A stretch of 64,000 nt of DNA, taken from contig NZ_CP022991.1 in NCBI RefSeq assembly GCF_002278075.1, positions 496,001 to 560,000 on the forward strand, written 5' to 3'. Of the stretch, positions 1 through 64,000 are shown piece by piece. Source of the stretch: Paraburkholderia aromaticivorans. Lineage in GTDB: Bacteria > Pseudomonadota > Gammaproteobacteria > Burkholderiales > Burkholderiaceae. Positions within the stretch are counted from its first letter, which is position 1; each line of letters begins with the position of its first letter. The notes beneath the pieces are model-generated. The model saw nothing but the letters and a program-made list of their open reading frames with translations. It was not told the DNA's origin and made no database searches. Both the position numbers and the translations under genes were made by a program.

Positions 1-500
1 ATGCCGAAAACCTCTTCGGCAAACCGGTTGTTGACCGCCGTGCGCAGCCCGTCGAGATAGACCGAATCCGATGCGGTCTGTCCGCGGATGATGAAGTCGT
101 CCCAGCCGCGACGACCATAAGTGCCGGAGATCACGCCGGGCACGTTGTGCAAGGCTTCGTTGAGAGTCTGGACCTGTTGCGCGTCCATCAGATCACGTGT
201 CACAACGCTGATTGATTGCGGCGTTTCGCTCAATGGAACGGATGACTTCGTGACTTGTGCCGTGGCAGGCATGTCGAACGCGGTGCTCGGCGATCTAGTC
301 TCCGTGACTTTCATCGCGGGGAGTTCGCTGTCGGCAACGCTCGCGGCGGAGTCGGTTTCGTGGTCGGCAGGCGCGGATGGCAAGCTCGATGAAGGCGAAG
401 AGGCGGTGGATGAGTCCGAAGTGGCGGCTTGCGCGTAGGATTGGGACGAACCGAACGCAAAAACGGTAAGGATAGCGAAATAGATGGAATGAGGACGCAT
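1..500 (-). CDS. TonB-dependent siderophore receptor, N-terminal part (runs off left edge)
   Basis: The minus-strand frame is open from an ATG at 500 to the window edge (about 166 codons visible). It starts with a signal peptide (MRPHSIYFAILTVFAFGSSQ then SYAQA), followed by a Ser/Ala/Asp-rich linker. A TonB-plug region follows, with a SETPQSISVVTRDLM stretch, FIIRG and VYLDGLR, which are hallmarks of the plug domain of siderophore receptors. The protein would sit in the outer membrane and import a ferric siderophore with energy from TonB-ExbBD; the beta-barrel part lies outside the window. A Fur-box-like palindrome lies about 50 bp upstream, consistent with iron repression. The family is certain enough; the substrate cannot be told. 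Confidence 0.85.
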   Translation of the reverse strand, partial: MRPHSIYFAILTVFAFGSSQSYAQAATSDSSTASSPSSSLPSAPADHETDSAASVADSELPAMKVTETRSPSTAFDMPATAQVTKSSVPLSETPQSISVVTRDLMDAQQVQTLNEALHNVPGVISGTYGRRGWDDFIIRGQTASDSVYLDGLRTAVNNRFAEEVFG

Positions 501-551
501 CGGTAATGGAGAAGAGCCAGCCTGCGCAAGAGGGTCGTAGAATTACTTTGA

Positions 552-570
552 AATGAGAATCATTATCAAT
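552..570. promoter_or_regulatory. Fur box (iron-responsive operator)
   Basis: The 19-bp sequence AATGAGAATCATTATCAAT closely matches the classical Fur consensus built from GATAAT hexamers. It lies about 50 bp upstream of the ATG of the TonB-dependent receptor read on the minus strand, where a promoter-overlapping operator is expected. Binding of Fe-Fur to such sites is established for siderophore receptors; here it is inferred from the match. Confidence 0.85.
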
Positions 571-1096
571 TGCGGGATCATACTACGGGTTTGCCCTGTC
601 CCGCAATGGCCAGTACGCGCGGATCGGTGTCTTTCCTCGCGGCGGCATCCGACTTCAACGGATGCACAAGTTCGATCCACCTTTGCCGTTTGGTGCGTCG
701 GATATCAAGTCGCCACAGGGATCGGACCGCCAGTAGGTGTTTGAACCGAATGCGACCGCACGATCGCGGCGCGGCTCTATCCGTCCATAGACGAGTCGAT
801 GGATCTGAACCGCCGATGGGCGCGGGCCCCAGATTGAACATATGACGCGTATCGGTTGTACAACGCGCGTCGCTCCCGCGGATGCATCGAAGCGACCGAT
901 CTCGGGTGACACGTCGAGTGGGCTGGGTGCAATTGCGCGCCGCGGCATGAACGTTGCGCGGAAAAAGTTGGAAAACCCTTTGTTTTGGCCGCGCGAATCG
1001 GCGCTGACGAAAATATCGAACATTCACGCTGCGGCAGGGCGGCCGATCTTCTCTGAAGTGGATCGTCTTCCGCCCGTGGCCATTACTGGAGAAATC
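571..1096. other. Intergenic stretch without a supportable gene
   Basis: About 525 bases lie between the Fur box and the alpha/beta hydrolase. Open frames on both strands exist because of the high GC, but none has a convincing start with ribosome-binding site or a recognisable domain. The in-frame upstream extension of the hydrolase (from 842) is not needed because a better start exists at 1097. Confidence 0.5.
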
Positions 1097-2140
1097 ATGC
1101 GCCGCTCGTTCAATAAAGTTGCCTTACCTACCAAAACCATCGGAACACTTGCGGCTGCGGCGACTGCCGCCGCTCTTGGTGCGCTATGGGTCGAACATCG
1201 CGCATGCAAAGCAGAACGCGACAACCCGCCTGCCGGCCGTTTTGTCGAAGTAGACGGCGTACCGCTTCACTACGTGGACAAGGGCACAGGGCCCGCCGTC
1301 GTGCTTTTGCATGGTAATGCAGTGCTGTTGCAGGATTTTATCGCCAGCGGATTAGTCGACCGGTTAGCTGAGCGCTATCGCGTGATCGCGTTTGACCGCC
1401 CAGGTTTCGGCTACAGCGGCCGGCCACGCGACCGCCTGTGGACCGCACAGGCTCAGGCCGCACTGATAGAACAGGCGCTCGTGCAAATCGGCGTCGTGAA
1501 ACCGGTCGTGCTCGGCCATTCCTGGGGCACTCTGGTCGCGCTGGGTATGGCGGCCGACCGCGCCGCAGACGTACGTGGTCTGGTGCTGGTTTCCGGCTAC
1601 TACTATCCGACGGCACGCGTCGATGTTGCGCTCACCGCGCCGGCAGCGCTCCCTGTCGTTGGGGACATTCTGCGATACACGGTTTCGCCATTGACCGGCC
1701 GACTGTTGTTAAAGCGGGCCGTCGAAGCGATGTTCGCCCCATTGCCCATGCCAGCCGACTTCTTTGATTTTGTTTCTCGAGAAATGATCCTCCGTCCGGT
1801 GCAGCTCAAAGCGGACGCCGAGGATGCCGCGTTCATGATCCCCGCTGCGGCAAAGTACAGTGCCCTTTATCCGAACCTCAAGATGCCGGTCAGCATCTTT
1901 GCGGGAGCGGATGACAAGGTCATTGATCCCCAATCCAATTCAGTGCGATTACATCGCGAAATCACTCATAGCACGCTCGTAATCGCGCCCGGGGCGGGCC
2001 ACATGGCGCATTACGCGGTCCCCGATGAAATTGTCGAGGCGATCGACCTGATGAGTTCGGATCAACAGTCCGTTGAACCCGGCGATAGCCAAGCCACCAT
2101 TGATGACGCGTCGGCGGCGGCTGAAATGCATCGGGCGTGA
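1097..2140 (+). CDS. Alpha/beta hydrolase, membrane-anchored or exported
   Basis: 347 aa. The start at 1097 was chosen because GGAG sits just upstream and it leads directly into an N-terminal hydrophobic segment (residues about 14-30), probably an uncleaved anchor or signal peptide. The alpha/beta-hydrolase core follows: HGN oxyanion-hole motif near residue 72, the nucleophile elbow GHSWG near residue 141, a late acid in the GADDKVI region and the catalytic His in GAGHMAHY near the end. The fold resembles haloalkane dehalogenase/epoxide hydrolase relatives, but the substrate cannot be read from the sequence. It appears monocistronic. Confidence 0.85.
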   Translation: MRRSFNKVALPTKTIGTLAAAATAAALGALWVEHRACKAERDNPPAGRFVEVDGVPLHYVDKGTGPAVVLLHGNAVLLQDFIASGLVDRLAERYRVIAFDRPGFGYSGRPRDRLWTAQAQAALIEQALVQIGVVKPVVLGHSWGTLVALGMAADRAADVRGLVLVSGYYYPTARVDVALTAPAALPVVGDILRYTVSPLTGRLLLKRAVEAMFAPLPMPADFFDFVSREMILRPVQLKADAEDAAFMIPAAAKYSALYPNLKMPVSIFAGADDKVIDPQSNSVRLHREITHSTLVIAPGAGHMAHYAVPDEIVEAIDLMSSDQQSVEPGDSQATIDDASAAAEMHRA

Positions 2141-2339
2141 ACCGCGAGGCGTGGCAGACGACTCTGCGCGAGTGCCTCAAGCCCTACGCGTTGGCTCGCG
2201 AGCAAGCGACGGGCGGCGGTCATTGACGCTGCCGACAACGGTTTCAGAATCGACTTCCGCCGGATGCCCGGCACCGGAGGCGAAGAAGTGTGCACGGTGC
2301 ATGCGGCCGGCGCGATGTTGATGCCCGTACCCGACGCGC

Positions 2340-3221
2340 TCACTGCGTCGGGGCCGCGTTAGGCTTACCGTCGACAGTGTTCCCGGGAGACTGGATTTCT
2401 GCCGCGATTGAACCGTGGTTGATGATGGCTACCAGCGAGATACCGCCAATCATATTGCCAAGCAGCGTCGGCACGAAAAACCTCCACAGATAGTCCTCCA
2501 CGCTTGCAGCGCCGGTCATCACCGCATAGCTTGCCTCGACCGAGCCCGCGATGATGTGCGACAGCCTGCTGATTGCCACGACATAGGTGATGAGCAGAAT
2601 CGTCACAAGTCGCGCCGAGCGCGCACCTGGGAGCAGCCAGACCATCAGTGCGATGAGCCAGCCGGCAAACACCGCGCGCACTGCCGTCACCGCGAAACTG
2701 CCGGAAAACGGCTGTGTGGCTAGCGCGCCTAGCGCCTTGATCACATCGTTGGAAAAAACACCCGGGATCTGGAGCATGGCCGCGAATACTACCGTACCGA
2801 TTACGTTCGCGAACAGCACGAGTCCCCATAACCGCGCCGTCTTCACGACAGTTTTGAAGTCGCGGCGCGTCAGGACCGGAAGTACCGCACTCAGGGTGCT
2901 TTCCGTGAACAATTGCTGCTTGCCAAGAATGACGATGACAAACCCGACCGTATAGCCGAACGATGCAATCAGAGAGCGCTCGACGGTATCAGGCAACGAG
3001 CTCTCGATGACCGCCTGGGTCAGAAAGGAGAATCCCATCGACAGCCCTGCGGCAAGGGCCGACATGATCAGCGCACCGGCTGTCCGGTCCATGGCAGCCT
3101 CGCCCTCTTCACGGACGACCTCATGGATGACGAGGGCGCGGGGAGACGAATGCTCAGCAGCCTGTCGCTGTTCGCCGTCATCGAGGTGGGGAGAGTTGGA
3201 GCCAGTATCGGAACCGGGCAT
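2340..3221 (-). CDS. Formate/nitrite transporter (FNT) family membrane protein
   Basis: 293 aa. The ATG at 3221 (MPGSDTGS) is preceded by a GAGG ribosome-binding site, so the longer frame up to 3290 is not used. A hydrophilic N-terminus of about 65 residues precedes six predicted membrane segments typical of the pentameric FNT channel fold, including GLSMGFSFL and GNMIGGISLVAIINHG. The long acidic N-terminus and EEGEAAMDRTAGAL region resemble the YfdC-like branch rather than FocA or NirC. It probably moves a small monovalent anion across the inner membrane; the actual ion is unknown. It lies convergent to the hydrolase upstream. Confidence 0.85.
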   Translation of the reverse strand: MPGSDTGSNSPHLDDGEQRQAAEHSSPRALVIHEVVREEGEAAMDRTAGALIMSALAAGLSMGFSFLTQAVIESSLPDTVERSLIASFGYTVGFVIVILGKQQLFTESTLSAVLPVLTRRDFKTVVKTARLWGLVLFANVIGTVVFAAMLQIPGVFSNDVIKALGALATQPFSGSFAVTAVRAVFAGWLIALMVWLLPGARSARLVTILLITYVVAISRLSHIIAGSVEASYAVMTGAASVEDYLWRFFVPTLLGNMIGGISLVAIINHGSIAAEIQSPGNTVDGKPNAAPTQ

Positions 3222-3609
3222 GGTCGTAGTCCTCAGAAAGTCACATGTCATCCGGTTCGAGCAACCGGCCGACGTGGTGTCGCTGCGCACGATCGGTGCC
3301 TGCTTATGCGTTGGCTTGCGGGGCGCGTTTTCACCCGTTCGCTGCCTGGCTTCGCCGGCTGGTAGGTAAGAAATCGACGCGTTAGCAGCCGCACGGCGGT
3401 AAATACGATCGTGCGGCCGCTTTCGGAGTTCGCGCGATGTGCGCGTGACCAGCCAGTAGTTGACATTAGCGCAACGCAGAATGCGTCATTGCGATGGCGA
3501 ATTGATTGCGTCATCTGCCGGGTGCACGATAGAACCAGCTTGGCCCAGGCTGTCATCTGGCTATTGGCTTCGATCAGTCTTCCACCGACGATTCTCGCCA
3601 ATTATTCGA
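3222..3609. other. Intergenic stretch, nothing recognised
   Basis: About 390 bases between the start of the FNT gene and the end of the next minus-strand gene. It must contain the FNT promoter on the minus strand. No convincing gene, hairpin terminator or repeat was found by eye. Confidence 0.5.
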
Positions 3610-4437
3610 TCAAGGAGCCCTGGTTTGCGAAGAGCGGTCAACTGGATATAGGGCGGCCCATGTGGCCTCGTCCAGGATCCCGCTTGTTGGAAGGAGGTGA
3701 TCGGCCTGAAACCGCACAATTGCCGCTGTTGTTCGTTTTCCGATTACACCGTCGATTGGTCCAGGCTTATAGCCCTGTCTGACCAGTTGAAGCTGGGCCT
3801 CGAACAAATCATGATGAACCACGGGCTTTGCTATGTCCTGCGCGGAGCTTTGAATGACGTGTCCATTCGATGCGTCAATTTCGAAGTAAAGCCGCCGTGA
3901 CTTTGATTCCTCGTCCAAGGTTACGCTGTATGTCTTTGTGCGTTCCGCCCAATTCGCTGCGTGCAGCGCGAAGTCAGACGCAGGGCGTTTGTACATATCG
4001 ATCGCAGCCCCTACGGTCTTGCTGGCAGCTCCGCGCGCGTCGAGCATTTCTGCCGGTTTGTCACTCAAGCAAAATATCGCGAAAGCAGCAAACAGCAGGA
4101 GACCGAGCAACATCGTAATGTGCGACGCGTTTGCTCGCCATATCGCCCGACTTCGGCTCACGATGTCGGTGTCGTCTCTTAGATAATTGACGAGGAGCGC
4201 ATGGCAGGTCGCCGCACTCCAGATGGAGAAGGCAAGGCACGCCCACGACAGGAGCAGGATCCAGATGTAAGTCGAACCGTTAGGCTTGCCCAGCAGATTG
4301 CCTGAGAACGTCGCCGTGAGCGCAAAAATCGCACTCGAAAGCGTGACAATGCCCTTCGAAAACTCACTGAGGACTGTCCACGGGCTCGGCGGAGGATCGG
4401 GTGCGCCCGGCGACGGTGACGGCGAAGGCGATGACAT
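3610..4437 (-). CDS. Inner-membrane protein with C-terminal peptidoglycan-binding domain
   Basis: 275 aa. A short Pro/Ser-rich N-terminus (MSSPSPSPSPG) is followed by three hydrophobic segments at about residues 30-50, 57-90 and 108-127. A soluble middle part of about 90 residues has no recognised family. The C-terminal 60 residues (LVRQGYKPGPIDGVIG through ILDEATWAAL) match the PG_binding_1 repeat, with the typical G-x-x-P-G-x-x-D-G-x-x-G pattern. The topology suggests a wall-binding domain held at the periplasmic face. It lies 21 bp downstream of the small gene 4459-4773 on the same strand, so the two probably form an operon. Function is not assigned. Confidence 0.75.
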   Translation of the reverse strand: MSSPSPSPSPGAPDPPPSPWTVLSEFSKGIVTLSSAIFALTATFSGNLLGKPNGSTYIWILLLSWACLAFSIWSAATCHALLVNYLRDDTDIVSRSRAIWRANASHITMLLGLLLFAAFAIFCLSDKPAEMLDARGAASKTVGAAIDMYKRPASDFALHAANWAERTKTYSVTLDEESKSRRLYFEIDASNGHVIQSSAQDIAKPVVHHDLFEAQLQLVRQGYKPGPIDGVIGKRTTAAIVRFQADHLLPTSGILDEATWAALYPVDRSSQTRAP

Positions 4438-4458
4438 GGGAGCGTTTTAGCGAAGCCG

Positions 4459-4773
4459 CTATTTCTTGATCACACAAATAAATTGATCGAGATTGGTTGC
4501 CAGCCAGTGCACAGCATCGAATGCAGTAATCCCTTTGTCCGAGTCCATCTGCTTAAGTATCTGGTACAGGAAAATCGGTACAGCCACCTCGTAGGCTTGC
4601 GTTAACCTCTCGACATTTGCTCCTGGAACATTCCATCTGGGATGCGGATCCTCAGTGATCAGGCTGATTACCTCAGCGATGAATTCTGCGGCTTGACGAC
4701 TGACCGGAACGCCGGTGTAGCCGGAAAAATCATTACACGCCTGCTCGACGCTCTGCAATATCGGAGTAATCAT
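4459..4773 (-). CDS. Hypothetical protein, operon partner of the peptidoglycan-binding membrane protein
   Basis: 104 aa from the ATG at 4773, which has AAGGGA about 8 nt upstream; the frame extends up to 4812 but without a ribosome-binding site. The protein is soluble, acidic and probably alpha-helical (MITPILQSVEQACNDF; AYEVAVPIFLYQILKQ), with no signal peptide and no recognised domain. Its GC content appears lower than that of its neighbours. It directly precedes 3610-4437 with a 21-bp gap. No function is proposed. Confidence 0.6.
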   Translation of the reverse strand: MITPILQSVEQACNDFSGYTGVPVSRQAAEFIAEVISLITEDPHPRWNVPGANVERLTQAYEVAVPIFLYQILKQMDSDKGITAFDAVHWLATNLDQFICVIKK

Positions 4774-5408
4774 GTGACTATTCCCTTCGCAAGTTTCGAC
4801 AACGGAAACCATGCACCGAACATCATTTGCATAGATGCTGGCAGGTCAGCGCCCACATCGACTGGAGCGATATACCAGAGCATATGGATTCGACGTGCGC
4901 CGTATGTGTGGCATCGCACACTACTTTATCCGCGATAGAGGGGAGGGTGCGGCTCGGTATGCAGGCTCTTTGGAACGATGGCTCCACGCCGACACGCGCT
5001 GAGGGAAATGCAACGACTCGACCGTCAACAGGGGCGGTGTCATGCCGAAAACATGAGGCAATCGTCGGCCGTCAAGAGCCGGTCAGTGTCTCGCGTTTGC
5101 GAGTACGAGCGATATGCGAATTACCCGCTGCCGGTTCCGGCATGTAGGTCACACGGGTCGGCGCCATTGCGGCGCTAGAAATAGTTTTTCTTCGGCATTG
5201 CCAGCCCCTGCGGACCTCCAGTAAATCACGCACTCCGGGGCAAGGTGCCGTCAGTGGTCTAGATATCCCGCACGGTAAACCCAAGAAAATCTCACCATCC
5301 GCCACCATCACCCGGATCGACCATGGCGCTTGCGAACGCGGAGCCGGCCGTGCGCTCACTCATACGCCCCGCGGAAGCAGTCGCTTGGCGCCGCTTTCTT
5401 TTTTCGCC
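4774..5408. other. Intergenic stretch, no supported gene
   Basis: About 635 bases between two minus-strand genes. Several overlapping open frames exist (4827-5147 on plus, 5072-5359 on minus), but none has a plausible start signal, composition or domain. It must carry the promoter of the 4459/3610 operon. Confidence 0.45.
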
Positions 5409-5442
5409 GAAAACGTCCCGTCTCAAGGGGTTGAGCGGGACG
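5409..5442 (-). terminator. Intrinsic terminator of the response-regulator gene
   Basis: The hairpin CGTCCCG/CGGGACG continues inward, after a one-base bulge, as CTCAA/TTGAG (5414-5442). Read on the minus strand it is followed by TTTT. It overlaps the last codons and stop of the receiver gene, an arrangement that saves space and is common for such terminators. Confidence 0.65.
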
Positions 5443-5803
5443 CTATCACAGCCAGAATGATCGGCAATTGGGCCGGTTTTACAAAATGGTGATCGAAACC
5501 CGCCCTAAACGATTCGACCCTTTGGGAGGATGCGCGCTGGCCGGTCACCGCCACCAGCAACGGTCTGGGCACGGTGCCGATGCGCCGGATTTCTCTCGCC
5601 ACTGCGTGACCGTCCCTACCGGGCATCTGGATATCGAGCATCACCACATCAGGACGCCAGGCGGAGTACGCGGCGAGCGCGCTTACTCCGTCTGTAGCCT
5701 TTTGGATGATGAAACCGTAAGCCTCGAAGAACAGCACGTAGGCATTGACCAAATCCGGGTCGTCGTCCGCGATGAGTAGGCGCTCCGCTTTCGTAGTGGA
5801 CAT
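5423..5803 (-). CDS. Single-domain response regulator (CheY-like receiver)
   Basis: 126 aa, essentially only a receiver domain. The acidic pocket (LLIADDDPD), the phospho-acceptor Asp in VVMLDIQMPGRDG, the Thr in VAVTGQ and the Lys in FVKPAQ are all present, so it should be phosphorylatable. No output domain follows, so it acts by protein-protein contact or as a phosphate sink. The start at 5803 has an AGGAAT ribosome-binding site; the longer frame to 5836 does not. It is divergent from the histidine kinase at 5930, the likely partner. Confidence 0.9.
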   Translation of the reverse strand: MSTTKAERLLIADDDPDLVNAYVLFFEAYGFIIQKATDGVSALAAYSAWRPDVVMLDIQMPGRDGHAVAREIRRIGTVPRPLLVAVTGQRASSQRVESFRAGFDHHFVKPAQLPIILAVIASRSTP

Positions 5804-5929
5804 TGGATTCCTGTAGGTTGCCCCTATGAGACGCAATTTGGGGACCCGATAGAATCAACGCAGCTACTTGCGCGTAATATGGATTCATGGCTTTGGCCAC
5901 TGACCTTTTCCGCTTCTTTGAGGCTAAAC

Positions 5930-7057
5930 ATGCGATTGGCCGATTTCATCGTGCGGGACATGGAAACGATTCTGGTGCAATGGGAGACGTTCGCCGCTAC
6001 GCTGCTGCCGGCAGCCGGGGATATGAAATCACTCGCTCTGCGAGACCACGCGCAACAGATTCTGCACGCCGTAGCGAAGGATCTGTCGACCGCCCAGACG
6101 CGGAAAGCGCAAGCCGAAAAGTCGATGGGGCGTGCTCCCATCCTGATCGGGGCGCCAGAGACGGCTGCCCAGACCCATGCCCTTGTGCGGGCGCGAGGCG
6201 GATTCGACATTAACCAGCTGGCTGCGGAGTACCGGGCCTTGCGCGCGAGCGTCCTGCGCCTCTGGATGGATGAATGTCAGCCCGAAGTACCGCATCCGGA
6301 CGATGTCGTCCGGTTCAACGAGGCTATCGACCAGGCGCTCGCCGAATCGGTCGGGTTTTTCAGTGCGCAGGTAGATCAGGCTCGTAATCTCCTGCTTGGC
6401 ATGCTCGGGCATGACATGCGCAGCCCGCTACAGACCATCGTGCTGACGGCCCAGTATCTGGCGGCATTGAACGCCGGGGAGCAGGTGTCCGTAGCCGCAT
6501 CCCGCCTGATCAGGAGCGGCGCTCGCATGCAAGCCCTTCTGAACGATATGCTTGATTTCAATCGAACCAGGCTGGGTTTGGGGATCAATATCGCGCCGAT
6601 AGAGGGCGACCTGGCGACACTGCTTGCCGACGAGCTCGACCAGTTGCGGGCAGCGCACCCAGACTGTCAGATTCATCTCGAAGTGGAAGGGGACTGTCGG
6701 GGGCTGTGGGATGGCCGCCGTTTGCAGCAACTGCTCGGCAACCTGGTGTTGAACGCGATCAAATACGGCACGCCGGACGCACCCGTGCGGGTGGCAATGA
6801 CCGGCGAAGGGCGGCAAGTTCGTTTCGAGGTCAGAAACCAGGGACCTGCCATCGATCGAACGACTATGCAACGGATCTTCGACCCACTGCAGCGTGGCCT
6901 GAATCAGCAAGGCTCAAATAACGCCGACGGCAACCTTGGGCTCGGTTTGTATATCGCGCGAGAGATTGCGAAGGCCCATGGCGGCGAGATCGAGGCGCAG
7001 TCCGACGACGCAGAAACCGTGTTTGCTGTGCATTTGCCTCGTCGCATGTGGCTGTAA
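5930..7057 (+). CDS. Sensor histidine kinase with RsbRD-type N-terminal domain
   Basis: 375 aa from the ATG at 5930, which follows GAGG by 8 nt; an in-frame ATG at 5879 is possible but has no clear ribosome-binding site. There are no membrane segments, so it is a cytoplasmic kinase. Residues about 1-140 form a helical domain resembling RsbRD_N (LADFIVRDMETILVQWETF), a sensory module of stressosome-like proteins. The HisKA box follows (LGHDMRSPLQTIV, phospho-His in GHD), then HATPase motifs: N box QLLGNLVLNAIKYG, G1/G2 near GNLGLGLYIAREI. It is divergent from the receiver gene 126 bp away; cognate partnership is inferred from this pairing. Confidence 0.88.
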   Translation: MRLADFIVRDMETILVQWETFAATLLPAAGDMKSLALRDHAQQILHAVAKDLSTAQTRKAQAEKSMGRAPILIGAPETAAQTHALVRARGGFDINQLAAEYRALRASVLRLWMDECQPEVPHPDDVVRFNEAIDQALAESVGFFSAQVDQARNLLLGMLGHDMRSPLQTIVLTAQYLAALNAGEQVSVAASRLIRSGARMQALLNDMLDFNRTRLGLGINIAPIEGDLATLLADELDQLRAAHPDCQIHLEVEGDCRGLWDGRRLQQLLGNLVLNAIKYGTPDAPVRVAMTGEGRQVRFEVRNQGPAIDRTTMQRIFDPLQRGLNQQGSNNADGNLGLGLYIAREIAKAHGGEIEAQSDDAETVFAVHLPRRMWL

Positions 7058-7070
7058 CTTCTCTTGCCGA

Positions 7071-7352
7071 CTACGCGGGCCTGTCCTTCTCGAATTCGGT
7101 GCGCACCCCAACAGGCAACCAGGGTTCCTTATGGCAGCACCACAATTCGTAGGTCGGCTCGTAAGTTCCAACCCGGTCGAAGGCGCCCAATGGCAGGTCC
7201 AACTCGTCGCTTTCGAGATATTCCATGAAGGCCACTGATCCACAGGTCGGACAAAAGTGCCTTTGCGCGGCCGGTGAACTTTGCCACGCCTGAGTCCGAC
7301 CAGATAATTCCACCGCACTGCGCGCGAACATTGCGTAACCGCCAAACACGTT
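7071..7352 (-). pseudogene. GFA-family protein remnant, N-terminus missing
   Basis: The minus-strand frame encodes about 93 residues matching the C-terminal two thirds of GFA (glutathione-dependent formaldehyde-activating) family proteins: FGGYAMFARSAVEL, the Zn-binding pair RHFCPTCGSVAF and LPLGAFDRVG, ending in CHKEPWL. The first CxC motif and central cysteines expected about 40-60 residues earlier are absent from this frame and were not found in the other minus frames. The frame does stay open further upstream (to 7646) but that part is Arg/Ser-rich without family features. A truncated relic is the best reading; a misjudged start or sequencing error is an alternative. Confidence 0.5.
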
Positions 7353-7716
7353 GCCATGTATCCGTCTCTCGGTTGGTTCAGGGTTGTGTCGACCCAGTCG
7401 GGAATGAGCAAGGCGGATGCCCGTCCCGGAGCGCCGGTTCGGCGAACCATTCCACGAATGCCGCGCCTCTGTGGAATGGTCGATGCTGTGAGTTGCCGCA
7501 CGAATTGGTTTCGCTTGCCCACTCGACGAGAGGCTCACCGCGACTTGAGAGATCCACGTCGGTTGACGTGCGTCAAGCCCTCGCTGGCGTCGAGGGTTAG
7601 CTTGGTGATCTGTCATGCCACGCACAGTCCGCGCATGGCAAGACATGCTGGCACTGACGCCGGCTGACGCAATGCGGGATTCCTGCGATGCTCTCGCAAA
7701 GTGGATCTTGACTTCG

Positions 7717-8112
7717 ATGAGTCAGCCTCCCCAATCGTATGCTTCATCCATTTCAGGGACGATCTTTCGGCGCCTTCAGCGGCTGATAGGTGCTGATCTT
7801 CTTTGCGTTTCCGCGTGCACAACGGATGTGCCGCATGGTGACCGCACACTACTGGAATTCCTGCGTGACGGGACGACCTCGCGGGAAGAGGTCATCCTGA
7901 GGCTCGGGCAACCGTCTGCCACGTTCGAAGGCGAAAGGATTGTGACCTACCGGGTCGGCAGCCGTAAGAATGAGGGTTACACGATCTCGCGACAGCGCGA
8001 GCACAAGTGGGAAACTGCATCTGACACTTGGGTCGATACCCACTTCAGCCTTGTGCTTGTTTTCGATGACGCAGGTGTCCTGAAGAAACACGCTCTGGGT
8101 CAGGTCAGGTAA
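7717..8112 (+). CDS. Putative lipoprotein with BamE/SmpA-like region
   Basis: 131 aa if started at the ATG at 7717 (the frame is open from 7615). A basic stretch FRRLQRL followed by a short hydrophobic run ends in a lipobox-like VSAC, predicting lipidation at that Cys. The following TLLEFLRDGTTSREEVILRL with GQP matches the i-x-x-G-x-T-x-x-E-V-x-x-x-L-G-x-P signature of SmpA/OmlA (BamE) domains. The start is uncertain because no good ribosome-binding site is seen. It is followed 44 bp later by another small exported protein with the same signature. Confidence 0.55.
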   Translation: MSQPPQSYASSISGTIFRRLQRLIGADLLCVSACTTDVPHGDRTLLEFLRDGTTSREEVILRLGQPSATFEGERIVTYRVGSRKNEGYTISRQREHKWETASDTWVDTHFSLVLVFDDAGVLKKHALGQVR

Positions 8113-8156
8113 CCGGCAATCACGGGTAAGGTGATTTTGATGGAGGCGAGCGCGCG

Positions 8157-8525
8157 ATGATACCGATGAGAATCACGTTCATCATCGCATGTGCCAGTCT
8201 GTGCGCGAGTTACATCGTCGTGCCCGTCAGCTATACCGAATATGGAGACCGCAAGAACGTCTCAAAGGAAACGATAGACAGGATCGTCATCGGTGTGACC
8301 ACCAAAGAGGATGTGCGCCTTGCCTTGGGCGAACCTGATTTCATTTCTATGGACGAAGCGTGCTTGGGGTACTCCTGGAGTAAGGTGAAGCTGCTTTGGA
8401 TGGCTGCTGCCGGATATAACGCGACAGGCGGGGCCATCGCACGTGATTACAGGCTAACCATACCGTTCGATGAAAAGAACGTCGTCGTCGAAAAACAATT
8501 CACCGCCCGATCGAGTTCGCAGTAG
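8157..8525 (+). CDS. Small exported protein with BamE/SmpA-like signature
   Basis: 122 aa. The N-terminus (MIPMRITFIIACASLCASYIV) is a signal peptide or anchor. RIVIGVTTKEDVRLALGEPD carries the G-x-T-x-x-x-V-x-x-x-LG-x-P pattern shared with the preceding gene and with BamE-like lipoproteins. GGAGGCG upstream serves as ribosome-binding site. No lipobox is obvious. It is probably co-transcribed with 7717-8112; the pair may be diverged duplicates. Role unknown, likely envelope. Confidence 0.6.
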   Translation: MIPMRITFIIACASLCASYIVVPVSYTEYGDRKNVSKETIDRIVIGVTTKEDVRLALGEPDFISMDEACLGYSWSKVKLLWMAAAGYNATGGAIARDYRLTIPFDEKNVVVEKQFTARSSSQ

Positions 8526-8589
8526 TGTCTGAACGGCGCCAGAAAAGCGCCGGAATGAGTCCGGCGTTGTTGGGTCGATGAGCGGGCCG

Positions 8590-8990
8590 TTAGTCCGATG
8601 GACCCGCTCGCCGTTTGCGACGATCGCGCACCGTTGTCCGCCTGAGCAATGCCTGCAAGCGCAGCGAACGGTGCGGGGCTTGCCGATGAATGTTGGCGAC
8701 AAGCGTGCCGGGTATGTTCGCCGTCCGATCGTTGCGGGTCAGGCGTTCGACCAATCCCAGCAGGCTTACCGCTTTACGCAGGCAGGTGGCACTGAGCCTG
8801 CCGCTCGACAGAGGGGGCAGGTCGTCGACGGTGAGGGCATGACGGATTTCGAGCCGGCAAGCGCGCGTTGCATCGTCGAGTACGATCAGCACGTCGTACT
8901 GCCTTGCACGATGACGTGCGTGCCGGTAACGGAAACAGAAGCGAGTGACGGCGGACTGACGGGCCCGCCGCCCCGCTTCCGGCACAAGCA

Positions 8991-8991
<1 letters not shown>
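8590..8991 (-). CDS. Hypothetical 133-aa protein translationally coupled to the GroEL paralogue
   Basis: The ATG at 8991 overlaps the TGA stop of the GroEL gene (TGATG), the arrangement that gives translational coupling. The product is very basic (many Arg), starts MLVPEAGRRARQSAV and contains a less charged middle, YDVLIVLDDATRACRLEIRH, then LSATCLRKAVSLLGLVERL. The frame also stays open upstream within groEL, so part of the openness is due to GC bias; the stop overlap and the continued frame for 400 bases past groEL are what support it. No known family was recognised. Confidence 0.45.
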
Positions 8992-11291
<2,300 letters not shown>

Positions 11292-11307
11292 GTCAACCAT
11301 GGTCGAC
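11292..11307. promoter_or_regulatory. Near-palindrome upstream of leuC paralogue, candidate operator
   Basis: GTCAACCATGGTCGAC is a 16-bp dyad with one mismatched pair, flanked by T and A as in LysR-type T-N11-A-like boxes. It lies 25 bp upstream of the leuC start. The nearby LysR regulator (20968-21864) is a possible ligand-dependent user of this site. This is inference from position and symmetry only. Confidence 0.3.
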
Positions 11308-11331
11308 AAATTGACGGAGTGAGACGAAGCA

Positions 11332-12762
11332 ATGCAACTCGACCAAGCCATGAGTGGTCCGCGAACCCTTTACGACAAGATCTGGGACGCTCACCGGGTC
11401 ATGAGGCGTGACGATGGACAGGACCTGCTGTTCATAGACAGGCATTTCGTCCACGACGTCACTGCTCAGTCGTTCGACATGTTGCGTGAGCGTGGACTCA
11501 AACCGCGCTCTCCCGAGCGTATCTTCGGCACGGCTGATCACTACGTTTCCAGCACGGCGAACGATCTCGCGTCCGTGGCAGATCCCGAGCGGCGAGGCAT
11601 GATCACGGCTTTGCAACGTGATGCCGCGGAGTCGCGCATCACGCTGTTCGACATGGATGACTCGCGGCGCGGAATCGTCCACGTCGTTGGACCGGAGCAG
11701 GGCCTGAGTCTGCCCGGCATGACCGTCGTCTGCGCCGACAGCCACACGTCGACCCACGGCGCGCTCGGCGCGCTGGCGTTCGGCATCGGCGCAACCGAAG
11801 TGGCGCACGTGCTCGCCACACAATGCCTGTGGCAGCGCAAATCGAGCAACATGCGCGTCATCCTCGACGGAAGGCCGGGGCAGGGCGTGACCGCCAAAGA
11901 CCTGATTCTTGCCGTGATTGCGCGGATTGGCGTGGCTGGCGCGGCAGGCCACGTGATCGAGTACGCCGGCCCGGCTATCGCGGGTTTATCGGTGGAAGGA
12001 CGGTTGACGCTGTGCAACATGACTATCGAGGCGGGCGGCCGTGCCGGAATGATCGCTCCCGACGACACCACTTTCGCTTATCTGTCCGGCCGTCCTTACG
12101 CCCCCACAGGCGAGCAGTGGGATCGGGCGATGGCGCGCTGGCACGAACTGTTTACCGACGCAGGCGCGGTGTTCGATCGCGAGGTGAATATCGACGTGGC
12201 GGATATCGCGCCCATGGTGACATGGGGAACCACGCCCGAATACGCATGCGCAATCGACCGCCGGGTGCCCGATCCTGCGGAGCAGGCCGACCCTGATCTT
12301 CGTGCGTCGATGTTGCGGGCTCTCGACTACATGGGACTGAAGCCTCACGAGGCGCTGGAAGGCGTGGCGATCGATAGAGTGTTTATCGGCTCGTGCACCA
12401 ACGGGCGGATTGAGGATCTGCGCGGCGCGGCCGAGGTCGCGCGCGGTCGCCGCGTTGCACCCGGCGTCGAGGCATGGGTGGTGCCCGGTTCGCACCAGGT
12501 ACGCGCGCAGGCCGAAGCCGAAGGGTTGGACCACGTGTTCAGGGAGGCCGGTTTTGAGTGGCGCTTCCCCGGCTGTTCCATGTGCCTCGCAACCAACGGC
12601 GATATCGCCGCCCCTGGCCAGCGCTGTGCCTCGACCTCAAACCGTAATTTTGTGGGACGTCAGGGGCCGGGCGTGCGCACGCACCTGATGAGCCCGTCCA
12701 TGGCCGCCGCCGCCGCGGTGACGGGTCGTTTGACGGACGTGCGCCGCCTCATGGGAGTCTGA
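11332..12762 (+). CDS. leuC: 3-isopropylmalate dehydratase large subunit homologue (aconitase superfamily)
   Basis: 476 aa, close to the usual 466-470 aa of LeuC. The [4Fe-4S] ligands are visible as Cys in FIGSCTNGR and the pair in FPGCSMC; the active-site [19 protein letters not shown] block is intact. LeuCD isomerises 2-isopropylmalate to 3-isopropylmalate, but relatives act on citraconate, homocitrate or dimethylmalate. Here the gene is followed 2 bp later by leuD and then leuB, with a transporter, lactonase and FAH hydrolase downstream, which argues for a catabolic paralogue rather than the leucine biosynthesis copy. A GGAG site precedes the start. Confidence 0.9.
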
Positions 12763-12764
12763 AC

Positions 12765-13361
12765 ATGGACAGCCTGAACTACCTTGACTCAGCCGCGGTG
12801 CCGATTGCCGCCATCAACTGCGATACCGACCAGATACTGCCGGCACGCTTTCTCCAGAAACCCCGTTCCGACGATTTCGGTCAATTTCTGTTCCGTGCGC
12901 TGCGCTTCGACCAGGACGGTGCGGAGCGGCCGGACTTTGTGCTCAACCAGACGCCTTACCGGGAGTCCCGCATCGTCGTAGCGAACCACAATTTCGGTTG
13001 CGGCTCTTCGCGGGAGCACGCTGTCTGGGCGCTGCATGACTACGGGTTCCGCGCCGCGATCTCGTCGAGCTTCGGCGACATCTTTTTCATCAACTGTTTG
13101 AAAAACGGGCTGCTGCCCATCGTGTTGCCCGAGGCCGTGGTTTTGCCACTGCTGGACACCTTGCTGGCCAGTCCGGGTAGCCGCATTGCCATCGACGTGC
13201 CCGCACAGACCGCGACGTTGCCCGACGGCTCTATTCATGCCTTCGAGATGGAGCCCTTCGCGAAACAGTGTCTGGTGCGCGGCATGGACGAGATCGACTA
13301 CACACTGTCGCATCAGGATCGCATTGACGCGTTCGAGCGCAACCATGCCCAGGCTTATTGA
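12765..13361 (+). CDS. leuD: 3-isopropylmalate dehydratase small subunit homologue
   Basis: 198 aa, slightly short of the usual 200-216. It has the swivel-domain signatures DTDQILPARFL near the start and NHNFGCGSSREHAVWAL in the middle, followed by SSFGDIFFINCLKNGLLPI, all typical of LeuD. It starts 2 bp after the leuC stop, so the two subunits are co-translated. It forms the heterodimer with the preceding product; substrate is subject to the same doubt. Confidence 0.9.
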   Translation: MDSLNYLDSAAVPIAAINCDTDQILPARFLQKPRSDDFGQFLFRALRFDQDGAERPDFVLNQTPYRESRIVVANHNFGCGSSREHAVWALHDYGFRAAISSSFGDIFFINCLKNGLLPIVLPEAVVLPLLDTLLASPGSRIAIDVPAQTATLPDGSIHAFEMEPFAKQCLVRGMDEIDYTLSHQDRIDAFERNHAQAY

Positions 13362-13400
13362 AGGCGCACTCATACGGATAGCAACCAAGGAGAAGTTCAA

Positions 13401-14474
13401 ATGAAGATTGCAGTCATGCCGGGTGACGGTATCGGCACGGAGGTGGTGGCGCAGGCTGTCAAGGTACTGCGGATCGTGGCGCCTCATGCCGAGACTCAGG
13501 AGGCGCCCGTGGGCGAGGCGGGCATTCAGGCCCATGGTGTGCCGCTTCCCGAATCCACTCTGGCGTTGGCGCGCAAAGCCGATGCGATCCTGTTCGGCGC
13601 GGTGGGAGTGGCCGACGAGGCCGATATCCCGCGTGAACGTCGCCCCGGCACGGGATTGCTGCAGTTGCGCGAAGCGCTGACGCTATATGCCAACTTCCGG
13701 CCTGCCTACATGTTCCCGGAACTGATCGGCGCTTCGACCTTGCGGCCAGAGGTCGTCGATGGGCTGGATCTCGTCATCGTGCGTGAATTGAATGGCGACG
13801 CTTATTTCGGCCAACCCCGAGGGTTCGAAACCAACCAGGCAGGGGAGCGCGTGGGTTTCAACACAATGCGCTATTCGGAATCGGAGGTCGAACGGGTTGC
13901 GCGTGCTGCCTTCGAGAGCGCTCGACGCCGCAGCCGCAAGTTGTGCTCGGTGGACAAGGCGAATGTGCTGGAGGCGAGCCAGTTATGGCGCGAAGTGGTC
14001 ACGCGCGTCGGGCGCGATGACTACCCGGATGTCGAACTGAGCCATCTCTTTGTGGATGCCGCCGCGATGATGCTCATGCGTCGACCCAAGCAGTTCGACG
14101 TGATCGTCACGGGCAACCTGTTTGGAGACATTCTCTCGGATGCCGCGGCCATGTTGACGGGTTCGATCGGCATGCTGCCTTCAGCATCGCTGGGCTATAA
14201 CCGAACGGGCTTGTACGAGCCTGTGCACGGCTCGGCGCCGGACATTGCAGGCAAGGATATCGCCAATCCCCTCGCCGCGATCCTGTCGCTGGCGATGATG
14301 CTGCGCGAGAGCTTCGAGATGGAAGATGCCGCGAGGCGCGTCGAGCAGGCCGTGCGTGCAGTGCTGGCCGCCGGCTATCGAACTGCCGACATCCATCAGG
14401 AGGGCACGCAATCCGTGGGTACCCGAGACATGGGCGATGCGGTGGTCGAGGCACTGCGCAAGCAGGCAGCGTAA
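13401..14474 (+). CDS. leuB: 3-isopropylmalate dehydrogenase homologue (beta-decarboxylating)
   Basis: 357 aa, normal for LeuB. The N-terminal [11 protein letters not shown], the substrate loop [16 protein letters not shown] (both Arg present), the Lys in [11 protein letters not shown], the metal-binding aspartates in [15 protein letters not shown] and the NAD-binding [18 protein letters not shown] are all present. The reaction is oxidative decarboxylation of a 2-hydroxyacid with a 3-carboxyl group using NAD+. The gene follows leuD after 39 bp with an AAGGAGAAG ribosome-binding site. In this context it probably acts after the hydratase on a related alkylmalate. Confidence 0.9.
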
Positions 14475-14640
14475 GCGCATCGCGCAGCAGGACGAAAGCC
14501 GGCAGCACGAGGATCGGGAGCATGAGGAGCCGATGATCCTCGGCAGTTCTCAGCATCAAAGGAATCGGGGACGTGAAGACCCCGGTCCGTCCTCGGCGGC
14601 ATGTCGCACCCAAATATCCCCTGAAAGGGAGGAGACAACC

Positions 14641-15666
14641 ATGAAGCTGAAATTTGCCATCGCGCTTTGTGCCGCGTTCGAGCTTGGCTGCGGTTCTGTC
14701 GCGGCCGTGGCCAAGGACGTGCCTGAAAAACCCGAACTTCACATTGCGGCGGCCTCCGTCGGCATCACCTATCTGCCCATGCTGGTCGCCATGCAACGCG
14801 GCTACTTCAAGGACGAGGGGCTGGATGTGCACATCGCTGCCTTCTCCGGTGGGTCCAAAACATTGGAGGCGTTGTTGGGTGGGAGTTCCGACATGGTGGC
14901 GGGCGCCTATTCGAACACCATCACGATGGCTACCAAGGGGCAGCACCTCGTAGTGATCGCAGCGCAGGTCATTTGTCCAGGCTGGATCTTTGGCGTGTCC
15001 CAGAAGCGCCAGGCCGAAGTCAAGTCGACGAAGGATCTGAAGGGTATGCGTATCGGCGTGAGTGCGCCGGGCTCAAGCACACACATGGCACTGAACTACA
15101 TCCTGCACAAGGCAGGCCTTCAGCCCTCGGACGTATCCATCATCGGTGTCGGCCAGGCTGCGGGAGCGGTGGCGGCAGTGAGGGCGGGCCAGATCGATGC
15201 GCTGATCGTCAATGATCCGAGCGCCACGATCCTGACCAAAGACGGCAGCCTCAAACCGTTGGAGAACATGCGCACCGCGGAGGGTAACGTCAAGGTGTTC
15301 GGCTCGGATTACCCCGAATCGAGCCTGTTCGCGACTCGGGATTTCATCAACAGGAATCCGAAGACGGTACAGGCGGTCGCCAATGCGATCGTGCGCGCGG
15401 AGAAATGGATCGCCAAAGCCACGCCCCAGCAGGTCGCGGACAATGTGCCGCCCGAGTATCTGGGCGAGAACAAGGCACTGTATGCAGATGCCTTCACGAA
15501 CAGCCGCCGTTGCATCGCACAGAACGGGGAGGTCACAGTCAAAGGCGCACAGACCGTGCGTGATGTGCTGTCGGCGTTCGACCCGACTGTGGCGTCGACC
15601 AAAATCGATCTCACGTCGACCTACGACAACCGGTTTGTCGAGAAAGCGGCGGAGATCCAGCCATGA
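14641..15666 (+). CDS. ABC transporter substrate-binding protein, NMT1/SsuA type (copy 1)
   Basis: 341 aa from the ATG at 14641, preceded by GGGAGGAGACAACC. A signal peptide of about 26 residues precedes KDVPEKPELHIAAAS. The NMT1/THI5-like fold is indicated by YLPMLVAMQRGYFKDEGLDV, the GGSSDMVAGAYSNTITMA block and DLKGMRIGVSAPGSSTHM. Such proteins capture sulfonates, taurine, nitrate, pyrimidine precursors or aromatic acids in the periplasm. The stop overlaps the ATPase start by 4 bp. It is clearly paralogous to 19004-20035. Confidence 0.88.
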   Translation: MKLKFAIALCAAFELGCGSVAAVAKDVPEKPELHIAAASVGITYLPMLVAMQRGYFKDEGLDVHIAAFSGGSKTLEALLGGSSDMVAGAYSNTITMATKGQHLVVIAAQVICPGWIFGVSQKRQAEVKSTKDLKGMRIGVSAPGSSTHMALNYILHKAGLQPSDVSIIGVGQAAGAVAAVRAGQIDALIVNDPSATILTKDGSLKPLENMRTAEGNVKVFGSDYPESSLFATRDFINRNPKTVQAVANAIVRAEKWIAKATPQQVADNVPPEYLGENKALYADAFTNSRRCIAQNGEVTVKGAQTVRDVLSAFDPTVASTKIDLTSTYDNRFVEKAAEIQP

Positions 15667-16517
15667 GTACCGCACCGTGCACTATCACTCCAGAGCATGG
15701 CCAGAGGGCAATGCGTGAGGCTTTGCGCTTTGACAATGTGACCTGCACCTTCGCCGGCAATGGCAAGAACGCTCAGACCTACACGGCCGTTTCCGGCGGG
15801 AATTTGACGATCGGCGACGGCGAGTTCGTCTCGATAGTCGGCCCCACGGGCTGTGGCAAGTCCACGTTGCTGAACGTGGCGGCCGGGCTCACCCGGCCTT
15901 CGTCGGGCAGTTTGAGCGTGTTCGGCGAGAAACTGAGCAATGGCCTGAACAAGCAAGCTGCCTACCTGTTCCAGGTCGACGCACTCATGCCCTGGAAGAC
16001 GGCCGAAGAGAACATCGCGGTGGGCCTCATCTTCCGTGGCACGCCCCGCGATGAGGCGCTCAAGGTGGCGCACGAGTGGATCGAGCGGGTGGGTTTGCAA
16101 GGCCATGGCAAAAAGTATCCGCACCAGATGTCGGGCGGCATGCGCAAACGTGCCGGCCTCGCGCAGGCCCTGGCGCTCAATCCACGCATCATTCTGATGG
16201 ACGAACCCTTCAGCGCGCTGGACATTCAGACCCGGCACCTGATGGAAAACGAACTGCTGCGCCTGTGGTCGCGCGACCGCAAGTCCGTGATGTTCGTGAC
16301 TCACGATCTGGAGGAGGCTATCTCCTTATCGGACCGCGTCATCGTGCTGTCGGCAGGGCCGGGTACGCGGCCTATCGCCGAGTTTGAAATCGACCTTGTG
16401 CGTCCACGCGAAATGTCGGAAATCCGCATGACGCAGCGTTTCCTGCAACTGCACACCCAGATCTGGGACGTGCTTCGAGGGGAGGTTCTGAAAAGCTATG
16501 CGCGCAATCGTGTTTGA
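15663..16517 (+). CDS. ABC transporter ATP-binding protein, SsuB/TauB type
   Basis: 284 aa. Walker A is GPTGCGKST, the Q loop lies in YLFQVDALMPWKT, the signature is SGGMRKR rather than SGGQ, Walker B with the catalytic Glu is IILMDEPFSALD, and the switch His is in VMFVTHDLEEA. It energises the importer with the permease at 16498, with which it overlaps by 20 bp. Start ATGA overlap with the binding-protein gene indicates translational coupling. Confidence 0.93.
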   Translation: MSTAPCTITPEHGQRAMREALRFDNVTCTFAGNGKNAQTYTAVSGGNLTIGDGEFVSIVGPTGCGKSTLLNVAAGLTRPSSGSLSVFGEKLSNGLNKQAAYLFQVDALMPWKTAEENIAVGLIFRGTPRDEALKVAHEWIERVGLQGHGKKYPHQMSGGMRKRAGLAQALALNPRIILMDEPFSALDIQTRHLMENELLRLWSRDRKSVMFVTHDLEEAISLSDRVIVLSAGPGTRPIAEFEIDLVRPREMSEIRMTQRFLQLHTQIWDVLRGEVLKSYARNRV

Positions 16518-17304
16518 CCCAAACAATCGCGTTGTCGTTCTTGTCACGCGGCTCGCACTTCTGTGCGGCGTTCTGTTCTTGTGGTGGATCGGCACCAGTC
16601 AGAAATGGTTGTCGCCTTTCTTCTTCGGCGATCCGTTGGGTGTTGTGCGTCGCATCGTCGAATGGACTGTGACCGGCTCGGTGTTTCGCCACCTGTACAC
16701 GACGCTGCTCGAAACCATGCTGGCGTTCGCCATCGGGACGGTGTCCGGTCTGGCGTGCGGTCTGTGGCTCGCGCTCAATCCGTTTCTCGCGGTCGTGTTC
16801 GATCCATTTATAAAGGCCATGAATTCCATGCCGCGCCTGATCTTTGCGCCGATCTTCGCACTTTGGTTTGGCCTCGGCATTTGGTCCAAGGTGGCGCTGG
16901 GCGTGACACTCGTCTTCTTCGTGGTTTTCTTCAATGTCTTTCAGGGTGTGCGCGAGGTCAGCCCCGCGGTGTTGTCCAACACCCGCATGCTGGGCGCCAA
17001 TGCGCGTCAGCTGATGCGGCACGTGTATCTGCCTTCGGCGACGAGCTGGGTGTTCTCAAGCCTGCACAACGCGATTGGTATCGCGTTTGTCGGAAGCGTG
17101 GTCGGTGAGTATCTGGGCTCGGAGAAGGGCGTAGGGTATCTGATTCTGCTGGCGGAGGGCGTGTTCGACATCAACTCGGTGATCGCCGGCATTCTTGTGT
17201 TGACCTTATTTGCACTGCTGCTCGATACAGCGGTATCCGTCGTCGAGGACTATCTGCTGCGCTGGCGGCCTGTCGCCGGGCAGACCGTGGCCGCGAGCGC
17301 ATGA
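16498..17304 (+). CDS. ABC transporter permease, SsuC/TauC type
   Basis: 268 aa with about six membrane segments. The cytoplasmic EAA-like loop (FFNVFQGVREVSPAVLSNTRM, then LGANARQLMRHVYLPSA) is characteristic of SsuC-like permeases that contact the ATPase. It overlaps the ATPase gene by 20 bp. It probably forms a homodimeric channel fed by one or both binding proteins of the cluster. Confidence 0.92.
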   Translation: MRAIVFDPNNRVVVLVTRLALLCGVLFLWWIGTSQKWLSPFFFGDPLGVVRRIVEWTVTGSVFRHLYTTLLETMLAFAIGTVSGLACGLWLALNPFLAVVFDPFIKAMNSMPRLIFAPIFALWFGLGIWSKVALGVTLVFFVVFFNVFQGVREVSPAVLSNTRMLGANARQLMRHVYLPSATSWVFSSLHNAIGIAFVGSVVGEYLGSEKGVGYLILLAEGVFDINSVIAGILVLTLFALLLDTAVSVVEDYLLRWRPVAGQTVAASA

Positions 17305-17347
17305 GCGTGCGGGCCGCGATCGACAATCCAACATCAAGGAAACTATC

Positions 17348-18103
17348 TTGCAGACCAATGCAATCAACCTGAAGGAACGCGTCGCCGTCGTGACCGGCGG
17401 CGCACAAGGCATCGGCCTGGAGGTCGGCCGCCGGCTGCTGGCTTCTGGCGCGCGCCTCGTGATCTGGGATATCAATGCCGAGGGCCTTGAGCGGACCCGT
17501 ACTGAACTGGGACGCTCCGATGTTCACGTCGAACCCGTTGATATCGCCGACTATGCCAGCGTCGAAGCTGCCGTCTCGGGTACGCTGAAAGCGGCGGGAC
17601 GCATCGATATCCTGATCAATAACGCAGCGATCGTCGGCCCCAATGCGACCTTGGCCGAGTATCCCGTCGACCTCTGGAAGCAGGTGATCGACATCGACGT
17701 CAACGGCACCTTCCACTGTTGCCGCGCCGTGGTGCCCGCGATGATCCGGCAGAACTACGGCCGCATCGTGAATCTGGCTTCTGTCGCTGGCAAGGAAGGC
17801 AACCCGAACGCCGCGGCGTACAGCTCGGCCAAGGCTGCCGTGATTGCCATGACCAAGTCGCTCGGAAAGGAATTGGCGAGCCACGACATCGCGGTCAACT
17901 GCGTGACGCCCGCGGTGGCGCGTACACCAGGCGCGATGGAACAGTCGCCCGAGCATATCCGCTACATGCTGGGCAAGATTCCGCGTGGCCGTTTTCTCGA
18001 ACTCAATGAAGCGGCCGCAATGATTGCCTGGCTTGTCAGTGAAGAGAATTCATTTACCACGGCCTCGGTCTTTGATCTGTCTGGCGGTCGCGCGACCTAT
18101 TGA
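17348..18103 (+). CDS. Short-chain dehydrogenase/reductase (classical SDR)
   Basis: 251 aa from a TTG codon at 17348 preceded by AAGGAAA; earlier in-frame ATG codons lie inside the permease gene and lack a ribosome-binding site. The Rossmann motif TGGAQGIG, NNAA, the catalytic Ser in NLASVAGKEG and YSSAK are all present. It is an NAD(P)-dependent oxidoreductase of 2- or 3-hydroxy/keto compounds. Position between transporter and hydrolase genes suggests a step in the same catabolic pathway. Confidence 0.88.
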   Translation: MQTNAINLKERVAVVTGGAQGIGLEVGRRLLASGARLVIWDINAEGLERTRTELGRSDVHVEPVDIADYASVEAAVSGTLKAAGRIDILINNAAIVGPNATLAEYPVDLWKQVIDIDVNGTFHCCRAVVPAMIRQNYGRIVNLASVAGKEGNPNAAAYSSAKAAVIAMTKSLGKELASHDIAVNCVTPAVARTPGAMEQSPEHIRYMLGKIPRGRFLELNEAAAMIAWLVSEENSFTTASVFDLSGGRATY

Positions 18104-18117
18104 AGGGAACACCAAAA

Positions 18118-18960
18118 ATGAAGCTGTTACGCTACGGTCCGCCCGGCGAGGAGAAGCCGGGCCTGCTCGACGCCGATGGAGACTTGCGAGACTTGTCGGG
18201 CCATGTGGCCGACATCTCCGGCGACACTCTGCTGCCCGCCAGTCTGGCCCGCCTGAAAGCGCTCGACGTCGCTTCGCTGCCGCGCGTGGAAGGCAATCCG
18301 CGCCTCGGCCCATGCGTGGGCGGTACGCGAAAGTTCATCTGCATCGGGCTGAACTACTCCGACCATGCCGCCGAGACGGGCGGCGCGATACCGCCGGAAC
18401 CCATCGTCTTTATGAAGGCTGTCAGCGCGATCGTAGGTCCGGGCGATGCCATCGAGATCCCGCGCAACGCCCTCAAGACGGATTGGGAGGTCGAACTGGG
18501 TGTTGTCATCGGCAAGCCCGCGAAGTACGTGAGCGAGAGCAATGCGATGAATCACGTGGCCGGCTACTGCGTGATCAATGACGTGTCTGAGCGCGCGTTT
18601 CAGGCGGAGCGCCAGGGGCAGTGGACCAAGGGCAAGTCGGCCGACACCTTCGGTCCGACGGGCCCGTGGCTGGTGACTTCAGACGAAGTGCGCGATCCGC
18701 AAGCACTGCCCATGTGGCTGGAGGTGAATGGCCACCGCTACCAGAACGGTACTACGGCGACCATGATTTACGGCGTGCGTTACCTTGTAGCCTACCTGTC
18801 GCAGTTCATGTCGTTGCAGCCGGGCGATATCATATCCACCGGCACGCCGCCGGGCGTTGGGTTGGGACAGAAGCCGCCCGTGTATCTGAAACCGGGTGAC
18901 GTGGTGACGCTCGGCATCGACGGCCTGGGTCAGCAACGCCAGAACGTCGTACAGGGCTAG
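18118..18960 (+). CDS. Fumarylacetoacetate hydrolase (FAH) family protein
   Basis: 280 aa from the ATG at 18118, which has GAAGGGAAC upstream; the frame begins at 18100. The FAH signature is clear: FICIGLNYSDHAAE, PIVFMKAVSAIVGPGD, and the metal-binding acidic residues in KTDWEVELGVVIGK and VINDVSERAFQ. Family members hydrolyse or decarboxylate acylpyruvates and 2-oxo-3-deoxy sugar acids, with Mg2+. Together with the SDR and the SMP-30 lactonase it resembles sets that break down sugar acids or aromatic ring-fission products; the substrate here is open. Confidence 0.88.
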   Translation: MKLLRYGPPGEEKPGLLDADGDLRDLSGHVADISGDTLLPASLARLKALDVASLPRVEGNPRLGPCVGGTRKFICIGLNYSDHAAETGGAIPPEPIVFMKAVSAIVGPGDAIEIPRNALKTDWEVELGVVIGKPAKYVSESNAMNHVAGYCVINDVSERAFQAERQGQWTKGKSADTFGPTGPWLVTSDEVRDPQALPMWLEVNGHRYQNGTTATMIYGVRYLVAYLSQFMSLQPGDIISTGTPPGVGLGQKPPVYLKPGDVVTLGIDGLGQQRQNVVQG

Positions 18961-19003
18961 AGAATCGCCGCCAAGCCGATCTGGACAACAAGGAGACAAC
19001 ATC

Positions 19004-20035
19004 GTGCTAACGATCAGGCGCCTGCTGTTGCCGATACTAGCCGCCTGCCTCGCGCTGACGAGCCACTCGGGCGCGAGCGCAGCCCCGGCGCCGGCGCCAG
19101 AGAAACCAACACTTCACCTGGCTGCCGCCGGCGTTGGCTTTCCCTATTTGCCCTTCGTCATCGCGCAAAGCCGGGGCTATTTCAAGCAGGCGGGGCTGGA
19201 CGTGGACATTGGCGTATTTAGCGGCGGCGCGAAGGCGTTGCAGGCAATGTTGGGCGGCAGCGCCGACATGGTCGCGGGTGCTTATTCCAACACGATCACG
19301 ATGGCGGCTAAGGGACAGAAATTGGTCTCGTTCGTGACGCTGGCTTCTTGCCCGGGCTGGGTGTTCGGCGTGACGCGGGCCAGCCATGACAAGGTCAAGA
19401 CCTATGCGGATCTTAAGGGAATGCGCATCGGCGTAAGCTCGCCCGGTTCGAGCTTCCACATGGGCGTCAATTATCTGCTGAACAGGGCCGGCCTCAAAAC
19501 GGGGGATGTCTCGATCGTCGGCGTGGGTTCGTCTGCCGGCGCGATTGCCGCGGCACGCAGCGGGCAGATCGATGCATTGATGAGCAACGACCCGGTCGCG
19601 ACCGTACTGCAGGGCAGCGGCGATCTCTTTCCGCTGGCCGTGATGCGTGACCCCGCCGGAACCCGTGCGACGCTAGGCGGCGACTACCCGGAAGCGTCTG
19701 TCTACACCACGAGCGAGTTCGCGGCCAGGTATCCCAATACGGTGCAAGCCGTGACGAACGCTGTCCTCGCGGCCGAGCGCTGGATGGCGCAGGCCACGCC
19801 TGAGCAGGTGGCCGAAGCAGTCCCCGCCCAATATGCTCTCGCCGACAGGACTGTGTTCGCTCGAGCCTACGGCAACATGCAGAATTGCATTTCGCGCGAC
19901 GGACTGATGACGGACGCCGCAGCGCATACCGTGCGCGATGTGCTTGCTGCCTTCGATCCCGACATCGGCAAGGCCTCGATCGACCTGAAAGCCACGTATG
20001 ACAATCATTTCGTCGAAAATGCCAGCAAGCACTGA
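19004..20035 (+). CDS. ABC transporter substrate-binding protein, NMT1/SsuA type (copy 2)
   Basis: 343 aa from a GTG start preceded by AAGGAGACAAC. Signal peptide MLTIRRLLLPILAACLALTS is followed by a mature domain nearly co-linear with copy 1: FSGGAKALQAMLGGSADMVAG versus FSGGSKTLEALLGGSSDMVAG, and DLKGMRIGVSSPGSS versus DLKGMRIGVSAPGSS. No second ATPase or permease accompanies it, so it most likely docks on the 15663-17304 transporter. A likely tandem duplication separated by two enzyme genes. Confidence 0.88.
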   Translation: MLTIRRLLLPILAACLALTSHSGASAAPAPAPEKPTLHLAAAGVGFPYLPFVIAQSRGYFKQAGLDVDIGVFSGGAKALQAMLGGSADMVAGAYSNTITMAAKGQKLVSFVTLASCPGWVFGVTRASHDKVKTYADLKGMRIGVSSPGSSFHMGVNYLLNRAGLKTGDVSIVGVGSSAGAIAAARSGQIDALMSNDPVATVLQGSGDLFPLAVMRDPAGTRATLGGDYPEASVYTTSEFAARYPNTVQAVTNAVLAAERWMAQATPEQVAEAVPAQYALADRTVFARAYGNMQNCISRDGLMTDAAAHTVRDVLAAFDPDIGKASIDLKATYDNHFVENASKH

Positions 20036-20050
20036 CTTGCACGGAGGTCA

Positions 20051-20977
20051 ATGATGGAGAGCGGCATCCATATCGTGGCTGAAGGGCTCAAGTTTCCCGA
20101 AGGACCCGTGGCGATGGCCGATGGCTCAATCGTGCTGGTCGAAATCGAGCGCGAGACCATCAGCCGCGTGACGCCCGAGGGCACGGTCAGCGTATTGAAG
20201 GAGGTGGGCGGCGGCCCCAACGGCCTGGCCTTGGGGCCGGATGGGGCGTTCTACATCTGCAATAACGGAGGTTTCCTGTTCCGTACCGTTGCCGGTCTGA
20301 ATCGCACCAAACCAGGCGTACACCCGCGTTATACCAGCGGGCGCATCGAGCGTTTCGACCCACGGACCGGGGATCTGAAGACTTTGTACGACCACTGTGG
20401 TGAATACCCGCTACGCGGTCCCAACGACATCGTGTTTGACCACGACGGCGGCTTCTACTTCACCGACTTCGGCAAGAACCGGCTACGCGAGCGCGATCAC
20501 GCAGGTCTCTATTACGGACGAGCTGACGGATCAATCATCGTTGAAGTAGCCTACCCGCTCACGACGGCCAACGGCGTTGGCCTGTCGCCTGACGATCGTG
20601 TCGTGTACGTGGCGGAGACCGAGACCGCGCGCTTATGGGCGTTCGATCTCGAGGCGCCCGGCAGGGCGCGCAGGCATCCTTATCCTTCTCCGCACGGCGG
20701 TCGCCTGATTTGCGGATTACCGGGCTACCAACGTTTTGACAGCCTGGCCGTGGACGAGGAGGGAAACATCTGCGTGGCGACGCTGGTCACGGGCTGCATC
20801 ACAGTGGTGGCGCCCTCCGGTGAGGTACTGCGACAAGTGACGGTGCCCGATGGCATGGTGACCAACATCTGCTTTGGCGGCGCCGACATGAAGACCGCTT
20901 ACGTTACGCTGTCGGGCACGGGGCGCCTCGCGACCTTGAACTGGCCGCAAGCGGGGTTGAGACTGGCTTACTCCTGA
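20051..20977 (+). CDS. SMP-30/gluconolactonase family protein
   Basis: 308 aa, usual family length. The beta-propeller signatures are LKFPEGPVAMADG (metal-binding Glu), GGGPNGLALGPDG, GPNDIVFDHDGGFYFTDF, and NGVGLSPDDRVVYVAET. Family members are metal-dependent lactonases acting on aldonolactones and related lactones. Two adjacent ATGs (20051, 20054) follow GGAGGTCA; either may start. The 3' end overlaps the convergent LysR gene by 10 bp. Confidence 0.88.
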   Translation: MMESGIHIVAEGLKFPEGPVAMADGSIVLVEIERETISRVTPEGTVSVLKEVGGGPNGLALGPDGAFYICNNGGFLFRTVAGLNRTKPGVHPRYTSGRIERFDPRTGDLKTLYDHCGEYPLRGPNDIVFDHDGGFYFTDFGKNRLRERDHAGLYYGRADGSIIVEVAYPLTTANGVGLSPDDRVVYVAETETARLWAFDLEAPGRARRHPYPSPHGGRLICGLPGYQRFDSLAVDEEGNICVATLVTGCITVVAPSGEVLRQVTVPDGMVTNICFGGADMKTAYVTLSGTGRLATLNWPQAGLRLAYS

Positions 20978-21864
20978 CGGCTACGTGCGAGCAAGTGCTT
21001 GAGGAAGAGCTGCACCGGTGCGGGGAGCGTTTCGGCCTCGCGCACGCAGATTTTCCAGTGTCGTTCGGCCCAGACTTCGTCGAGCTGCACGGCGACCAAG
21101 GGCCCCGAGCTCACATAGCGGCGGGCATGATGTTCAGGCACGAGCCCGATGCCAAGCCGCGCTTCGACCATGCTGCGCACGGGCTCGAAACCATTTACCC
21201 TGATCGACAGCTTGAGCGGGTGGTCGAGATCCGCCGCCGCGCGCAAGACGAGCGAATTCAGATAGCTGCCAGCTTGCGGTCCCACTAGTGGGTACTGGGC
21301 CATCTCGCGAAACTTCACCTTGTCTGCATGGCTGAGTGGATGATCGGGCGGCATGATCACCACCAGCCGGTCGCTGTGGTATGGAAATACCTGCAGGCCG
21401 GCAGCCACCGTCGTGCCGCCGAACACGCCAATGTCGGCTGTGTTCTCCGCGACCGCGCGGACCACGGCTGGGCTCAAACTTTCCTGCAGGTCAATACGCA
21501 GTCCCGGGTGGAGTGCCAGGAAGTCGCGAATGTCGTTGGCAATGTACTGGACAATGGTCGAAAGGCTCGCATGTAGCCGGATCTGTCCGCGCACGCCTTC
21601 GGCATGGTCGAGCAGTTCACTTTCCATTTGTTTGACATCGCGCAGCAGCACGCGGGCGTGCTGCAAGAGGGCGGTAGCCGCGATCGTCAACCCGAGTCCT
21701 TTGTTGCTCCGCACAAAGAGGGCGGTCTTGAGGGTGTCCTCGAGATGAGACATGCGCTTGCTGAGCGCCGAAGGCGCGATGTTTTCGGCTTCTGCCGCGC
21801 GAGCAATACTGCCGTGCTCGCAGACGGCAACGAATAGTTTCAGCGACTGGAAATCAAAACGCAT
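20968..21864 (-). CDS. LysR-family transcriptional regulator
   Basis: 298 aa from the ATG at 21864 (CGGGAG upstream); the frame extends to 21930 without a ribosome-binding site. The N-terminal winged helix is typical (LKLFVAVCEHGSIARAAEAE, ALSKRMSHLEDTLKTALF), followed by a LysR substrate domain from about residue 90 (ADIGVFGG, GIGLVPEHHARRY). It is convergent with the leuCDB/transporter cluster and is its most likely regulator, although it lies at the 3' end rather than divergent from the promoter. Confidence 0.9.
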   Translation of the reverse strand: MRFDFQSLKLFVAVCEHGSIARAAEAENIAPSALSKRMSHLEDTLKTALFVRSNKGLGLTIAATALLQHARVLLRDVKQMESELLDHAEGVRGQIRLHASLSTIVQYIANDIRDFLALHPGLRIDLQESLSPAVVRAVAENTADIGVFGGTTVAAGLQVFPYHSDRLVVIMPPDHPLSHADKVKFREMAQYPLVGPQAGSYLNSLVLRAAADLDHPLKLSIRVNGFEPVRSMVEARLGIGLVPEHHARRYVSSGPLVAVQLDEVWAERHWKICVREAETLPAPVQLFLKHLLARSRQE

Positions 21865-22288
21865 TGAGTCTCCCGAGGCGCGGTCTTCTCGTCGCACCGC
21901 ACTTTCTTGTGGCGGAAAGAAAGTATGCACGGGGGCGGCCGTGAGCGCAAAATTTAAACCGCGCGCGCCATCCTCACCTCACCGCAGCGTAGTGTAGCGA
22001 CTCTCAGCAGCGTGTCGAGGGTACAAGTCCGCTGAATGCGCACGCCGCGGTTCGGAACGGCGACTGAATGGATGGTTGTTCAACCTGCAGGCACCGCCGA
22101 CGTTCAATAAGCAAACGTCGGCCATGACCGACTTCCTTCCGTCGGGTATTTAGGGCTTTTCGCGAATCGTGAAGACAGCGGCGGTTTGCATGAAAAACAA
22201 CGTGCATCTGGACCGGCGCGGTTCGAGGGCCGGCTCGACGCCGGGCCCACTGGCCTCGGCGCGCCAGTCGAGCGCGACCCGACAAGCC
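21865..22288. other. Intergenic stretch with one strong inverted repeat
   Basis: About 420 bases between two minus-strand genes. It contains the LysR promoter region and, at 22096-22122, a 9-bp perfect inverted repeat listed separately. No gene is supported. Confidence 0.5.
22096..22122. repeat. Perfect 9-bp inverted repeat
   Basis: GCCGACGTT and AACGTCGGC are separated by nine bases (CAATAAGCA). No T-run follows on either strand, so it is a poor intrinsic terminator; a protein-binding site or a stabilising 3' hairpin for the minus-strand acyl-CoA ligase transcript are possible. Confidence 0.4.
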
Positions 22289-24400
22289 TCACCCTTCATG
22301 AGCCTCCGAAGCGAGTACGGCAACGCCGTCAGCCGCCCGTACACCCTGGCCCGCTGGCAGCACGAAGAGCGGATTGATTTCTGCTTCGACAATACGCCCG
22401 CCAAGCCGCACCGCCATTCGCGCAAACGCGACGATTGCCGTCACCAGGGCATCGATATCAGCGCGTGGCCGTCCGCGATAGCCGTCAAGCAGCGGCCACG
22501 TTTTCAGTTCGCGAATCATCTGGTGTGCGTCGTCGCGCGACAGCGGCGCGTCGGCAGAGAGGAGCCGCATGGTCGTGTCCTTGAACAATTCCGCTGTGAC
22601 GCCGCCCATGCCGAGGAGCAATGCGGTGCCCAACGGGTCCCGATGAAGGCCGAGAAGCAGTTCCGTTCCGCCGGCCACCATCTCCTGAACGAGAAATGCA
22701 TGCGCGGACAAGCCGGTTGCGGTTTCAACGTCGTCCCGCATGCGGTCCAGGCGCGCCCCGATGCTGTCAGCCGTGACCCCAACCGCTACGCCTCCGACAT
22801 CGCTCTTGTGGGTGATCGTGTTCGACAGCAGTTTAAGCACGACTTTGTTCCCCAGTTCGCGTGCGGCGCTCTCGGCCTCGTTCGCGTTCGTGACGACAAA
22901 CTCGCGTACCGCTGTCACATCGAAGCGGGCAAAAAGCGCTTTGGCCTGCGCTTCGTTTAATGATCCGGCCGGAAGATCGCTTACGTCGACTTGCGCTTCA
23001 GCGTGTCGTTCGTTCCCACTCAGGGTGTGTGGCAGGTACTGGCCGTGCTGCCACATGGCCGCAAGTGCGCTCGTCACGCTTTCGGGCGACACAAACGCCG
23101 GTACTCCCTGTTCGTTGAGCAAGCGCGTGATCTCCGGCGCGTGTGGACTCACAAACGCCATCACCGGTTTGTCACTCCCGGGCAGCGAATCGCGGATTGC
23201 GCCAGCCATCAGGTCAGGCATCGCGAGGCCCGACGATCCCACGATCACCACGATTGCGTCGTAAGCCGGACTGTCGAGTAGCGCGCCGATCGCACCACGC
23301 AGGAGGGCCGGTTCCAGACCCGCGAGCGTCACATCGATCGGATTGCGGTCGAGTACCGCATGGTCGCCGCTCTGGAGTGCGCGCAGCTTTGCGGCCGTCG
23401 CCTCATCGGGAGGCGGAGTCTCAAAGTCAGACATACCGAGGCTATCGGTGACGAGCGTGCCCGCTCCGCCAGTCGAGGTCAGTATTGCCACCCGCCGCCC
23501 GCCAAGCCTGCGCCCCGTCGCGAGTGCGTGAGGAATGTCGAGCAAGTCGGAGAACGTCTGGGCGCGAATCACGCCGACGTTGCTAAAAAGCGCGTCGTAC
23601 ATGCGGTCGGAACCCGCCAGCGCGCCGGTATGCGAGACCGCCGAGCGCGCGCCTGATTCCGAGCGCCCGATCTTGAACACCACGACCGGCTTGCCTGCTG
23701 CCGCCGCCCGTAACGCCGCGCGCCGGAATCGGTCCGGATGACGCAGTCCTTCCATGTAGAGCGCGATAACAGAGGTCGAATCGTCGTCAACCAGATAATC
23801 GACAAAATCCGCCATGTCGAGATCCGCTTCATTGCTCGTCGACACCAGCTTTGACAAGCCGATGCCGCGTGCCGCCGCTCGCGACAACAGCGAACCAAGA
23901 ATCCCGCCGCTTTGTGATACCACGCCGATCCCGCCGACTGTGAAAGCGTCGGTCTCCAGCGCTCCGCTGGCCGAGAGCGTGATGCGGTCAGTGAGGTTGA
24001 CGAGTCCGATCGTATTGGGACCGAGCAACCGCATAGACCCTGCTGCCTCGATCAATTGCGCCTGACGCCTCGCACCTTCCTCGCCGATTTCTGCATAGCC
24101 GCTCGCCAGCACGATTGCAGCGCTCGTCCCGCGGCTCGCCAGATCCCGCACCGCAAGGTGGGCGCGCTCCGCGCCGAGCAGCACGATTCCGACATCGGGT
24201 GCATGCGGCAACGACGCTACGTCGGGATAGCAGGGCAAGCCATCGATCGAGTCGTAACGCGGGTTGACAGGGTAGATGTCGCCGTCGAAGCCGTGCTTCC
24301 TGAGGTAAGCCACCGGGCGGCCTGAAGTCTTGGCTGCGTCCGCCGATGCGCCGATCACCGCTACGCTCGTCGGGCGCATCAACTTTGAGATTGCGTTCAT
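22289..24400 (-). CDS. Acyl-CoA synthetase (NDP/ADP-forming), fused alpha-beta type
   Basis: 703 aa. Residues about 1-130 are a CoA-binding Rossmann domain (SVAVIGASADAAKTSGRPV), followed by the succinyl-CoA-ligase-like domain with the phospho-His in SAVSHTGALAGSD, and a C-terminal ATP-grasp domain from about residue 490 (VVLKLLSNTITHKSDVGGV, VEAEINPLFVLP). This fused architecture makes acyl-CoA from a free acid, CoA and ATP with ADP release. The 3' neighbour in transcription order is preceded by an enoyl-CoA hydratase gene ending 17 bp upstream, so the two form an operon activating and hydrating a carboxylic acid. The exact acid is unknown. Confidence 0.92.
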   Translation of the reverse strand: MNAISKLMRPTSVAVIGASADAAKTSGRPVAYLRKHGFDGDIYPVNPRYDSIDGLPCYPDVASLPHAPDVGIVLLGAERAHLAVRDLASRGTSAAIVLASGYAEIGEEGARRQAQLIEAAGSMRLLGPNTIGLVNLTDRITLSASGALETDAFTVGGIGVVSQSGGILGSLLSRAAARGIGLSKLVSTSNEADLDMADFVDYLVDDDSTSVIALYMEGLRHPDRFRRAALRAAAAGKPVVVFKIGRSESGARSAVSHTGALAGSDRMYDALFSNVGVIRAQTFSDLLDIPHALATGRRLGGRRVAILTSTGGAGTLVTDSLGMSDFETPPPDEATAAKLRALQSGDHAVLDRNPIDVTLAGLEPALLRGAIGALLDSPAYDAIVVIVGSSGLAMPDLMAGAIRDSLPGSDKPVMAFVSPHAPEITRLLNEQGVPAFVSPESVTSALAAMWQHGQYLPHTLSGNERHAEAQVDVSDLPAGSLNEAQAKALFARFDVTAVREFVVTNANEAESAARELGNKVVLKLLSNTITHKSDVGGVAVGVTADSIGARLDRMRDDVETATGLSAHAFLVQEMVAGGTELLLGLHRDPLGTALLLGMGGVTAELFKDTTMRLLSADAPLSRDDAHQMIRELKTWPLLDGYRGRPRADIDALVTAIVAFARMAVRLGGRIVEAEINPLFVLPAGQGVRAADGVAVLASEAHEG

Positions 24401-24417
24401 GCCGGTCTCCTTCGTGC

Positions 24418-25200
24418 TCAGCTGGTTTTGTTCAGGAATGCGAGCACCGAGTCGCGATGTTCACTGCTTGTGTAGCAGACGGCCTGTGCCTGGCTGCCTT
24501 GTGCAAACACCTGATGCGCGGACAGCTCGTAGCTCTGATTGAGGATGCTCTTGCCGAGCGCGAGTGCCGTGGTCGAACCCTGGCTCAATTCGGCGGCCCA
24601 GGCGTGGGCGTCGGCGATGAGCGAATCCGGCTCGCTCAGGCGATCCGCGATGCCGATTTCGAGCGCTTCCTTTGCATCTACCTTGCGGCCGCTGAAGATC
24701 AGTTCCTTCGCCCGCGCGAGGCCGACTCGCCGCGGCAAAAAGTACATGCCGCCACCGTCGGGAATCAGCCCGCGTTTGATGTAGCTCCACGTGAAGCTTG
24801 CTTCCTGCGACGCGACGATGAAGTCACAGGAGAGCGCCATATCGGCACCCAGGCCCGCCGCTGCGCCGTTGACTGCCGCGATGGTCGGTTTGGGCATCGA
24901 GTAAAGCAGATTGACCGTGTGATGAACGAGCTGCTGGCGTGACCAGCCATTGAACGCAACTTCGCCCGCTGGGGCTTCCATGCGCTGCGCCATGCCGCTG
25001 ACGTCGCCGCCCGCGCAGAATCCCTTGCCGTTGCCGATCAACACTACGGCGCGCACGTCACGGTCACGCGACACGGTCTCCAGCACCGCGATCAGTTCGG
25101 TGCGCATTTCGTTGGTAATGGCGTTGCGCTTTTCAGGACGATTCAGCGCGATCGTGGCGACCCGCGAGGTGATGGTGACTTGGACGGTGGAGGTGCTCAT
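24418..25200 (-). CDS. Enoyl-CoA hydratase/isomerase (crotonase) family protein
   Basis: 260 aa from the ATG at 25200 (MSTSTVQV). The crotonase fold is shown by ALNRPEKRNAI, the oxyanion hole GNGKGFCAGGDVSGM and NGAAAGLGADMALSCDFI. The second catalytic region reads IKRGLIPDGGGMYFLPRR; the usual Glu of hydratases is replaced by Asp (PDGGG) there, so isomerase or hydrolase activity is as likely as hydration. It is co-transcribed with the ADP-forming acyl-CoA ligase downstream. Confidence 0.9.
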   Translation of the reverse strand: MSTSTVQVTITSRVATIALNRPEKRNAITNEMRTELIAVLETVSRDRDVRAVVLIGNGKGFCAGGDVSGMAQRMEAPAGEVAFNGWSRQQLVHHTVNLLYSMPKPTIAAVNGAAAGLGADMALSCDFIVASQEASFTWSYIKRGLIPDGGGMYFLPRRVGLARAKELIFSGRKVDAKEALEIGIADRLSEPDSLIADAHAWAAELSQGSTTALALGKSILNQSYELSAHQVFAQGSQAQAVCYTSSEHRDSVLAFLNKTS

Positions 25201-25445
25201 GCGTGTCTCGATGGTTGAATTGGAGTCGACTGACAAGGTCAATCTGCCAATGCAGCTTAGCCTCAGCGGCCGCCAGAGACACCCCGTCAATTCCACTCTA
25301 TGGAACGAAGGCGCAGTCAGCCGAGGGGCGGAGCAATTCCACTGGATGGAATTGGCGGATTGTCATCAACCATTCGGCACCGATAATGGATTCCAACGCA
25401 GGACACTTGCCATGACGAACCTGCGACCGAATACAGCCTGGAGAC

Positions 25446-26783
25446 ATGATGCACGCAGCCCGTTCCAATCCCATCGACGTCAGCGCGGTCGCGCAACCGC
25501 GGACAGAGGCCCTCTACCGGAAAGTCACCTGGCGGCTGCTGCCGTTCCTCTTCATCTGTTACGTCTTCGCCTATCTGGATCGCGCCAATATCGGCTTTGC
25601 GCATCTGCAGTTCTCGCGTGACATCGGTCTTTCCGACGCCGCATTCGGTTTGGGCGTAGGACTCTTCTACGTCGGTTACATGGTCTTTGAGGTGCCGAGC
25701 AACCTGTGGCTCGCGCGAGTCGGCGTGAGAAAAACGCTCATGCGAATCATGGCGCTATGGGGCATCGTTTCGGCGGGCACAGCGTTCGTGCAAACGCCGA
25801 CCCAGTTCTACATCGCGCGCGTATTGCTGGGCGCAGCGGAAGCAGGATTTTTCCCCGGCGTGATTCTCTATTTCACCTACTGGTTTCCGGCCGTGCGCCG
25901 GGCGCGCGTCACGTCCATCTTCATGACGGCGATCTGCGTATCCGGCATCATCAGTGGGCCGGTGTCGGGATGGATTCTCAATAGCATGTCGGGCTTACTC
26001 GGCTATAACGGCTGGCAATGGCTGTTTCTTCTCGAAGGACTCCCGTCGGTGATCGCCGGTGTCTTTGCCTATGTGTATCTGACGGACCGGCCCGAGCAGG
26101 CAACCTGGCTCTTGGATGACGAGAAGGCTCTCTTGCTGGCAGAGCTTGATCGCGACGCGCAGACGAAGGCCGCTCGCGCTCATGGTTCGATCTGGGTTGC
26201 GTTGAAGGAGCCAAAGTTCTATTTCCTGACGTTCGCCTATTTCAGCGTACCGTGGGCGAGCATCGTCGTGCATATCTGGGCGCCGAGCGTAATCCAGAAA
26301 AGCGGCGTGTCGAACTACTGGCACATTGGGCTTCTCTCCGCGATTCCCTATGTGGTCGGCGCAGTGGTGATGTATCTGCTTGGCCGCAACTCGGATCGTA
26401 TGCTGGAGCGGCGGTGGCACTTTATGGCAAGCGCATTGATGGCCGCGCTGGGCGTCGTGCTTCTGCCGGCGGCGGCGAATCACGCAGCGATTCTGGTGGC
26501 ACTGCTTTGCGTGGCGACGGCCGGTTATCTGGGCATGCTGTCGCTGTTCTGGACGATGCCACCCGCGTATCTGTCGAGCTCGGTCGCAGCAAGCGGCATT
26601 GGCCTCGTTAGCAGCCTCGGGCAGTTCGGCGGGATTTCGGCGCCCTCGGTGATCGGTTACGCATCGACGCACTTCGGTAGCAGCGCCGTGGGCCTCTACG
26701 CGGTTGCAGTCGTCTCCATTCTTGGCGGTCTTGCCGTGGTACTCGGTATTCCAGCGCGCGCGATCAGCGAACGCCGGGAATGA
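25446..26783 (+). CDS. MFS transporter, anion:cation symporter (phthalate permease-like) family
   Basis: 445 aa with about 12 membrane segments. YLDRANIGFAHLQFSRDIGL is the classical ACS-family signature of the first loop, and the TM4-5 region GAAEAGFFPGVILYFTYWFP is diagnostic. Such carriers import carboxylates (phthalate, tartrate, hexuronates, hydroxyphenylacetates) with protons. It is divergent from the enoyl-CoA hydratase/ligase operon, suggesting that it supplies the acid those enzymes activate. Confidence 0.93.
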   Translation: MMHAARSNPIDVSAVAQPRTEALYRKVTWRLLPFLFICYVFAYLDRANIGFAHLQFSRDIGLSDAAFGLGVGLFYVGYMVFEVPSNLWLARVGVRKTLMRIMALWGIVSAGTAFVQTPTQFYIARVLLGAAEAGFFPGVILYFTYWFPAVRRARVTSIFMTAICVSGIISGPVSGWILNSMSGLLGYNGWQWLFLLEGLPSVIAGVFAYVYLTDRPEQATWLLDDEKALLLAELDRDAQTKAARAHGSIWVALKEPKFYFLTFAYFSVPWASIVVHIWAPSVIQKSGVSNYWHIGLLSAIPYVVGAVVMYLLGRNSDRMLERRWHFMASALMAALGVVLLPAAANHAAILVALLCVATAGYLGMLSLFWTMPPAYLSSSVAASGIGLVSSLGQFGGISAPSVIGYASTHFGSSAVGLYAVAVVSILGGLAVVLGIPARAISERRE

Positions 26784-26801
26784 ACGGGACGCTTGCAGTC
26801 T

Positions 26802-27593
26802 TCAGCCTTCCTGCCGCGCGCATGCGGCCTTAATGTCGTCGCGTAGACGCAGCAGGGGCGCCCCCAGTTCGCTTACAACGCTATCTTTTGACGCCGCCGT
26901 GCGGACGCTAAAGTTGAGCACCAGCAAACGGTGTCCGGGAATGGCGAGCGGCGTCGCCAGCGCGATGACTTCCGGCTGCCAACTTGTAGCGCAGAAGCCG
27001 CTTCGGCGCACATCATCTACGGCGTCAGTGATTTCGCGCGCGAGGCGTTCCCAGCCGCTGCGTTTGCGCCGCCTGAAGGCGTCCATCAGGGCGGTGAATT
27101 CCGCCTGCGGCAGCGCCGCGAGATACGCGCGGCCGAGCGAGGTCAGTTCCATCGGTACGCGTTGTCCCGAGACGATCGTACGCAGCGAGGCTCGCTGGTT
27201 ATAACGAATGGACTCGAGATAGACCATCTCTTCCCGGTCGGCGCCCGCGATTCCGACATTGATGCGCCTTGCTTGGGCAGTATCGCGAATGAGCGGCCCT
27301 GCGGCATTCAGCACTGTGGACCCGCTGCGCAACGCCTGCGCCAGACTGAGAACGGGTAAGCCCAGTCTGTACGCCCGGCGTGCCGCATCGTGCTCGAGAT
27401 AACCCGCCTCCACGAGCGTTCGCGTCAGGCGGCTTACCGTTGCTTTCGGCAGGCCCGTGCGTTCCGCGAGTTCCCCGTTGCCGAGAAGCGTCGCACCGGG
27501 GCCGAACGCGCGCAGCAACTCGAGCCCGCGTTCGAGCGATCGATTCGACGGGGTCGCGTTCGATTCCGGTTGTTGATGGTCGTGGTTCGCCAT
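26802..27593 (-). CDS. IclR-family transcriptional regulator
   Basis: 263 aa. N-terminal winged helix (RSLERGLELLRAFGP, LAERTGLPKATVSRLTRTLVEAGYL) followed by the IclR effector domain (MVYLESIRYNQRASLR, MELTSLGRAYLAALP). It is convergent with the MFS gene with only 18 bp between stops and probably controls the carrier and/or the acyl-CoA ligase operon in response to the carried acid. Confidence 0.92.
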   Translation of the reverse strand: MANHDHQQPESNATPSNRSLERGLELLRAFGPGATLLGNGELAERTGLPKATVSRLTRTLVEAGYLEHDAARRAYRLGLPVLSLAQALRSGSTVLNAAGPLIRDTAQARRINVGIAGADREEMVYLESIRYNQRASLRTIVSGQRVPMELTSLGRAYLAALPQAEFTALMDAFRRRKRSGWERLAREITDAVDDVRRSGFCATSWQPEVIALATPLAIPGHRLLVLNFSVRTAASKDSVVSELGAPLLRLRDDIKAACARQEG

Positions 27594-27831
27594 AGACAGT
27601 GAATTTGCCGAGCTTCGCGTGAAAGGATCGATTATCGATGTATGTCAGTACATGCGGCGAGATTCGACACCCGAAAAAACCGGAGATCAACTAAAAAAGA
27701 GTAATCCGATGGTCAATGAGAATGCAAGGCTGCGCCACGGTTGGTACGAAATGAGGACGCGCTGACGGTGTGCGACAATGACTCGGCGCGATTCAAACTG
27801 GTACCGAGTAAAGCTTTTGCAAGGTGAAACT

Positions 27832-29130
27832 TTGTCTGATAGGCCCAAGGAACCGAACCGGCGCATGGATGACATCTCCCTATGCGCCGCCATGATCAGG
27901 CTCGATGAGAGCAAGAACTTGATCGTCACTGCCTGCAACGCCCCATTCTTTAAATTGACGGGCGGAGCGGACGCAGATAGACAGACTTTTCCCATTCCAT
28001 TCGATGCACTGGTTACGGAATCCGCGCCGCCCGGATTTCGCGAGAAACTGCTCGCGTGCTTTGCGTCCAGCCGACCACAGGAGCCGGAGCAGACTCACGA
28101 CGTCCGCGAAGGTGGACATTGGTGGCGTCTCACGCTTAAGCCGATCAGGCATGGAAACGACGGTGGGAGCGTGCGCGAGATTCTGGTGACTGGTTTCGAC
28201 ATGGCGGCGAAGATCAACTCGACACCGGAACCGGAAGCTAATGCCTCGCGTTATCGTGCCCTGGTCGACCTGGCCTATGACGCGATCGTGACAATGGACG
28301 ACCAGCACAACATCACGCTGTTCAATCGCGCGGCGGAGAATCTCTTTGGCTATTCGGCGGCCGAGGTGCTCGGGCGGCCCATAGTGACCCTGTTGCCCGA
28401 AAAGTTTCGCGCGCATCATCCGCGGAAGGTGCAGCAGTTCTCGGACTCGTATCAGCCGGGCCTGCGGCAGGCAACCGCGCCGCGCATGGACCAGAGCAAC
28501 AGTGTGTACGGCCAGCATCGCGACGGATCGGTAATACCGGTCGAAATCGCGGTTTCCAGAATCGACTTGAACGGTGGGACCGAGTTCATGGCGGTCGTCC
28601 GCGACATCACCGATCGCGCCCGACTAATGGATCTGCTGAAAAAGCAGGCCGCGACTGACGCGCTGACCGGTCTGCCGAATCGTCGCGAGTTTCTGGAATT
28701 CGTGGAGAAAGTGCTTGGCACCGGCGACGCTTTGTCGGTGTTCATTCTCGACATTGATTTCTTCAAGGAGATCAACGATCAACATGGGCACGACGCCGGC
28801 GATGAGGTCTTACGCGTGCTCGCGAAGGTCGGCGCTTCGATGACGGACGGGGCGGGCTTGTTCGCCCGCTGGGGCGGCGAGGAGTTTGTCGCGGCCCTGC
28901 CTGGCGCCGGCGCGGATCTCGCGCATGTGATCGCGGAAGAACTACGGCAGCGCTATGAACGACAGGACTTCGAGCACCAGTGGCCTCATAAGCCGATTCC
29001 ATTCACCGTTAGCATTGGCGTGGTCACACGTGAAGCAGGAGAGGTCGACGTTGACGCGTTGATGAAGCGCGCGGACCGTGCGCTTTATCGGGCGAAGAGA
29101 TCTGGCCGTAATCGCGTCGAAGTTGGATAG
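27832..29130 (+). CDS. Diguanylate cyclase with two PAS-like sensory regions (PAS-GGDEF)
   Basis: 432 aa from a TTG at 27832, preceded by AAGGTGAAAC; an ATG at 27778 (450 aa) lacks a ribosome-binding site and an ATG at 27868 follows AAGGAA by about 11 nt. A first PAS-like region covers roughly residues 15-120, and a clear PAS domain follows (VDLAYDAIVTMDDQHNITLF, GYSAAEVLGRP). The GGDEF domain carries LTGLPNRREFLEF, ILDIDFFKEINDQHGHDAGD and the active-site GGEEF, so c-di-GMP synthesis is expected. The RxxD inhibitory I-site is absent (DGAG lies at its position). No membrane segment, so a cytoplasmic enzyme. Confidence 0.9.
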   Translation: MSDRPKEPNRRMDDISLCAAMIRLDESKNLIVTACNAPFFKLTGGADADRQTFPIPFDALVTESAPPGFREKLLACFASSRPQEPEQTHDVREGGHWWRLTLKPIRHGNDGGSVREILVTGFDMAAKINSTPEPEANASRYRALVDLAYDAIVTMDDQHNITLFNRAAENLFGYSAAEVLGRPIVTLLPEKFRAHHPRKVQQFSDSYQPGLRQATAPRMDQSNSVYGQHRDGSVIPVEIAVSRIDLNGGTEFMAVVRDITDRARLMDLLKKQAATDALTGLPNRREFLEFVEKVLGTGDALSVFILDIDFFKEINDQHGHDAGDEVLRVLAKVGASMTDGAGLFARWGGEEFVAALPGAGADLAHVIAEELRQRYERQDFEHQWPHKPIPFTVSIGVVTREAGEVDVDALMKRADRALYRAKRSGRNRVEVG

Positions 29131-29274
29131 ATGTCGCGCCCGTGATGGTCGTCGAAAACGGGGGCGCCTGGTGAAGCCAATGCGTTATCAATGTTGCCCT
29201 GCGGGCAGGCCAGCGACCTGCGACGTCAAATATCCTGGCACGTACCGGCGACTGCATCTCATGAGGATGGTGCC

Positions 29275-29556
29275 ATGGACGGTTCTGAACTCCTGCTGGC
29301 CAAGCGACAACTGGCGGCCGCGGCGCAAATTCTCGCTACGGCCGGTCCGCCGGACCGGCGCGCAAGCGCGCTCCAGCTGCTCGAACTTTTTCGACGGGAC
29401 GATCAGTCTGGCGCCGTTTCGCATAGGGTTGCGAGATCCAACGACGAGCTATTTGCTCGTACTGCCCACGCCGCCTTAACCATGGCTGGACGCAACGAGT
29501 TTGCCGCGGCGCATGCTCTTCTCGAACAGGCCAGGTCAATTTTGACCGACGCATGA
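29275..29556 (+). CDS. Hypothetical 93-aa helical protein
   Basis: The start at 29275 has GAGGATGGTGCC upstream. The product (MDGSELLLAKRQLAAAAQIL ...) is Ala/Leu/Arg-rich and probably all-helical, ending LLEQARSILTDA. No domain recognised. It lies 144 bp after the diguanylate cyclase on the same strand and could share its transcript. Confidence 0.5.
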   Translation: MDGSELLLAKRQLAAAAQILATAGPPDRRASALQLLELFRRDDQSGAVSHRVARSNDELFARTAHAALTMAGRNEFAAAHALLEQARSILTDA

Positions 29557-29584
29557 AATCAGCAGGGGCCAGTGTCGGCAGGCC

Positions 29585-30940
29585 TTAATACGTGTACCTG
29601 CCAATGACATTCTTTACTTTTTCCAGCGCTTGCCTCAGCGAGTCGAGGTCAACGGACCCCAGGGCGAGCCGGATTGCATGTGGCACATGTTCGGATGTCG
29701 CAAATGGCTGGGCAGTCGACACGGAGATGTTCTCGCGAACGAGTGACATGGCGACCTGATCCGCACGAACCTCGTCCGCCAGAGGAAGCCAGATGAAGTA
29801 CGACGCTGGATGGCAGATACGGCGTATTCCGGTCAGGACTTCTCCGGCCATCGACTGACGGGTCATGGCGTCCTGGCGTTTTTCGATTTCGAGCCGTGCG
29901 ACCGTCCCATCGCCAAGCCAGTTGCAAGCGACCGCGGTCATCACACCGGCCGTGTTCCACGTCGTAGCCCGAATGGCACGCTCGATCTGCGGCACGAATT
30001 TATCCGGCGCCGCCACAAATCCAACGCGCAATCCGGTGGCGACGCTCTTCGAGAGGCCCGATACATACACGGTCAACTCGGGCGCAAGCGCCGCTAGCGG
30101 AGCCGGCGGATTTTCGACGAGGAAGGCGTAAGCCGCGTCCTCGACAATAAGTACGCCGTGCCTCCGGGCGATCGCCGCGAGGTCGTGCCGCTGTTGGTCC
30201 TGCATCACCCACCCGAGCGGATTATGCAATGTCGGCATCGCATAGACAGCGCGAACGGCGCGGCGACTGCACAAGCGCTCTAGCGCCCTGAGATCGGGAC
30301 CGTTGCCGTCAGCGGGAATGGCAGCAAGTTCGAGGCGCATCGTCTCAGCGAGAAGCTTGAAGCCGGGGTAGGTCAACGCGTCGACTGCGATGACATCACC
30401 CGGACGAAACAGGCCCATCGCGATCGCCGTCAACCCATGTTGGGCACCGCTGACAATCAGGACCTGTTCGGCTTCGACAGACAGCCCCCGCGTCAGAAGG
30501 TGACGCGCGACAGCCGCACGCTCATGCATTCGTCCTGCGTGCGGTTGATACCGCAGCAACGCTTCGAGATCGCCTGACGAAGCCAACTGCCGCAAGGCGC
30601 TTCTCAGCAATTCCGCCTGACCTGGCACGGATGGCGAATTGAAGTTGAGATCAGTCAGGCCCGCAACGCTTGCGTGCTGTTCGATGCCCAGTCCGGGCGG
30701 CAGCGAGGTCTCCCTTACGAACGTACCTCGCCCCGTTTCTCCGCTGACCAGCCCCATCGTTTCGAGTTCCGCATACACGCGCGAGGCCGTGACCAGGGCG
30801 ATTCCCTCCCGCGCTGCCAGCTGGCGATGCGTCGGCAGGCGAGTGCCGGGTGAGAGCCGTCCCGCCCGGATATCTGCAGCAAGGGCGTCGACGAGGGTCT
30901 TATAGCGGGGAGTGGCCACAGGCAAATGTATCCATGACAA
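29585..30940 (-). CDS. MocR-type regulator: GntR helix-turn-helix fused to PLP aminotransferase fold
   Basis: 451 aa. The first 70 residues are a GntR winged helix (LVDALAADIRAGRLSPGTRL, ASRVYAELETMGLVSGETGRG). From about residue 95 a class I aminotransferase domain follows: VLIVSGAQHGLTAIAMGLF, MPTLHNPLGWVM, and the PLP Lys in VYVSGLSKSVATGLRVGFV. MocR proteins use bound PLP-amino acid to control transcription, usually of a divergent gene. The divergent neighbour 155 bp away is the DJ-1/PfpI gene at 31096, the natural target. Confidence 0.92.
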   Translation of the reverse strand: MSWIHLPVATPRYKTLVDALAADIRAGRLSPGTRLPTHRQLAAREGIALVTASRVYAELETMGLVSGETGRGTFVRETSLPPGLGIEQHASVAGLTDLNFNSPSVPGQAELLRSALRQLASSGDLEALLRYQPHAGRMHERAAVARHLLTRGLSVEAEQVLIVSGAQHGLTAIAMGLFRPGDVIAVDALTYPGFKLLAETMRLELAAIPADGNGPDLRALERLCSRRAVRAVYAMPTLHNPLGWVMQDQQRHDLAAIARRHGVLIVEDAAYAFLVENPPAPLAALAPELTVYVSGLSKSVATGLRVGFVAAPDKFVPQIERAIRATTWNTAGVMTAVACNWLGDGTVARLEIEKRQDAMTRQSMAGEVLTGIRRICHPASYFIWLPLADEVRADQVAMSLVRENISVSTAQPFATSEHVPHAIRLALGSVDLDSLRQALEKVKNVIGRYTY

Positions 30941-31095
30941 TTATTTGATTGTATTGGTTGTCGTCCCTAAGATGCTGGATATCTCTCGCAATTTTTCGGA
31001 TCCGCACTGCGCCGGGAGTGAGCCGCAATGGCGAAATTTCCGTGGTCCGCAGCCGCTCCACCCCCCCCATCCGGGTCGCTCAGGAGTCCCTCAGC

Positions 31096-31722
31096 ATGCA
31101 TATCGCCATACTCACTTTTGACGGTTTCAACGAACTCGACTCGCTCATCGCCCTTGGCATTCTCAACCGGGTCAAGAAGGCAGGATGGCGCGTATCCATC
31201 GCGAGTCCAACGAAGCAGGTCCGGTCAATGAACGGGGTCGTTCTCGACTCTCATGTGTCTCTGGCGGAGGCAAGCGCCGCGGATGCCGTGGTCATCGGCA
31301 GCGGGATCAAGACCCGCGAGATCGCAGCCGATGCGGCAATCATGGCGCAGCTAAAACTTGATCCTTCAAGACAGCTTCTCGCGGCGCAATGCTCGGGCAC
31401 GCTCATCCTTGCCAAACTGGGATTACTCGACGGCGTTTCCGCCTGCACAGATCTGACAACGAAACCATGGGTTCAGGAGGCGGGGGTTGAGGTATTGAAC
31501 CAGCCATTCTTCGTCAGCGGCAACGTCGCGACCGCGGGCGGATGCCTTGCCTCGCAGTACCTCGCCGCATGGATTATTGGCCGGCTTGCCGGTATCGCCG
31601 AAGCTGCCAGCGCGGTTCACTACGTCGCCCCTGTAGGCGAAAAGGATGAATACGTTTCGCGTGCAATGCGACACATCGAGCCGTTCATGCAGGACTCGCC
31701 AGTAGATCTCAGTCCAGTTTGA
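31096..31722 (+). CDS. DJ-1/PfpI family protein (glutamine amidotransferase-like)
   Basis: 208 aa from the ATG at 31096 (CAGGAG upstream). MHIAILTFDGFNELDSLIAL is the usual N-terminus of the superfamily, and the nucleophile elbow is LAAQCSGTLILAKLGLLDG with the reactive Cys. Activities in the family range from isonitrile hydratase and protease to glyoxalase-like hydrolysis. It is divergent from a MocR-type regulator, which probably controls it. Confidence 0.85.
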   Translation: MHIAILTFDGFNELDSLIALGILNRVKKAGWRVSIASPTKQVRSMNGVVLDSHVSLAEASAADAVVIGSGIKTREIAADAAIMAQLKLDPSRQLLAAQCSGTLILAKLGLLDGVSACTDLTTKPWVQEAGVEVLNQPFFVSGNVATAGGCLASQYLAAWIIGRLAGIAEAASAVHYVAPVGEKDEYVSRAMRHIEPFMQDSPVDLSPV

Positions 31723-32163
31723 TGAACGTCGGACCCAAGTCGTGCATGGGCAAGCGGTTTGTGCGTGAGGTCGTCGCTCGCCTTACGCGTATTGCAATGC
31801 ACGCGATACGAATCAGGAGATTGCCGATATGAAGTCGCAGGTCGATCGGCGGAAGCCTGATGGTTGTGTCGCGATAACCCAAACGAAGCGACAGAATTCA
31901 TGAATGAGTAGGAAGCCGTACCTTGCCAGAAGAGAATTGCTCCGCTGCAGTTTGTGCCGCCGTCGTTGCGCATCAGGCGGCGATTGGGAATGGCGGTGGC
32001 GGCAGCGCCGCCCATTCGTGTCTCGTAGAACCGCTTGCCGACGCGGCGCCCGGCACCGCTACGTTTTTCAATGGCGCTCAACGGCGATCTTCTTGACCAT
32101 TGATCTGCGCGGTGCAATCAGGCGGTAACCGCTAGAATTGCGGTTTTAGCCCGGAATGCGTCC
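31723..32163. other. Intergenic region before the RhlE gene
   Basis: About 440 bases without a supported gene. Close to the helicase start there is a TAGAAT hexamer, a candidate -10 element, inside a small dyad (AACCGC/GCGGTT); a matching -35 at proper spacing is not evident. The rest shows nothing recognisable. Confidence 0.45.
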
Positions 32164-33609
32164 ATGTCTTTTGCCTCGCTTGGCCTGATCGATCCCTTGC
32201 TGCGTAATGTGCAGGACCTCAATTACCAGGCACCTACGCCGGTGCAGGCCAAGGCGATTCCTGCTGTGCTCAGCGGCAAGGACGTCATGGCGGCGGCACA
32301 GACCGGCACCGGCAAAACGGCGGGTTTTGCGCTGCCGCTGTTGCAACGGCTGGTGCAGCACGGCCCGGCGGTGTCGAGCAACCGCGCGCGTGTTCTGGTG
32401 CTGGTGCCCACGCGTGAACTGGCCGAACAGGTGCTGCAAAGCTTTATCGAATACGGCAAAGGCCTCGACTTACGATTTCTGGCCGCCTACGGCGGCGTGA
32501 GTATCAACCCGCAGATGATGAAGTTGCGCAAAGGCGTGGATGTGCTCGTCGCCACGCCGGGCCGTTTGCTGGATCTCAACCGCCAGAACGCAGTGCAGTT
32601 CGATCAAGTACAAACGCTGGTGCTGGATGAAGCCGACCGTATGCTTGATCTGGGCTTTGCGCGCGAACTCAACGCCGTCTTTGCTGCCTTGCCCGCTCAG
32701 CGCCAGACCCTGCTGTTCTCTGCCACGTTTACCGATGATATCCGCGCCATGGCGGCGAGTATTCTGCACGCCCCGGTCAATATCAGCGTCAGTCCGCCCA
32801 ACGCCACGGCCAGCAGGATCAAGCAGTGGGTGGTGCCGGTGGATAAGAGGAACAAGCCGGACCTCTTCATGCACCTTGTGGCTGAGAACGACTGGACGCA
32901 CGCGCTGGTGTTCGTCAAAACCCGCAATGGCGTGGATTACCTCGCGGCCATGCTGGATGAAGCGGGCTATGCGGTCGACACCATCCACGGCGACAAACCG
33001 CAACCCGCGCGCCTGCGTGCGCTGGAGCGCTTCAAGTCGGGCGAAGTACATATGCTGGTAGCCACCGATGTGGCTGCGCGCGGGCTCGATATCGACGACC
33101 TGCCGCTGGTGATCAACGTCGATCTGCCGATCGTGGCGCAAGACTATGTGCACCGTATTGGCCGTACCGGACGCGCGGGCGCCAGCGGCGTGGCGGTGTC
33201 CCTTGTGTGTGCCGATGAAGCGCCGCAACTGGCCGCGATTGAAGCGCTGATCCGGCAAACGCTGCCCCGCGAAGAAGAGCCGGGTTTTGAGGCAGAACAC
33301 CGCGTGCCGCAGACGAGCGCGACGGGCCAGATCATCAAGAAACCCAAAAAGCCCAAGAAGTCCAAAGTGCCGCAAGCTGCGCCGCGTGCCGTGCAGGAGC
33401 CGAGCAAAAAAACGCGCCCGCAAAGTGGCGAAAACAAACGCAAGCCTGCGGCGCAACGCGCTGTGGCCGCGGATAAAGGCACAGGCTTGTCCAGCGGTAG
33501 TCCATTCAGCGTGCAAAAGCCGCGTAGCAAACCCGCCGGCAGGCCCGTTGCGAGTTCACACAAGCCGGCTGGCAAACCCGCTGGTGGCCGCGGCAAACGC
33601 CAACCCTGA
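32164..33609 (+). CDS. rhlE: DEAD-box ATP-dependent RNA helicase
   Basis: 481 aa. Helicase motifs in order: Q motif YQAPTPVQAKAIP, Walker A AQTGTGKTAG, PTRELAEQ, TPGRLLDL, VLDEADRMLDLG, SAT in LLFSATFTDD, VATDVAARGLDI and HRIGRTGRAG. The C-terminal 100 residues are Lys/Pro/Arg-rich (KKPKKPKKSK), typical of RhlE tails that bind RNA. It remodels structured RNA in ribosome assembly or decay in the cytoplasm. A perfect-stem terminator follows at 33626. Confidence 0.93.
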   Translation: MSFASLGLIDPLLRNVQDLNYQAPTPVQAKAIPAVLSGKDVMAAAQTGTGKTAGFALPLLQRLVQHGPAVSSNRARVLVLVPTRELAEQVLQSFIEYGKGLDLRFLAAYGGVSINPQMMKLRKGVDVLVATPGRLLDLNRQNAVQFDQVQTLVLDEADRMLDLGFARELNAVFAALPAQRQTLLFSATFTDDIRAMAASILHAPVNISVSPPNATASRIKQWVVPVDKRNKPDLFMHLVAENDWTHALVFVKTRNGVDYLAAMLDEAGYAVDTIHGDKPQPARLRALERFKSGEVHMLVATDVAARGLDIDDLPLVINVDLPIVAQDYVHRIGRTGRAGASGVAVSLVCADEAPQLAAIEALIRQTLPREEEPGFEAEHRVPQTSATGQIIKKPKKPKKSKVPQAAPRAVQEPSKKTRPQSGENKRKPAAQRAVAADKGTGLSSGSPFSVQKPRSKPAGRPVASSHKPAGKPAGGRGKRQP

Positions 33610-33625
33610 TCAGTGAGATGAGTAA

Positions 33626-33653
33626 CGCCAGCCGTGGAACAGGCTGGCGGTTT
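33626..33653 (+). terminator. Intrinsic terminator of rhlE
   Basis: CGCCAGCC and GGCTGGCG form an 8-bp perfect stem with an 8-nt loop, followed by GTTTG, 17 bp after the rhlE stop. The T-run is short, so termination may be partial. Confidence 0.6.
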
Positions 33654-33924
33654 GAGGTTCGCTGGCAGACACCGGTACGGCTTCGGCGTGCATCAGGTTG
33701 GCGGGTAGGGGCGCACTCACGCGAGGATCGATGACAACTTCGGAGTCGAACTGACGTTGAAATCGTGCGTAGCGAGTGTCCGATCGAGGTCGACTCTGGC
33801 GAAGGTGTCCGCTTCTCACACGCGAGCCGTGGTTTGACCGGCTCATCGTGAACTACTGCTCAGGGTCGCGTGCTGCGGCTCGCAGCCGTGCGAGGGTGAA
33901 GCCGCGCATGGCGATTGCATGAGG

Positions 33925-34178
33925 CGGCACGCGGCCGATATGGGAAGCGTGTTGAACGCCACTGATGAAGAGTCATCGGGTGTGTGTTACACAGCCTGTC
34001 GGTTCATCAGCCGGCAGGCGCAGGGCAACCGTCAGTTGTTGGCGACTGCTATGATCGCCGCGGGTTTCGTCACTATCCGTCGGAATGGTGGCACGGGTCC
34101 TATGGCGACCGATACTGGGCGGTAATATCTGATGAGCCACGTGCCATCTACGGCCCAGTGGAAGAACAGTGTCTGTAA
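33925..34178 (+). pseudogene. D-alanyl-D-alanine dipeptidase (VanX/DdpX, M15D) remnant with frameshift
   Basis: Two adjacent frames together encode the C-terminal half of a VanX-type dipeptidase. The first (from about 33934) reads DMGSVLNATDEESSGVCYT ... GNRQLLATAMIAAGFV; after about 34068 homology continues in the other frame as GFRHYPSEWWHGSYGDRYWA ... AIYGPVEEQ. The SEWWH segment holds the catalytic Glu and a zinc-ligand His of this family. A single-base loss near GGTTTCGTCACTATCCG explains the switch. The N-terminal half, with the SxHxxGxAxD zinc motif, was not found upstream, so the gene is both truncated and frameshifted. Confidence 0.7.
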
Positions 34179-34189
34179 GGAGCGCGCGG

Positions 34190-34645
34190 ATGATTCAAGG
34201 GCATCGCGACAAGCAAGCAACGAACGGATTCACGCCCGTCTGGATGGATATCGCCTTCAAGGAGCGAGGTGTCAAGCGTTACGGCGTGGGCGAATGCAAC
34301 CCGAGGATCGCGGAGTATAACGAAAGCACTCAATTGGCAGGCTACGACGACAAGATCGCATGGTGTTCGTCATTCCTCAACTGGTGCATGAAGCAATCGG
34401 ACATTGCCGGAACGCGGTCGGCGTTGGCCCGCTCCTGGCTGACTTGGGGAAATGAGCTCGCCGCCCCTATCTACGGCTGCGTGGCAGTGTTGACTGCCGA
34501 CGATGCCGTTGAATGGAAGGGGCATGTGGGATTCTTTCTGGGATCAGACGCGCGGAACGTTCACCTGTTCGGAGGCAATCAGCTTGAAGAGGTGCGTGAA
34601 TTGGCTTATCCGCTAGACCGCGTATTGGCGTATCGCTGGCCGTAG
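34190..34645 (+). CDS. TIGR02594 family protein (predicted NlpC/CHAP-like cell-wall hydrolase)
   Basis: 151 aa from the ATG at 34190, with AAGGAGCGCG upstream (the frame begins at 34169). The family pattern is clear: PVWMDIAFKERGVKRYG, NPRIAEYNES, the probable nucleophile in KIAWCSSFLNWC, GTRSALARSWLTWG, the His in WKGHVGFFLG and GGNQ near the end. Cys plus His suggest a papain-like amidase/peptidase acting on peptidoglycan. No signal peptide is seen, so export would need another route. It lies 11 bp after the dipeptidase relic, hinting at a former cell-wall gene pair. Confidence 0.82.
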   Translation: MIQGHRDKQATNGFTPVWMDIAFKERGVKRYGVGECNPRIAEYNESTQLAGYDDKIAWCSSFLNWCMKQSDIAGTRSALARSWLTWGNELAAPIYGCVAVLTADDAVEWKGHVGFFLGSDARNVHLFGGNQLEEVRELAYPLDRVLAYRWP

Positions 34646-34810
34646 GTGAGGCCCGCATTCCACGCGTCGCGTGAACGGAATCGGCAACGCCGCTAACGGC
34701 CACTGCGCCAGCGCATGATCGACGACATGCGCATGGCGGGCATCCACCCGGCTCGGGGCACAAGGTTGGAGCGAGGGAACGTCGTGCAATGCAACCTCAA
34801 GAAACGACGC

Positions 34811-35701
34811 TTATTTCCTGTACCGCGCTTCGTCGAGATCCGCGATCAGCGTGGGTCCTGCCGGGTGCCAATCCAACCGCGCCTGTGTCCACGCGCTCGA
34901 AGCGGGCATATCCAGCCCGACGAACATCCCCATCCATCCGAAATGCGCCGCGGCTTCCTCCGGGGCGATCGAAATGGCCGGCAATTCAAGGCCTCGACCC
35001 AGTGCCTCGGCGATTTCGCGACTGCTGATGCCTTCCTCGCCGACAGCGTGATAACGCGCGCCCGGTTCGCGCGCCTCCAGGACGAGGCGATAGAGACGCG
35101 CGACGTCGGATAGGTGGCCGGCGGGCCAGCGGTTGCTTCCGTCACCGACATAGGCAACTACGCCTTTTTCACGAGCCACGTCGATAAGCGGCCCAATGAG
35201 GCCCTGCTTGAACGGATTGTGAACTTGCGGCAGTCGTACCACCGACACGTTGATGCCCTCTTGCAGCAGGGCCTGTCCCGTCAGTTCGGAGACAATGCGC
35301 GGATTGGGATGACTGGCGTTGAAGACGTCTTCGGTCGCGGGTTCGCCGTGCTGGCCGCTGCCCATACCGGTCCCCGACGTGATGATCAGCGGTCGATCGG
35401 AACCCGCGAGTGCGGCGCCGAGGGCGGTGATCGCGCGCCTGTCCTTCTCGCAATTCTCGGCGAACCGGGTGAAATCGTGGTCGAACGCCGCGTGAATAAC
35501 GCCGTCTGCCTTTGCGGCGCCGCTGCGCAAGCTTTCCGGTTCATCGAGCGTGCCGCGATGCGGCTCGGCGCCCGCGTCGATGAGCGCTCGCGCTCCCGCG
35601 TCCGAGCGCGTCAAACCAATCACCTGATGACCGGCCTGAATGAGTTCGGGAACGAGCGCCGAACCGATGAAGCCAGTCGCACCTGTGAGGAAAATACGCA
35701 T
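34811..35701 (-). CDS. NAD(P)-binding epimerase/reductase, atypical extended SDR
   Basis: 296 aa from the ATG at 35701 (AAGGAGG upstream); the frame continues to 35728. The N-terminus MRIFLTGATGFIGSALVPEL is a Rossmann fold with GxxGxxG. The Tyr-x-x-x-Lys pair of classical SDRs is not visible, as in several atypical extended SDRs that act as NADPH sensors or reductases. Divergent from an XRE-family regulator 98 bp away, a pairing often seen for redox-responsive reductases. Confidence 0.85.
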   Translation of the reverse strand: MRIFLTGATGFIGSALVPELIQAGHQVIGLTRSDAGARALIDAGAEPHRGTLDEPESLRSGAAKADGVIHAAFDHDFTRFAENCEKDRRAITALGAALAGSDRPLIITSGTGMGSGQHGEPATEDVFNASHPNPRIVSELTGQALLQEGINVSVVRLPQVHNPFKQGLIGPLIDVAREKGVVAYVGDGSNRWPAGHLSDVARLYRLVLEAREPGARYHAVGEEGISSREIAEALGRGLELPAISIAPEEAAAHFGWMGMFVGLDMPASSAWTQARLDWHPAGPTLIADLDEARYRK

Positions 35702-35799
35702 GGTGAAGCCTCCTTGGTCGTCAGGCATCCACTATCCGATCATTTGTTATCCCGTTAAAGTAGTGATCTCATCATAGTAAAGTGACTAACAGGTTCACT

Positions 35800-36678
35800 A
35801 TGTCAGTCAATACCCCCAGCTCGCTTGGAGCTTTTCTGAGAAGCCGCCGGACGCGCCTTGACCCCGCGAGCTTTGGATTGACTGGGCGCAGGCGAACGCC
35901 TGGACTACGCCGTGAAGAGGTTGCCCAGCGCGCTAATATCAGCCCGACGTGGTACACATGGCTCGAACAGGGGCGTGGCGGCGCGCCTTCTGCGGAAGTG
36001 CTGGAGCGGATCTCCAGTGCCCTGATGCTGACGCTTGCCGAGCGTGAGCATCTTTTCATGCTCGGGCTTGGGCGGCCGCCCGAGGTCCGCTATAACCCCG
36101 TCAACACGGTCAATCCTCGGTTGCAGCGACTGCTCGATTCGCTCGACGCCAGTCCGGCGATCATCAAGACCGCTACCTGGGATGTCGTTGCCTGGAACCA
36201 TGCCGCCGCAGTGGTGCTGACCGATTACGGGACCTTGCCGCCCGGTCAGCGCAATATTCTCCAATTCCTGTTCCGCAATCCCGCCGTCCGTGCGAAGCAG
36301 CACGACTGGGAAAGCGTCGCTCGTGTCGTGGTAGGTGCGTTCAGAGCAGATGTGGCTCGCGCCGGTCTCGCGTCCGAGGTCGGCGAGCTGGTTGCCGAAT
36401 TGCGCGATCTTAGCGCGGAGTTCGACGCGCTGTGGCAGGACAACGAAGTACTTAACCAGAGCGAAGGAGACAGCGTCAAGCGACTTCAGCATCCCACGCT
36501 GGGTCCGGTCGAACTGGAGTACTCGGCATTTTCCGTTGACGGCCGACCAGACCTGGGCTTGATCGTCTATACGCCGCTCGATAGTGAAGTCGCCCAGCGA
36601 ATCAAGGCGCTCGCCGCACGACATCAGCGCGACGCCGTGGCCGAAGATGTGCCGGATGAGGATGTACGGGCTGGATGA
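35800..36678 (+). CDS. XRE-family regulator with MmyB-like ligand domain
   Basis: 292 aa from the ATG at 35800 (AGG six bases upstream); a GTG at 35782 is an alternative. The HTH is in LRREEVAQRANISPTWYTWLEQGR (residues about 30-55), and a MmyB-like C-terminal domain follows (AWNHAAAVVLTDYGTLPPGQ, then RNILQFLF; LQHPTLGPVELEYSAFSVDG). This family represses a divergent oxidoreductase gene, here the SDR at 34811-35701. A short dyad AGTGA/TCACT at 35781-35799, overlapping the start region, may be its operator. Confidence 0.9.
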   Translation: MSVNTPSSLGAFLRSRRTRLDPASFGLTGRRRTPGLRREEVAQRANISPTWYTWLEQGRGGAPSAEVLERISSALMLTLAEREHLFMLGLGRPPEVRYNPVNTVNPRLQRLLDSLDASPAIIKTATWDVVAWNHAAAVVLTDYGTLPPGQRNILQFLFRNPAVRAKQHDWESVARVVVGAFRADVARAGLASEVGELVAELRDLSAEFDALWQDNEVLNQSEGDSVKRLQHPTLGPVELEYSAFSVDGRPDLGLIVYTPLDSEVAQRIKALAARHQRDAVAEDVPDEDVRAG

Positions 36679-36829
36679 CTTCGGCGACTGTTCCGGGCCG
36701 ATTGCGGTTCGACGCGAGGCGCCCTCTGATCGGCCAGCAGCCGCTATGTGTGTGCAAAGCTCGAACTCTTGACTTCGCACACATCGTTGATGGCGGCGGT
36801 CTTGTGAATATGCCCCAGAGGAGTAACCC

Positions 36830-37801
36830 ATGCCGTCCGAGCACGCCGATGTCCTGTCCCAGGTACTCAAGCTGATTCGCCTTCGCGGGGACCACGTTTT
36901 CCACGGCGAGCTGGGCAGTTCTACCGAGGTGACTTTTCCGCCAGGACCGGCGACGTTTTTGCATTTGCGCACCGGCGAACTGTCAGTGTCTCAACGCAAT
37001 GGCGCCTCCGTGATGCTGCGCTCAGGCGACTTCGTTCTTTTGCCTCATGCGGATGGACATACGATTCGAAGCGAGCCGGACAGGAAAGCACATCAACGCT
37101 TTGAGGCGGCGGTGGACTTTACTCCCAGCAGACAGGCTCAGACGTTCAGATGGGCGGCTGACGACCGAATCGCAGGATCCTTTCTCGCGGGATCATTCTA
37201 TTTTGACGGGGCGCCGTTACGCTCTTTGCTCACCGGACTTCCCGGGCTGATTCATCTGACATGCGACAAAGTCAGCGAACCCCCTTGGCTGGCCTCCATC
37301 TCGCATTTTCTTGACGTGGAATCGCGTAGCGCCGGGCCAGGGTCAGCGCTGATGATCTCGCGGCTCATCGATTTGCTCGTTATCCGCACCTTGCGGATGT
37401 GGGTTAGCCGGCAAGGCGATCGGGTCGGCTGGCTGTCCGGACTGAGTGACGAACGCGTCGGCCGTGCGTTGAACGCAATGCATCTGGAACCTAACCGTGC
37501 ATGGACGGTCTCGGCGCTCGCCGAGACGGCGATGATGTCACGATCGATGTTTTCGGACCGCTTCACGGCGGTGGTGGGACTTCCACCGTTGCGTTATCTG
37601 ACACGGTGGAGATTGACGATCGCAGCAGACTTGCTACGCGGAGGAACCTTGAAGGTGACCGAAGTGGCCCACGGTGCCGGCTATGGTTCGGAGGCTGCCT
37701 TCAGTCGCGCCTTCAAGGAGGAGTTCGGCTATCCACCGCGGGACGCGCATCGAATCGAACAGACAGGGGCCTTTGTCGCGCGAAGTTCGGAACTCCTTTG
37801 A
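36830..37801 (+). CDS. AraC-family transcriptional regulator with cupin-type N-terminus
   Basis: 323 aa starting after GAGGAGTAACCC. Residues about 20-190 form an AraC N-terminal cupin (HLRTGELSVSQRNG, LRSGDFVLLPHADGHTI), and the C-terminal 100 residues contain the two HTH motifs (LAETAMMSRSMFSDRFTAVV; VAHGAGYGSEAAFSRAFKEE with FGYPP). Probable target is the downstream AhpD-like/RidA pair on the same strand. Confidence 0.92.
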   Translation: MPSEHADVLSQVLKLIRLRGDHVFHGELGSSTEVTFPPGPATFLHLRTGELSVSQRNGASVMLRSGDFVLLPHADGHTIRSEPDRKAHQRFEAAVDFTPSRQAQTFRWAADDRIAGSFLAGSFYFDGAPLRSLLTGLPGLIHLTCDKVSEPPWLASISHFLDVESRSAGPGSALMISRLIDLLVIRTLRMWVSRQGDRVGWLSGLSDERVGRALNAMHLEPNRAWTVSALAETAMMSRSMFSDRFTAVVGLPPLRYLTRWRLTIAADLLRGGTLKVTEVAHGAGYGSEAAFSRAFKEEFGYPPRDAHRIEQTGAFVARSSELL

Positions 37802-38055
37802 CAGTCCTTTTCACACCGTTGGCTCGATTCGTCGGTTGAACTGTCATTGTGGCGGTTTCGTTTCAACGGCATTGCGTCAGTGCCCACGCGGGTCGAGCTG
37901 CTCCGCTTGTCCGGGTGCGTCGATCGGACGATAGATCATGCAAATCAGACGCCGGGATATGGTCAGTCCAGGGTACGTTCTTTAGAGTGGATAGCCAAGG
38001 TCCTCCCGTATCAGAAGAGGAGAAAGGCTCTCACGCACTATGGCTCGGATCTTTC
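37802..38055. other. Intergenic stretch after the AraC gene
   Basis: About 250 bases preceding the signal-peptide fragment at 38056. It should hold the promoter of the AhpD-like gene. No clear gene or hairpin. Confidence 0.4.
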
Positions 38056-38226
38056 ATGCGCAAGTTGCTCACGCGGCTTGCGATAACACTTCTCGTTGCA
38101 ACACCCGCGCTTGCGTCAGGTGTTTTCGACAATTTCTCTTGTTTCCAAAGGCAGAACCAATATGTCCCGTCTTCAGATACCCGCCACGATCGCAGATGCA
38201 CCCGCCGCTTCCCAGCCCTTCCTTGA
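38056..38226 (+). pseudogene. Orphan signal peptide / truncated secreted protein
   Basis: A 56-residue frame begins with a convincing Sec signal peptide, MRKLLTRLAITLLVATPALA with SGVFDNF after the AxA site, then loses protein-like character and ends inside the next gene in another frame. It looks like the 5' end of an exported protein whose body has been deleted, with the AhpD-like gene now adjoining. A tiny real peptide cannot be excluded. No good ribosome-binding site is visible. Confidence 0.3.
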
Positions 38227-38713
38227 GGCCGTCAACAAGAAACTGGGTGTTGTGCCGAATCTGTTTCGCCTGCTGGCCAACAGCCCTGCAGCGCTCGAGG
38301 GCTACCTCGGTCTGGCCGGAGCCTTGGTAAAAGGCGCGCTTCCAGCCCAAACCGGCGAGCGTATCGCTCTCGCCGTCGCCGAAATCAACGGCTGCGACTA
38401 TTGCATGTCGGCACACAGCTATTTGGGAAGGAACGTGGCGAAGCTCGACGAAGCGGAAATGTCCGCCAATCGAAATGGTGGCTCGAATGATGCAAAGGCC
38501 GCCCCTGCCGTGCAGTTCGCCGCGAAGGTCGCGCGTGAGCGTGGCCGCGTTTCCGACGACGATCTGCGCGTCGTCAAGGGGGCTGGCTACACGGATGCGC
38601 AGATCGTCGAGATTGTCGTGCACATCGCACTGAGCGTCTTGACCAACTACGCCAACGTCGTTACAAACACGGAGATTGACTTTCCCGTGGTGCGTACACA
38701 TCAGCATCTGTAA
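38162..38713 (+). CDS. Carboxymuconolactone decarboxylase / AhpD-like alkylhydroperoxidase
   Basis: 183 aa from the ATG at 38162. The peroxidase motif NGCDYCMSAHSYLG contains the CxxC redox pair and the His of AhpD-type enzymes, and FLEAVNKKLGVVPNLFRLLA with NSPAALEGYLGL is the usual N-terminal part. It should be a disulfide-dependent peroxidase in the cytoplasm. Preceded by an AraC regulator and followed by a RidA protein after 244 bp. Confidence 0.88.
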   Translation: MSRLQIPATIADAPAASQPFLEAVNKKLGVVPNLFRLLANSPAALEGYLGLAGALVKGALPAQTGERIALAVAEINGCDYCMSAHSYLGRNVAKLDEAEMSANRNGGSNDAKAAPAVQFAAKVARERGRVSDDDLRVVKGAGYTDAQIVEIVVHIALSVLTNYANVVTNTEIDFPVVRTHQHL

Positions 38714-38957
38714 AACGGGACTCGCACGCTTCTCGATATGTGATGCGTTGGCCGAACTGCTCGATTACATCAACGCGTTGGAAGTCAGGCAACCATCCGC
38801 AAGCACAGCGCTAGTGCGCGAGCAGTCGTTCATTTCGGCAGGCGGAATCGATCCGCAACCGACGAGCGTCGTCCGCTGCATCGGACGCGCGAACTCACCG
38901 CACCGCGCTATATTCACCAGGCCAAATCTATCTCTTCTTCTTACGTTGAGCCCGAAC

Positions 38958-39413
38958 ATGAATGTATTCGAGCGCCTCGCGCAAGCGGGCCTAAAATTGC
39001 CGTCGCCCATCAAGCCGCTTGGCTCCTATCGAACGGTTTCCGTTTCGGGGAGCCAACTGTATGTATCCGGACTCGGCCCTTTCAAAGACGGCAAGCCAAT
39101 CGTCGGCATGGTCGGCCGCGATATGTCTCTGGAGCAGGCGCAAGACGCGGCGCGCCTGACGATGCTCATGATCCTGGCCTGTGTCGACGAGGCATGCGGA
39201 CTCGACAACGTCGGACGATGCAGCCGGCTAACAGTCTACGTGCGTGCAGAACAGTCGTTCGTCCAACATCCGCAAGTGGCCAATGGCGCCAGCGACCTCT
39301 TGCTGACGCTGTTTGGGCAAGACAATCTGCCGGCTCGAAGCGCGCTGGGAGTGCATTCGTTGCCAATGGGCATCCCGGTCGAGATCGACAGCATTTTTGA
39401 GTTGAAGGGGTGA
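38958..39413 (+). CDS. RidA/YjgF family protein
   Basis: 151 aa from the ATG at 38958. The RidA pattern is visible as LGSYRTVSVSGSQLYVSGLG, DAARLTMLMILACVDEACG, LTVYVRAEQSFVQHPQVANG and ARSALGVHSLPMGIPVEIDS. The Arg in PARSALG corresponds to the conserved substrate Arg. Family members deaminate reactive enamine/imine intermediates. This is the longer YjgF-like subgroup (about 150 aa) rather than the 128-aa RidA. Confidence 0.88.
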   Translation: MNVFERLAQAGLKLPSPIKPLGSYRTVSVSGSQLYVSGLGPFKDGKPIVGMVGRDMSLEQAQDAARLTMLMILACVDEACGLDNVGRCSRLTVYVRAEQSFVQHPQVANGASDLLLTLFGQDNLPARSALGVHSLPMGIPVEIDSIFELKG

Positions 39414-40375
39414 CGGGCGTGGGTCGACCGCGCGAAGATGGTTAAAGTCGATGCGAGCCAGTGTTTCGTTGTTTGACATTGGGAGCGGAACGAATTCTGT
39501 GCCCGCCGCCCGCGAGTGCTCATCCGTTTTCAATTTCGACGCGCCAGTCGAATGTGAACGATTGCCTGGATGCTCTTGCGTCTGTCTGGTTGAGAAACAA
39601 AATGACTCGTGAAATCGGCATGCTCCGACGGAAGAGTCAAGCGCACGACGAAATACCGACGTAGGGATTCTAAAGATTTCCGATCAGCAGATCGAATGTG
39701 CTGGGCCCACTCACCCGGCGGTCGAAGCGTGCATGTCCGGTGTGACTGGTGATGTCCGGGGCGCTGCTGGTTCGACGGGCACGCATTGCCGGTTTTCTCG
39801 TTCTGAAAAGACGAAGCACAGCCCCGGATAGAATAGTCGCTATGCAAATGCGGCGTGCTCCACGCGTGCACCACAGTACAACCAGATGCCGTTGACGCGC
39901 AGGTAACGCAGCCTTACTGAATCCAGACCCTGCCCACACCTCTTGGACCGTAATTGTGTGTGCTGTTCCTGCTGTGCGCTTCAAACGGCTGGCAGTTTTC
40001 CGCCGGCGTATATCGGACGTTGGGTTTCGCTGGCCGACGATCTCAGGTTCGATACGAGCCATCCTGCTCCTTATGATGTCGGAAGCACGAGTAAGAAGTC
40101 CCCAGCGGCTTGAACCGGCATTCGGGATTTTGGCGTTATTCGCCGTTTAACTGGCCAGAATGAACTTTTCGCCGTTACGCAGCCAATCCTCTTCCCGGCT
40201 TCTGGAACGCCCGTGGTATCCCTACCATGCGACTACCGGCGGTCCCTCATCGACCGCTCGGGGTGACGAAACGCTTCGACACCGATCACGTCCCATAGCT
40301 GGCCCGGAATCTGCGCAGTCGTTCGGGGGGAGCGCAATTTTGCGCGGCCCGTTCATTCACCGTCGAGGAATCTCA
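39414..40375. other. Long intergenic region, no recognised gene
   Basis: About 960 bases. Minus-strand frames at 39530-39874 and 39670-40062 and a plus frame at 39956-40150 have no family features and no good ribosome-binding sites, and codon choice looks random. A small GGCG-TTATT-CGCC hairpin occurs near 40130. This may be the debris of deleted genes; nothing specific can be named. Confidence 0.45.
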
Positions 40376-40549
40376 ATGACTGATCCCCGCAACATCGCGC
40401 ACGATAAGAAAGTGCACCAGGAAAAAAGGCATCACGGCGAAGATGTCGCGCCCGACGCGGATCACGCGCCGCAGCCGGGAAAGAAGCCGCACATCAAGCA
40501 CGAAGAAACGAAGGGTGAGTCCTCACCCACTGACGAAGCCGGCAGCTAG
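40376..40549 (+). CDS. Small, highly charged hypothetical protein (57 aa)
   Basis: MTDPRNIAHDKKVHQEKRHH opens a 57-residue, His/Lys/Glu/Asp-rich protein with no hydrophobic core, likely disordered. The start has GAGGAATCTCA upstream. Followed 44 bp later by another small gene, so possibly bicistronic. No known domain. Confidence 0.6.
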   Translation: MTDPRNIAHDKKVHQEKRHHGEDVAPDADHAPQPGKKPHIKHEETKGESSPTDEAGS

Positions 40550-40593
40550 GCTTCGCCCCCGGGCATGTCCCGGGACCTGCGGGAGTACATCGC

Positions 40594-40830
40594 ATGAGCA
40601 AGGAAATCCGCTCCGCCAAGGAGATCCAGCAGTTGATCAACACGAAGCTCGAAGCGGCCGGACTCGGTCCGGCCTATCGCGTCGGCTTGCCCGCGCGGCT
40701 TGTGCCAACCGCGCCTGACGGTCACAACTGGCATTTCATCGATGTCTTAACGGGTGGCGTTGAGGAGATGACCGCGGTAACTGCCGCGCTCTCCGACGCA
40801 CGTCGCCAATACGTCATGGAAGACGCTTAA
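40594..40830 (+). CDS. Small conserved-looking hypothetical protein (78 aa)
   Basis: MSKEIRSAKEIQQLINTKLE begins a compact alpha/beta-like protein with GLPARLVPTAPDGHNWHFID in the middle. The composition and codon use are those of a real gene. Start region GGGAGTACATCGC supplies a ribosome-binding site. No family recognised; likely co-transcribed with 40376-40549. Confidence 0.65.
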   Translation: MSKEIRSAKEIQQLINTKLEAAGLGPAYRVGLPARLVPTAPDGHNWHFIDVLTGGVEEMTAVTAALSDARRQYVMEDA

Positions 40831-41126
40831 GCGGAGCGCCAATCCAGCAAACGGAGTCCAGTGAGTATTCGGGTACCGGGTACTCAGCTCCCGTAGAAGT
40901 GTCTGGTGCGATATGCGCGGAACCGCACAGAATCGTTCGGTTCGGGCCCATACTCTGTTCGATGCAGCAGACACGTCTCCACCCGACTTCCAAGAGCAGT
41001 ATTTCTGCAGGTCCTTCACAAGCGCGCGCCACGGACAGTTGGGGATTGCTCGCTCGCAACGCCGGGTCGACATGGGGGTGCCGTGCTGCCCCGCGGAAAG
41101 CAGCCTTACGCAGTCAGGTGCCACCG

Positions 41127-41579
41127 ATGCGTCTTCGAACCATCAGATATGCCTTGATTCTTGCCTGCGGGTGCATGGCAGCCGCCGATGCGCTGGCCGC
41201 GGATGCTGCCGGCGTCGTCAAGACCGTTAGGGGTACGGTGCAGATCGAGCGGGCTGGAGGAAGTTCGGGTGCGACCATAGGCAGCGAGGTCTACGGCAGC
41301 GATCGCATCGTGACAGGCCCGGAATCCTCGGTGGGCATCACCCTGCGGGACACCACCCAACTCTCGGCGGGCGCCAATACCATCCTCGAGCTCAACAAAT
41401 TCGCCTTCAATACCACGACCCATGAGGGGGCGCTCGACGCCTCCATTAAACGCGGTTCCCTCGCTGTGATTTCCGGGAAGCTGGCGAAGGCGAATCCGGA
41501 TGCGGTCCGCTTCAGCACGCCGACTACCACGCTGGGCGTGCGCGGCACCGAATTCATCATCGAAGTCGGCGATAAATGA
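41127..41579 (+). CDS. FecR-domain periplasmic protein
   Basis: 150 aa from the ATG at 41127 with a signal peptide (ALILACGCMAAADALAADAA). The FecR fold follows: VKTVRGTVQIERAGG, GSEVYGSDRIVTGPESSVGI, LNKFAFNTTTHEGALDASIK, ending FSTPTTTLGVRGTEF. This is the soluble domain without the N-terminal antisigma part, so it is not a FecR iron sensor. The stop overlaps the OmpA-family gene by 4 bp (ATGA), and a CHASE2 gene follows. Confidence 0.85.
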   Translation: MRLRTIRYALILACGCMAAADALAADAAGVVKTVRGTVQIERAGGSSGATIGSEVYGSDRIVTGPESSVGITLRDTTQLSAGANTILELNKFAFNTTTHEGALDASIKRGSLAVISGKLAKANPDAVRFSTPTTTLGVRGTEFIIEVGDK

Positions 41580-42208
41580 AGGGGAGGGGTACGTTGAAGG
41601 CTGCAATTCGACTTCACGGGCTGGCCTTTGCCGCGGCGTGCATCATGCTGCTTTTCCTCGCTGGGTGCGGCACGCCGGACAAAATTATTCTATTGCCGGA
41701 TCCTGATGGCAAAGTCGGCGCGGTCGTTGTCCACAGCGCCGCCGGAGAGCAGAAAATAGACAAAGCCTACGCCGGGGTCGACGTCACCAGGAGCGGAACC
41801 ATCGAAAAAACGATGGATAGCCAATCCGCCGTGGAGACGCGATATGGCGAGCTGCTTGCGGCCCGGCCGCCTCGCCCCATGACATTTACGATCTTTTTTC
41901 TCTTTGATTCGGCTACCGAACTGGCCCCTGAGTCGACGGCCACGGTTAAACAGCTAAAAGCCGTTCTCGCGACCTGGCCTGCGCCGCAGCTCGTGGTGGT
42001 CGGTCATACTGACCTGGCGGGCTCTCATCAATTCAACGACCAGCTTTCCATGCAGCGGGCAAAGACAGTTGCAGCATTCCTGATCAAGCAAGGCATTCCT
42101 GCCCAACAGGTGGAGACTGCTGCCCGGGGCAAGCGAGAGCCACTGGTGCCCACCGCAGACGGCGTTCCCAATCGCATGAACCGGCGCGCAGTCATCACAC
42201 TCCAATGA
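41576..42208 (+). CDS. OmpA-family lipoprotein
   Basis: 210 aa. Signal peptide with lipobox LAGC (Cys about residue 31) predicts an outer-membrane lipoprotein. The C-terminal OmpA domain has FFLFDSATELAPES, VVVGHTDLAGSHQFNDQLSM, AKTVAAFLIKQGIP and NRRAVITL, with the peptidoglycan-contacting Asp and Arg in place. It should tether wall to outer membrane. Translationally coupled to the FecR gene upstream. Confidence 0.9.
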   Translation: MKGRGTLKAAIRLHGLAFAAACIMLLFLAGCGTPDKIILLPDPDGKVGAVVVHSAAGEQKIDKAYAGVDVTRSGTIEKTMDSQSAVETRYGELLAARPPRPMTFTIFFLFDSATELAPESTATVKQLKAVLATWPAPQLVVVGHTDLAGSHQFNDQLSMQRAKTVAAFLIKQGIPAQQVETAARGKREPLVPTADGVPNRMNRRAVITLQ

Positions 42209-42231
42209 CCCGCGCCCGTCATCGGCGCTAA

Positions 42232-43725
42232 ATGGCCTTTCCGTCGATGAAACGCTTTTTCGACCCATGGCATGCCCGGATCAGGAATCTGCTGAGGGCG
42301 GCTCAGGGGCGTCCGGTGGCACTCGTGGTGTTGTTTGGCCTGAGCCTGCTCAATCTGTGCAGCGAATGGCCGAGCGACATAGCGCGTCCCGCGTTCGTGG
42401 ACACGCTCGACGAGGCGCTTCCCGACTCTTTTAAAACAGCCCGGCAAATTCTATTCGATCAGTATCAGCGTCACTTTCCGCGCCTTCCGACTGCCCAGCC
42501 CGTGACCATTGTCGAGATCGATGAGGAGACGCTCGCAACCGTCGGTCAATGGCCCTGGCCGCGAAATCGACTCGCGAGTCTGATCGATGCCATTGCGGCA
42601 CTGAAACCGCTGGCTATCGGTCTCGACATCTACATGCCGGAGCCGGATCAGACCTCCCCGGACAAGGTCGCCGGCAATCTGCCGAAAACGGCTGCGACTC
42701 TCGCCGCCGGCTTACGGGCGCTGCCCAGTCACGAAGCCATCCTCGCCAGATCGTTGCGCGCGGCGCCGACCATCCTGGGTGCCGCGGCGCTCGATCATGC
42801 GGGCGTCGCCACCAGCACCGATCTGCGAAGCGCTCCGATTCTCGTGCATGGCGCCGACCCGCTGGACCACGTGCAACGGTTCGACTATGTGCTCGCCAGC
42901 CTGCCGGAACTGCAGGCGGCGGCTCACGGACAGGCGATGCTGAGCGTGGCGGTCGAACAAGGCGTAATCCGGCATATTCCCCTCATCATGGGCTTGAGGG
43001 AGAAGCTGGTCCCCAGTCTGCCGATTGAAATGCTCCGCCTCGCCACGGGTTCAGCGGCGATCGGCGTCTTTGCCGACACGTCGGGCGTGCAAGCGTTGGG
43101 TGTCGCAGACGTGCTGGTGCCCACGCAACCCGGCGGGGACATCTGGTTGCATTTCGCCTCCATTCGGTCGACGCTGAGCCGCTACGTATCGGCCCGCGAC
43201 GTCCTGCAGGGAACAGTCGATCCGGAACGGATCCGGAGCAAATTGGTGCTGCTCGGATTGACCGGGGCCGGCGTGACTGACATGCGCACGACGGCATTGG
43301 GGGAGCTGGTGCCGGGTATTGAAATTCAGGCGCAGGTTATCGAAACGATTTTCGAGGGGCGTTTTCTGCGCCGCCCCACCTGGCTGAAATGGGCAGAATG
43401 CGCGTTGATCATGTCGTTCGGGTTGCTGATCATCTGGTATGTGCCGCGCCCCCATTCGCGGTTCGCGCTATTCATAAGAACCCTCCCCAAAGGAGTCACT
43501 GCTTTGGGGATATGCCTGCATCTGCTGAACCTTCTGTGCTGCTTCCTTATTTTCATGCGGTTCGGGCTGCTGGTCGATGCGGCCTCGATTTTCATTATCC
43601 TGTCCGCGGTGATGGGCTGCTTCCTTTCGCCCGCGCTACTCCGCCTCGACGAACAAACCAGAGCGGAAGCCGTGCGCGCGCCGGAGCGGGAAGGCGACGA
43701 CAAGCGCGCCGGCAAGGCGCCATGA
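42232..43725 (+). CDS. CHASE2-domain transmembrane protein without an output domain
   Basis: 497 aa. An N-terminal membrane segment (VALVVLFGLSLLNL) precedes a large extracytoplasmic CHASE2 domain (VTIVEIDEETLATVGQWPWP, IGLDIYMPEPD, LVLLGLTGAGVTDMRTTALG). Three membrane segments follow near the C-terminus (residues about 390-470) and then a short charged tail. CHASE2 normally feeds a cyclase or kinase domain; none is present here, so signalling would require a partner. It completes the FecR-OmpA-CHASE2 operon. Confidence 0.88.
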   Translation: MAFPSMKRFFDPWHARIRNLLRAAQGRPVALVVLFGLSLLNLCSEWPSDIARPAFVDTLDEALPDSFKTARQILFDQYQRHFPRLPTAQPVTIVEIDEETLATVGQWPWPRNRLASLIDAIAALKPLAIGLDIYMPEPDQTSPDKVAGNLPKTAATLAAGLRALPSHEAILARSLRAAPTILGAAALDHAGVATSTDLRSAPILVHGADPLDHVQRFDYVLASLPELQAAAHGQAMLSVAVEQGVIRHIPLIMGLREKLVPSLPIEMLRLATGSAAIGVFADTSGVQALGVADVLVPTQPGGDIWLHFASIRSTLSRYVSARDVLQGTVDPERIRSKLVLLGLTGAGVTDMRTTALGELVPGIEIQAQVIETIFEGRFLRRPTWLKWAECALIMSFGLLIIWYVPRPHSRFALFIRTLPKGVTALGICLHLLNLLCCFLIFMRFGLLVDAASIFIILSAVMGCFLSPALLRLDEQTRAEAVRAPEREGDDKRAGKAP

Positions 43726-43948
43726 CCCTCAGGTGTATCTACTGATCAGGCTTCGCTTCGCCATGCAAAAGATTCGGCGAGGCGAGCAAACGGGACGAGG
43801 GCAGACGGCAGACAGGATGCGCCTGGTTTGGTGAGGTATTGAGCCGAGCTGCCCCGCAAACCTGCATCAAGCCAGGATTAAACTGCCATCGCACAGTCCA
43901 CACGGCCGTCTCTTTCATACATGGAGTCAGGTGACTCGCCGGGTAGTG

Positions 43949-44941
43949 CTAGCGGGCCGGAACGGCAAAGGATTCGCCGACCATCTGCTCACTCTTACGC
44001 CACAGCGCCTCCGCATTGACAGGGTCGAGCGCATAGCCTCGAACGCCCTCGCTGACAGGTGTAATCACGGCCTCGTCAGGAACAACATCGCTTACGTGGC
44101 AGTTCTCGCAGTATCGGCCGCCGACGTCTTCAGCAGACGCGACCACGGCAGCCCATACGGAGGTGGCCGCACCTTGTGGAATGGTCTTGAACTGGAAAGG
44201 ATCTTTGCCTTCGGACGCCAGTTGTTTGTTAATCGTCTCAACGAACGCGGTCAACTGTTCTTCGCCCATGTGACGTCCCAATTCAGTGTGAATGCCACCT
44301 GGATGGACCGCGGCAGCTCGCACGCCGCGAGCTCGATGCCGCCGGTCGAACTCAACCGCGAACAGGATGTTGGCTGTCTTCGACCGTCCATATGCCACGA
44401 ACGGCTCATACGGCGTACGCTCGAAGTCCGGGTCGTCGAGGTCGACGTGTGCAAACCGATGACCTGACGACGCGAGCATCACGACGCGGCTTCCCGCCGA
44501 AAGCAGGGTTGCGAGCCGGTTCACCAGAACGAAATGGCCAAGGTGATTGGTCCCGAACTGGGTCTCGAAACCATCGGCTGTCGTGCCTTTGGGGGTCGCC
44601 ATGACGCCTGCGTTGGCGATGATGACGTCGAACCGCTTGCCCTCGGCGAGTAACTTGTCGGTACACGCCCGAACGCTGGCCAGACTCGCCAGGTCAAGCT
44701 CGATCAGCTCGATACTCCCACCACCTGCAGCCGCTTCTTGCTGCGCGCCGCTGGTTGCGCGTTCCGCCTTGCTCAAATCGCGCGCTGCACCGACAACGGT
44801 TGCGCCGCGGGCCGCGAGGGCTCTTGCCGTCTCGACGCCAAGCCCGGCAGATACGCCTGTCACCAGAATTCGCTTGCCGTGAAGCTTGATGCCCGACAGT
44901 ACGTCGTCGGTTGTTGATGTCGCACCAAAATGTTCGGTCAT
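43949..44941 (-). CDS. Short-chain dehydrogenase, retinol-dehydrogenase/oxidoreductase-like
   Basis: 330 aa. TGVSAGLGVETARALAARGA is the Rossmann motif, NAGVM follows, the Ser is in VVMLASSGHRF and the catalytic pair in AYGRSKTANILFAVEF. The longer C-terminus (about 80 extra residues) is as in the RDH11/WWOX-like bacterial group. Divergent from a TetR gene with two palindromic operators in between, so it is almost certainly the regulated target. Confidence 0.9.
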   Translation of the reverse strand: MTEHFGATSTTDDVLSGIKLHGKRILVTGVSAGLGVETARALAARGATVVGAARDLSKAERATSGAQQEAAAGGGSIELIELDLASLASVRACTDKLLAEGKRFDVIIANAGVMATPKGTTADGFETQFGTNHLGHFVLVNRLATLLSAGSRVVMLASSGHRFAHVDLDDPDFERTPYEPFVAYGRSKTANILFAVEFDRRHRARGVRAAAVHPGGIHTELGRHMGEEQLTAFVETINKQLASEGKDPFQFKTIPQGAATSVWAAVVASAEDVGGRYCENCHVSDVVPDEAVITPVSEGVRGYALDPVNAEALWRKSEQMVGESFAVPAR

Positions 44942-44988
44942 GCCATCTCTCCGTCACTGTAAGATTGACGCCACCTATGCTACCCGCT

Positions 44989-45011
44989 AAAACGGAGTTA
45001 ATCTCCGTTTT
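44989..45011. promoter_or_regulatory. TetR operator 1 (perfect palindrome)
   Basis: AAAACGGAG and CTCCGTTTT flank a 5-bp TTAAT spacer, a perfect 9-bp dyad in the SDR/TetR intergenic region. The size and symmetry fit a TetR homodimer site. Its centre is 31 bp from the second copy, three helical turns, placing both on one face of the DNA. Confidence 0.8.
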
Positions 45012-45020
45012 ATAAATGAT

Positions 45021-45041
45021 AAGCGGAGTATCTCTCCGTTT
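45021..45041. promoter_or_regulatory. TetR operator 2 (imperfect palindrome)
   Basis: AAGCGGAG and CTCCGTTT flank a 5-bp TATCT spacer; one pair differs from perfect symmetry. It repeats the CGGAG-N5-CTCCG core of operator 1 and lies 13 bp before the TetR start codon, where binding would block the regulator's own expression. Confidence 0.75.
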
Positions 45042-45053
45042 GCAAGTGCCGAT

Positions 45054-45644
45054 TTGCCCATGACTGATTCCATGCCGAAAGAAAGGAAACCGAGAGCGGA
45101 CGCTCAGCGTAATCGCGAGCGCATCCTTGAGGTTGCAAAGATGGCTTTCACACACGAAGGCAGCGATATCAGCCTGGATGATGTCGCCCGCCAGGCGGGC
45201 GTTGGTCCAGGAACGCTGTATCGCCATTTCCCCACGCGCGAAGCCTTATTGGAGAGCGTGTATCGCGCGGAGGTTGAGCGGCTCGCGCAAGAGCAGCTTC
45301 GCCTGACAGACGAGTTGCCCGCACGTGACGCCCTCAGAGAATGGATGCTGCTGTTCGTCGATTACATTGCGACAAAGAAAATCATTGCGCCTGCGCTGAA
45401 TTCGATAGTGGGTGGGGCGTCGTCCGAACTGTTCGAGTGCTCGGGAAAACAGATCAAGGCGGCAATCCGGACGCTAGTTGACCGAGCGGTTGAGAGTGGA
45501 GATGTACGGGCAGATCTCGAGCCACTGGACCTGCTGCGCGCACTGGTTGGCGTATCGAACGTAGCTTCGGCTCCAGACTGGCAACAAAGTGCCAGGAGGC
45601 TGGTGCACATACTATTGCTGGGATCCAGGCCAATCGACGGGTAG
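45054..45644 (+). CDS. TetR/AcrR-family transcriptional repressor
   Basis: 196 aa. The N-terminal HTH is canonical (RNRERILEVAKMAFTHEGSD, DVARQAGVGPGTLYRHFPTR), followed by a helical ligand domain resembling the SbtR/TetR_C group (LFVDYIATKKIIAPALNSIV). It is divergent from the SDR at 43949-44941 and is expected to repress both via the twin CGGAG-N5-CTCCG sites. An ATG at 45060 or 45072 is an alternative start. Confidence 0.93.
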   Translation: MPMTDSMPKERKPRADAQRNRERILEVAKMAFTHEGSDISLDDVARQAGVGPGTLYRHFPTREALLESVYRAEVERLAQEQLRLTDELPARDALREWMLLFVDYIATKKIIAPALNSIVGGASSELFECSGKQIKAAIRTLVDRAVESGDVRADLEPLDLLRALVGVSNVASAPDWQQSARRLVHILLLGSRPIDG

Positions 45645-45860
45645 GCTCTGCCCTGGTGCGAACTCCTAACTCCGAACTCCGAACGAACCTCCTGTTCGGG
45701 CGGCATTGCTTTTTGGCCGGGCAGTGTCGACGAACGGTTCGGTGCCGGCACTAGCGCATATCCGGAGACGTGGCTCCCATGGTGTTCTACGCCGAGCATG
45801 CGGCGGGTTATTTGCGTGCCTCCGCTGCGAACGCTGGGACTTATCTAAAAGGGCAATTGC

Positions 45861-46511
45861 ATGATGAGCTCGGGACAAGCTGTAGCAGGAATCGACATTG
45901 GGGGAGACCGGAAGGGCAATCACCTCGTTATCTTGCGTGGCACCGAGATTGTGTGCAACCTCAGCCAGAAGGCGCCGGAGCATATGCTCGAAATATGCCT
46001 CCAATTCGGGGTCGCCGCGGTGGGTATTGACGCACCCTGTCTATGGCGGGCCGGTGACGCTGGAAGGCAAGCAGAGAAGGAACTCGCACGGCGACGAATC
46101 TTTTCGTTCGCCACGCCGACTCGTGAGCTGGCCAAGGCCAGCAAAAGCGGGTTTTACGGCTGGATGTTTAACGGCGAGCGTATCTATCAGGCGTTCGCGC
46201 CACATTTTCCACTATTCAATAACGAGCGAAAAATTGGCGAACGAGTCTGCTTTGAGACGTTTCCCCATGCAATAACCAGTGCCTTTCTCGGGTCAGAAAT
46301 CGCATCTGCAAAGCGCAAGCGAACTCAGCGTCGAGAAATTCTCGAAGATGCAGGAATTGAAACGACCTCGTTGAGGTCTATCGACGAAGTGGATGCCACG
46401 CTGTGTGCCTTGACGGCGAATTATTTGCTGAAAGGAGAGATCGTGGCGTACGGGGATAAGCTGGGCGGATTCATTGTCGTGCCTGCTGCCACTGGCCGCA
46501 AATGGATTTAG
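45861..46511 (+). CDS. DUF429 family protein
   Basis: 216 aa. VAGIDIGGDRKGNHLVILRG at the N-terminus, VAAVGIDAPCLWRAGDAGRQ, and the E-TFPHAITSAFLG / IDEVDATLCALTANYLL blocks match the predicted RNase H-fold nuclease family DUF429. Conserved acidic residues (first Asp, the Asp of GIDAPC, Asp of EVDA) could bind metals. Biological role unknown. It appears to stand alone; base composition is somewhat less GC-rich than its neighbours, compatible with later acquisition. Confidence 0.78.
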   Translation: MMSSGQAVAGIDIGGDRKGNHLVILRGTEIVCNLSQKAPEHMLEICLQFGVAAVGIDAPCLWRAGDAGRQAEKELARRRIFSFATPTRELAKASKSGFYGWMFNGERIYQAFAPHFPLFNNERKIGERVCFETFPHAITSAFLGSEIASAKRKRTQRREILEDAGIETTSLRSIDEVDATLCALTANYLLKGEIVAYGDKLGGFIVVPAATGRKWI

Positions 46512-46657
46512 GGCAGGCCGGTCTCACCACTGAAGCGGCGCTGGCACGCCTCGTGCGGAAACACTGTCACGGGGCTCATGGCGCCGTCTCGGGTGCGCAA
46601 GATGTCGCTCGCGGGCGGCCGCTATGAAGGCATGGCAACCCTATTCAAGGAGGACCG

Positions 46658-47341
46658 ATGCATCTCAAGCTATTCAGCGCAGTGCTGCTGTCAGTGGCAA
46701 CGTTAGGTTCGACCGGAGCATGGGCGAGCGATATTCAATGTTCGACCACGCGTCAACCGGCTGAGCGCGTCATATGCGACCACGCAATTCTGAACAACGA
46801 GTATGACGACATCTTCGCGGAGCAACGGGCTCTGCTGAGTGCCGGGAAGCTGTCGCCCGAGCAAATTGCCCGATGGAGGCAAACGCGGAACGCCTGTACC
46901 GACGTCCACTGTATTGACACGGTGTTCTCGCAGTGGAAGGCGGTGGCGAAGTCGGCTAATGCCGCCACGGCGACTGTCTCCGGTCCGGCTGTTGCGTCGG
47001 CCACGACGGCGCCAGGCTCGATCGCGCCTATTTCTGATGCCTACGCCCTTGCGTCTGATACCAGTGCTCTTCCTGCATCCCAGGCATTGCCGACATCCGA
47101 AGCGTCCTTGGTGCGCCAAGGGAGTGCAGCCGGCGTCGCGCTCCCGCAACCGGTCGCAAGCCAAGCCTCATTACCAACTGTCGCTTCCGCGGCCTCCGGC
47201 GCGAGCGAGCCTCGCGGCGTGAGCGGACTGAGTGCCGGTTTGGCGCCTGTCGTCCTCATCGCGATTGCGCTCGGCGCATTCGTCTACCGCCGTAACAAGG
47301 CTGTCGGGCGTAGTGGCGAATCACCGAGACGTCCTCGATAA
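46658..47341 (+). CDS. Envelope protein with LprI-like domain and C-terminal membrane anchor
   Basis: 227 aa after an AAGGAGG site. A signal peptide (MHLKLFSAVLLSVATLGSTG) precedes a LprI-type domain with four cysteines (SDIQCSTT, RVICDHAILNNEYD, RNACTDVHCIDTVFSQW) likely forming two disulfides. Then comes a 100-residue Ala/Ser/Pro linker and a membrane segment (LAPVVLIAIALGAFVY) with a basic tail. LprI of mycobacteria inhibits lysozyme; whether this one does is inference. Confidence 0.78.
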   Translation: MHLKLFSAVLLSVATLGSTGAWASDIQCSTTRQPAERVICDHAILNNEYDDIFAEQRALLSAGKLSPEQIARWRQTRNACTDVHCIDTVFSQWKAVAKSANAATATVSGPAVASATTAPGSIAPISDAYALASDTSALPASQALPTSEASLVRQGSAAGVALPQPVASQASLPTVASAASGASEPRGVSGLSAGLAPVVLIAIALGAFVYRRNKAVGRSGESPRRPR

Positions 47342-47454
47342 GAACAGGCGCCAAAGCCGGCCCGGTTCAGGCGCTATCAACAAGGCGTTTTGCAAGAACA
47401 TCAAGAACGACATGACGTCGACTTCGAGCTAACCGGTTTAATCTCCGCATGAAC

Positions 47455-47494
47455 AAAAAAGCGCCGCAGGTTCAACACCTGCGGCGCTTTTTTT
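47455..47494. terminator. Bidirectional intrinsic terminator
   Basis: GCGCCGCAGGT and ACCTGCGGCGC form an 11-bp perfect stem with a TCAAC loop, flanked by six A on the left and eight T on the right. It can terminate both the LprI-like gene (plus) and acnB (minus, ending at 47538). Confidence 0.88.
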
Positions 47495-47537
47495 GTCAGC
47501 TACAACGCGCAGTGCACGCCGTAGCTCGTCATTACAT

Positions 47538-50123
47538 TTACATCGCGACGGTATCTGCCACGTCCTTGAAGTCTTCGATCTGGTCGAAGTTCATGTACTG
47601 GTAGATCTTGTCGCCGTTGGCGGTCAGCACGCCCATGTCGGCCATGTATTCCTCTTTGGTCGGAATCTTGCCCAGACGCGAGCAGATTGCCGCCAGTTCG
47701 GCCGAGCCGAGGTACACGTTCGTATTCTTGCCCAGACGGTTCGGGAAGTTACGGGTCGACGTGGACATGACCGTCGCGCCTTCGCGCACCTGTGCCTGGT
47801 TGCCCATGCACAGCGAGCAGCCCGGCATTTCGGTGCGAGCACCGGCCGTGCCGAACACGCCGTAGTGGCCTTCTTCGGTCAACTGCTTCTGGTCCATCTT
47901 GGTCGGCGGCGCGACCCACAGCTTGACCGGAATGTCGCGCTTGCCTTCCAGCAGCTTCGACGCGGCACGGAAGTGACCGATGTTGGTCATGCAGGAGCCG
48001 ATGAACACTTCGTCGATCTTCGCACCGGCCACGTCGGACAGCGTCTTCACGTCGTCCGGGTCGTTCGGGCAGGCGACGATCGGCTCATGGATGTCGGCGA
48101 GGTCGATCTCGATCACGGCTGCGTACTCGGCGTCCGCGTCCGGCGACAGCAGTTGCGGGTCGGCGAGCCATGCTTCCATTGCCTTGATGCGGCGTTGCAG
48201 GCTGCGCGGGTCCTGGTAGCCCTGCGCGATCATCCACTTGAGCAGCGTGACGTTGCTGTTCAGGTACTCGATGATCGGCTCCTTGTTCAGGTGCACCGTG
48301 CAGCCGGCAGCCGAACGCTCCGCGGATGCGTCCGACAGTTCGAACGCCTGCTCCACCTTCAGATCGGGCAGACCTTCGATTTCGAGCACGCGGCCCGAGA
48401 AAATGTTCTTCTTGCCTTGCTTGGCAACCGTCAGCATGCCTTGCTTGATCGCGTACAGCGGAATCGCGTTGACGAGGTCACGCAGGGTGACGCCCGGCTG
48501 CATCTTGCCCTTGAAGCGAACCAGCACCGATTCCGGCATGTCCAGCGGCATCGTGCCGGTGGCGGCCGCAAAGGCAACCAGGCCCGAACCCGCCGGGAAG
48601 CTGATGCCGATCGGGAAGCGCGTGTGCGAGTCGCCGCCGGTGCCGACGGTGTCGGGCAGCAGCATGCGGTTCAGCCACGAGTGGATCACGCCGTCGCCGG
48701 GGCGCAGCGCGATGCCGCCACGGTTGCTGATGAAGTTCGGCAGCGTCTGGTGCGTTTTCACGTCGACCGGCTTCGGATACGCGGCGGTGTGGCAGAACGA
48801 CTGCATGACGAGGTCGGCGGAGAAGCCGAGGCACGCCAGGTCTTTCAGTTCGTCGCGGGTCATTGGGCCCGTGGTGTCCTGCGAGCCGACCGACGTCATC
48901 TTCGGTTCGCAGTAGGTGCCCGGACGCACGCCCTGGCCTTCCGGCAGGCCGCACGCACGGCCGACCATCTTCTGTGCGAGCGAGAAACCCTTGCCGGTGT
49001 TGGCCGGCTGCTGCGGCAGGCGGAACAGGGTGGACGGAGCCAGGCCGAGCGCTTCACGCGCCTTGGCCGTCAGGCCACGACCGATGATGAGCGGAATGCG
49101 GCCACCGGCGCGGACCTCGTCGAACAGCACGTCGGACTTGACCTGGAATTCGGCGATCACCGCGCCGTTCTTCAGTGCCTTGCCTTCGTAGGGACGCAGT
49201 TCGACCACGTCACCCATTTCCATTTGCGACACGTCGAGTTCGATCGGCAGCGCGCCCGCGTCTTCCATGGTGTTATAGAAGATCGGAGCGATCTTGCCGC
49301 CGAGGCACACGCCGCCGAAGCGCTTGTTCGGTATGAAGGGGATGTCTTCGCCCGTGAACCACAGCACCGAGTTGGTGGCCGACTTGCGCGAGGAGCCGGT
49401 GCCAACCACGTCGCCGACATAGGCGACCAGATGGCCTTTTTCTTTCAACGATTCGATGAACTTGATCGGGCCGCGCTTGCCGTCTTCCTCCGGCGTGATG
49501 CCGGGACGGGCGTTCTTCAGCATCGCCAGCGCGTGCAGCGGGATGTCCGGGCGGGTGGTGGCGTCCGGCGCCGGCGAGAGGTCGTCCGTGTTGGTTTCGC
49601 CCGTCACCTTGAACACGGTGATGGTCAGGCTTTGCGGCACTTCCGGACGGCTCGTGAACCATTCGGCGTCGGCCCAGCTTTGCAACACGGCCTTCGCGTT
49701 GGCGTTGCCCTTGTCGGCCAGTTCCTTGACGTCGTGGAACGCGTCGAACATCAGCAGGGTTTTCTTCAGCGCTTCTGCGGCAACGGTGCCCACTTCGGCG
49801 TCCGACAGAAGTTCGATCAGCGGCTGGATGTTGTAGCCACCCAGCATGGTGCCGAGCAGTTCCGTGGCGCGGGCGCGCGAGATCAGCGCGCAAGCGGCCT
49901 CGCCCTTGGCGACGGCGGCGAGGAAGCCGGCCTTCACGCGGGCCGCTTCGTCGACGCCGGCGGGCACGCGGTTGGTGATCAGGTCGAGCAGGGTTTGCTC
50001 TTCTCCTGCGGGCGGGTTGGCGAGGAGTTCCACCAGCTCGGCGGTCTGCTGGGCGGTCAGCGGCAGGGGAGGAATACCGAGCGCGGCGCGTGCGGCCGCG
50101 TGAGCGCGAAAGTTTTCAAGCAT
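47538..50123 (-). CDS. acnB: Aconitate hydratase B / 2-methylisocitrate dehydratase
   Basis: 861 aa, the normal AcnB length, from the ATG at 50123 ([20 protein letters not shown]); the frame runs to 50231 without a start signal. The N-terminal HEAT-like domain comes first ([20 protein letters not shown]), then the swivel domain, then the catalytic domains with [14 protein letters not shown] and the [4Fe-4S] ligands in [12 protein letters not shown] and [10 protein letters not shown]. It interconverts citrate and isocitrate in the TCA cycle; AcnB also hydrates 2-methyl-cis-aconitate and its apo-form binds mRNA. A long plus-strand open frame through this region is a GC-bias shadow. Confidence 0.97.
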
Positions 50124-50241
50124 GAAAGAACCTGCGGATGTTGGCGTTTCAGGGGACGGCTTCCCGGCCCGCCGTGGCTGTGCCGGGTAGTGCTTGGGTG
50201 CAATTTTAAAGGGGTAGGCGTCCGGGGTCAAACATCTTATA

Positions 50242-50253
50242 TCTTATATAAGA
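50242..50253. promoter_or_regulatory. AT-rich palindrome upstream of acnB
   Basis: TCTTATATAAGA is a perfect 12-bp palindrome about 120 bp upstream of the acnB start, preceded by an extra copy of the half-site (ATCTTAT at 50234-50240). In this GC-rich genome such an AT island is conspicuous and suggests a promoter or a GntR-type operator. The regulator is not identified. Confidence 0.4.
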
Positions 50254-50291
50254 GTCGGGCGTCCAGAAACGGGCATTTGAAGGGCCGGGAG

Positions 50292-50738
50292 ATGGGGCAT
50301 TACGACGCGCGGGCCTTGAAATCCGGTGATTGGATCCGCGCTCTACGGTATGCCGCGTGGGTGGCGTGGGGCAAGCAGCGCGCACCGAAGATTGCGGCGG
50401 CAAACAACGTCGATCTGCTATGGGTCGGCGCGAACATGGATGTCAACACGCAAATCTCGCAGATGAACGGCATCATTGCCGAGAACGACGACATGGCGAT
50501 TGGTGCGTCTCAGGCGCTCAAGGCGAAGGGGCTTGACGGCAAGATCGTGGTAGCGGGCACCGACGGCATTGGCGGCATCGGCGACATCAAGGACGGCATG
50601 CGCGAGGTTCAGAGCGGCACAATGGTCGGCACCAGCCTGCAGAATGCCGCGCTCGAGATGGGCGAAGCGGTCCAGGTCGCGGTGGACTATCTGCAAGGCA
50701 GGCCTGATCTCAAGAGTGGTGATCTGACCGCCCAGTGA
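50292..50738 (+). pseudogene. Sugar ABC transporter periplasmic-binding protein remnant (RbsB type)
   Basis: The frame is intact but the protein is collapsed. WVAWGKQRAPKIAAANNVDL with ANMDVNTQISQMNGII corresponds to the first lobe near the N-terminus of sugar-binding proteins. It runs directly into AENDDMAIGASQALKAKGLD, VVAGTDGIGGIGDIKDG and LEMGEAVQVAVDYLQGRPD, which belong to the C-terminal lobe. About 150 residues in between and the signal peptide are missing. No ATPase or permease accompanies it. An internal deletion of a former transporter operon is the best explanation. Confidence 0.65.
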
Positions 50739-50991
50739 CAATTCAAGTCGTCGCGCTGCGAAGCGATTCGCAGCGCGAGTGCTATCGATAAGGCAGAGCA
50801 TTTGGCTCTACGGCAATAGCTGGGTCCGCCGATATCGTTGCTATAAATGCGGATAGCTTTTCAATGGAACAGGACGGAATACCGGACAGCAGGCGCGGTT
50901 GGCCGCGCCGTTGAATCTTGCGGCCATAGCGGCCTGAACCTTTTCAATCGTTTCCATGGCGGGCTCCGCTGTTGACGTCGTTCAGGCAAAC

Positions 50992-52734
50992 TCAGAACGC
51001 GTCCCAGCCTTCGCTGTGGGCAGCCGTTGCGCTGGCACCTGCCAGAGAAGGCACTGTGGCCGGCCGGGCCGGCGTTGCGGCCTTCCTTGTCGCCGGTCGC
51101 GCCGCGCGGGTGGCCGGGAGGTTTGACGGACTGGCAGATCCGCCCGTTGCATGCGTAGCGGTCTGGGCGTCCAGACGGAAGAATGAAATCGCCTGGTTCA
51201 ATTGCCGCCCCTGATCCTCGAGTGATTTCGACGCGGCCGCCGCTTCTTCCACCAGTGCGGCGTTCTGCTGCGTGACCTCGTCCATTTGCGTGATCGCCTG
51301 ATTGACCTGCTCGATGCCCCGACTCTGTTCGGTCGACGCGGCGGCGATCTCGCCCATGATGTCGGTCACGCGCGCCACGGCCTGCGTGACCTCAGACATC
51401 GTCTTTCCCGCCTGATTCGCCAGCGACGAGCCATTCTGGATCTTCTGCACGGAGGCGTTGATCAGATCCTTGATTTCCTTTGCCGCGCCGGACGAGCGCT
51501 GGGCAAGGCTGCGCACTTCGCTTGCGACCACCGCGAAGCCGCGTCCCTGCTCGCCCGCGCGGGCTGCTTCCACCGCCGCGTTCAACGCGAGGATGTTGGT
51601 CTGGAAAGCGATCCCTTCAATGATTCCCGTGATATCCGCGATCTTGGTGGAACTCGTGCTGATCTCGCCCATCGTATCGACGACCTGACTGACAACCTCG
51701 TTGCCCCGTCCCGCCACTTCGGAAGCATTGGCCGAGAGTGAGCTGGCCTGCTGCGCGTTTTCGGCATTCTGCTTCACCGTTGCCGTCAGCTCTTCCATGC
51801 TCGCGGCGGTTTCCTGCAGCGACGCGGCCTGCTGTTCCGTGCGGGAAGAAAGATCGACGTTGCCAGATGCGATCTGACCCGAACCGGTGGCAATGCTGTC
51901 CGCGGAGGCGCGAACCTGGCCGATCAGGCGAACGAGGCTTGCCTGCATCTCGCCCATTGAGGCGAGCACGCTCCCGGCAGGCGCATTCTGCGCCCCCGGA
52001 ACGGGGCTCAGATCCCCGCCCGCCACGCGCTGGGTGACTTCACCCAGCGCGGCGGGCTCGGCGCCGAGAGCCCGCGTCAAACTGCGGGTAATCAACACAC
52101 CCGCCAGCGCCGCAGCCAAGGCCGCCGCGAGGCAGATCGCGACGATCACATTCCGTTGACTGGCATAGTGCTCAGCCGCTTCCTTGACCAACTGCGACTC
52201 ACGGCTACTGGTGTAATCCGCATAAGCCTTCGTCGCCTTGACCAATGCGGCGAGCAGGGGCCGGCATTCGTCATTCATCTTGGCAATGGCTGCGTCCCGC
52301 TTGCCGTTCAGGGCAAGCTCCACGATAGCCAGCGCAACCGGTCCGTAGAGCGATTCGACCCGATTGATCTCCGCCACGAACTCGCGCGCCTGCGGGCTCA
52401 CGTCGCTGGCAGTGGCGATCATTTCGTTAAGCCTTCGAAGGTGGGTCGCGACGTCTTCGTGGGCTTGCGTCACCGCGGCTTTTTCAACCGCCAGATCCTC
52501 CGGTTTTGTCACCAGCACGAGATTACGGGCGGCGACGGCGCGTCGATCAACCGCGGTCCGAACGCTCACGACTGCGTCTTCGCGGGCGTTCGCGCCCGAT
52601 ATGTAAGCTGAAAACCGGTCGTTTGAATCGCTCAACGCCTTTAATGAGAGGCCCGAGACGACAAGAACCAGCGCGGCTAATACGCCGAACGCCCACGCGA
52701 GCCGGGCCTTCACTGACAGCTGATTAAGGTTCAT
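50992..52734 (-). CDS. Methyl-accepting chemotaxis protein
   Basis: 580 aa. First membrane segment [19 protein letters not shown], a four-helix periplasmic ligand domain (about residues 35-190), second segment [20 protein letters not shown], then the cytoplasmic signalling domain with the conserved hairpin tip ([20 protein letters not shown] with [18 protein letters not shown]). It ends in GWDAF, a WxxF-type tail similar to the NWETF docking site for CheR/CheB. It should sense small molecules and signal through CheW/CheA. Monocistronic. Confidence 0.95.
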
Positions 52735-53714
52735 GTTTCGATTCCATTGAAAGCGTAATGACGACGATGGCGGAGCGCTGTTGCGTTATCGCCCTGGAGG
52801 ATGCTGGAATGCGGCCTTGTTCCTGTTGAACGGACGAATCAGTCACCCGCATCAGGTACAACGGCGATGGGACCGACATGCTGAAGGGCGGAGCTTCCCC
52901 AAGGGGCGGCTCGCAAACGTTGGCGCGCTATTGAATTTCTTTATGAGAGAAGCATCTTGTTAGGCTCGCAGGCGACGGCAGTGAGCGAGTCGCTTTTGTC
53001 CGATTGTTATTTTAAGCGACTACATGACACTATTCATTCGTAAGTTATACAAACCAAATGTCCACGGTCCCGTGCGCCGGTCCACGATATAGCCGGATCA
53101 CGGTGGTTTTTTTCACTGTGGCGACTCGAGACGTTGAGCAACGAGCCTTCACTTCACGCAGGAGAAGGGGAGGTCACACGCCGTTCATGCGAACATGGTA
53201 ATGGCCGTTCCTATTCATGACTCGACTCGCCGCGTTGGCATCGCCCCCGTTTGGCCATAGCTGCCGCCTGTGAATGCCGGCATTCTTCGGCCTCTCGCGA
53301 CTGAGACAACATCAACCGTCGGGCCTCAACAAGACGAGGCTGCTCCTGATACGGAATAGAATCCAGTAGCACATCTCGCGGATTACCAATGGCGCAATCG
53401 TCCCGATTGCATTCGGAGTGTCGAGCAGACGAACGAGTCGCAGGGCTCAGTCAGCAAGCGCTCCATCAGAATCGGCCATGAGAACACCGGGACGGTTTCC
53501 CACAGCGGCTTTGGGCGGATTTGCCATCTGTTATTCGCCGCGCAATGCTGGAGTGCGCGAGCTTCAGATCTGGGAGCAAAGCCCATTAGACACCATTCCG
53601 AAAAGCGAAATGAGTCCTTGCGAACAATGCGCTCAATTATTAGCGAACGCTTTCCTAGACTGTTGAGTGCCTGCATTTACATCAAATTCCAGTCCAATTC
53701 AGGAGGCACAAGTC
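52735..53714. other. Long non-coding or decayed stretch
   Basis: About 980 bases between the divergent chemotaxis receptor and the small secreted-protein gene. A minus frame at 53383-53676 and a plus frame at 53418-53666 show no domain and no good start signal. No FliA-type promoter (TAAAGTTT-N11-GCCGATAA) was recognised upstream of the receptor gene. Nothing else could be named. Confidence 0.45.
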
Positions 53715-54023
53715 ATGAACAAGGCAACCAGTACATTAATCGCGGCTGTCGCCGCACTCACGCTGTCGGGCGGGGCTTATGCGCAAAGCAACAACACGCT
53801 GGCAACGCCGAGCGTAGTGTCGCCCGCCGCCGTATCGCCGGCCAATGCAACGAGCGGCTACGGCACGCCTGGCGCCACCAGTTCGGACAGTGGCATGAGC
53901 GCCGGGTCGGCGAACTCGGGCCTGCAGCAAACCACGAACACCAGCTCGGCGTCCAATTCCAGCGCCTACGGGGTCAACAACACGTTGGCAACCCCGAGCA
54001 CAGCGTCGCCAGCCGGTAAATAA
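53715..54023 (+). CDS. Small secreted Ser/Ala/Asn-rich protein with repeated NNTLATPS motif
   Basis: 102 aa from the ATG at 53715, following a strong CAGGAGGCAC site. Signal peptide MNKATSTLIAAVAALTLSGG ends at AYAQ. The mature 80 residues are low-complexity (Ser, Ala, Thr, Asn, Gly, Pro) and carry the octapeptide NNTLATPS right after cleavage and again near the C-terminus. Such small exported proteins are common in Burkholderia-type genomes but have no assigned function. A terminator follows at 54111. Confidence 0.75.
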   Translation: MNKATSTLIAAVAALTLSGGAYAQSNNTLATPSVVSPAAVSPANATSGYGTPGATSSDSGMSAGSANSGLQQTTNTSSASNSSAYGVNNTLATPSTASPAGK

Positions 54024-54110
54024 CGGCGCTTAATAACGCACCGGGCGCCAAGCACAAAGCGCAGGCACAAAGCGAAGAAGCGCCCTCAGTCACCAGCCGT
54101 TGTAAGCAAG

Positions 54111-54140
54111 GCCGCTGTCCGCGAGGTCAGCGGCTTTTTG
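54111..54140 (+). terminator. Intrinsic terminator after the small secreted-protein gene
   Basis: GCCGCTG and CAGCGGC form a 7-bp stem with a 10-nt loop followed by TTTTTG, about 90 bp downstream of the stop at 54023. Confidence 0.7.
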
Positions 54141-54725
54141 TTTCTCCCAAAGCTCTTCCTGACAGCGGTTCGCACCACACTGAATCCGGCTACTATGCGA
54201 TAGAAAAGGCCGTCGGGCGCATGGTCTCCCACACTAGGAAATGGGCGGACCCGGAGCGCGGGTGTTGGCTTTTTGCAAGTCACACTATGCAACCCTGCCA
54301 TACCTCACGACGTTGTAACGCCTTGCGGTCACCTTCCTTTCGTCAATAGCGCTAAAACGGCGGATTGCCGTTGACCAACTTTTCTCCTGGCGAGCACAGG
54401 GCTGGCGGTAACCCGCCGATGGGCTCACGTCTGTTGCAAAGCGGACGGTCGAAACACTCGCCGGACTGACTCAATTGGCTGGACTGAGCGCGACAACTGC
54501 CGGGTCCGATCGACCCGAGCCTACCGCTCGTGCGCCCTGCCGTTCAACATCGGACGTGGGGACGCCCGCTAAGACCGCAGACAGGGACGCCTCTTGCGCG
54601 ATCGACACGGCGTCCGCGGCCTCGCAGGCGTTCTGAAGAATATGGAAATTGGAGGATGCTGACCCGGCGCTGAAGAAGATTGGCTTGCTCGTGACCGCCA
54701 ACACGAAGAATATGAGCATGCTTGG
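54141..54725. other. Intergenic region with a doubtful minus-strand frame
   Basis: About 585 bases. The only notable frame (54471-54731, minus, 86 aa, beginning MLPSMLIFFVLAVTSKPIFF) has a hydrophobic start, but its ATG lies inside the MarR palindrome, leaving no room for a ribosome-binding site. It may be the broken end of a membrane protein; it is not annotated as a gene. Confidence 0.4.
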
Positions 54726-54771
54726 TAGCATATATACAGTTAATCTGTACAGATTAGCTGTATATATGCTA
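54726..54771. promoter_or_regulatory. 46-bp near-perfect palindrome, probable MarR operator
   Basis: The outer arms TAGCATATATACAG (54726-54739) and CTGTATATATGCTA (54758-54771) are perfect inverted repeats. The centre TAATCTGTACAGATTA (54741-54756) is a perfect 16-bp palindrome. Only the pair 54740/54757 breaks the symmetry. It ends 10 bp before the MarR start codon, so it must overlap the promoter, and its size could hold two regulator dimers. Autoregulation by the adjacent MarR protein is inferred. Confidence 0.85.
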
Positions 54772-54781
54772 CTGTCGGCTC

Positions 54782-55234
54782 ATGGTTAAACAATCACGCA
54801 CGTCCGAAACTCCCAAGCTGGCCGCCCTGGCTGGTGAGCTGCGCATTTCCCTGGGCAAACTGATTCGACGGGTGCGAGAGCAAGCGCATCCGGGCGACTT
54901 CACATCTGCCCAGAAGTCCGTTCTACTGCGACTGGATCGTGACGGCCCCGCAACCGTCTCCGTTCTCGCCCGGGCAGAGAGCGTGCGCCCGCAGTCCATG
55001 CGCATCACGGTGGCCGGTCTGGAGGCGACGGGGGCCATCAGTGGCGAACCCGACCCGACCGATGGTCGGCAGACCCTGATCGCCTTGACCCCCGCTTTCC
55101 GCAAAACCCTCAAGGCGAGCCGGGCTGCCAAAGACGACTGGCTGGTCCGTGCCCTGCAGGCTCAACTGTCCCCTCAGGAACAAGACGAACTCGCGGCCGC
55201 TGTGCAACTACTGCAGCGACTCGCGGACTTCTGA
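54782..55234 (+). CDS. MarR-family transcriptional regulator
   Basis: 150 aa. The winged helix is visible in FTSAQKSVLLRLDRDGPATV, VLARAESVRPQSMRITVAGL and the wing DPTDGRQTLIALT. MarR dimers bind palindromic operators and release them with small phenolic or drug-like ligands. It heads an operon with an isochorismatase-like hydrolase, a small membrane protein and the relic of an MFS exporter. The ATG follows the 46-bp palindrome so closely that the ribosome-binding site must lie in its right arm or the mRNA is nearly leaderless. Confidence 0.92.
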   Translation: MVKQSRTSETPKLAALAGELRISLGKLIRRVREQAHPGDFTSAQKSVLLRLDRDGPATVSVLARAESVRPQSMRITVAGLEATGAISGEPDPTDGRQTLIALTPAFRKTLKASRAAKDDWLVRALQAQLSPQEQDELAAAVQLLQRLADF

Positions 55235-55261
55235 GCCATCCCAGCCCCTTCAGGAAATGAC

Positions 55262-55825
55262 ATGGCGCTCACCACGCTCGATCCGAACACCGCACTCATC
55301 ATCGTTGATCTGCAAAAAGGCATCGTCGGCTCCCCCTTCATTCATCCCATTGACGGGATCGTGAATCGCTCGCGCGCGCTGCTCGATGCGTTTCGCGAAC
55401 GCGGCCTGCCGGTCGTTCTCGTCAATGTTGCCGGCGTAGCACCCGGCCGCACTGAACGGCAGCGCCACAGCGAACCGTTTCCGGCTGGGTGGACCGACTT
55501 CATCCCCGAGCTCGATCAGCAGCCCGGTGACATCGTTGTGACGAAGCGAACCTGGGGTGCGTTCGCCAGCACCGACCTCGAGAACCGGCTGAAGGCAATG
55601 GGCGTCACCCAGGTCGTCGTCACCGGTGTCGCCACCGGAACTGGCGTCGAGTCGACCGCACGCCAGGCGTATGAGCATGGCTTCAATGTCACCTTGGCCC
55701 TCGACGCCATGACTGACGCGCGTCCCGAGGCCCACGACTACAGCATCAAGAACGTCTTCCCGAAGCTGGGCGAAACTGGCACGGCTCAAGACATCATCGA
55801 TCTACTGGCAACGAGGAGTGCCTAA
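55262..55825 (+). CDS. Isochorismatase-family hydrolase with Gly in place of the catalytic Cys
   Basis: 187 aa. The family fold is evident: TALIIVDLQKGIVGSPF with the Asp, VTKRTWGAFASTDLENRL with the Lys, and VVTGVATGTGVESTARQAYE. In cysteine hydrolases of this family the position before VESTA is Cys; here it is Gly, as in EntB/PhzD-type isochorismatases that use a different mechanism. So a vinyl-ether hydrolase-like reaction or loss of activity is more likely than amidase activity. It lies 27 bp after marR in the same operon. Confidence 0.88.
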   Translation: MALTTLDPNTALIIVDLQKGIVGSPFIHPIDGIVNRSRALLDAFRERGLPVVLVNVAGVAPGRTERQRHSEPFPAGWTDFIPELDQQPGDIVVTKRTWGAFASTDLENRLKAMGVTQVVVTGVATGTGVESTARQAYEHGFNVTLALDAMTDARPEAHDYSIKNVFPKLGETGTAQDIIDLLATRSA

Positions 55826-55827
55826 GC

Positions 55828-56157
55828 ATGGAATGGCTTCATCTCGTGTCCTGGTTCTTCGGCGGCGCCTTTCTCACGAACGCCGTGCCGCACTTCGTCA
55901 GCGGTGTGATGGGAAAACCGTTCCAAAGTCCATTCGCGACACCGTCGGGGCAAGGCCTGTCCTCATCGACCGTGAACGTACTCTGGGGCTTTCTCAATCT
56001 GGTCGTCGGCTACGTACTGCTCTGCCACGTGGGTGATTTCGACCTAAGGAACACGAGTGACGGCGTCGCGCTTGGGCTCGGCGTCCTCGCACTGAGCCTG
56101 CCCTCGGCACGACATTTCGGCCGTTTCCACGGCGGCAATACGCCGGGGCATTCGTGA
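55828..56157 (+). CDS. Small integral membrane protein
   Basis: 109 aa, starting 2 bp after the hydrolase stop. About three membrane segments: LHLVSWFFGGAFLTNAVPHF, STVNVLWGFLNLVVGYVLL, and DGVALGLGVLALSLP. No family name is certain. Its coupling to the hydrolase and to a former MFS exporter suggests a role in the same MarR-controlled response. Confidence 0.75.
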   Translation: MEWLHLVSWFFGGAFLTNAVPHFVSGVMGKPFQSPFATPSGQGLSSSTVNVLWGFLNLVVGYVLLCHVGDFDLRNTSDGVALGLGVLALSLPSARHFGRFHGGNTPGHS

Positions 56158-56320
56158 GCGCTCCGGCAACGGGCGTCTTCCGTTCGCTGAAACACCTCAT
56201 CGACGGCATTTGGGCGGGCGGCGTACTGGTTTGCAACGCGGGCACGTGGATGACCACGCACGGCTCAGGACTGGCTCGTGCTGACCCGACTTACCCATCA
56301 CAATGACGGGCGGCCATTGC
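56154..56320 (+). pseudogene. MFS transporter 5' remnant with frameshift
   Basis: A GTG overlapping the previous stop starts MSAPATGVFRSLKH, then IWAGGVLVCNAGTWM, the typical N-terminus of a drug/siderophore-type MFS exporter. The frame then loses homology, but the neighbouring frame continues as QDWLVLTRLTHHND, which is the next conserved stretch of the same family. So a small indel near 56256 plus loss of the remaining 350 or so codons has destroyed the gene. The body of the transporter was not found downstream. Confidence 0.65.
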
Positions 56321-56468
56321 CGATCGAGGCTAAGGTTTGCACCCGCGCGTCGACACATACACCTATGGATTCCTCGCGCAGTGCCCTGAGCCGCGGACGG
56401 TGATCTGCCTGCGGACGGCGGCTCGGGCGCCCGGCTAGATGGGAACCCGGCGGTTCCGTATGCGGCCT

Positions 56469-56906
56469 TTACTTCCGCGCCTGCCAAACCGACTCGCTCC
56501 AGGTCGGCGCCGCTGTCCGGATGATGTCGAGCACATCTGGCGGGAGGTCGCCCGCTCCGGTGAGTTGGCGCACCTCCAGTACATCGTCCGCGCCGAGACC
56601 GGATGGCGCGCGCAATGCCCAGGAAATCGCCTCCTCAAGCGATCCAACTTCGATGATGTAAAAGCCACCGACCAGTTCCTTGGACTCGGCAAACGGGCCA
56701 TCGACGATGTAGCGCTTCCCCTTGCTAACTGCAATTCGCGCTCCGGGCGCTGCTGGGTTCAAGCCTTCGGAAGCCACCAGGACGCCGGCCCGGTACATCT
56801 CTTCGTTGAACCTCATGTATGCCGTGAGAAGACCCTCGTCCAAACCGCCGCCGGCATCCGGCTCCGAATGGTCTTCGCTTGCCTGGGCCGTAATGATGAA
56901 TCGCAT
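56469..56906 (-). CDS. YCII-related (DGPF-domain) protein
   Basis: 145 aa with CAGGAGAACGAC upstream of the ATG at 56906. MRFIITAQASEDHSEPDAGG and the block YIVDGPFAESKELVGGFYII, followed by EVGSLEEAISWALRAPSG, are the DGPF signature of the YCII family. Members are often encoded next to an ECF sigma factor; none is present here. Function unknown, possibly a small-molecule enzyme of the dimeric alpha-beta-barrel fold. Confidence 0.88.
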   Translation of the reverse strand: MRFIITAQASEDHSEPDAGGGLDEGLLTAYMRFNEEMYRAGVLVASEGLNPAAPGARIAVSKGKRYIVDGPFAESKELVGGFYIIEVGSLEEAISWALRAPSGLGADDVLEVRQLTGAGDLPPDVLDIIRTAAPTWSESVWQARK

Positions 56907-57297
56907 TGTCGTTCTCCTGGGTTGAGTGGTGCTTCAGGACCACGACGAACGAAGGGTTGTCGAATCGACACGTTGCGGCCGATTTCGACGATTCGTACGG
57001 CAGCCCAGCATGCCGATGACGAATGCCTGCCCGCACGCGTCGTCGTGCGCTCACGCCAGGCGTCGAACCAACCCAAACGAAAGCACCCATTCGTCGACGT
57101 CGACTGCAGATGTTCGCAACCGCTGTCAGCGAATGAATGATGAAGTAGGCGGCGCCATCCGTAACAGCATCATTTAATAACGGTCACTCTGAGAACGCTG
57201 CGGACTCGCCACGCCTCACCAATCGGAGAACACGGTATCGATTTGAACCTCCCCCCAGCCCACCCTCGCGAAGCACTCCAAAAATTTTTGACCACAG
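56907..57297. other. Intergenic region upstream of the amide operon promoter
   Basis: About 390 bases between the divergent YCII gene and the amide transport operon. No gene is supported. A poly-C run and AT-rich patch near 57250-57297 precede the promoter; activator-binding sites for the operon would be expected here but none is recognisable. Confidence 0.45.
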
Positions 57298-57327
57298 TTG
57301 ACAAACAAAAATATGGCGTTTTAGACT
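57298..57327 (+). promoter_or_regulatory. Candidate sigma-70 promoter of the amide operon leader
   Basis: TTGACA (57298-57303) is a perfect -35 hexamer, followed after 18 bp by TAGACT (57322-57327), a 4/6 match to TATAAT. Transcription would start near 57334, producing a leader of about 90 nt before the terminator at 57381-57424. Confidence 0.6.
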
Positions 57328-57333
57328 CAAGTC

Positions 57334-57424
57334 ACTCCTTCGAGGCCCGACAAAGATGTCCGCCCGAGGACCCGGCACAGAAGCCCCCTGACGAACTCGC
57401 CGTTCGTCAGGGGGCTTTTTTTTT
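57334..57424 (+). ncRNA. ANTAR-type antitermination leader (two hexaloop hairpins plus terminator)
   Basis: Hairpin P1 has GAC (57349-57351), loop AAAGAT (57352-57357) and GTC (57358-57360), extendable outward across two mismatches to GG/CC at 57344-57345 and 57364-57365. Hairpin P2 has GGC (57374-57376), loop ACAGAA (57377-57382) and GCC (57383-57385). Both loops are six bases with A at position 1 and G at position 4, the rule known for RNAs bound by ANTAR proteins. The 3' side of P2 overlaps the left arm of the terminator, so P2 and the terminator exclude each other. An AmiC homologue is encoded at the end of the operon. The stems are short and were drawn by eye. Confidence 0.65.
57381..57424 (+). 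terminator. Intrinsic terminator in the leader of the amide operon
   Basis: AAGCCCCCTGACGAAC (57381-57396) and GTTCGTCAGGGGGCTT (57402-57417) form a perfect 16-bp stem with a TCGCC loop, ending in nine T (57416-57424). It lies upstream of the first gene of its operon (start 57482) and downstream of a promoter, so it must be bypassed for expression. No gene upstream on the plus strand needs it. Confidence 0.92.
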
Positions 57425-57481
57425 GCACGTTTTTTCCCTGTTCTAGCGCTCACGTCTGGCGCCCACCTCTGGAGAACCCGC

Positions 57482-58717
57482 ATGTTGCTGAAGCCGTCGG
57501 GCTGGATGCGTCTCGCCCTTACCGCAGGACTCGCACTGACTTCGCTCGCATCGAGCGCCGCCGATCCCGTGAAGATCGGCTTGCTCGAAGACGCCTCGGG
57601 GAATTTCGCACTGGCCACGATTCCCAAGATTCACGCCACGGAACTCGCCGTCGACGAGATCAACGCGAAGGGCGGCATTCTCGGCCGCCCGGTGAAGCTG
57701 ATCGCCTACGACACACAGTCGGACAACACCAAGTTTCAGGAATTGGCCCGGCGGCTCGTGCAGACCGACAAGCCGGATGTGATTTTCGGCGCGTTCTCCA
57801 GCGCATCGCGCGAAGCGATCCGCCCGATCATGGACCGCGCGCATCAACTCTACTGGTACGACAATCAGTATGAGGGCGGCGTCTGCGACTCGAACACCTT
57901 CGTTACCGGCGCGGTGCCCGAGCAGCAATTTTCGACGCTCATTCCGTGGATGATGCAGAAGTACGGCAAGAAGGTGTACACCATCGCGGCCGATTACAAC
58001 TTCGGGCAGATTTCGGCGGAGTGGGTACGCAACATCGTCAAGGAGAACGGCGGCACGATGGTCGGCGAGGAATTCATTCCGCTGTCGGTATCGCAGTTCG
58101 GCCAGACCATTCAGAACATCCAGAAGGCGAAGCCCGACTTCGTCGTCACGCTGCTGGTCGGCGCGAATCAGTCTTCGTACTACGAGCAGCAGGCGTCGGC
58201 GCATCTGAATCTGCCGATGGCGAGTTCGGTGAACGTCGGTCAGGCCTATGAGCACAAGCGCTTCAAACCGCCTGCACTCAAGGACATGTACGTGACGGCG
58301 AACTACGTCGAAGAGGTCGATTCACCCGCCAGCAACGACTTCAAGAAGCGCTTCCACGCGAAGTTTCCGAATGAGCCGTACATCAACCAGGAAGCCGCGA
58401 ACGCCTACGACGCCCTCTATCTTTACAAGGCCGCGGTCGAAAAAGCGAAGTCGACGAATCAGGACGCGGTGCGCAAAGCGCTCGAAAGCGGCGACATCTG
58501 CACGACCGGCGCGCAAGGCAAGGTCTGCATCGATCCAAAGAGCCATCACGCGAGTCACACGATTTATCTGGTGCACGTGAAGGAGGATCACTCGGTTGAG
58601 ATTCCGAAGGTCTGGGACGACGTGCAGCCCTACTGGCTCGGCAAGGTCGGCTGCGATCTGCCGAACCGGCCGGATCATCGTCAGTACACGCCGTCGAACC
58701 TGCCCAAGAAGTCCTGA
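57482..58717 (+). CDS. Urea/short-chain amide ABC transporter substrate-binding protein
   Basis: 411 aa with a TCTGGAGAAC site. A signal peptide of about 27 residues (LALTAGLALTSLASSAA) precedes a type I periplasmic-binding fold of the Peripla_BP_5 (UrtA/FmdD) kind: VKIGLLEDASGNFA, AVDEINAKGGILGRPVKLIA, VIFGAFSSASREAIRPIM. It captures urea or small amides in the periplasm. The visible half of the AmiC protein at 63225 is homologous to it. First gene of a six-plus-gene operon controlled by the leader at 57334. Confidence 0.9.
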   Translation: MLLKPSGWMRLALTAGLALTSLASSAADPVKIGLLEDASGNFALATIPKIHATELAVDEINAKGGILGRPVKLIAYDTQSDNTKFQELARRLVQTDKPDVIFGAFSSASREAIRPIMDRAHQLYWYDNQYEGGVCDSNTFVTGAVPEQQFSTLIPWMMQKYGKKVYTIAADYNFGQISAEWVRNIVKENGGTMVGEEFIPLSVSQFGQTIQNIQKAKPDFVVTLLVGANQSSYYEQQASAHLNLPMASSVNVGQAYEHKRFKPPALKDMYVTANYVEEVDSPASNDFKKRFHAKFPNEPYINQEAANAYDALYLYKAAVEKAKSTNQDAVRKALESGDICTTGAQGKVCIDPKSHHASHTIYLVHVKEDHSVEIPKVWDDVQPYWLGKVGCDLPNRPDHRQYTPSNLPKKS

Positions 58718-58783
58718 TCCGAAGCCGGCGCGCGGGCAATGCAGCATGCTCACGCGCGCCGGCCTCCTGAACGTGGAGCACGC

Positions 58784-59653
58784 ATGGCCACTCTATCGGT
58801 TCTCTATTCGCTCATCTATCAGTTCGGCGACAACTTCGCGTATCTGGTGCTCGCGGCGCTTGGTCTCGCGGTGATTTTCGGCATGATGGGTGTCATCAAC
58901 CTCGCGCATGGCGAGTTCATCATGTGCGGCGCCTACGTGACCATCATCACGGCGAAGCACGGCGCGCCGCTGCCGCTCGCGATGCTGTTCGGCGCGCTCG
59001 CGGCGGCGCTCGCGGGCGTCATCATCGAACGGCTGGTGATTCGCCATCTCTATGACCGTCTGTTCGACTCCGTCGTGGCAACATGGGCAATCAGCCTGAT
59101 CGTGCAACAGACCATGCTGCTCGTCGCCGGTCCGTCGATCGAAGGGATAGGCACACCGTTCGGCTCGTTTTCGCTCGGCGAGTATTCGTTCTCGACGTAT
59201 CGCGCCGTGCTGCCCGGTATCGCGCTTGCAATCCTGTTCGGCCTCTACCTGCTGTTCTTCAAAACCAATTACGGCGTCTGCGCGCGCGCCACGATCCAGA
59301 ACGCGAATATCGCGCAATGTCTCGGCCTGCGCACCGACCGGCTCTATACGCTGACCTTCGCGCTGGGCGCGGGGCTCGCGGGCCTCACCGGCGCGCTCTA
59401 TGCGCCGACCATGACGGCGGTGCCGACAATGGGCAGCAACTTCATCGTGCAGGCCTTCGTCTCGGTAGTGGTCGGTGGTGCCAACGTGATCGCCGGCACG
59501 ACACCGGCAGCCGGTGTGCTCGCGATCATCCAGACCGCGCTGACGGCGTCCTATGGGCAGCTGTTCGGACAGATCGGTCTGCTGGTGACCGTCATCGTCG
59601 TGATCCGGTTGATGCCGCAAGGTCTCGGCAATCTCTTCACCCGCTTGCGCTAG
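58784..59653 (+). CDS. Branched-chain-type ABC permease 1 (UrtB/LivH-like)
   Basis: 289 aa from the ATG at 58784 (GTGGAG upstream; frame starts 58739). Eight or so membrane segments, with VIFGMMGVINLAHGEFIMCG, the LivH signature, near the N-terminus and ALGAGLAGLTGALYAP later. It forms the inner-membrane channel with the next permease. Confidence 0.92.
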   Translation: MATLSVLYSLIYQFGDNFAYLVLAALGLAVIFGMMGVINLAHGEFIMCGAYVTIITAKHGAPLPLAMLFGALAAALAGVIIERLVIRHLYDRLFDSVVATWAISLIVQQTMLLVAGPSIEGIGTPFGSFSLGEYSFSTYRAVLPGIALAILFGLYLLFFKTNYGVCARATIQNANIAQCLGLRTDRLYTLTFALGAGLAGLTGALYAPTMTAVPTMGSNFIVQAFVSVVVGGANVIAGTTPAAGVLAIIQTALTASYGQLFGQIGLLVTVIVVIRLMPQGLGNLFTRLR

Positions 59654-59662
59654 GAGGCAGAC

Positions 59663-60733
59663 GTGAAGCAAATGAAAGGGCCTTCGACCCAAGCCGCAAC
59701 GCGCGCGTTGCATACTGTGCCGTGGCTCGTGGCGCTATGTCTGCCGCTCGTGGTCGATGCGAACACCAGCGGCAATCTCGCCTACTGTCTGCTGTGGGCG
59801 TTCAGCGCGCTCGGGCTTGCCGCGATGTGGGGCTACGGCGGCATCCTGTCGTTCGGGCAGACCGCGTTCTTCGGGCTTTCGGGCTACACCTACGGTATCT
59901 TCACGCTCAACTATGGCGACACGTGGTTCGAGTCGTGGCTCGGGCTCGGCGCGGGCATCGTGGTGAGCATCGTCGTCGCGGCGCTGATCGGCTACATGAT
60001 CTTCTATGGACGCATCAAGGGCGTGTTCATCGGCATCGTCACATTGTCGGTGACGCTCGTGCTCGAAACCTTCATGTCGCAGACAGCAGGGCCGCAGTGG
60101 GCGATCGGCGAGGCGCGGCTGAACGGCTACAACGGTATGGGCGGCATGCCGCAATTGACCATTCCGTGGCCGGGCGGGCCGCTCACGCTGGAGAACGTGA
60201 GCTTCTACTACCTCGTGCTGCTTCTGTTGATCGCGGTCTACGCGATCATGCGCAGGCTGCTCGACGGCACCTTCGGTTTGACCCTCATCGCTATCCGGGA
60301 GAATCCGCAGCGGGCGGAGATGCTAGGCGTCGACATCCGCCGTCATCAACTGATGGTGTTCGTGCTCGGCTGCACGCTGGGCGGATTGTCGGGTGCGTTG
60401 TACACGATCTGGGGCTCCTACATCACGCCGTCGACAATGGGCCTCACCGCTGCCGCGATGCCGGTGATCTGGGTCGCAACGTCGGGAAGAAAGAGCATCG
60501 GTGGAACGATCATCGGCACCGCTTTTCTCGTGTGGCTCTCGCAGAATCTCGCGGTGTACGGCAGCCAGTACGCGCTGATCCTGCTCGGTGCGATTCTGCT
60601 GATTGTCGTGCTGGCCGCGCCCGAAGGTTTGCTGCCGTTCGTCGCGCGGAATCTGCGGCGTCTGTCGAGCCGCACGGGCGGTGGTTCACGTCACGCCGGC
60701 GCATGTCTGAAGCGAGAGGAGGGCAAGTCATGA
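59663..60733 (+). CDS. Branched-chain-type ABC permease 2 (UrtC/LivM-like)
   Basis: 356 aa from a GTG start after TAGGAGGCAG, 9 bp downstream of permease 1; an ATG at 59672 is possible. LivM hallmarks are WGYGGILSFGQTAFFGLSGY and LIAIRENPQRAEMLGVDIRR, with GCTLGGLSGALYTIW near the end. The stop overlaps the next ATPase gene by 4 bp. Confidence 0.92.
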   Translation: MKQMKGPSTQAATRALHTVPWLVALCLPLVVDANTSGNLAYCLLWAFSALGLAAMWGYGGILSFGQTAFFGLSGYTYGIFTLNYGDTWFESWLGLGAGIVVSIVVAALIGYMIFYGRIKGVFIGIVTLSVTLVLETFMSQTAGPQWAIGEARLNGYNGMGGMPQLTIPWPGGPLTLENVSFYYLVLLLLIAVYAIMRRLLDGTFGLTLIAIRENPQRAEMLGVDIRRHQLMVFVLGCTLGGLSGALYTIWGSYITPSTMGLTAAAMPVIWVATSGRKSIGGTIIGTAFLVWLSQNLAVYGSQYALILLGAILLIVVLAAPEGLLPFVARNLRRLSSRTGGGSRHAGACLKREEGKS

Positions 60734-61440
60734 CCACGCTGCTCGAAACGCGCGGGCTCAAGAAGCATTTTGGCGGCGCGCATGTGATCAACGGAATCGA
60801 CTTCAGTATCGAGGCGAACGAGATTCGCTGCGTGATCGGGCCGAACGGCGCGGGCAAAAGCACGTTCTTCAAGCTCATCACGGGCGAGCATCGTCCTTCC
60901 GAAGGCAGCGTGCTGTTTCTCGGCAAGGACATGAGCCATGTGCTTCCGCACGAGCGCATCCGGATGGGCATGAGTATCAAGTTCCAGATCCCCGGCGTGT
61001 TTCCCGATCTGAGCGTGCGTCAGCATTTGCAACTGTCGCTGCATCGCGCGAAGGACGACCGGCCCGAAAGTCTCGACGAACTGCTGCGGCGCTTCATGCT
61101 GGAGAATGAAGGGCATGTGCTCGCACGCAACCTGTCGCACGGCAAGAAGCAATGGCTCGAAATCGCGATGGCCGTGTCGTTGCGCCCGAAGCTGCTGTTT
61201 CTCGATGAACCTGTGGCCGGCATGTCCGTGGAGGAGACGCATGCGACCGGCGAACTCATCAAGCGACTGTCGGCAGATGGACTCACGATGATGGTGGTCG
61301 AGCACGACATGACCTTTGTCAAGCAGATCGCCTCGCGCGTCACGGTGCTGCACGGCGGCAGTCTGCTCGCCGACGGGCCGCTCGACGAGATCCTCGCGCG
61401 CGACGACGTCGCGGAAGTCTATCTGGGGAAGAAGAAATGA
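60730..61440 (+). CDS. ABC transporter ATP-binding protein 1 (UrtD/LivG-like)
   Basis: 236 aa. Walker A GPNGAGKST, Q loop in SIKFQIPGVFPDLSV, signature LSHGKKQWLEIAMAV (H for the usual G, as in UrtD proteins), Walker B LLFLDEPVAGMS and switch His in VVEHDM. ATGA overlaps on both sides show translational coupling to the permease and to ATPase 2. Confidence 0.93.
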   Translation: MTTLLETRGLKKHFGGAHVINGIDFSIEANEIRCVIGPNGAGKSTFFKLITGEHRPSEGSVLFLGKDMSHVLPHERIRMGMSIKFQIPGVFPDLSVRQHLQLSLHRAKDDRPESLDELLRRFMLENEGHVLARNLSHGKKQWLEIAMAVSLRPKLLFLDEPVAGMSVEETHATGELIKRLSADGLTMMVVEHDMTFVKQIASRVTVLHGGSLLADGPLDEILARDDVAEVYLGKKK

Positions 61441-62144
61441 GCGCGTTGCTGGAGGTGTCGAACGTTGAAGCGGGATATGGCGGCGGCCGCGTGCTCAACG
61501 GCGTGTCGTTCGGCGTCAGGCGCGGCGAGGTGCTGGCCCTGATCGGGCGCAACGGGGTCGGCAAGACGACGCTGATGCGCGCGCTGATTGGTCTTGTCAG
61601 GCTCGATGCCGGCGAAATCAGACTCGAAGGCAATGCGATCGGCCAGGACAAGCCGTACGCTCGGGCGCAGAGCGGCATGGGCTATGTGCCGCAGGGGCGC
61701 GAGATCTTCGGCGCGCTGACCGTTGCCGAGAATCTGCAGGTCGGCGCGCAGGCGAATCGGGCGCGCGCCGCGGACATGAAGGAGAAAGTCGTCGGCTATT
61801 TTCCGATTCTGAAGAAACGCTATACGCAGAAAGCGGGAACCATGAGCGGGGGAGAACAGCAGCAATTGGCGATTGCCCGCGCGCTGATCAGCGCGCCGAA
61901 GGTGCTGTTGCTCGACGAGCCTTCCGAAGGCATTCAACCGTCTATCGTCGATCTGATCGGCGACACGCTGCAGCATATCGCGCAGGACACGGGTATCGGC
62001 GTGGTGCTGGTCGAGCAGGATATGGGCATGGTCGAGCGTATCGCGAATCGCTGCTGTGTGATGGACAAGGGCCGTATCGTCGAGACATTGAGCCCCGAGC
62101 AACTCGGCGACGAACAACTGATTCGCCAGTATCTGGCACTGTGA
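61437..62144 (+). CDS. ABC transporter ATP-binding protein 2 (UrtE/LivF-like)
   Basis: 235 aa. Walker A GRNGVGKTT, MGYVPQGREIFGALTVAENL (LivF/UrtE-type Q-loop region), signature MSGGEQQQLAIARAL, Walker B VLLLDEPSEGIQPSIV and VLVEQDM where a Gln takes the switch-His neighbourhood typical for this group. It completes the five-component importer. Confidence 0.93.
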   Translation: MSALLEVSNVEAGYGGGRVLNGVSFGVRRGEVLALIGRNGVGKTTLMRALIGLVRLDAGEIRLEGNAIGQDKPYARAQSGMGYVPQGREIFGALTVAENLQVGAQANRARAADMKEKVVGYFPILKKRYTQKAGTMSGGEQQQLAIARALISAPKVLLLDEPSEGIQPSIVDLIGDTLQHIAQDTGIGVVLVEQDMGMVERIANRCCVMDKGRIVETLSPEQLGDEQLIRQYLAL

Positions 62145-62157
62145 CGGAGAGCGGAAC

Positions 62158-63144
62158 ATGAAATGGCTTGAAGAATCGATCATGATGAAGCGCGGTGTCG
62201 GCGCCGATCGCGAGCCGGTGGAGCACCATCTCACCGAGGAGATGCAGAAGACCTATCACTACACGATCGGCCCTTATTCGCAGCCTGTTCTGCACGTCAA
62301 GCCGGGGGATCGCGTGGTGGTGGAAACGCGCGACGCCTTCGAAGGCAAGATCAGGGAGGAGACCGACAAACCGTCGCAGGTGCTGCAGGTGCCTTTTCTC
62401 AATCCGCAGAATGGGCCGATCATGATCGAAGGCGCCGAGAAGGGCGACGTGGTTGCGGTATATATCGAGAAGATGGCGCCGCGCGGCGACGATCCGCACG
62501 GCTTCTGCTGCATGATTCCGAACTTCGGCGGGCTGACCGGCACGGACTACACTGCGCTGCTCAACGAGCCGTTGCCTGAAATCGTACGCAAGATAAAGAT
62601 CGACGAAGAGAACGTGTACTGGAGCAAACGCAATACGCTGCCGTACAAACCGCATATCGGCACGCTGAGCCTTTCTCCCGAAATCGATTCGATCAATTCG
62701 CTCACGCCCGACAATCACGGTGGCAATATGGACGTCCCTGACATGGGGCCGGGCAGCATCACGTATTTGCCGGTACGCTCGCCGGGCGGGCGGCTTTTCA
62801 TCGGCGATGCGCACGCCTGTCAGGGCGACGGCGAAGTGTGCGGCACGGCCGTCGAGTATCAGAGCACGACGACCGTGCGCGTGGATCTTATCAAGAAGTG
62901 GCAGATCGACTGGCCGCGTCTGGAGAACGAAGACGCGCTGATGAGCATCGGCAGCGCGCGGCCGCTGGAGGACGCGACGCGCATCGCCTATCGCGAACTC
63001 GTGTTGTGGATGGCTGCCGAGTATGGCTTTGACAAGTGGGATGCGTACATGATGCTGAGTCAGGTCGGCAAGGTACGTCTCGGTAATTTTGTCGACCCGA
63101 AATATACGGTGGGCGCAATGGTCGCCAAGCACTACCTGAAGTAA
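62158..63144 (+). CDS. Formamidase/acetamidase (FmdA/AmdA family)
   Basis: 328 aa. The FmdA_AmdA family is shown by KPGDRVVVETRDAFEGKI, NPQNGPIMIEGAEKGDVVAV, FCCMIPNFGGLTGT, PDNHGGNMDVPDMGPGSITY and RLFIGDAHACQGDGEVCGTA. It hydrolyses formamide or acetamide to ammonia and the acid in the cytoplasm. It lies 13 bp after the second ATPase, so import and hydrolysis are coupled in one operon. It occupies the place that the unrelated nitrilase-fold AmiE holds in the Pseudomonas amide operon. Confidence 0.93.
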   Translation: MKWLEESIMMKRGVGADREPVEHHLTEEMQKTYHYTIGPYSQPVLHVKPGDRVVVETRDAFEGKIREETDKPSQVLQVPFLNPQNGPIMIEGAEKGDVVAVYIEKMAPRGDDPHGFCCMIPNFGGLTGTDYTALLNEPLPEIVRKIKIDEENVYWSKRNTLPYKPHIGTLSLSPEIDSINSLTPDNHGGNMDVPDMGPGSITYLPVRSPGGRLFIGDAHACQGDGEVCGTAVEYQSTTTVRVDLIKKWQIDWPRLENEDALMSIGSARPLEDATRIAYRELVLWMAAEYGFDKWDAYMMLSQVGKVRLGNFVDPKYTVGAMVAKHYLK

Positions 63145-63180
63145 CGCATCATCAGAGAAAATCGAAGTAAGACGACCAAA

Positions 63181-63202
63181 GCGCGGAGCCTATGCTCCGC
63201 GC
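63181..63202. repeat. Intercistronic hairpin between amidase and amiC-like gene
   Basis: GCGCGGAGC and GCTCCGCGC form a perfect 9-bp stem with a CTAT loop and no T-run. It lies in the 80-bp gap before the AmiC-like start and could protect the upstream mRNA or lower read-through so that the regulator is made in smaller amount. Confidence 0.6.
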
Positions 63203-63224
63203 GCATCCGAGAGCACGTGAAGAA

Positions 63225-64000
63225 ATGGCATTATCCGATCCCATCCGTGTGGGCCTGCTTAGCTCGACGACCGGTTCGACCGCGTTGCTCGAACAGTCTC
63301 AATGGCGCGGCGCATGCCTCGCCGTCGAGGAGATCAACGCGCGCGGCGGCATAGGCGGACGCGAACTCGTCGCGCTTCATTACGATCCCGGCTCCGATCC
63401 GGCCGCGTTTCGCGAGCTGGCGGAGCGGCTTATCGTGAGGGACGGCGTCAATACCATTTTCGGCGGCTATACGTCGACCAGCCGCAAGGCGATGCTGCCC
63501 GTCGTCGAGAAGCACAACCGGCTGCTGATCTACGCGCAGATGTACGAAGGCTTCGAGTATTCGGACAACATCATCTATAGCGGCGCGTCGCCTAACCAGA
63601 ACGGTGTGCAACTCGCCGACTTCATGACGGAGACGTTCGGCGCGCGCGTGTACTTTGTCGGTTCGAGCTATGTCTATCCGTACGAATGCAACCGGACGAT
63701 GCAGGAGCTACTGCTTCAGCATCCCGAAGGCGCGATCCTGGGTGAGCGCTATTTGTCGCTCGATGCCACGCGCGACCAGTTCGACCAGGTGGTCGCGGAT
63801 ATCGGGCGCAAGTCGCCGGACTGGATCTTCTGCACAGTGATCGGAGAGACGGTGCCCTATCTCTACGATGCCTACGCGCGCGCGGACTTCGATCCGGCCA
63901 GCATGCCGATCGGCAGCCTCAACACGTCCGAGACAGAGATTCACGCGATGGAACGCGGCGTCGCGACAGGGCATTTTACGGCCGCGCCTTATTTTCAGAG
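63225..64000 (+). CDS. amiC: AmiC-like cytoplasmic amide sensor (partial, runs off right edge)
   Basis: 258 codons are visible from the ATG at 63225. The product starts MALSDPIRVGLLSSTTGSTA with no signal peptide, although it has the same periplasmic-binding fold as UrtA-type proteins (AVEEINARGGIGGRELVALH, IFGGYTSTSRKAMLPV, LIYAQMYEGFEYSDN). This combination, a cytoplasmic binding protein beside an amidase, is that of AmiC, which holds the ANTAR antiterminator AmiR inactive until an amide binds. The expected amiR would follow outside the window. The distinction from a transporter component rests on the missing signal peptide and gene order. Confidence 0.85.
   Translation, partial: MALSDPIRVGLLSSTTGSTALLEQSQWRGACLAVEEINARGGIGGRELVALHYDPGSDPAAFRELAERLIVRDGVNTIFGGYTSTSRKAMLPVVEKHNRLLIYAQMYEGFEYSDNIIYSGASPNQNGVQLADFMTETFGARVYFVGSSYVYPYECNRTMQELLLQHPEGAILGERYLSLDATRDQFDQVVADIGRKSPDWIFCTVIGETVPYLYDAYARADFDPASMPIGSLNTSETEIHAMERGVATGHFTAAPYFQ

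Follow-up and report, generated by a model that had tools for sequence, protein, structure and literature searches.

Dual-hexaloop RNAs recognized by ANTAR regulators, with A at position 1 and G at position 4 of the loop (A1/G4), were described in 2012 with the amiE leader of Pseudomonas aeruginosa among them. The available text of that survey reports a seed that fixed A1/G4, with matches before urea transporters and in Burkholderia (PMC3369931). In P. aeruginosa, AmiC and AmiR are encoded together, and the amiE leader carries two hexaloop hairpins (P1 and P2), the second overlapping an intrinsic terminator (PMC3369931). The eutP RNA of Enterococcus faecalis, the target of EutV, likewise has two hexaloop hairpins with A1/G4 twice and a P2-terminator overlap. 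In the accessible parts of the report on the EutV-RNA complex, G4 is contacted by Arg142, Lys149, Glu160, and Tyr164, and replacing Glu160 with alanine weakens binding 60-fold (PMC8934654). That structure and a NasR selection (PMC7496416), as far as their available text goes, support A1/G4, and the available part of an actinobacterial survey gives >50% conservation of loop bases 1 and 4 (PMC8164766). The same parts of the structure report, which give the G4 contact, leave open how ANTAR proteins distinguish targets and what roles P1 and P2 play (PMC8934654). The urtABCDE, fmdA, fmdB, amiE cluster of Pseudomonas veronii Yu15 places a urea-type ABC transporter beside an FmdA-type amidase (PMC13209695, from its available text).

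We analyzed a window of 64,000 nucleotides from Paraburkholderia aromaticivorans, near the right end of which a leader precedes genes for amide import and hydrolysis (Table 1). We assign this leader to the AmiR/ANTAR antitermination family as a new member, located on an operon for a Urt-like transporter and an FmdA-type amidase. We estimate a probability of roughly 0.9 that it attenuates transcription under the control of the AmiR encoded in the same gene cluster.

Table 1. Leader elements and genes of the operon; positions are those of the window unless a contig or locus is named.
Feature	Position	Strand	Basis or remark
Sigma-70-type promoter	57298-57327	+	-35 TTGACA 57298-57303, -10 TAGACT 57322-57327; consensus scan
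P1 hairpin	57337-57369	+	Hexaloop AAAGAT 57352-57357, A1 and G4; sequence, fold, covariation
P2 hairpin, GGC-ACAGAA-GCC	57374-57385	+	Hexaloop ACAGAA 57377-57382; sequence
Intrinsic terminator	57381-57424	+	16 perfect pairs and U9; bases in common with P2
Urea/amide-type ABC substrate-binding protein	57482-58717	+	Peripla_BP_6; TIGR03669 above cut-off
UrtB-like permease	58787-59653	+	PF02653; best NCBIfam models UrtB, under cut-off
UrtC-like permease	59663-60733	+	PF02653; UrtC models under cut-off
UrtD-like ATPase	60730-61440	+	PF00005; TIGR03411 under cut-off
UrtE-like ATPase	61437-62144	+	PF00005; TIGR03410 281.2 bits, cut-off 285.8
FmdA/AmdA-family acetamidase/formamidase	62158-63144	+	PF03069; 619 bits to 5UBU, putative acetamidase/formamidase
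AmiC-like amide sensor	63192-64000 (window end cuts gene; whole, L004:6193-7380)	+	Homology
AmiR	G000:C3:560384-561028 / L004:7382-8032 (just beyond window end)		AmiR_N and ANTAR; directly behind AmiC gene

The promoter matches 10 of 12 consensus letters with an 18-nt spacer, and shuffles of a 401-base stretch held a mean of 0.2 sites of equal quality per shuffle. Its -35 TTGACA is invariant in 17 of 17 aligned leaders, and the -10 block is variable. The P1 and P2 loops (AAAGAU and ACAGAA in RNA) both have A1/G4, and their starts lie 25 nt apart. The terminator arms, AAGCCCCCTGACGAAC (57381-57396) and GTTCGTCAGGGGGCTT (57402-57417), form a perfect 16-bp stem, followed by a run of nine T (57416-57424). 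A sequence-only reading of this DNA had placed here a consensus -35, a pair of hexaloop hairpins, and a perfect 16-bp terminator followed by nine T, and sequence and fold put all of these at the positions it gave. Its further claim, that the second hairpin shares bases with the left arm of the terminator, also holds: the 3' stem of P2 (GCC, 57383-57385) lies inside that arm.

The 102-nt leader RNA folds as P1 plus terminator at -50.3 kcal/mol, and 0 of 200 shuffles were as stable (z -6.1). A 67-nt piece lacking the right arm of the terminator folds as P1 plus P2 with ordinary stability (z -1.4; 19 of 200 shuffles as good), so the support for these two hairpins is comparative. A covariance-model scan had been proposed along with the fold; an Rfam search of the window gave no family up to the gathering score. 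Rfam matches at E 10 were low-scoring and offered nothing usable, and we read them as chance or generic terminators. The features that mark ANTAR-target RNAs are present in the window leader: two hexaloop hairpins, A1/G4 twice, terminator overlap, and compensatory changes.

TIGR03669 is the only one of the Urt models matched by the transporter genes whose cut-off is reached. The substrate-binding protein (57482-58717) passes this urea-binding, archaea-named model and is far under the cut-off of the bacterial UrtA model. The start codon of the UrtB-like permease is provisional, its open reading frame beginning at 58739. The FmdA/AmdA-family protein scores 80 bits against the NCBIfam formamidase model, far under its cut-off of 500. 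Because the FmdA and AmiC genes adjoin those of the transporter, the transported substrate is presumably a short amide. As had been proposed, the operon includes an AmiC-like sensor, which aligns over residues 20-389 with P. aeruginosa AmiC (1PEA/1QNL, 288 bits), and the ANTAR protein gene that the sequence-only reading had sought to the right of amiC is there. The AmiR frame begins 1 nt past the AmiC stop, and its product matches PF21332 (94.2 bits) and PF03861 (47.0 bits), both above cut-off. The nearest named AmiR, from Paraburkholderia lycopersici, is 97% identical. A short-chain dehydrogenase gene and then an Amidase-family protein gene follow AmiR.

The joint coding of sensor and ANTAR protein and the layout of the leader thus resemble P. 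aeruginosa, but the target here is a Urt-like ABC transporter with an FmdA-family amidase rather than amiE, and the window-side AmiR scores just 74.5 bits to P. aeruginosa AmiR (1QO0_D). This AmiR has the Tyr and Glu equivalent to G4 contacts in the EutV complex (by alignment, and from the available text of PMC8934654); it differs from EutV-type proteins in having an AmiR_N pseudo-receiver and an AmiC partner in place of a phosphorylated receiver. Unlike the eutP RNA, many AmiR-linked leaders have no G4 in P2 or in both loops. The P. veronii Yu15 locus, in the available text, is reported without amiC/amiR, which that paper assigns to other amiE operons (PMC13209695). The window leader may be among the matches of the 2012 survey (PMC3369931). 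The transporter-plus-FmdA operon joins the likely AmiR targets, and the AmiC/AmiR module is found on several kinds of amide operon.

Across the bacterial family, a search at E 0.001 gave AmiR-like matches in 203 of 299 genomes, many spanning the ANTAR part only; 18 matches, own genome counted, were at least 62% identical. All 16 close relatives with the operon start covered have the leader (a 17th, L016, is without that end). In these 17 close leaders, the window's among them, A1/G4 is present in P1 in 17 and in P2 in 16, the P2 loop of L026 being GUAGAA. We also collected 16 operons with the same transporter-FmdA order (from Yersinia, Brenneria, Klebsiella, Prodigiosinella, another Enterobacterales bin, Pollutimonas, two Oxalobacteraceae, and a single Caballeronia); at locus L098 the regulator genes precede the leader. 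In these 16, P1 has A1/G4 every time and P2 never, with P2 loops AAUAGA, AUCAGA, AAAAGA, AAAAAA, and GUAGAA. Over all 33 same-order operons, the earlier expectation that both loops would keep A1/G4 is borne out for P1 (33/33) but fails for P2 (16/33). We read the two-loop A1/G4 rule as too strict, rather than ANTAR control as lost, because the leaders keep P1, the approximately 25-nt spacing of loop starts, the P2 stem, the overlapping terminator (partly judged by eye in the enterobacterial same-order leaders), and a nearby AmiR gene. Under scans demanding A1/G4 in both loops, many leaders had escaped notice and the same-order operons of the Yersinia type seemed empty; a letter-free scan fixed both.

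That scan looks for a short G-C-rich-stem hexaloop overlapping a terminator, with a hexaloop hairpin about 25 nt upstream and loop letters free. Class-wide sampling found AmiRs in 4 of 369 genomes, own included, and so few that sampling moved to AmiR-rich orders and families. The first 106 loci held 72 leaders in 69 loci, with 0 and 1 in two random resamples; a more general scan of 38 further loci found 32 leaders in 29, again with 0 and 1 in resamples. The version used for counting was positive in 98 of 143 loci, which yielded 104 leaders; once two more sets had been added, the total rose to 141 leaders, spread over 133 of 193 AmiR loci. Two random resamples of all 193 loci (3.3 Mb), which preserve nearest-neighbor frequencies only, gave 0 and 0 leaders. 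Loop starts are 24 to 28 nt apart in 135 of the 141 leaders, within a scan window of 22 to 28. The fixed scan found no leader in the other 60 loci, some of them truncated at a contig or locus end and others showing leaders by eye or under looser settings; in some Glu169-AmiR loci, such as L041-L048 and L200-L202, no convincing leader was found. The counts omit 17 loci, L012-L028, because L052 onward are close kin or identical records, and they still hold same-record or near-identical loci, 13 leader strings being common to two to four loci. One P1 register each was shifted by hand in L131, L157, L178, and L199. In ten loci (L032-L039, and L126 and L127 from Burkholderia), the leader precedes the classical AmiR target, an aliphatic amidase (amiE) gene; the L032 amidase scores 708 bits against a cut-off of 427.

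Covariation was assessed in 37 of 54 listed leaders. The structure has 43 doubly changed paired cells, 41 of them in P1; this total compares with an average of 10.2 in shuffles and at most 15 in slid controls. Compensatory changes on both sides occur in five of six P1 pairs and in one of three P2 pairs. The P2 pairs vary little, and the scan itself dictated them in part; P2 is paired in 100% of cells, a stem that the finding scan required. The covariation to be sought in both hairpins is present in P1 and scarce in P2.

Two points preceded the comparison of loops and AmiR residues: loop base 4 had been seen to be G or A, and the four G4-contacting residues of EutV were to be checked. Residue 169 of AmiR was the most informative on P1 base 4 among 64 ANTAR columns. 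It corresponds to EutV Glu160, by hand alignment guided by the alignment and by Tyr and Met landmarks, and AmiR K158 aligns with EutV Lys149. Across all 185 AmiR columns in 74 representatives below 90% identity, residue 169 again ranked first (0.70 bits), with K158 next (0.47 bits). In the 141-leader set, P1 base 4 with E169 (108 leaders) is G in 104, T in 3, and A in 1; with D169 (12 leaders) it is A in 9 and G in 3; and all 21 leaders with K, R, A, I, or N at 169 have A4 in both loops. With duplicates removed (113 leaders), P1 base 4 is G in 79, T in 3, and A in 1 of the 83 leaders with E169, A in 8 and G in 3 of the 11 with D169, and A in all 19 others; by distinct leader string (123), it is G in 88, T in 3, and A in 1 of 92 with E169, A in 8 and G in 3 of 11 with D169, and A in all 20 others. 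Asp169 falls in both classes, so the rule holds cleanly for Glu and the non-acidic residues alone. Residue 158 is Gln in 15 of 19 non-acidic-169 rows and in 0 of 83 E rows, duplicates removed. On general chemical grounds, guanine would be recognized by Glu, and adenine could be recognized by Gln. P2 base 4 was rejected as the code: E169 leaders show G (77), A (29), and T (2) there, and the code therefore does not reside in P2 by itself.

Counter-examples kept in the counts are L203 (described below), L040 and L051 (two leaders), with D169 and P1 G4, and L159, L161, and L163, with E169, T4 in P1, and G4 in P2; a doubtful second leader of L159 (P1 GTTGAG) was entered as G4. Two loci were left out: L162 (E169, P1 AATAAT, P2 AGAGCG, found under looser settings only) and L174 (D169, P2 AAAAGA, with P1 hard to place). 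Among 35 later loci, 23 have leaders, and P1 G4 accompanies E169 in 21 of 22, A4/A4 accompanying N169 in the remaining one. The sole exception, L203, is a remote paralog (75 bits) with E169, P1 CGGATA, and P2 AAATAA, and is perhaps a false leader. As L178 and L199 repeat leaders of L157, 20 of these leaders are distinct and new (E169 with P1 G4, 18/19; N169 with A4/A4, 1/1). A second later set added 15 loci, 12 of them with leaders, L219 repeating L098. Its 10 distinct new leaders all follow the rule (E169 with P1 G4, 1/1; R, A, or K169 with A4/A4, 9/9), but they are not independent cases, since they come from families known for non-Glu AmiRs; the kin groups are L209-L214 with L150/L151, L207/L208 with L169, and L216/L217 with L135 and L006.

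These alignments suggest that AmiR residue 169 and loop base 4 change together across relatives. We think it reasonably probable that they constitute a one-base, one-residue ANTAR-RNA code, in which E169 needs G4 in a loop, mostly P1, and K, R, A, I, or N169, most with Q158, uses A4 twice. Such a code would separate two AmiC/AmiR circuits per genome, with P1 specifying the partner in most lineages and P2 serving mainly for terminator overlap. The link could instead reflect shared ancestry only, a few clades differing in both features without contact, and we regard this as the less probable account, though one with appreciable weight. On a tree of the 74 representatives, the no-G4 label changes five times, three of which are required by branches with good support and one of which is probably the doubtful L203; the non-Glu label changes six times. 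A Fisher value computed for the association takes no account of relatedness and does not serve as a test. The columns K158, R41, and M162 likewise differ between the classes, and the independent supported pairs number three, too few for a sign test. In those pairs, however, residue 169 goes with the loop in 2.2 cases on average, against it in 0.0, and shows no difference in 0.8. Ancestry alone also sits poorly with the rank of residue 169 above every other AmiR column, with the new loci, which obeyed the rule with one exception, and with its alignment to EutV Glu160, the G4 contact whose loss weakens binding in the available report (PMC8934654).

In the literature searched, which held few subscription papers and no bioRxiv preprints and was in part available as partial text, we found neither an A4 class nor a residue-base code described. 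If the code is true, much of the A4 class would escape search models that fix A1/G4 in both loops, such as that of the 2012 survey, and a genome such as this one could run two AmiC/AmiR circuits without cross-talk. Natural leaders with A4, or with a P2 lacking G4, are sorted by a G4-touching residue, which makes target discrimination and the roles of P1 and P2 testable.

The P. aromaticivorans genome holds three ANTAR genes: the window-side AmiR, a second AmiR (contig C6), and a third ANTAR protein (C2). A different ANTAR protein might therefore read the window leader, as part of a wider nitrogen regulon, particularly as the second AmiR adjoins two leaders of the same layout; we consider this improbable. 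Each AmiR adjoins its own leader or leaders. A 37-leader model applied to the genome, with 150 of 5199 candidates scored at first look, ranks the window leader first (40.9 bits; it is a training row), a leader beside the second AmiR next (33.9 bits), and the divergent third leader sixth of 22. Among the best 10 of the 22 matches, only these three AmiR-adjoining sites have the terminator-coupled layout; the other seven are without such a leader. The second AmiC/AmiR pair (L006, G000:C6) has divergent leaders at 1545 (+) and 1354 (-), one before an operon for an aliphatic amidase (711.6 bits), the other before a divergent permease/amidase operon. Their loops, AACATT/AACAGA and AACAGC/AACAGA, have A4 in both loops of each. 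The second AmiR is thus K169/Q158 with A4/A4 leaders and the window-side AmiR E169/K158 with a G4/G4 leader, which would predict little cross-talk; the 169/base-4 pairing could keep the two sister circuits separate in one cell. Beside the third ANTAR gene (L001, G000:C2:906021-909182) is a substrate-binding-protein-like gene. By appearance the two may be a NasT-NasS-like pair, a family search giving no confirmation, and the surrounding 15 kb (L005) showed no leader of the dual-hexaloop-terminator type.

Least credible is the reading of the leader as a simple attenuator or terminator whose hexaloops arose by chance, with no ANTAR control. Both hairpins are short, and the 67-nt fold is ordinary, but loops, spacing, and terminator overlap recur beside AmiR in Burkholderiaceae, Enterobacterales, and other groups; almost no leaders come from random resamples, and P1 covaries.

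The proposal that this leader is an AmiR target is supported by the AmiR gene behind AmiC, by leader conservation, and by P1 covariation. For attenuation by the window-side AmiR, we infer the following order of events. By analogy with P. aeruginosa, as described in the available text (PMC3369931), AmiC would bind short amides and hold AmiR. Without amide, AmiC would retain AmiR, the terminator would form after about 90 nt, and few transcripts would extend into the genes for transporter and amidase. Once a short amide is present, AmiC would release AmiR, which would bind the P1 loop and hold P2; P2 would then withhold its GCC from the left arm of the terminator, and polymerase would continue. 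Read-through would yield the transporter, the FmdA amidase, AmiC, and AmiR, and probably also the dehydrogenase and the further amidase, on what would be a single ten-gene transcript.

Several departures from the usual loops and stems were seen in the alignments. The second pair below the P1 loop (columns 13/22 of alignment A2) is non-standard in 23 of 37 leaders, where C.C and C.U predominate on visual inspection; in the window leader it is A-U, and the closing C-G of P1 never varies in this alignment. Loci L152-L157 and L180-L197 (L194 without a leader) form a separate AmiR paralog clade with Glu169 and T, M, I, or V at residue 158. Their P2 loops are UANGNA, with U1 facing A6 and G4 kept. 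A distant lineage, L159-L163, has loop starts 28 to 29 nt apart and P2 loops AGAGNN or GAAGAA, in which G4 is kept. Its P1 loops are mostly without G4 (AATTGC, AACTGC, AGCTTC, and AATAAT), ACTGGC having it, so that the loop asymmetry is the reverse of the usual one, with P1 rather than P2 lacking G4.
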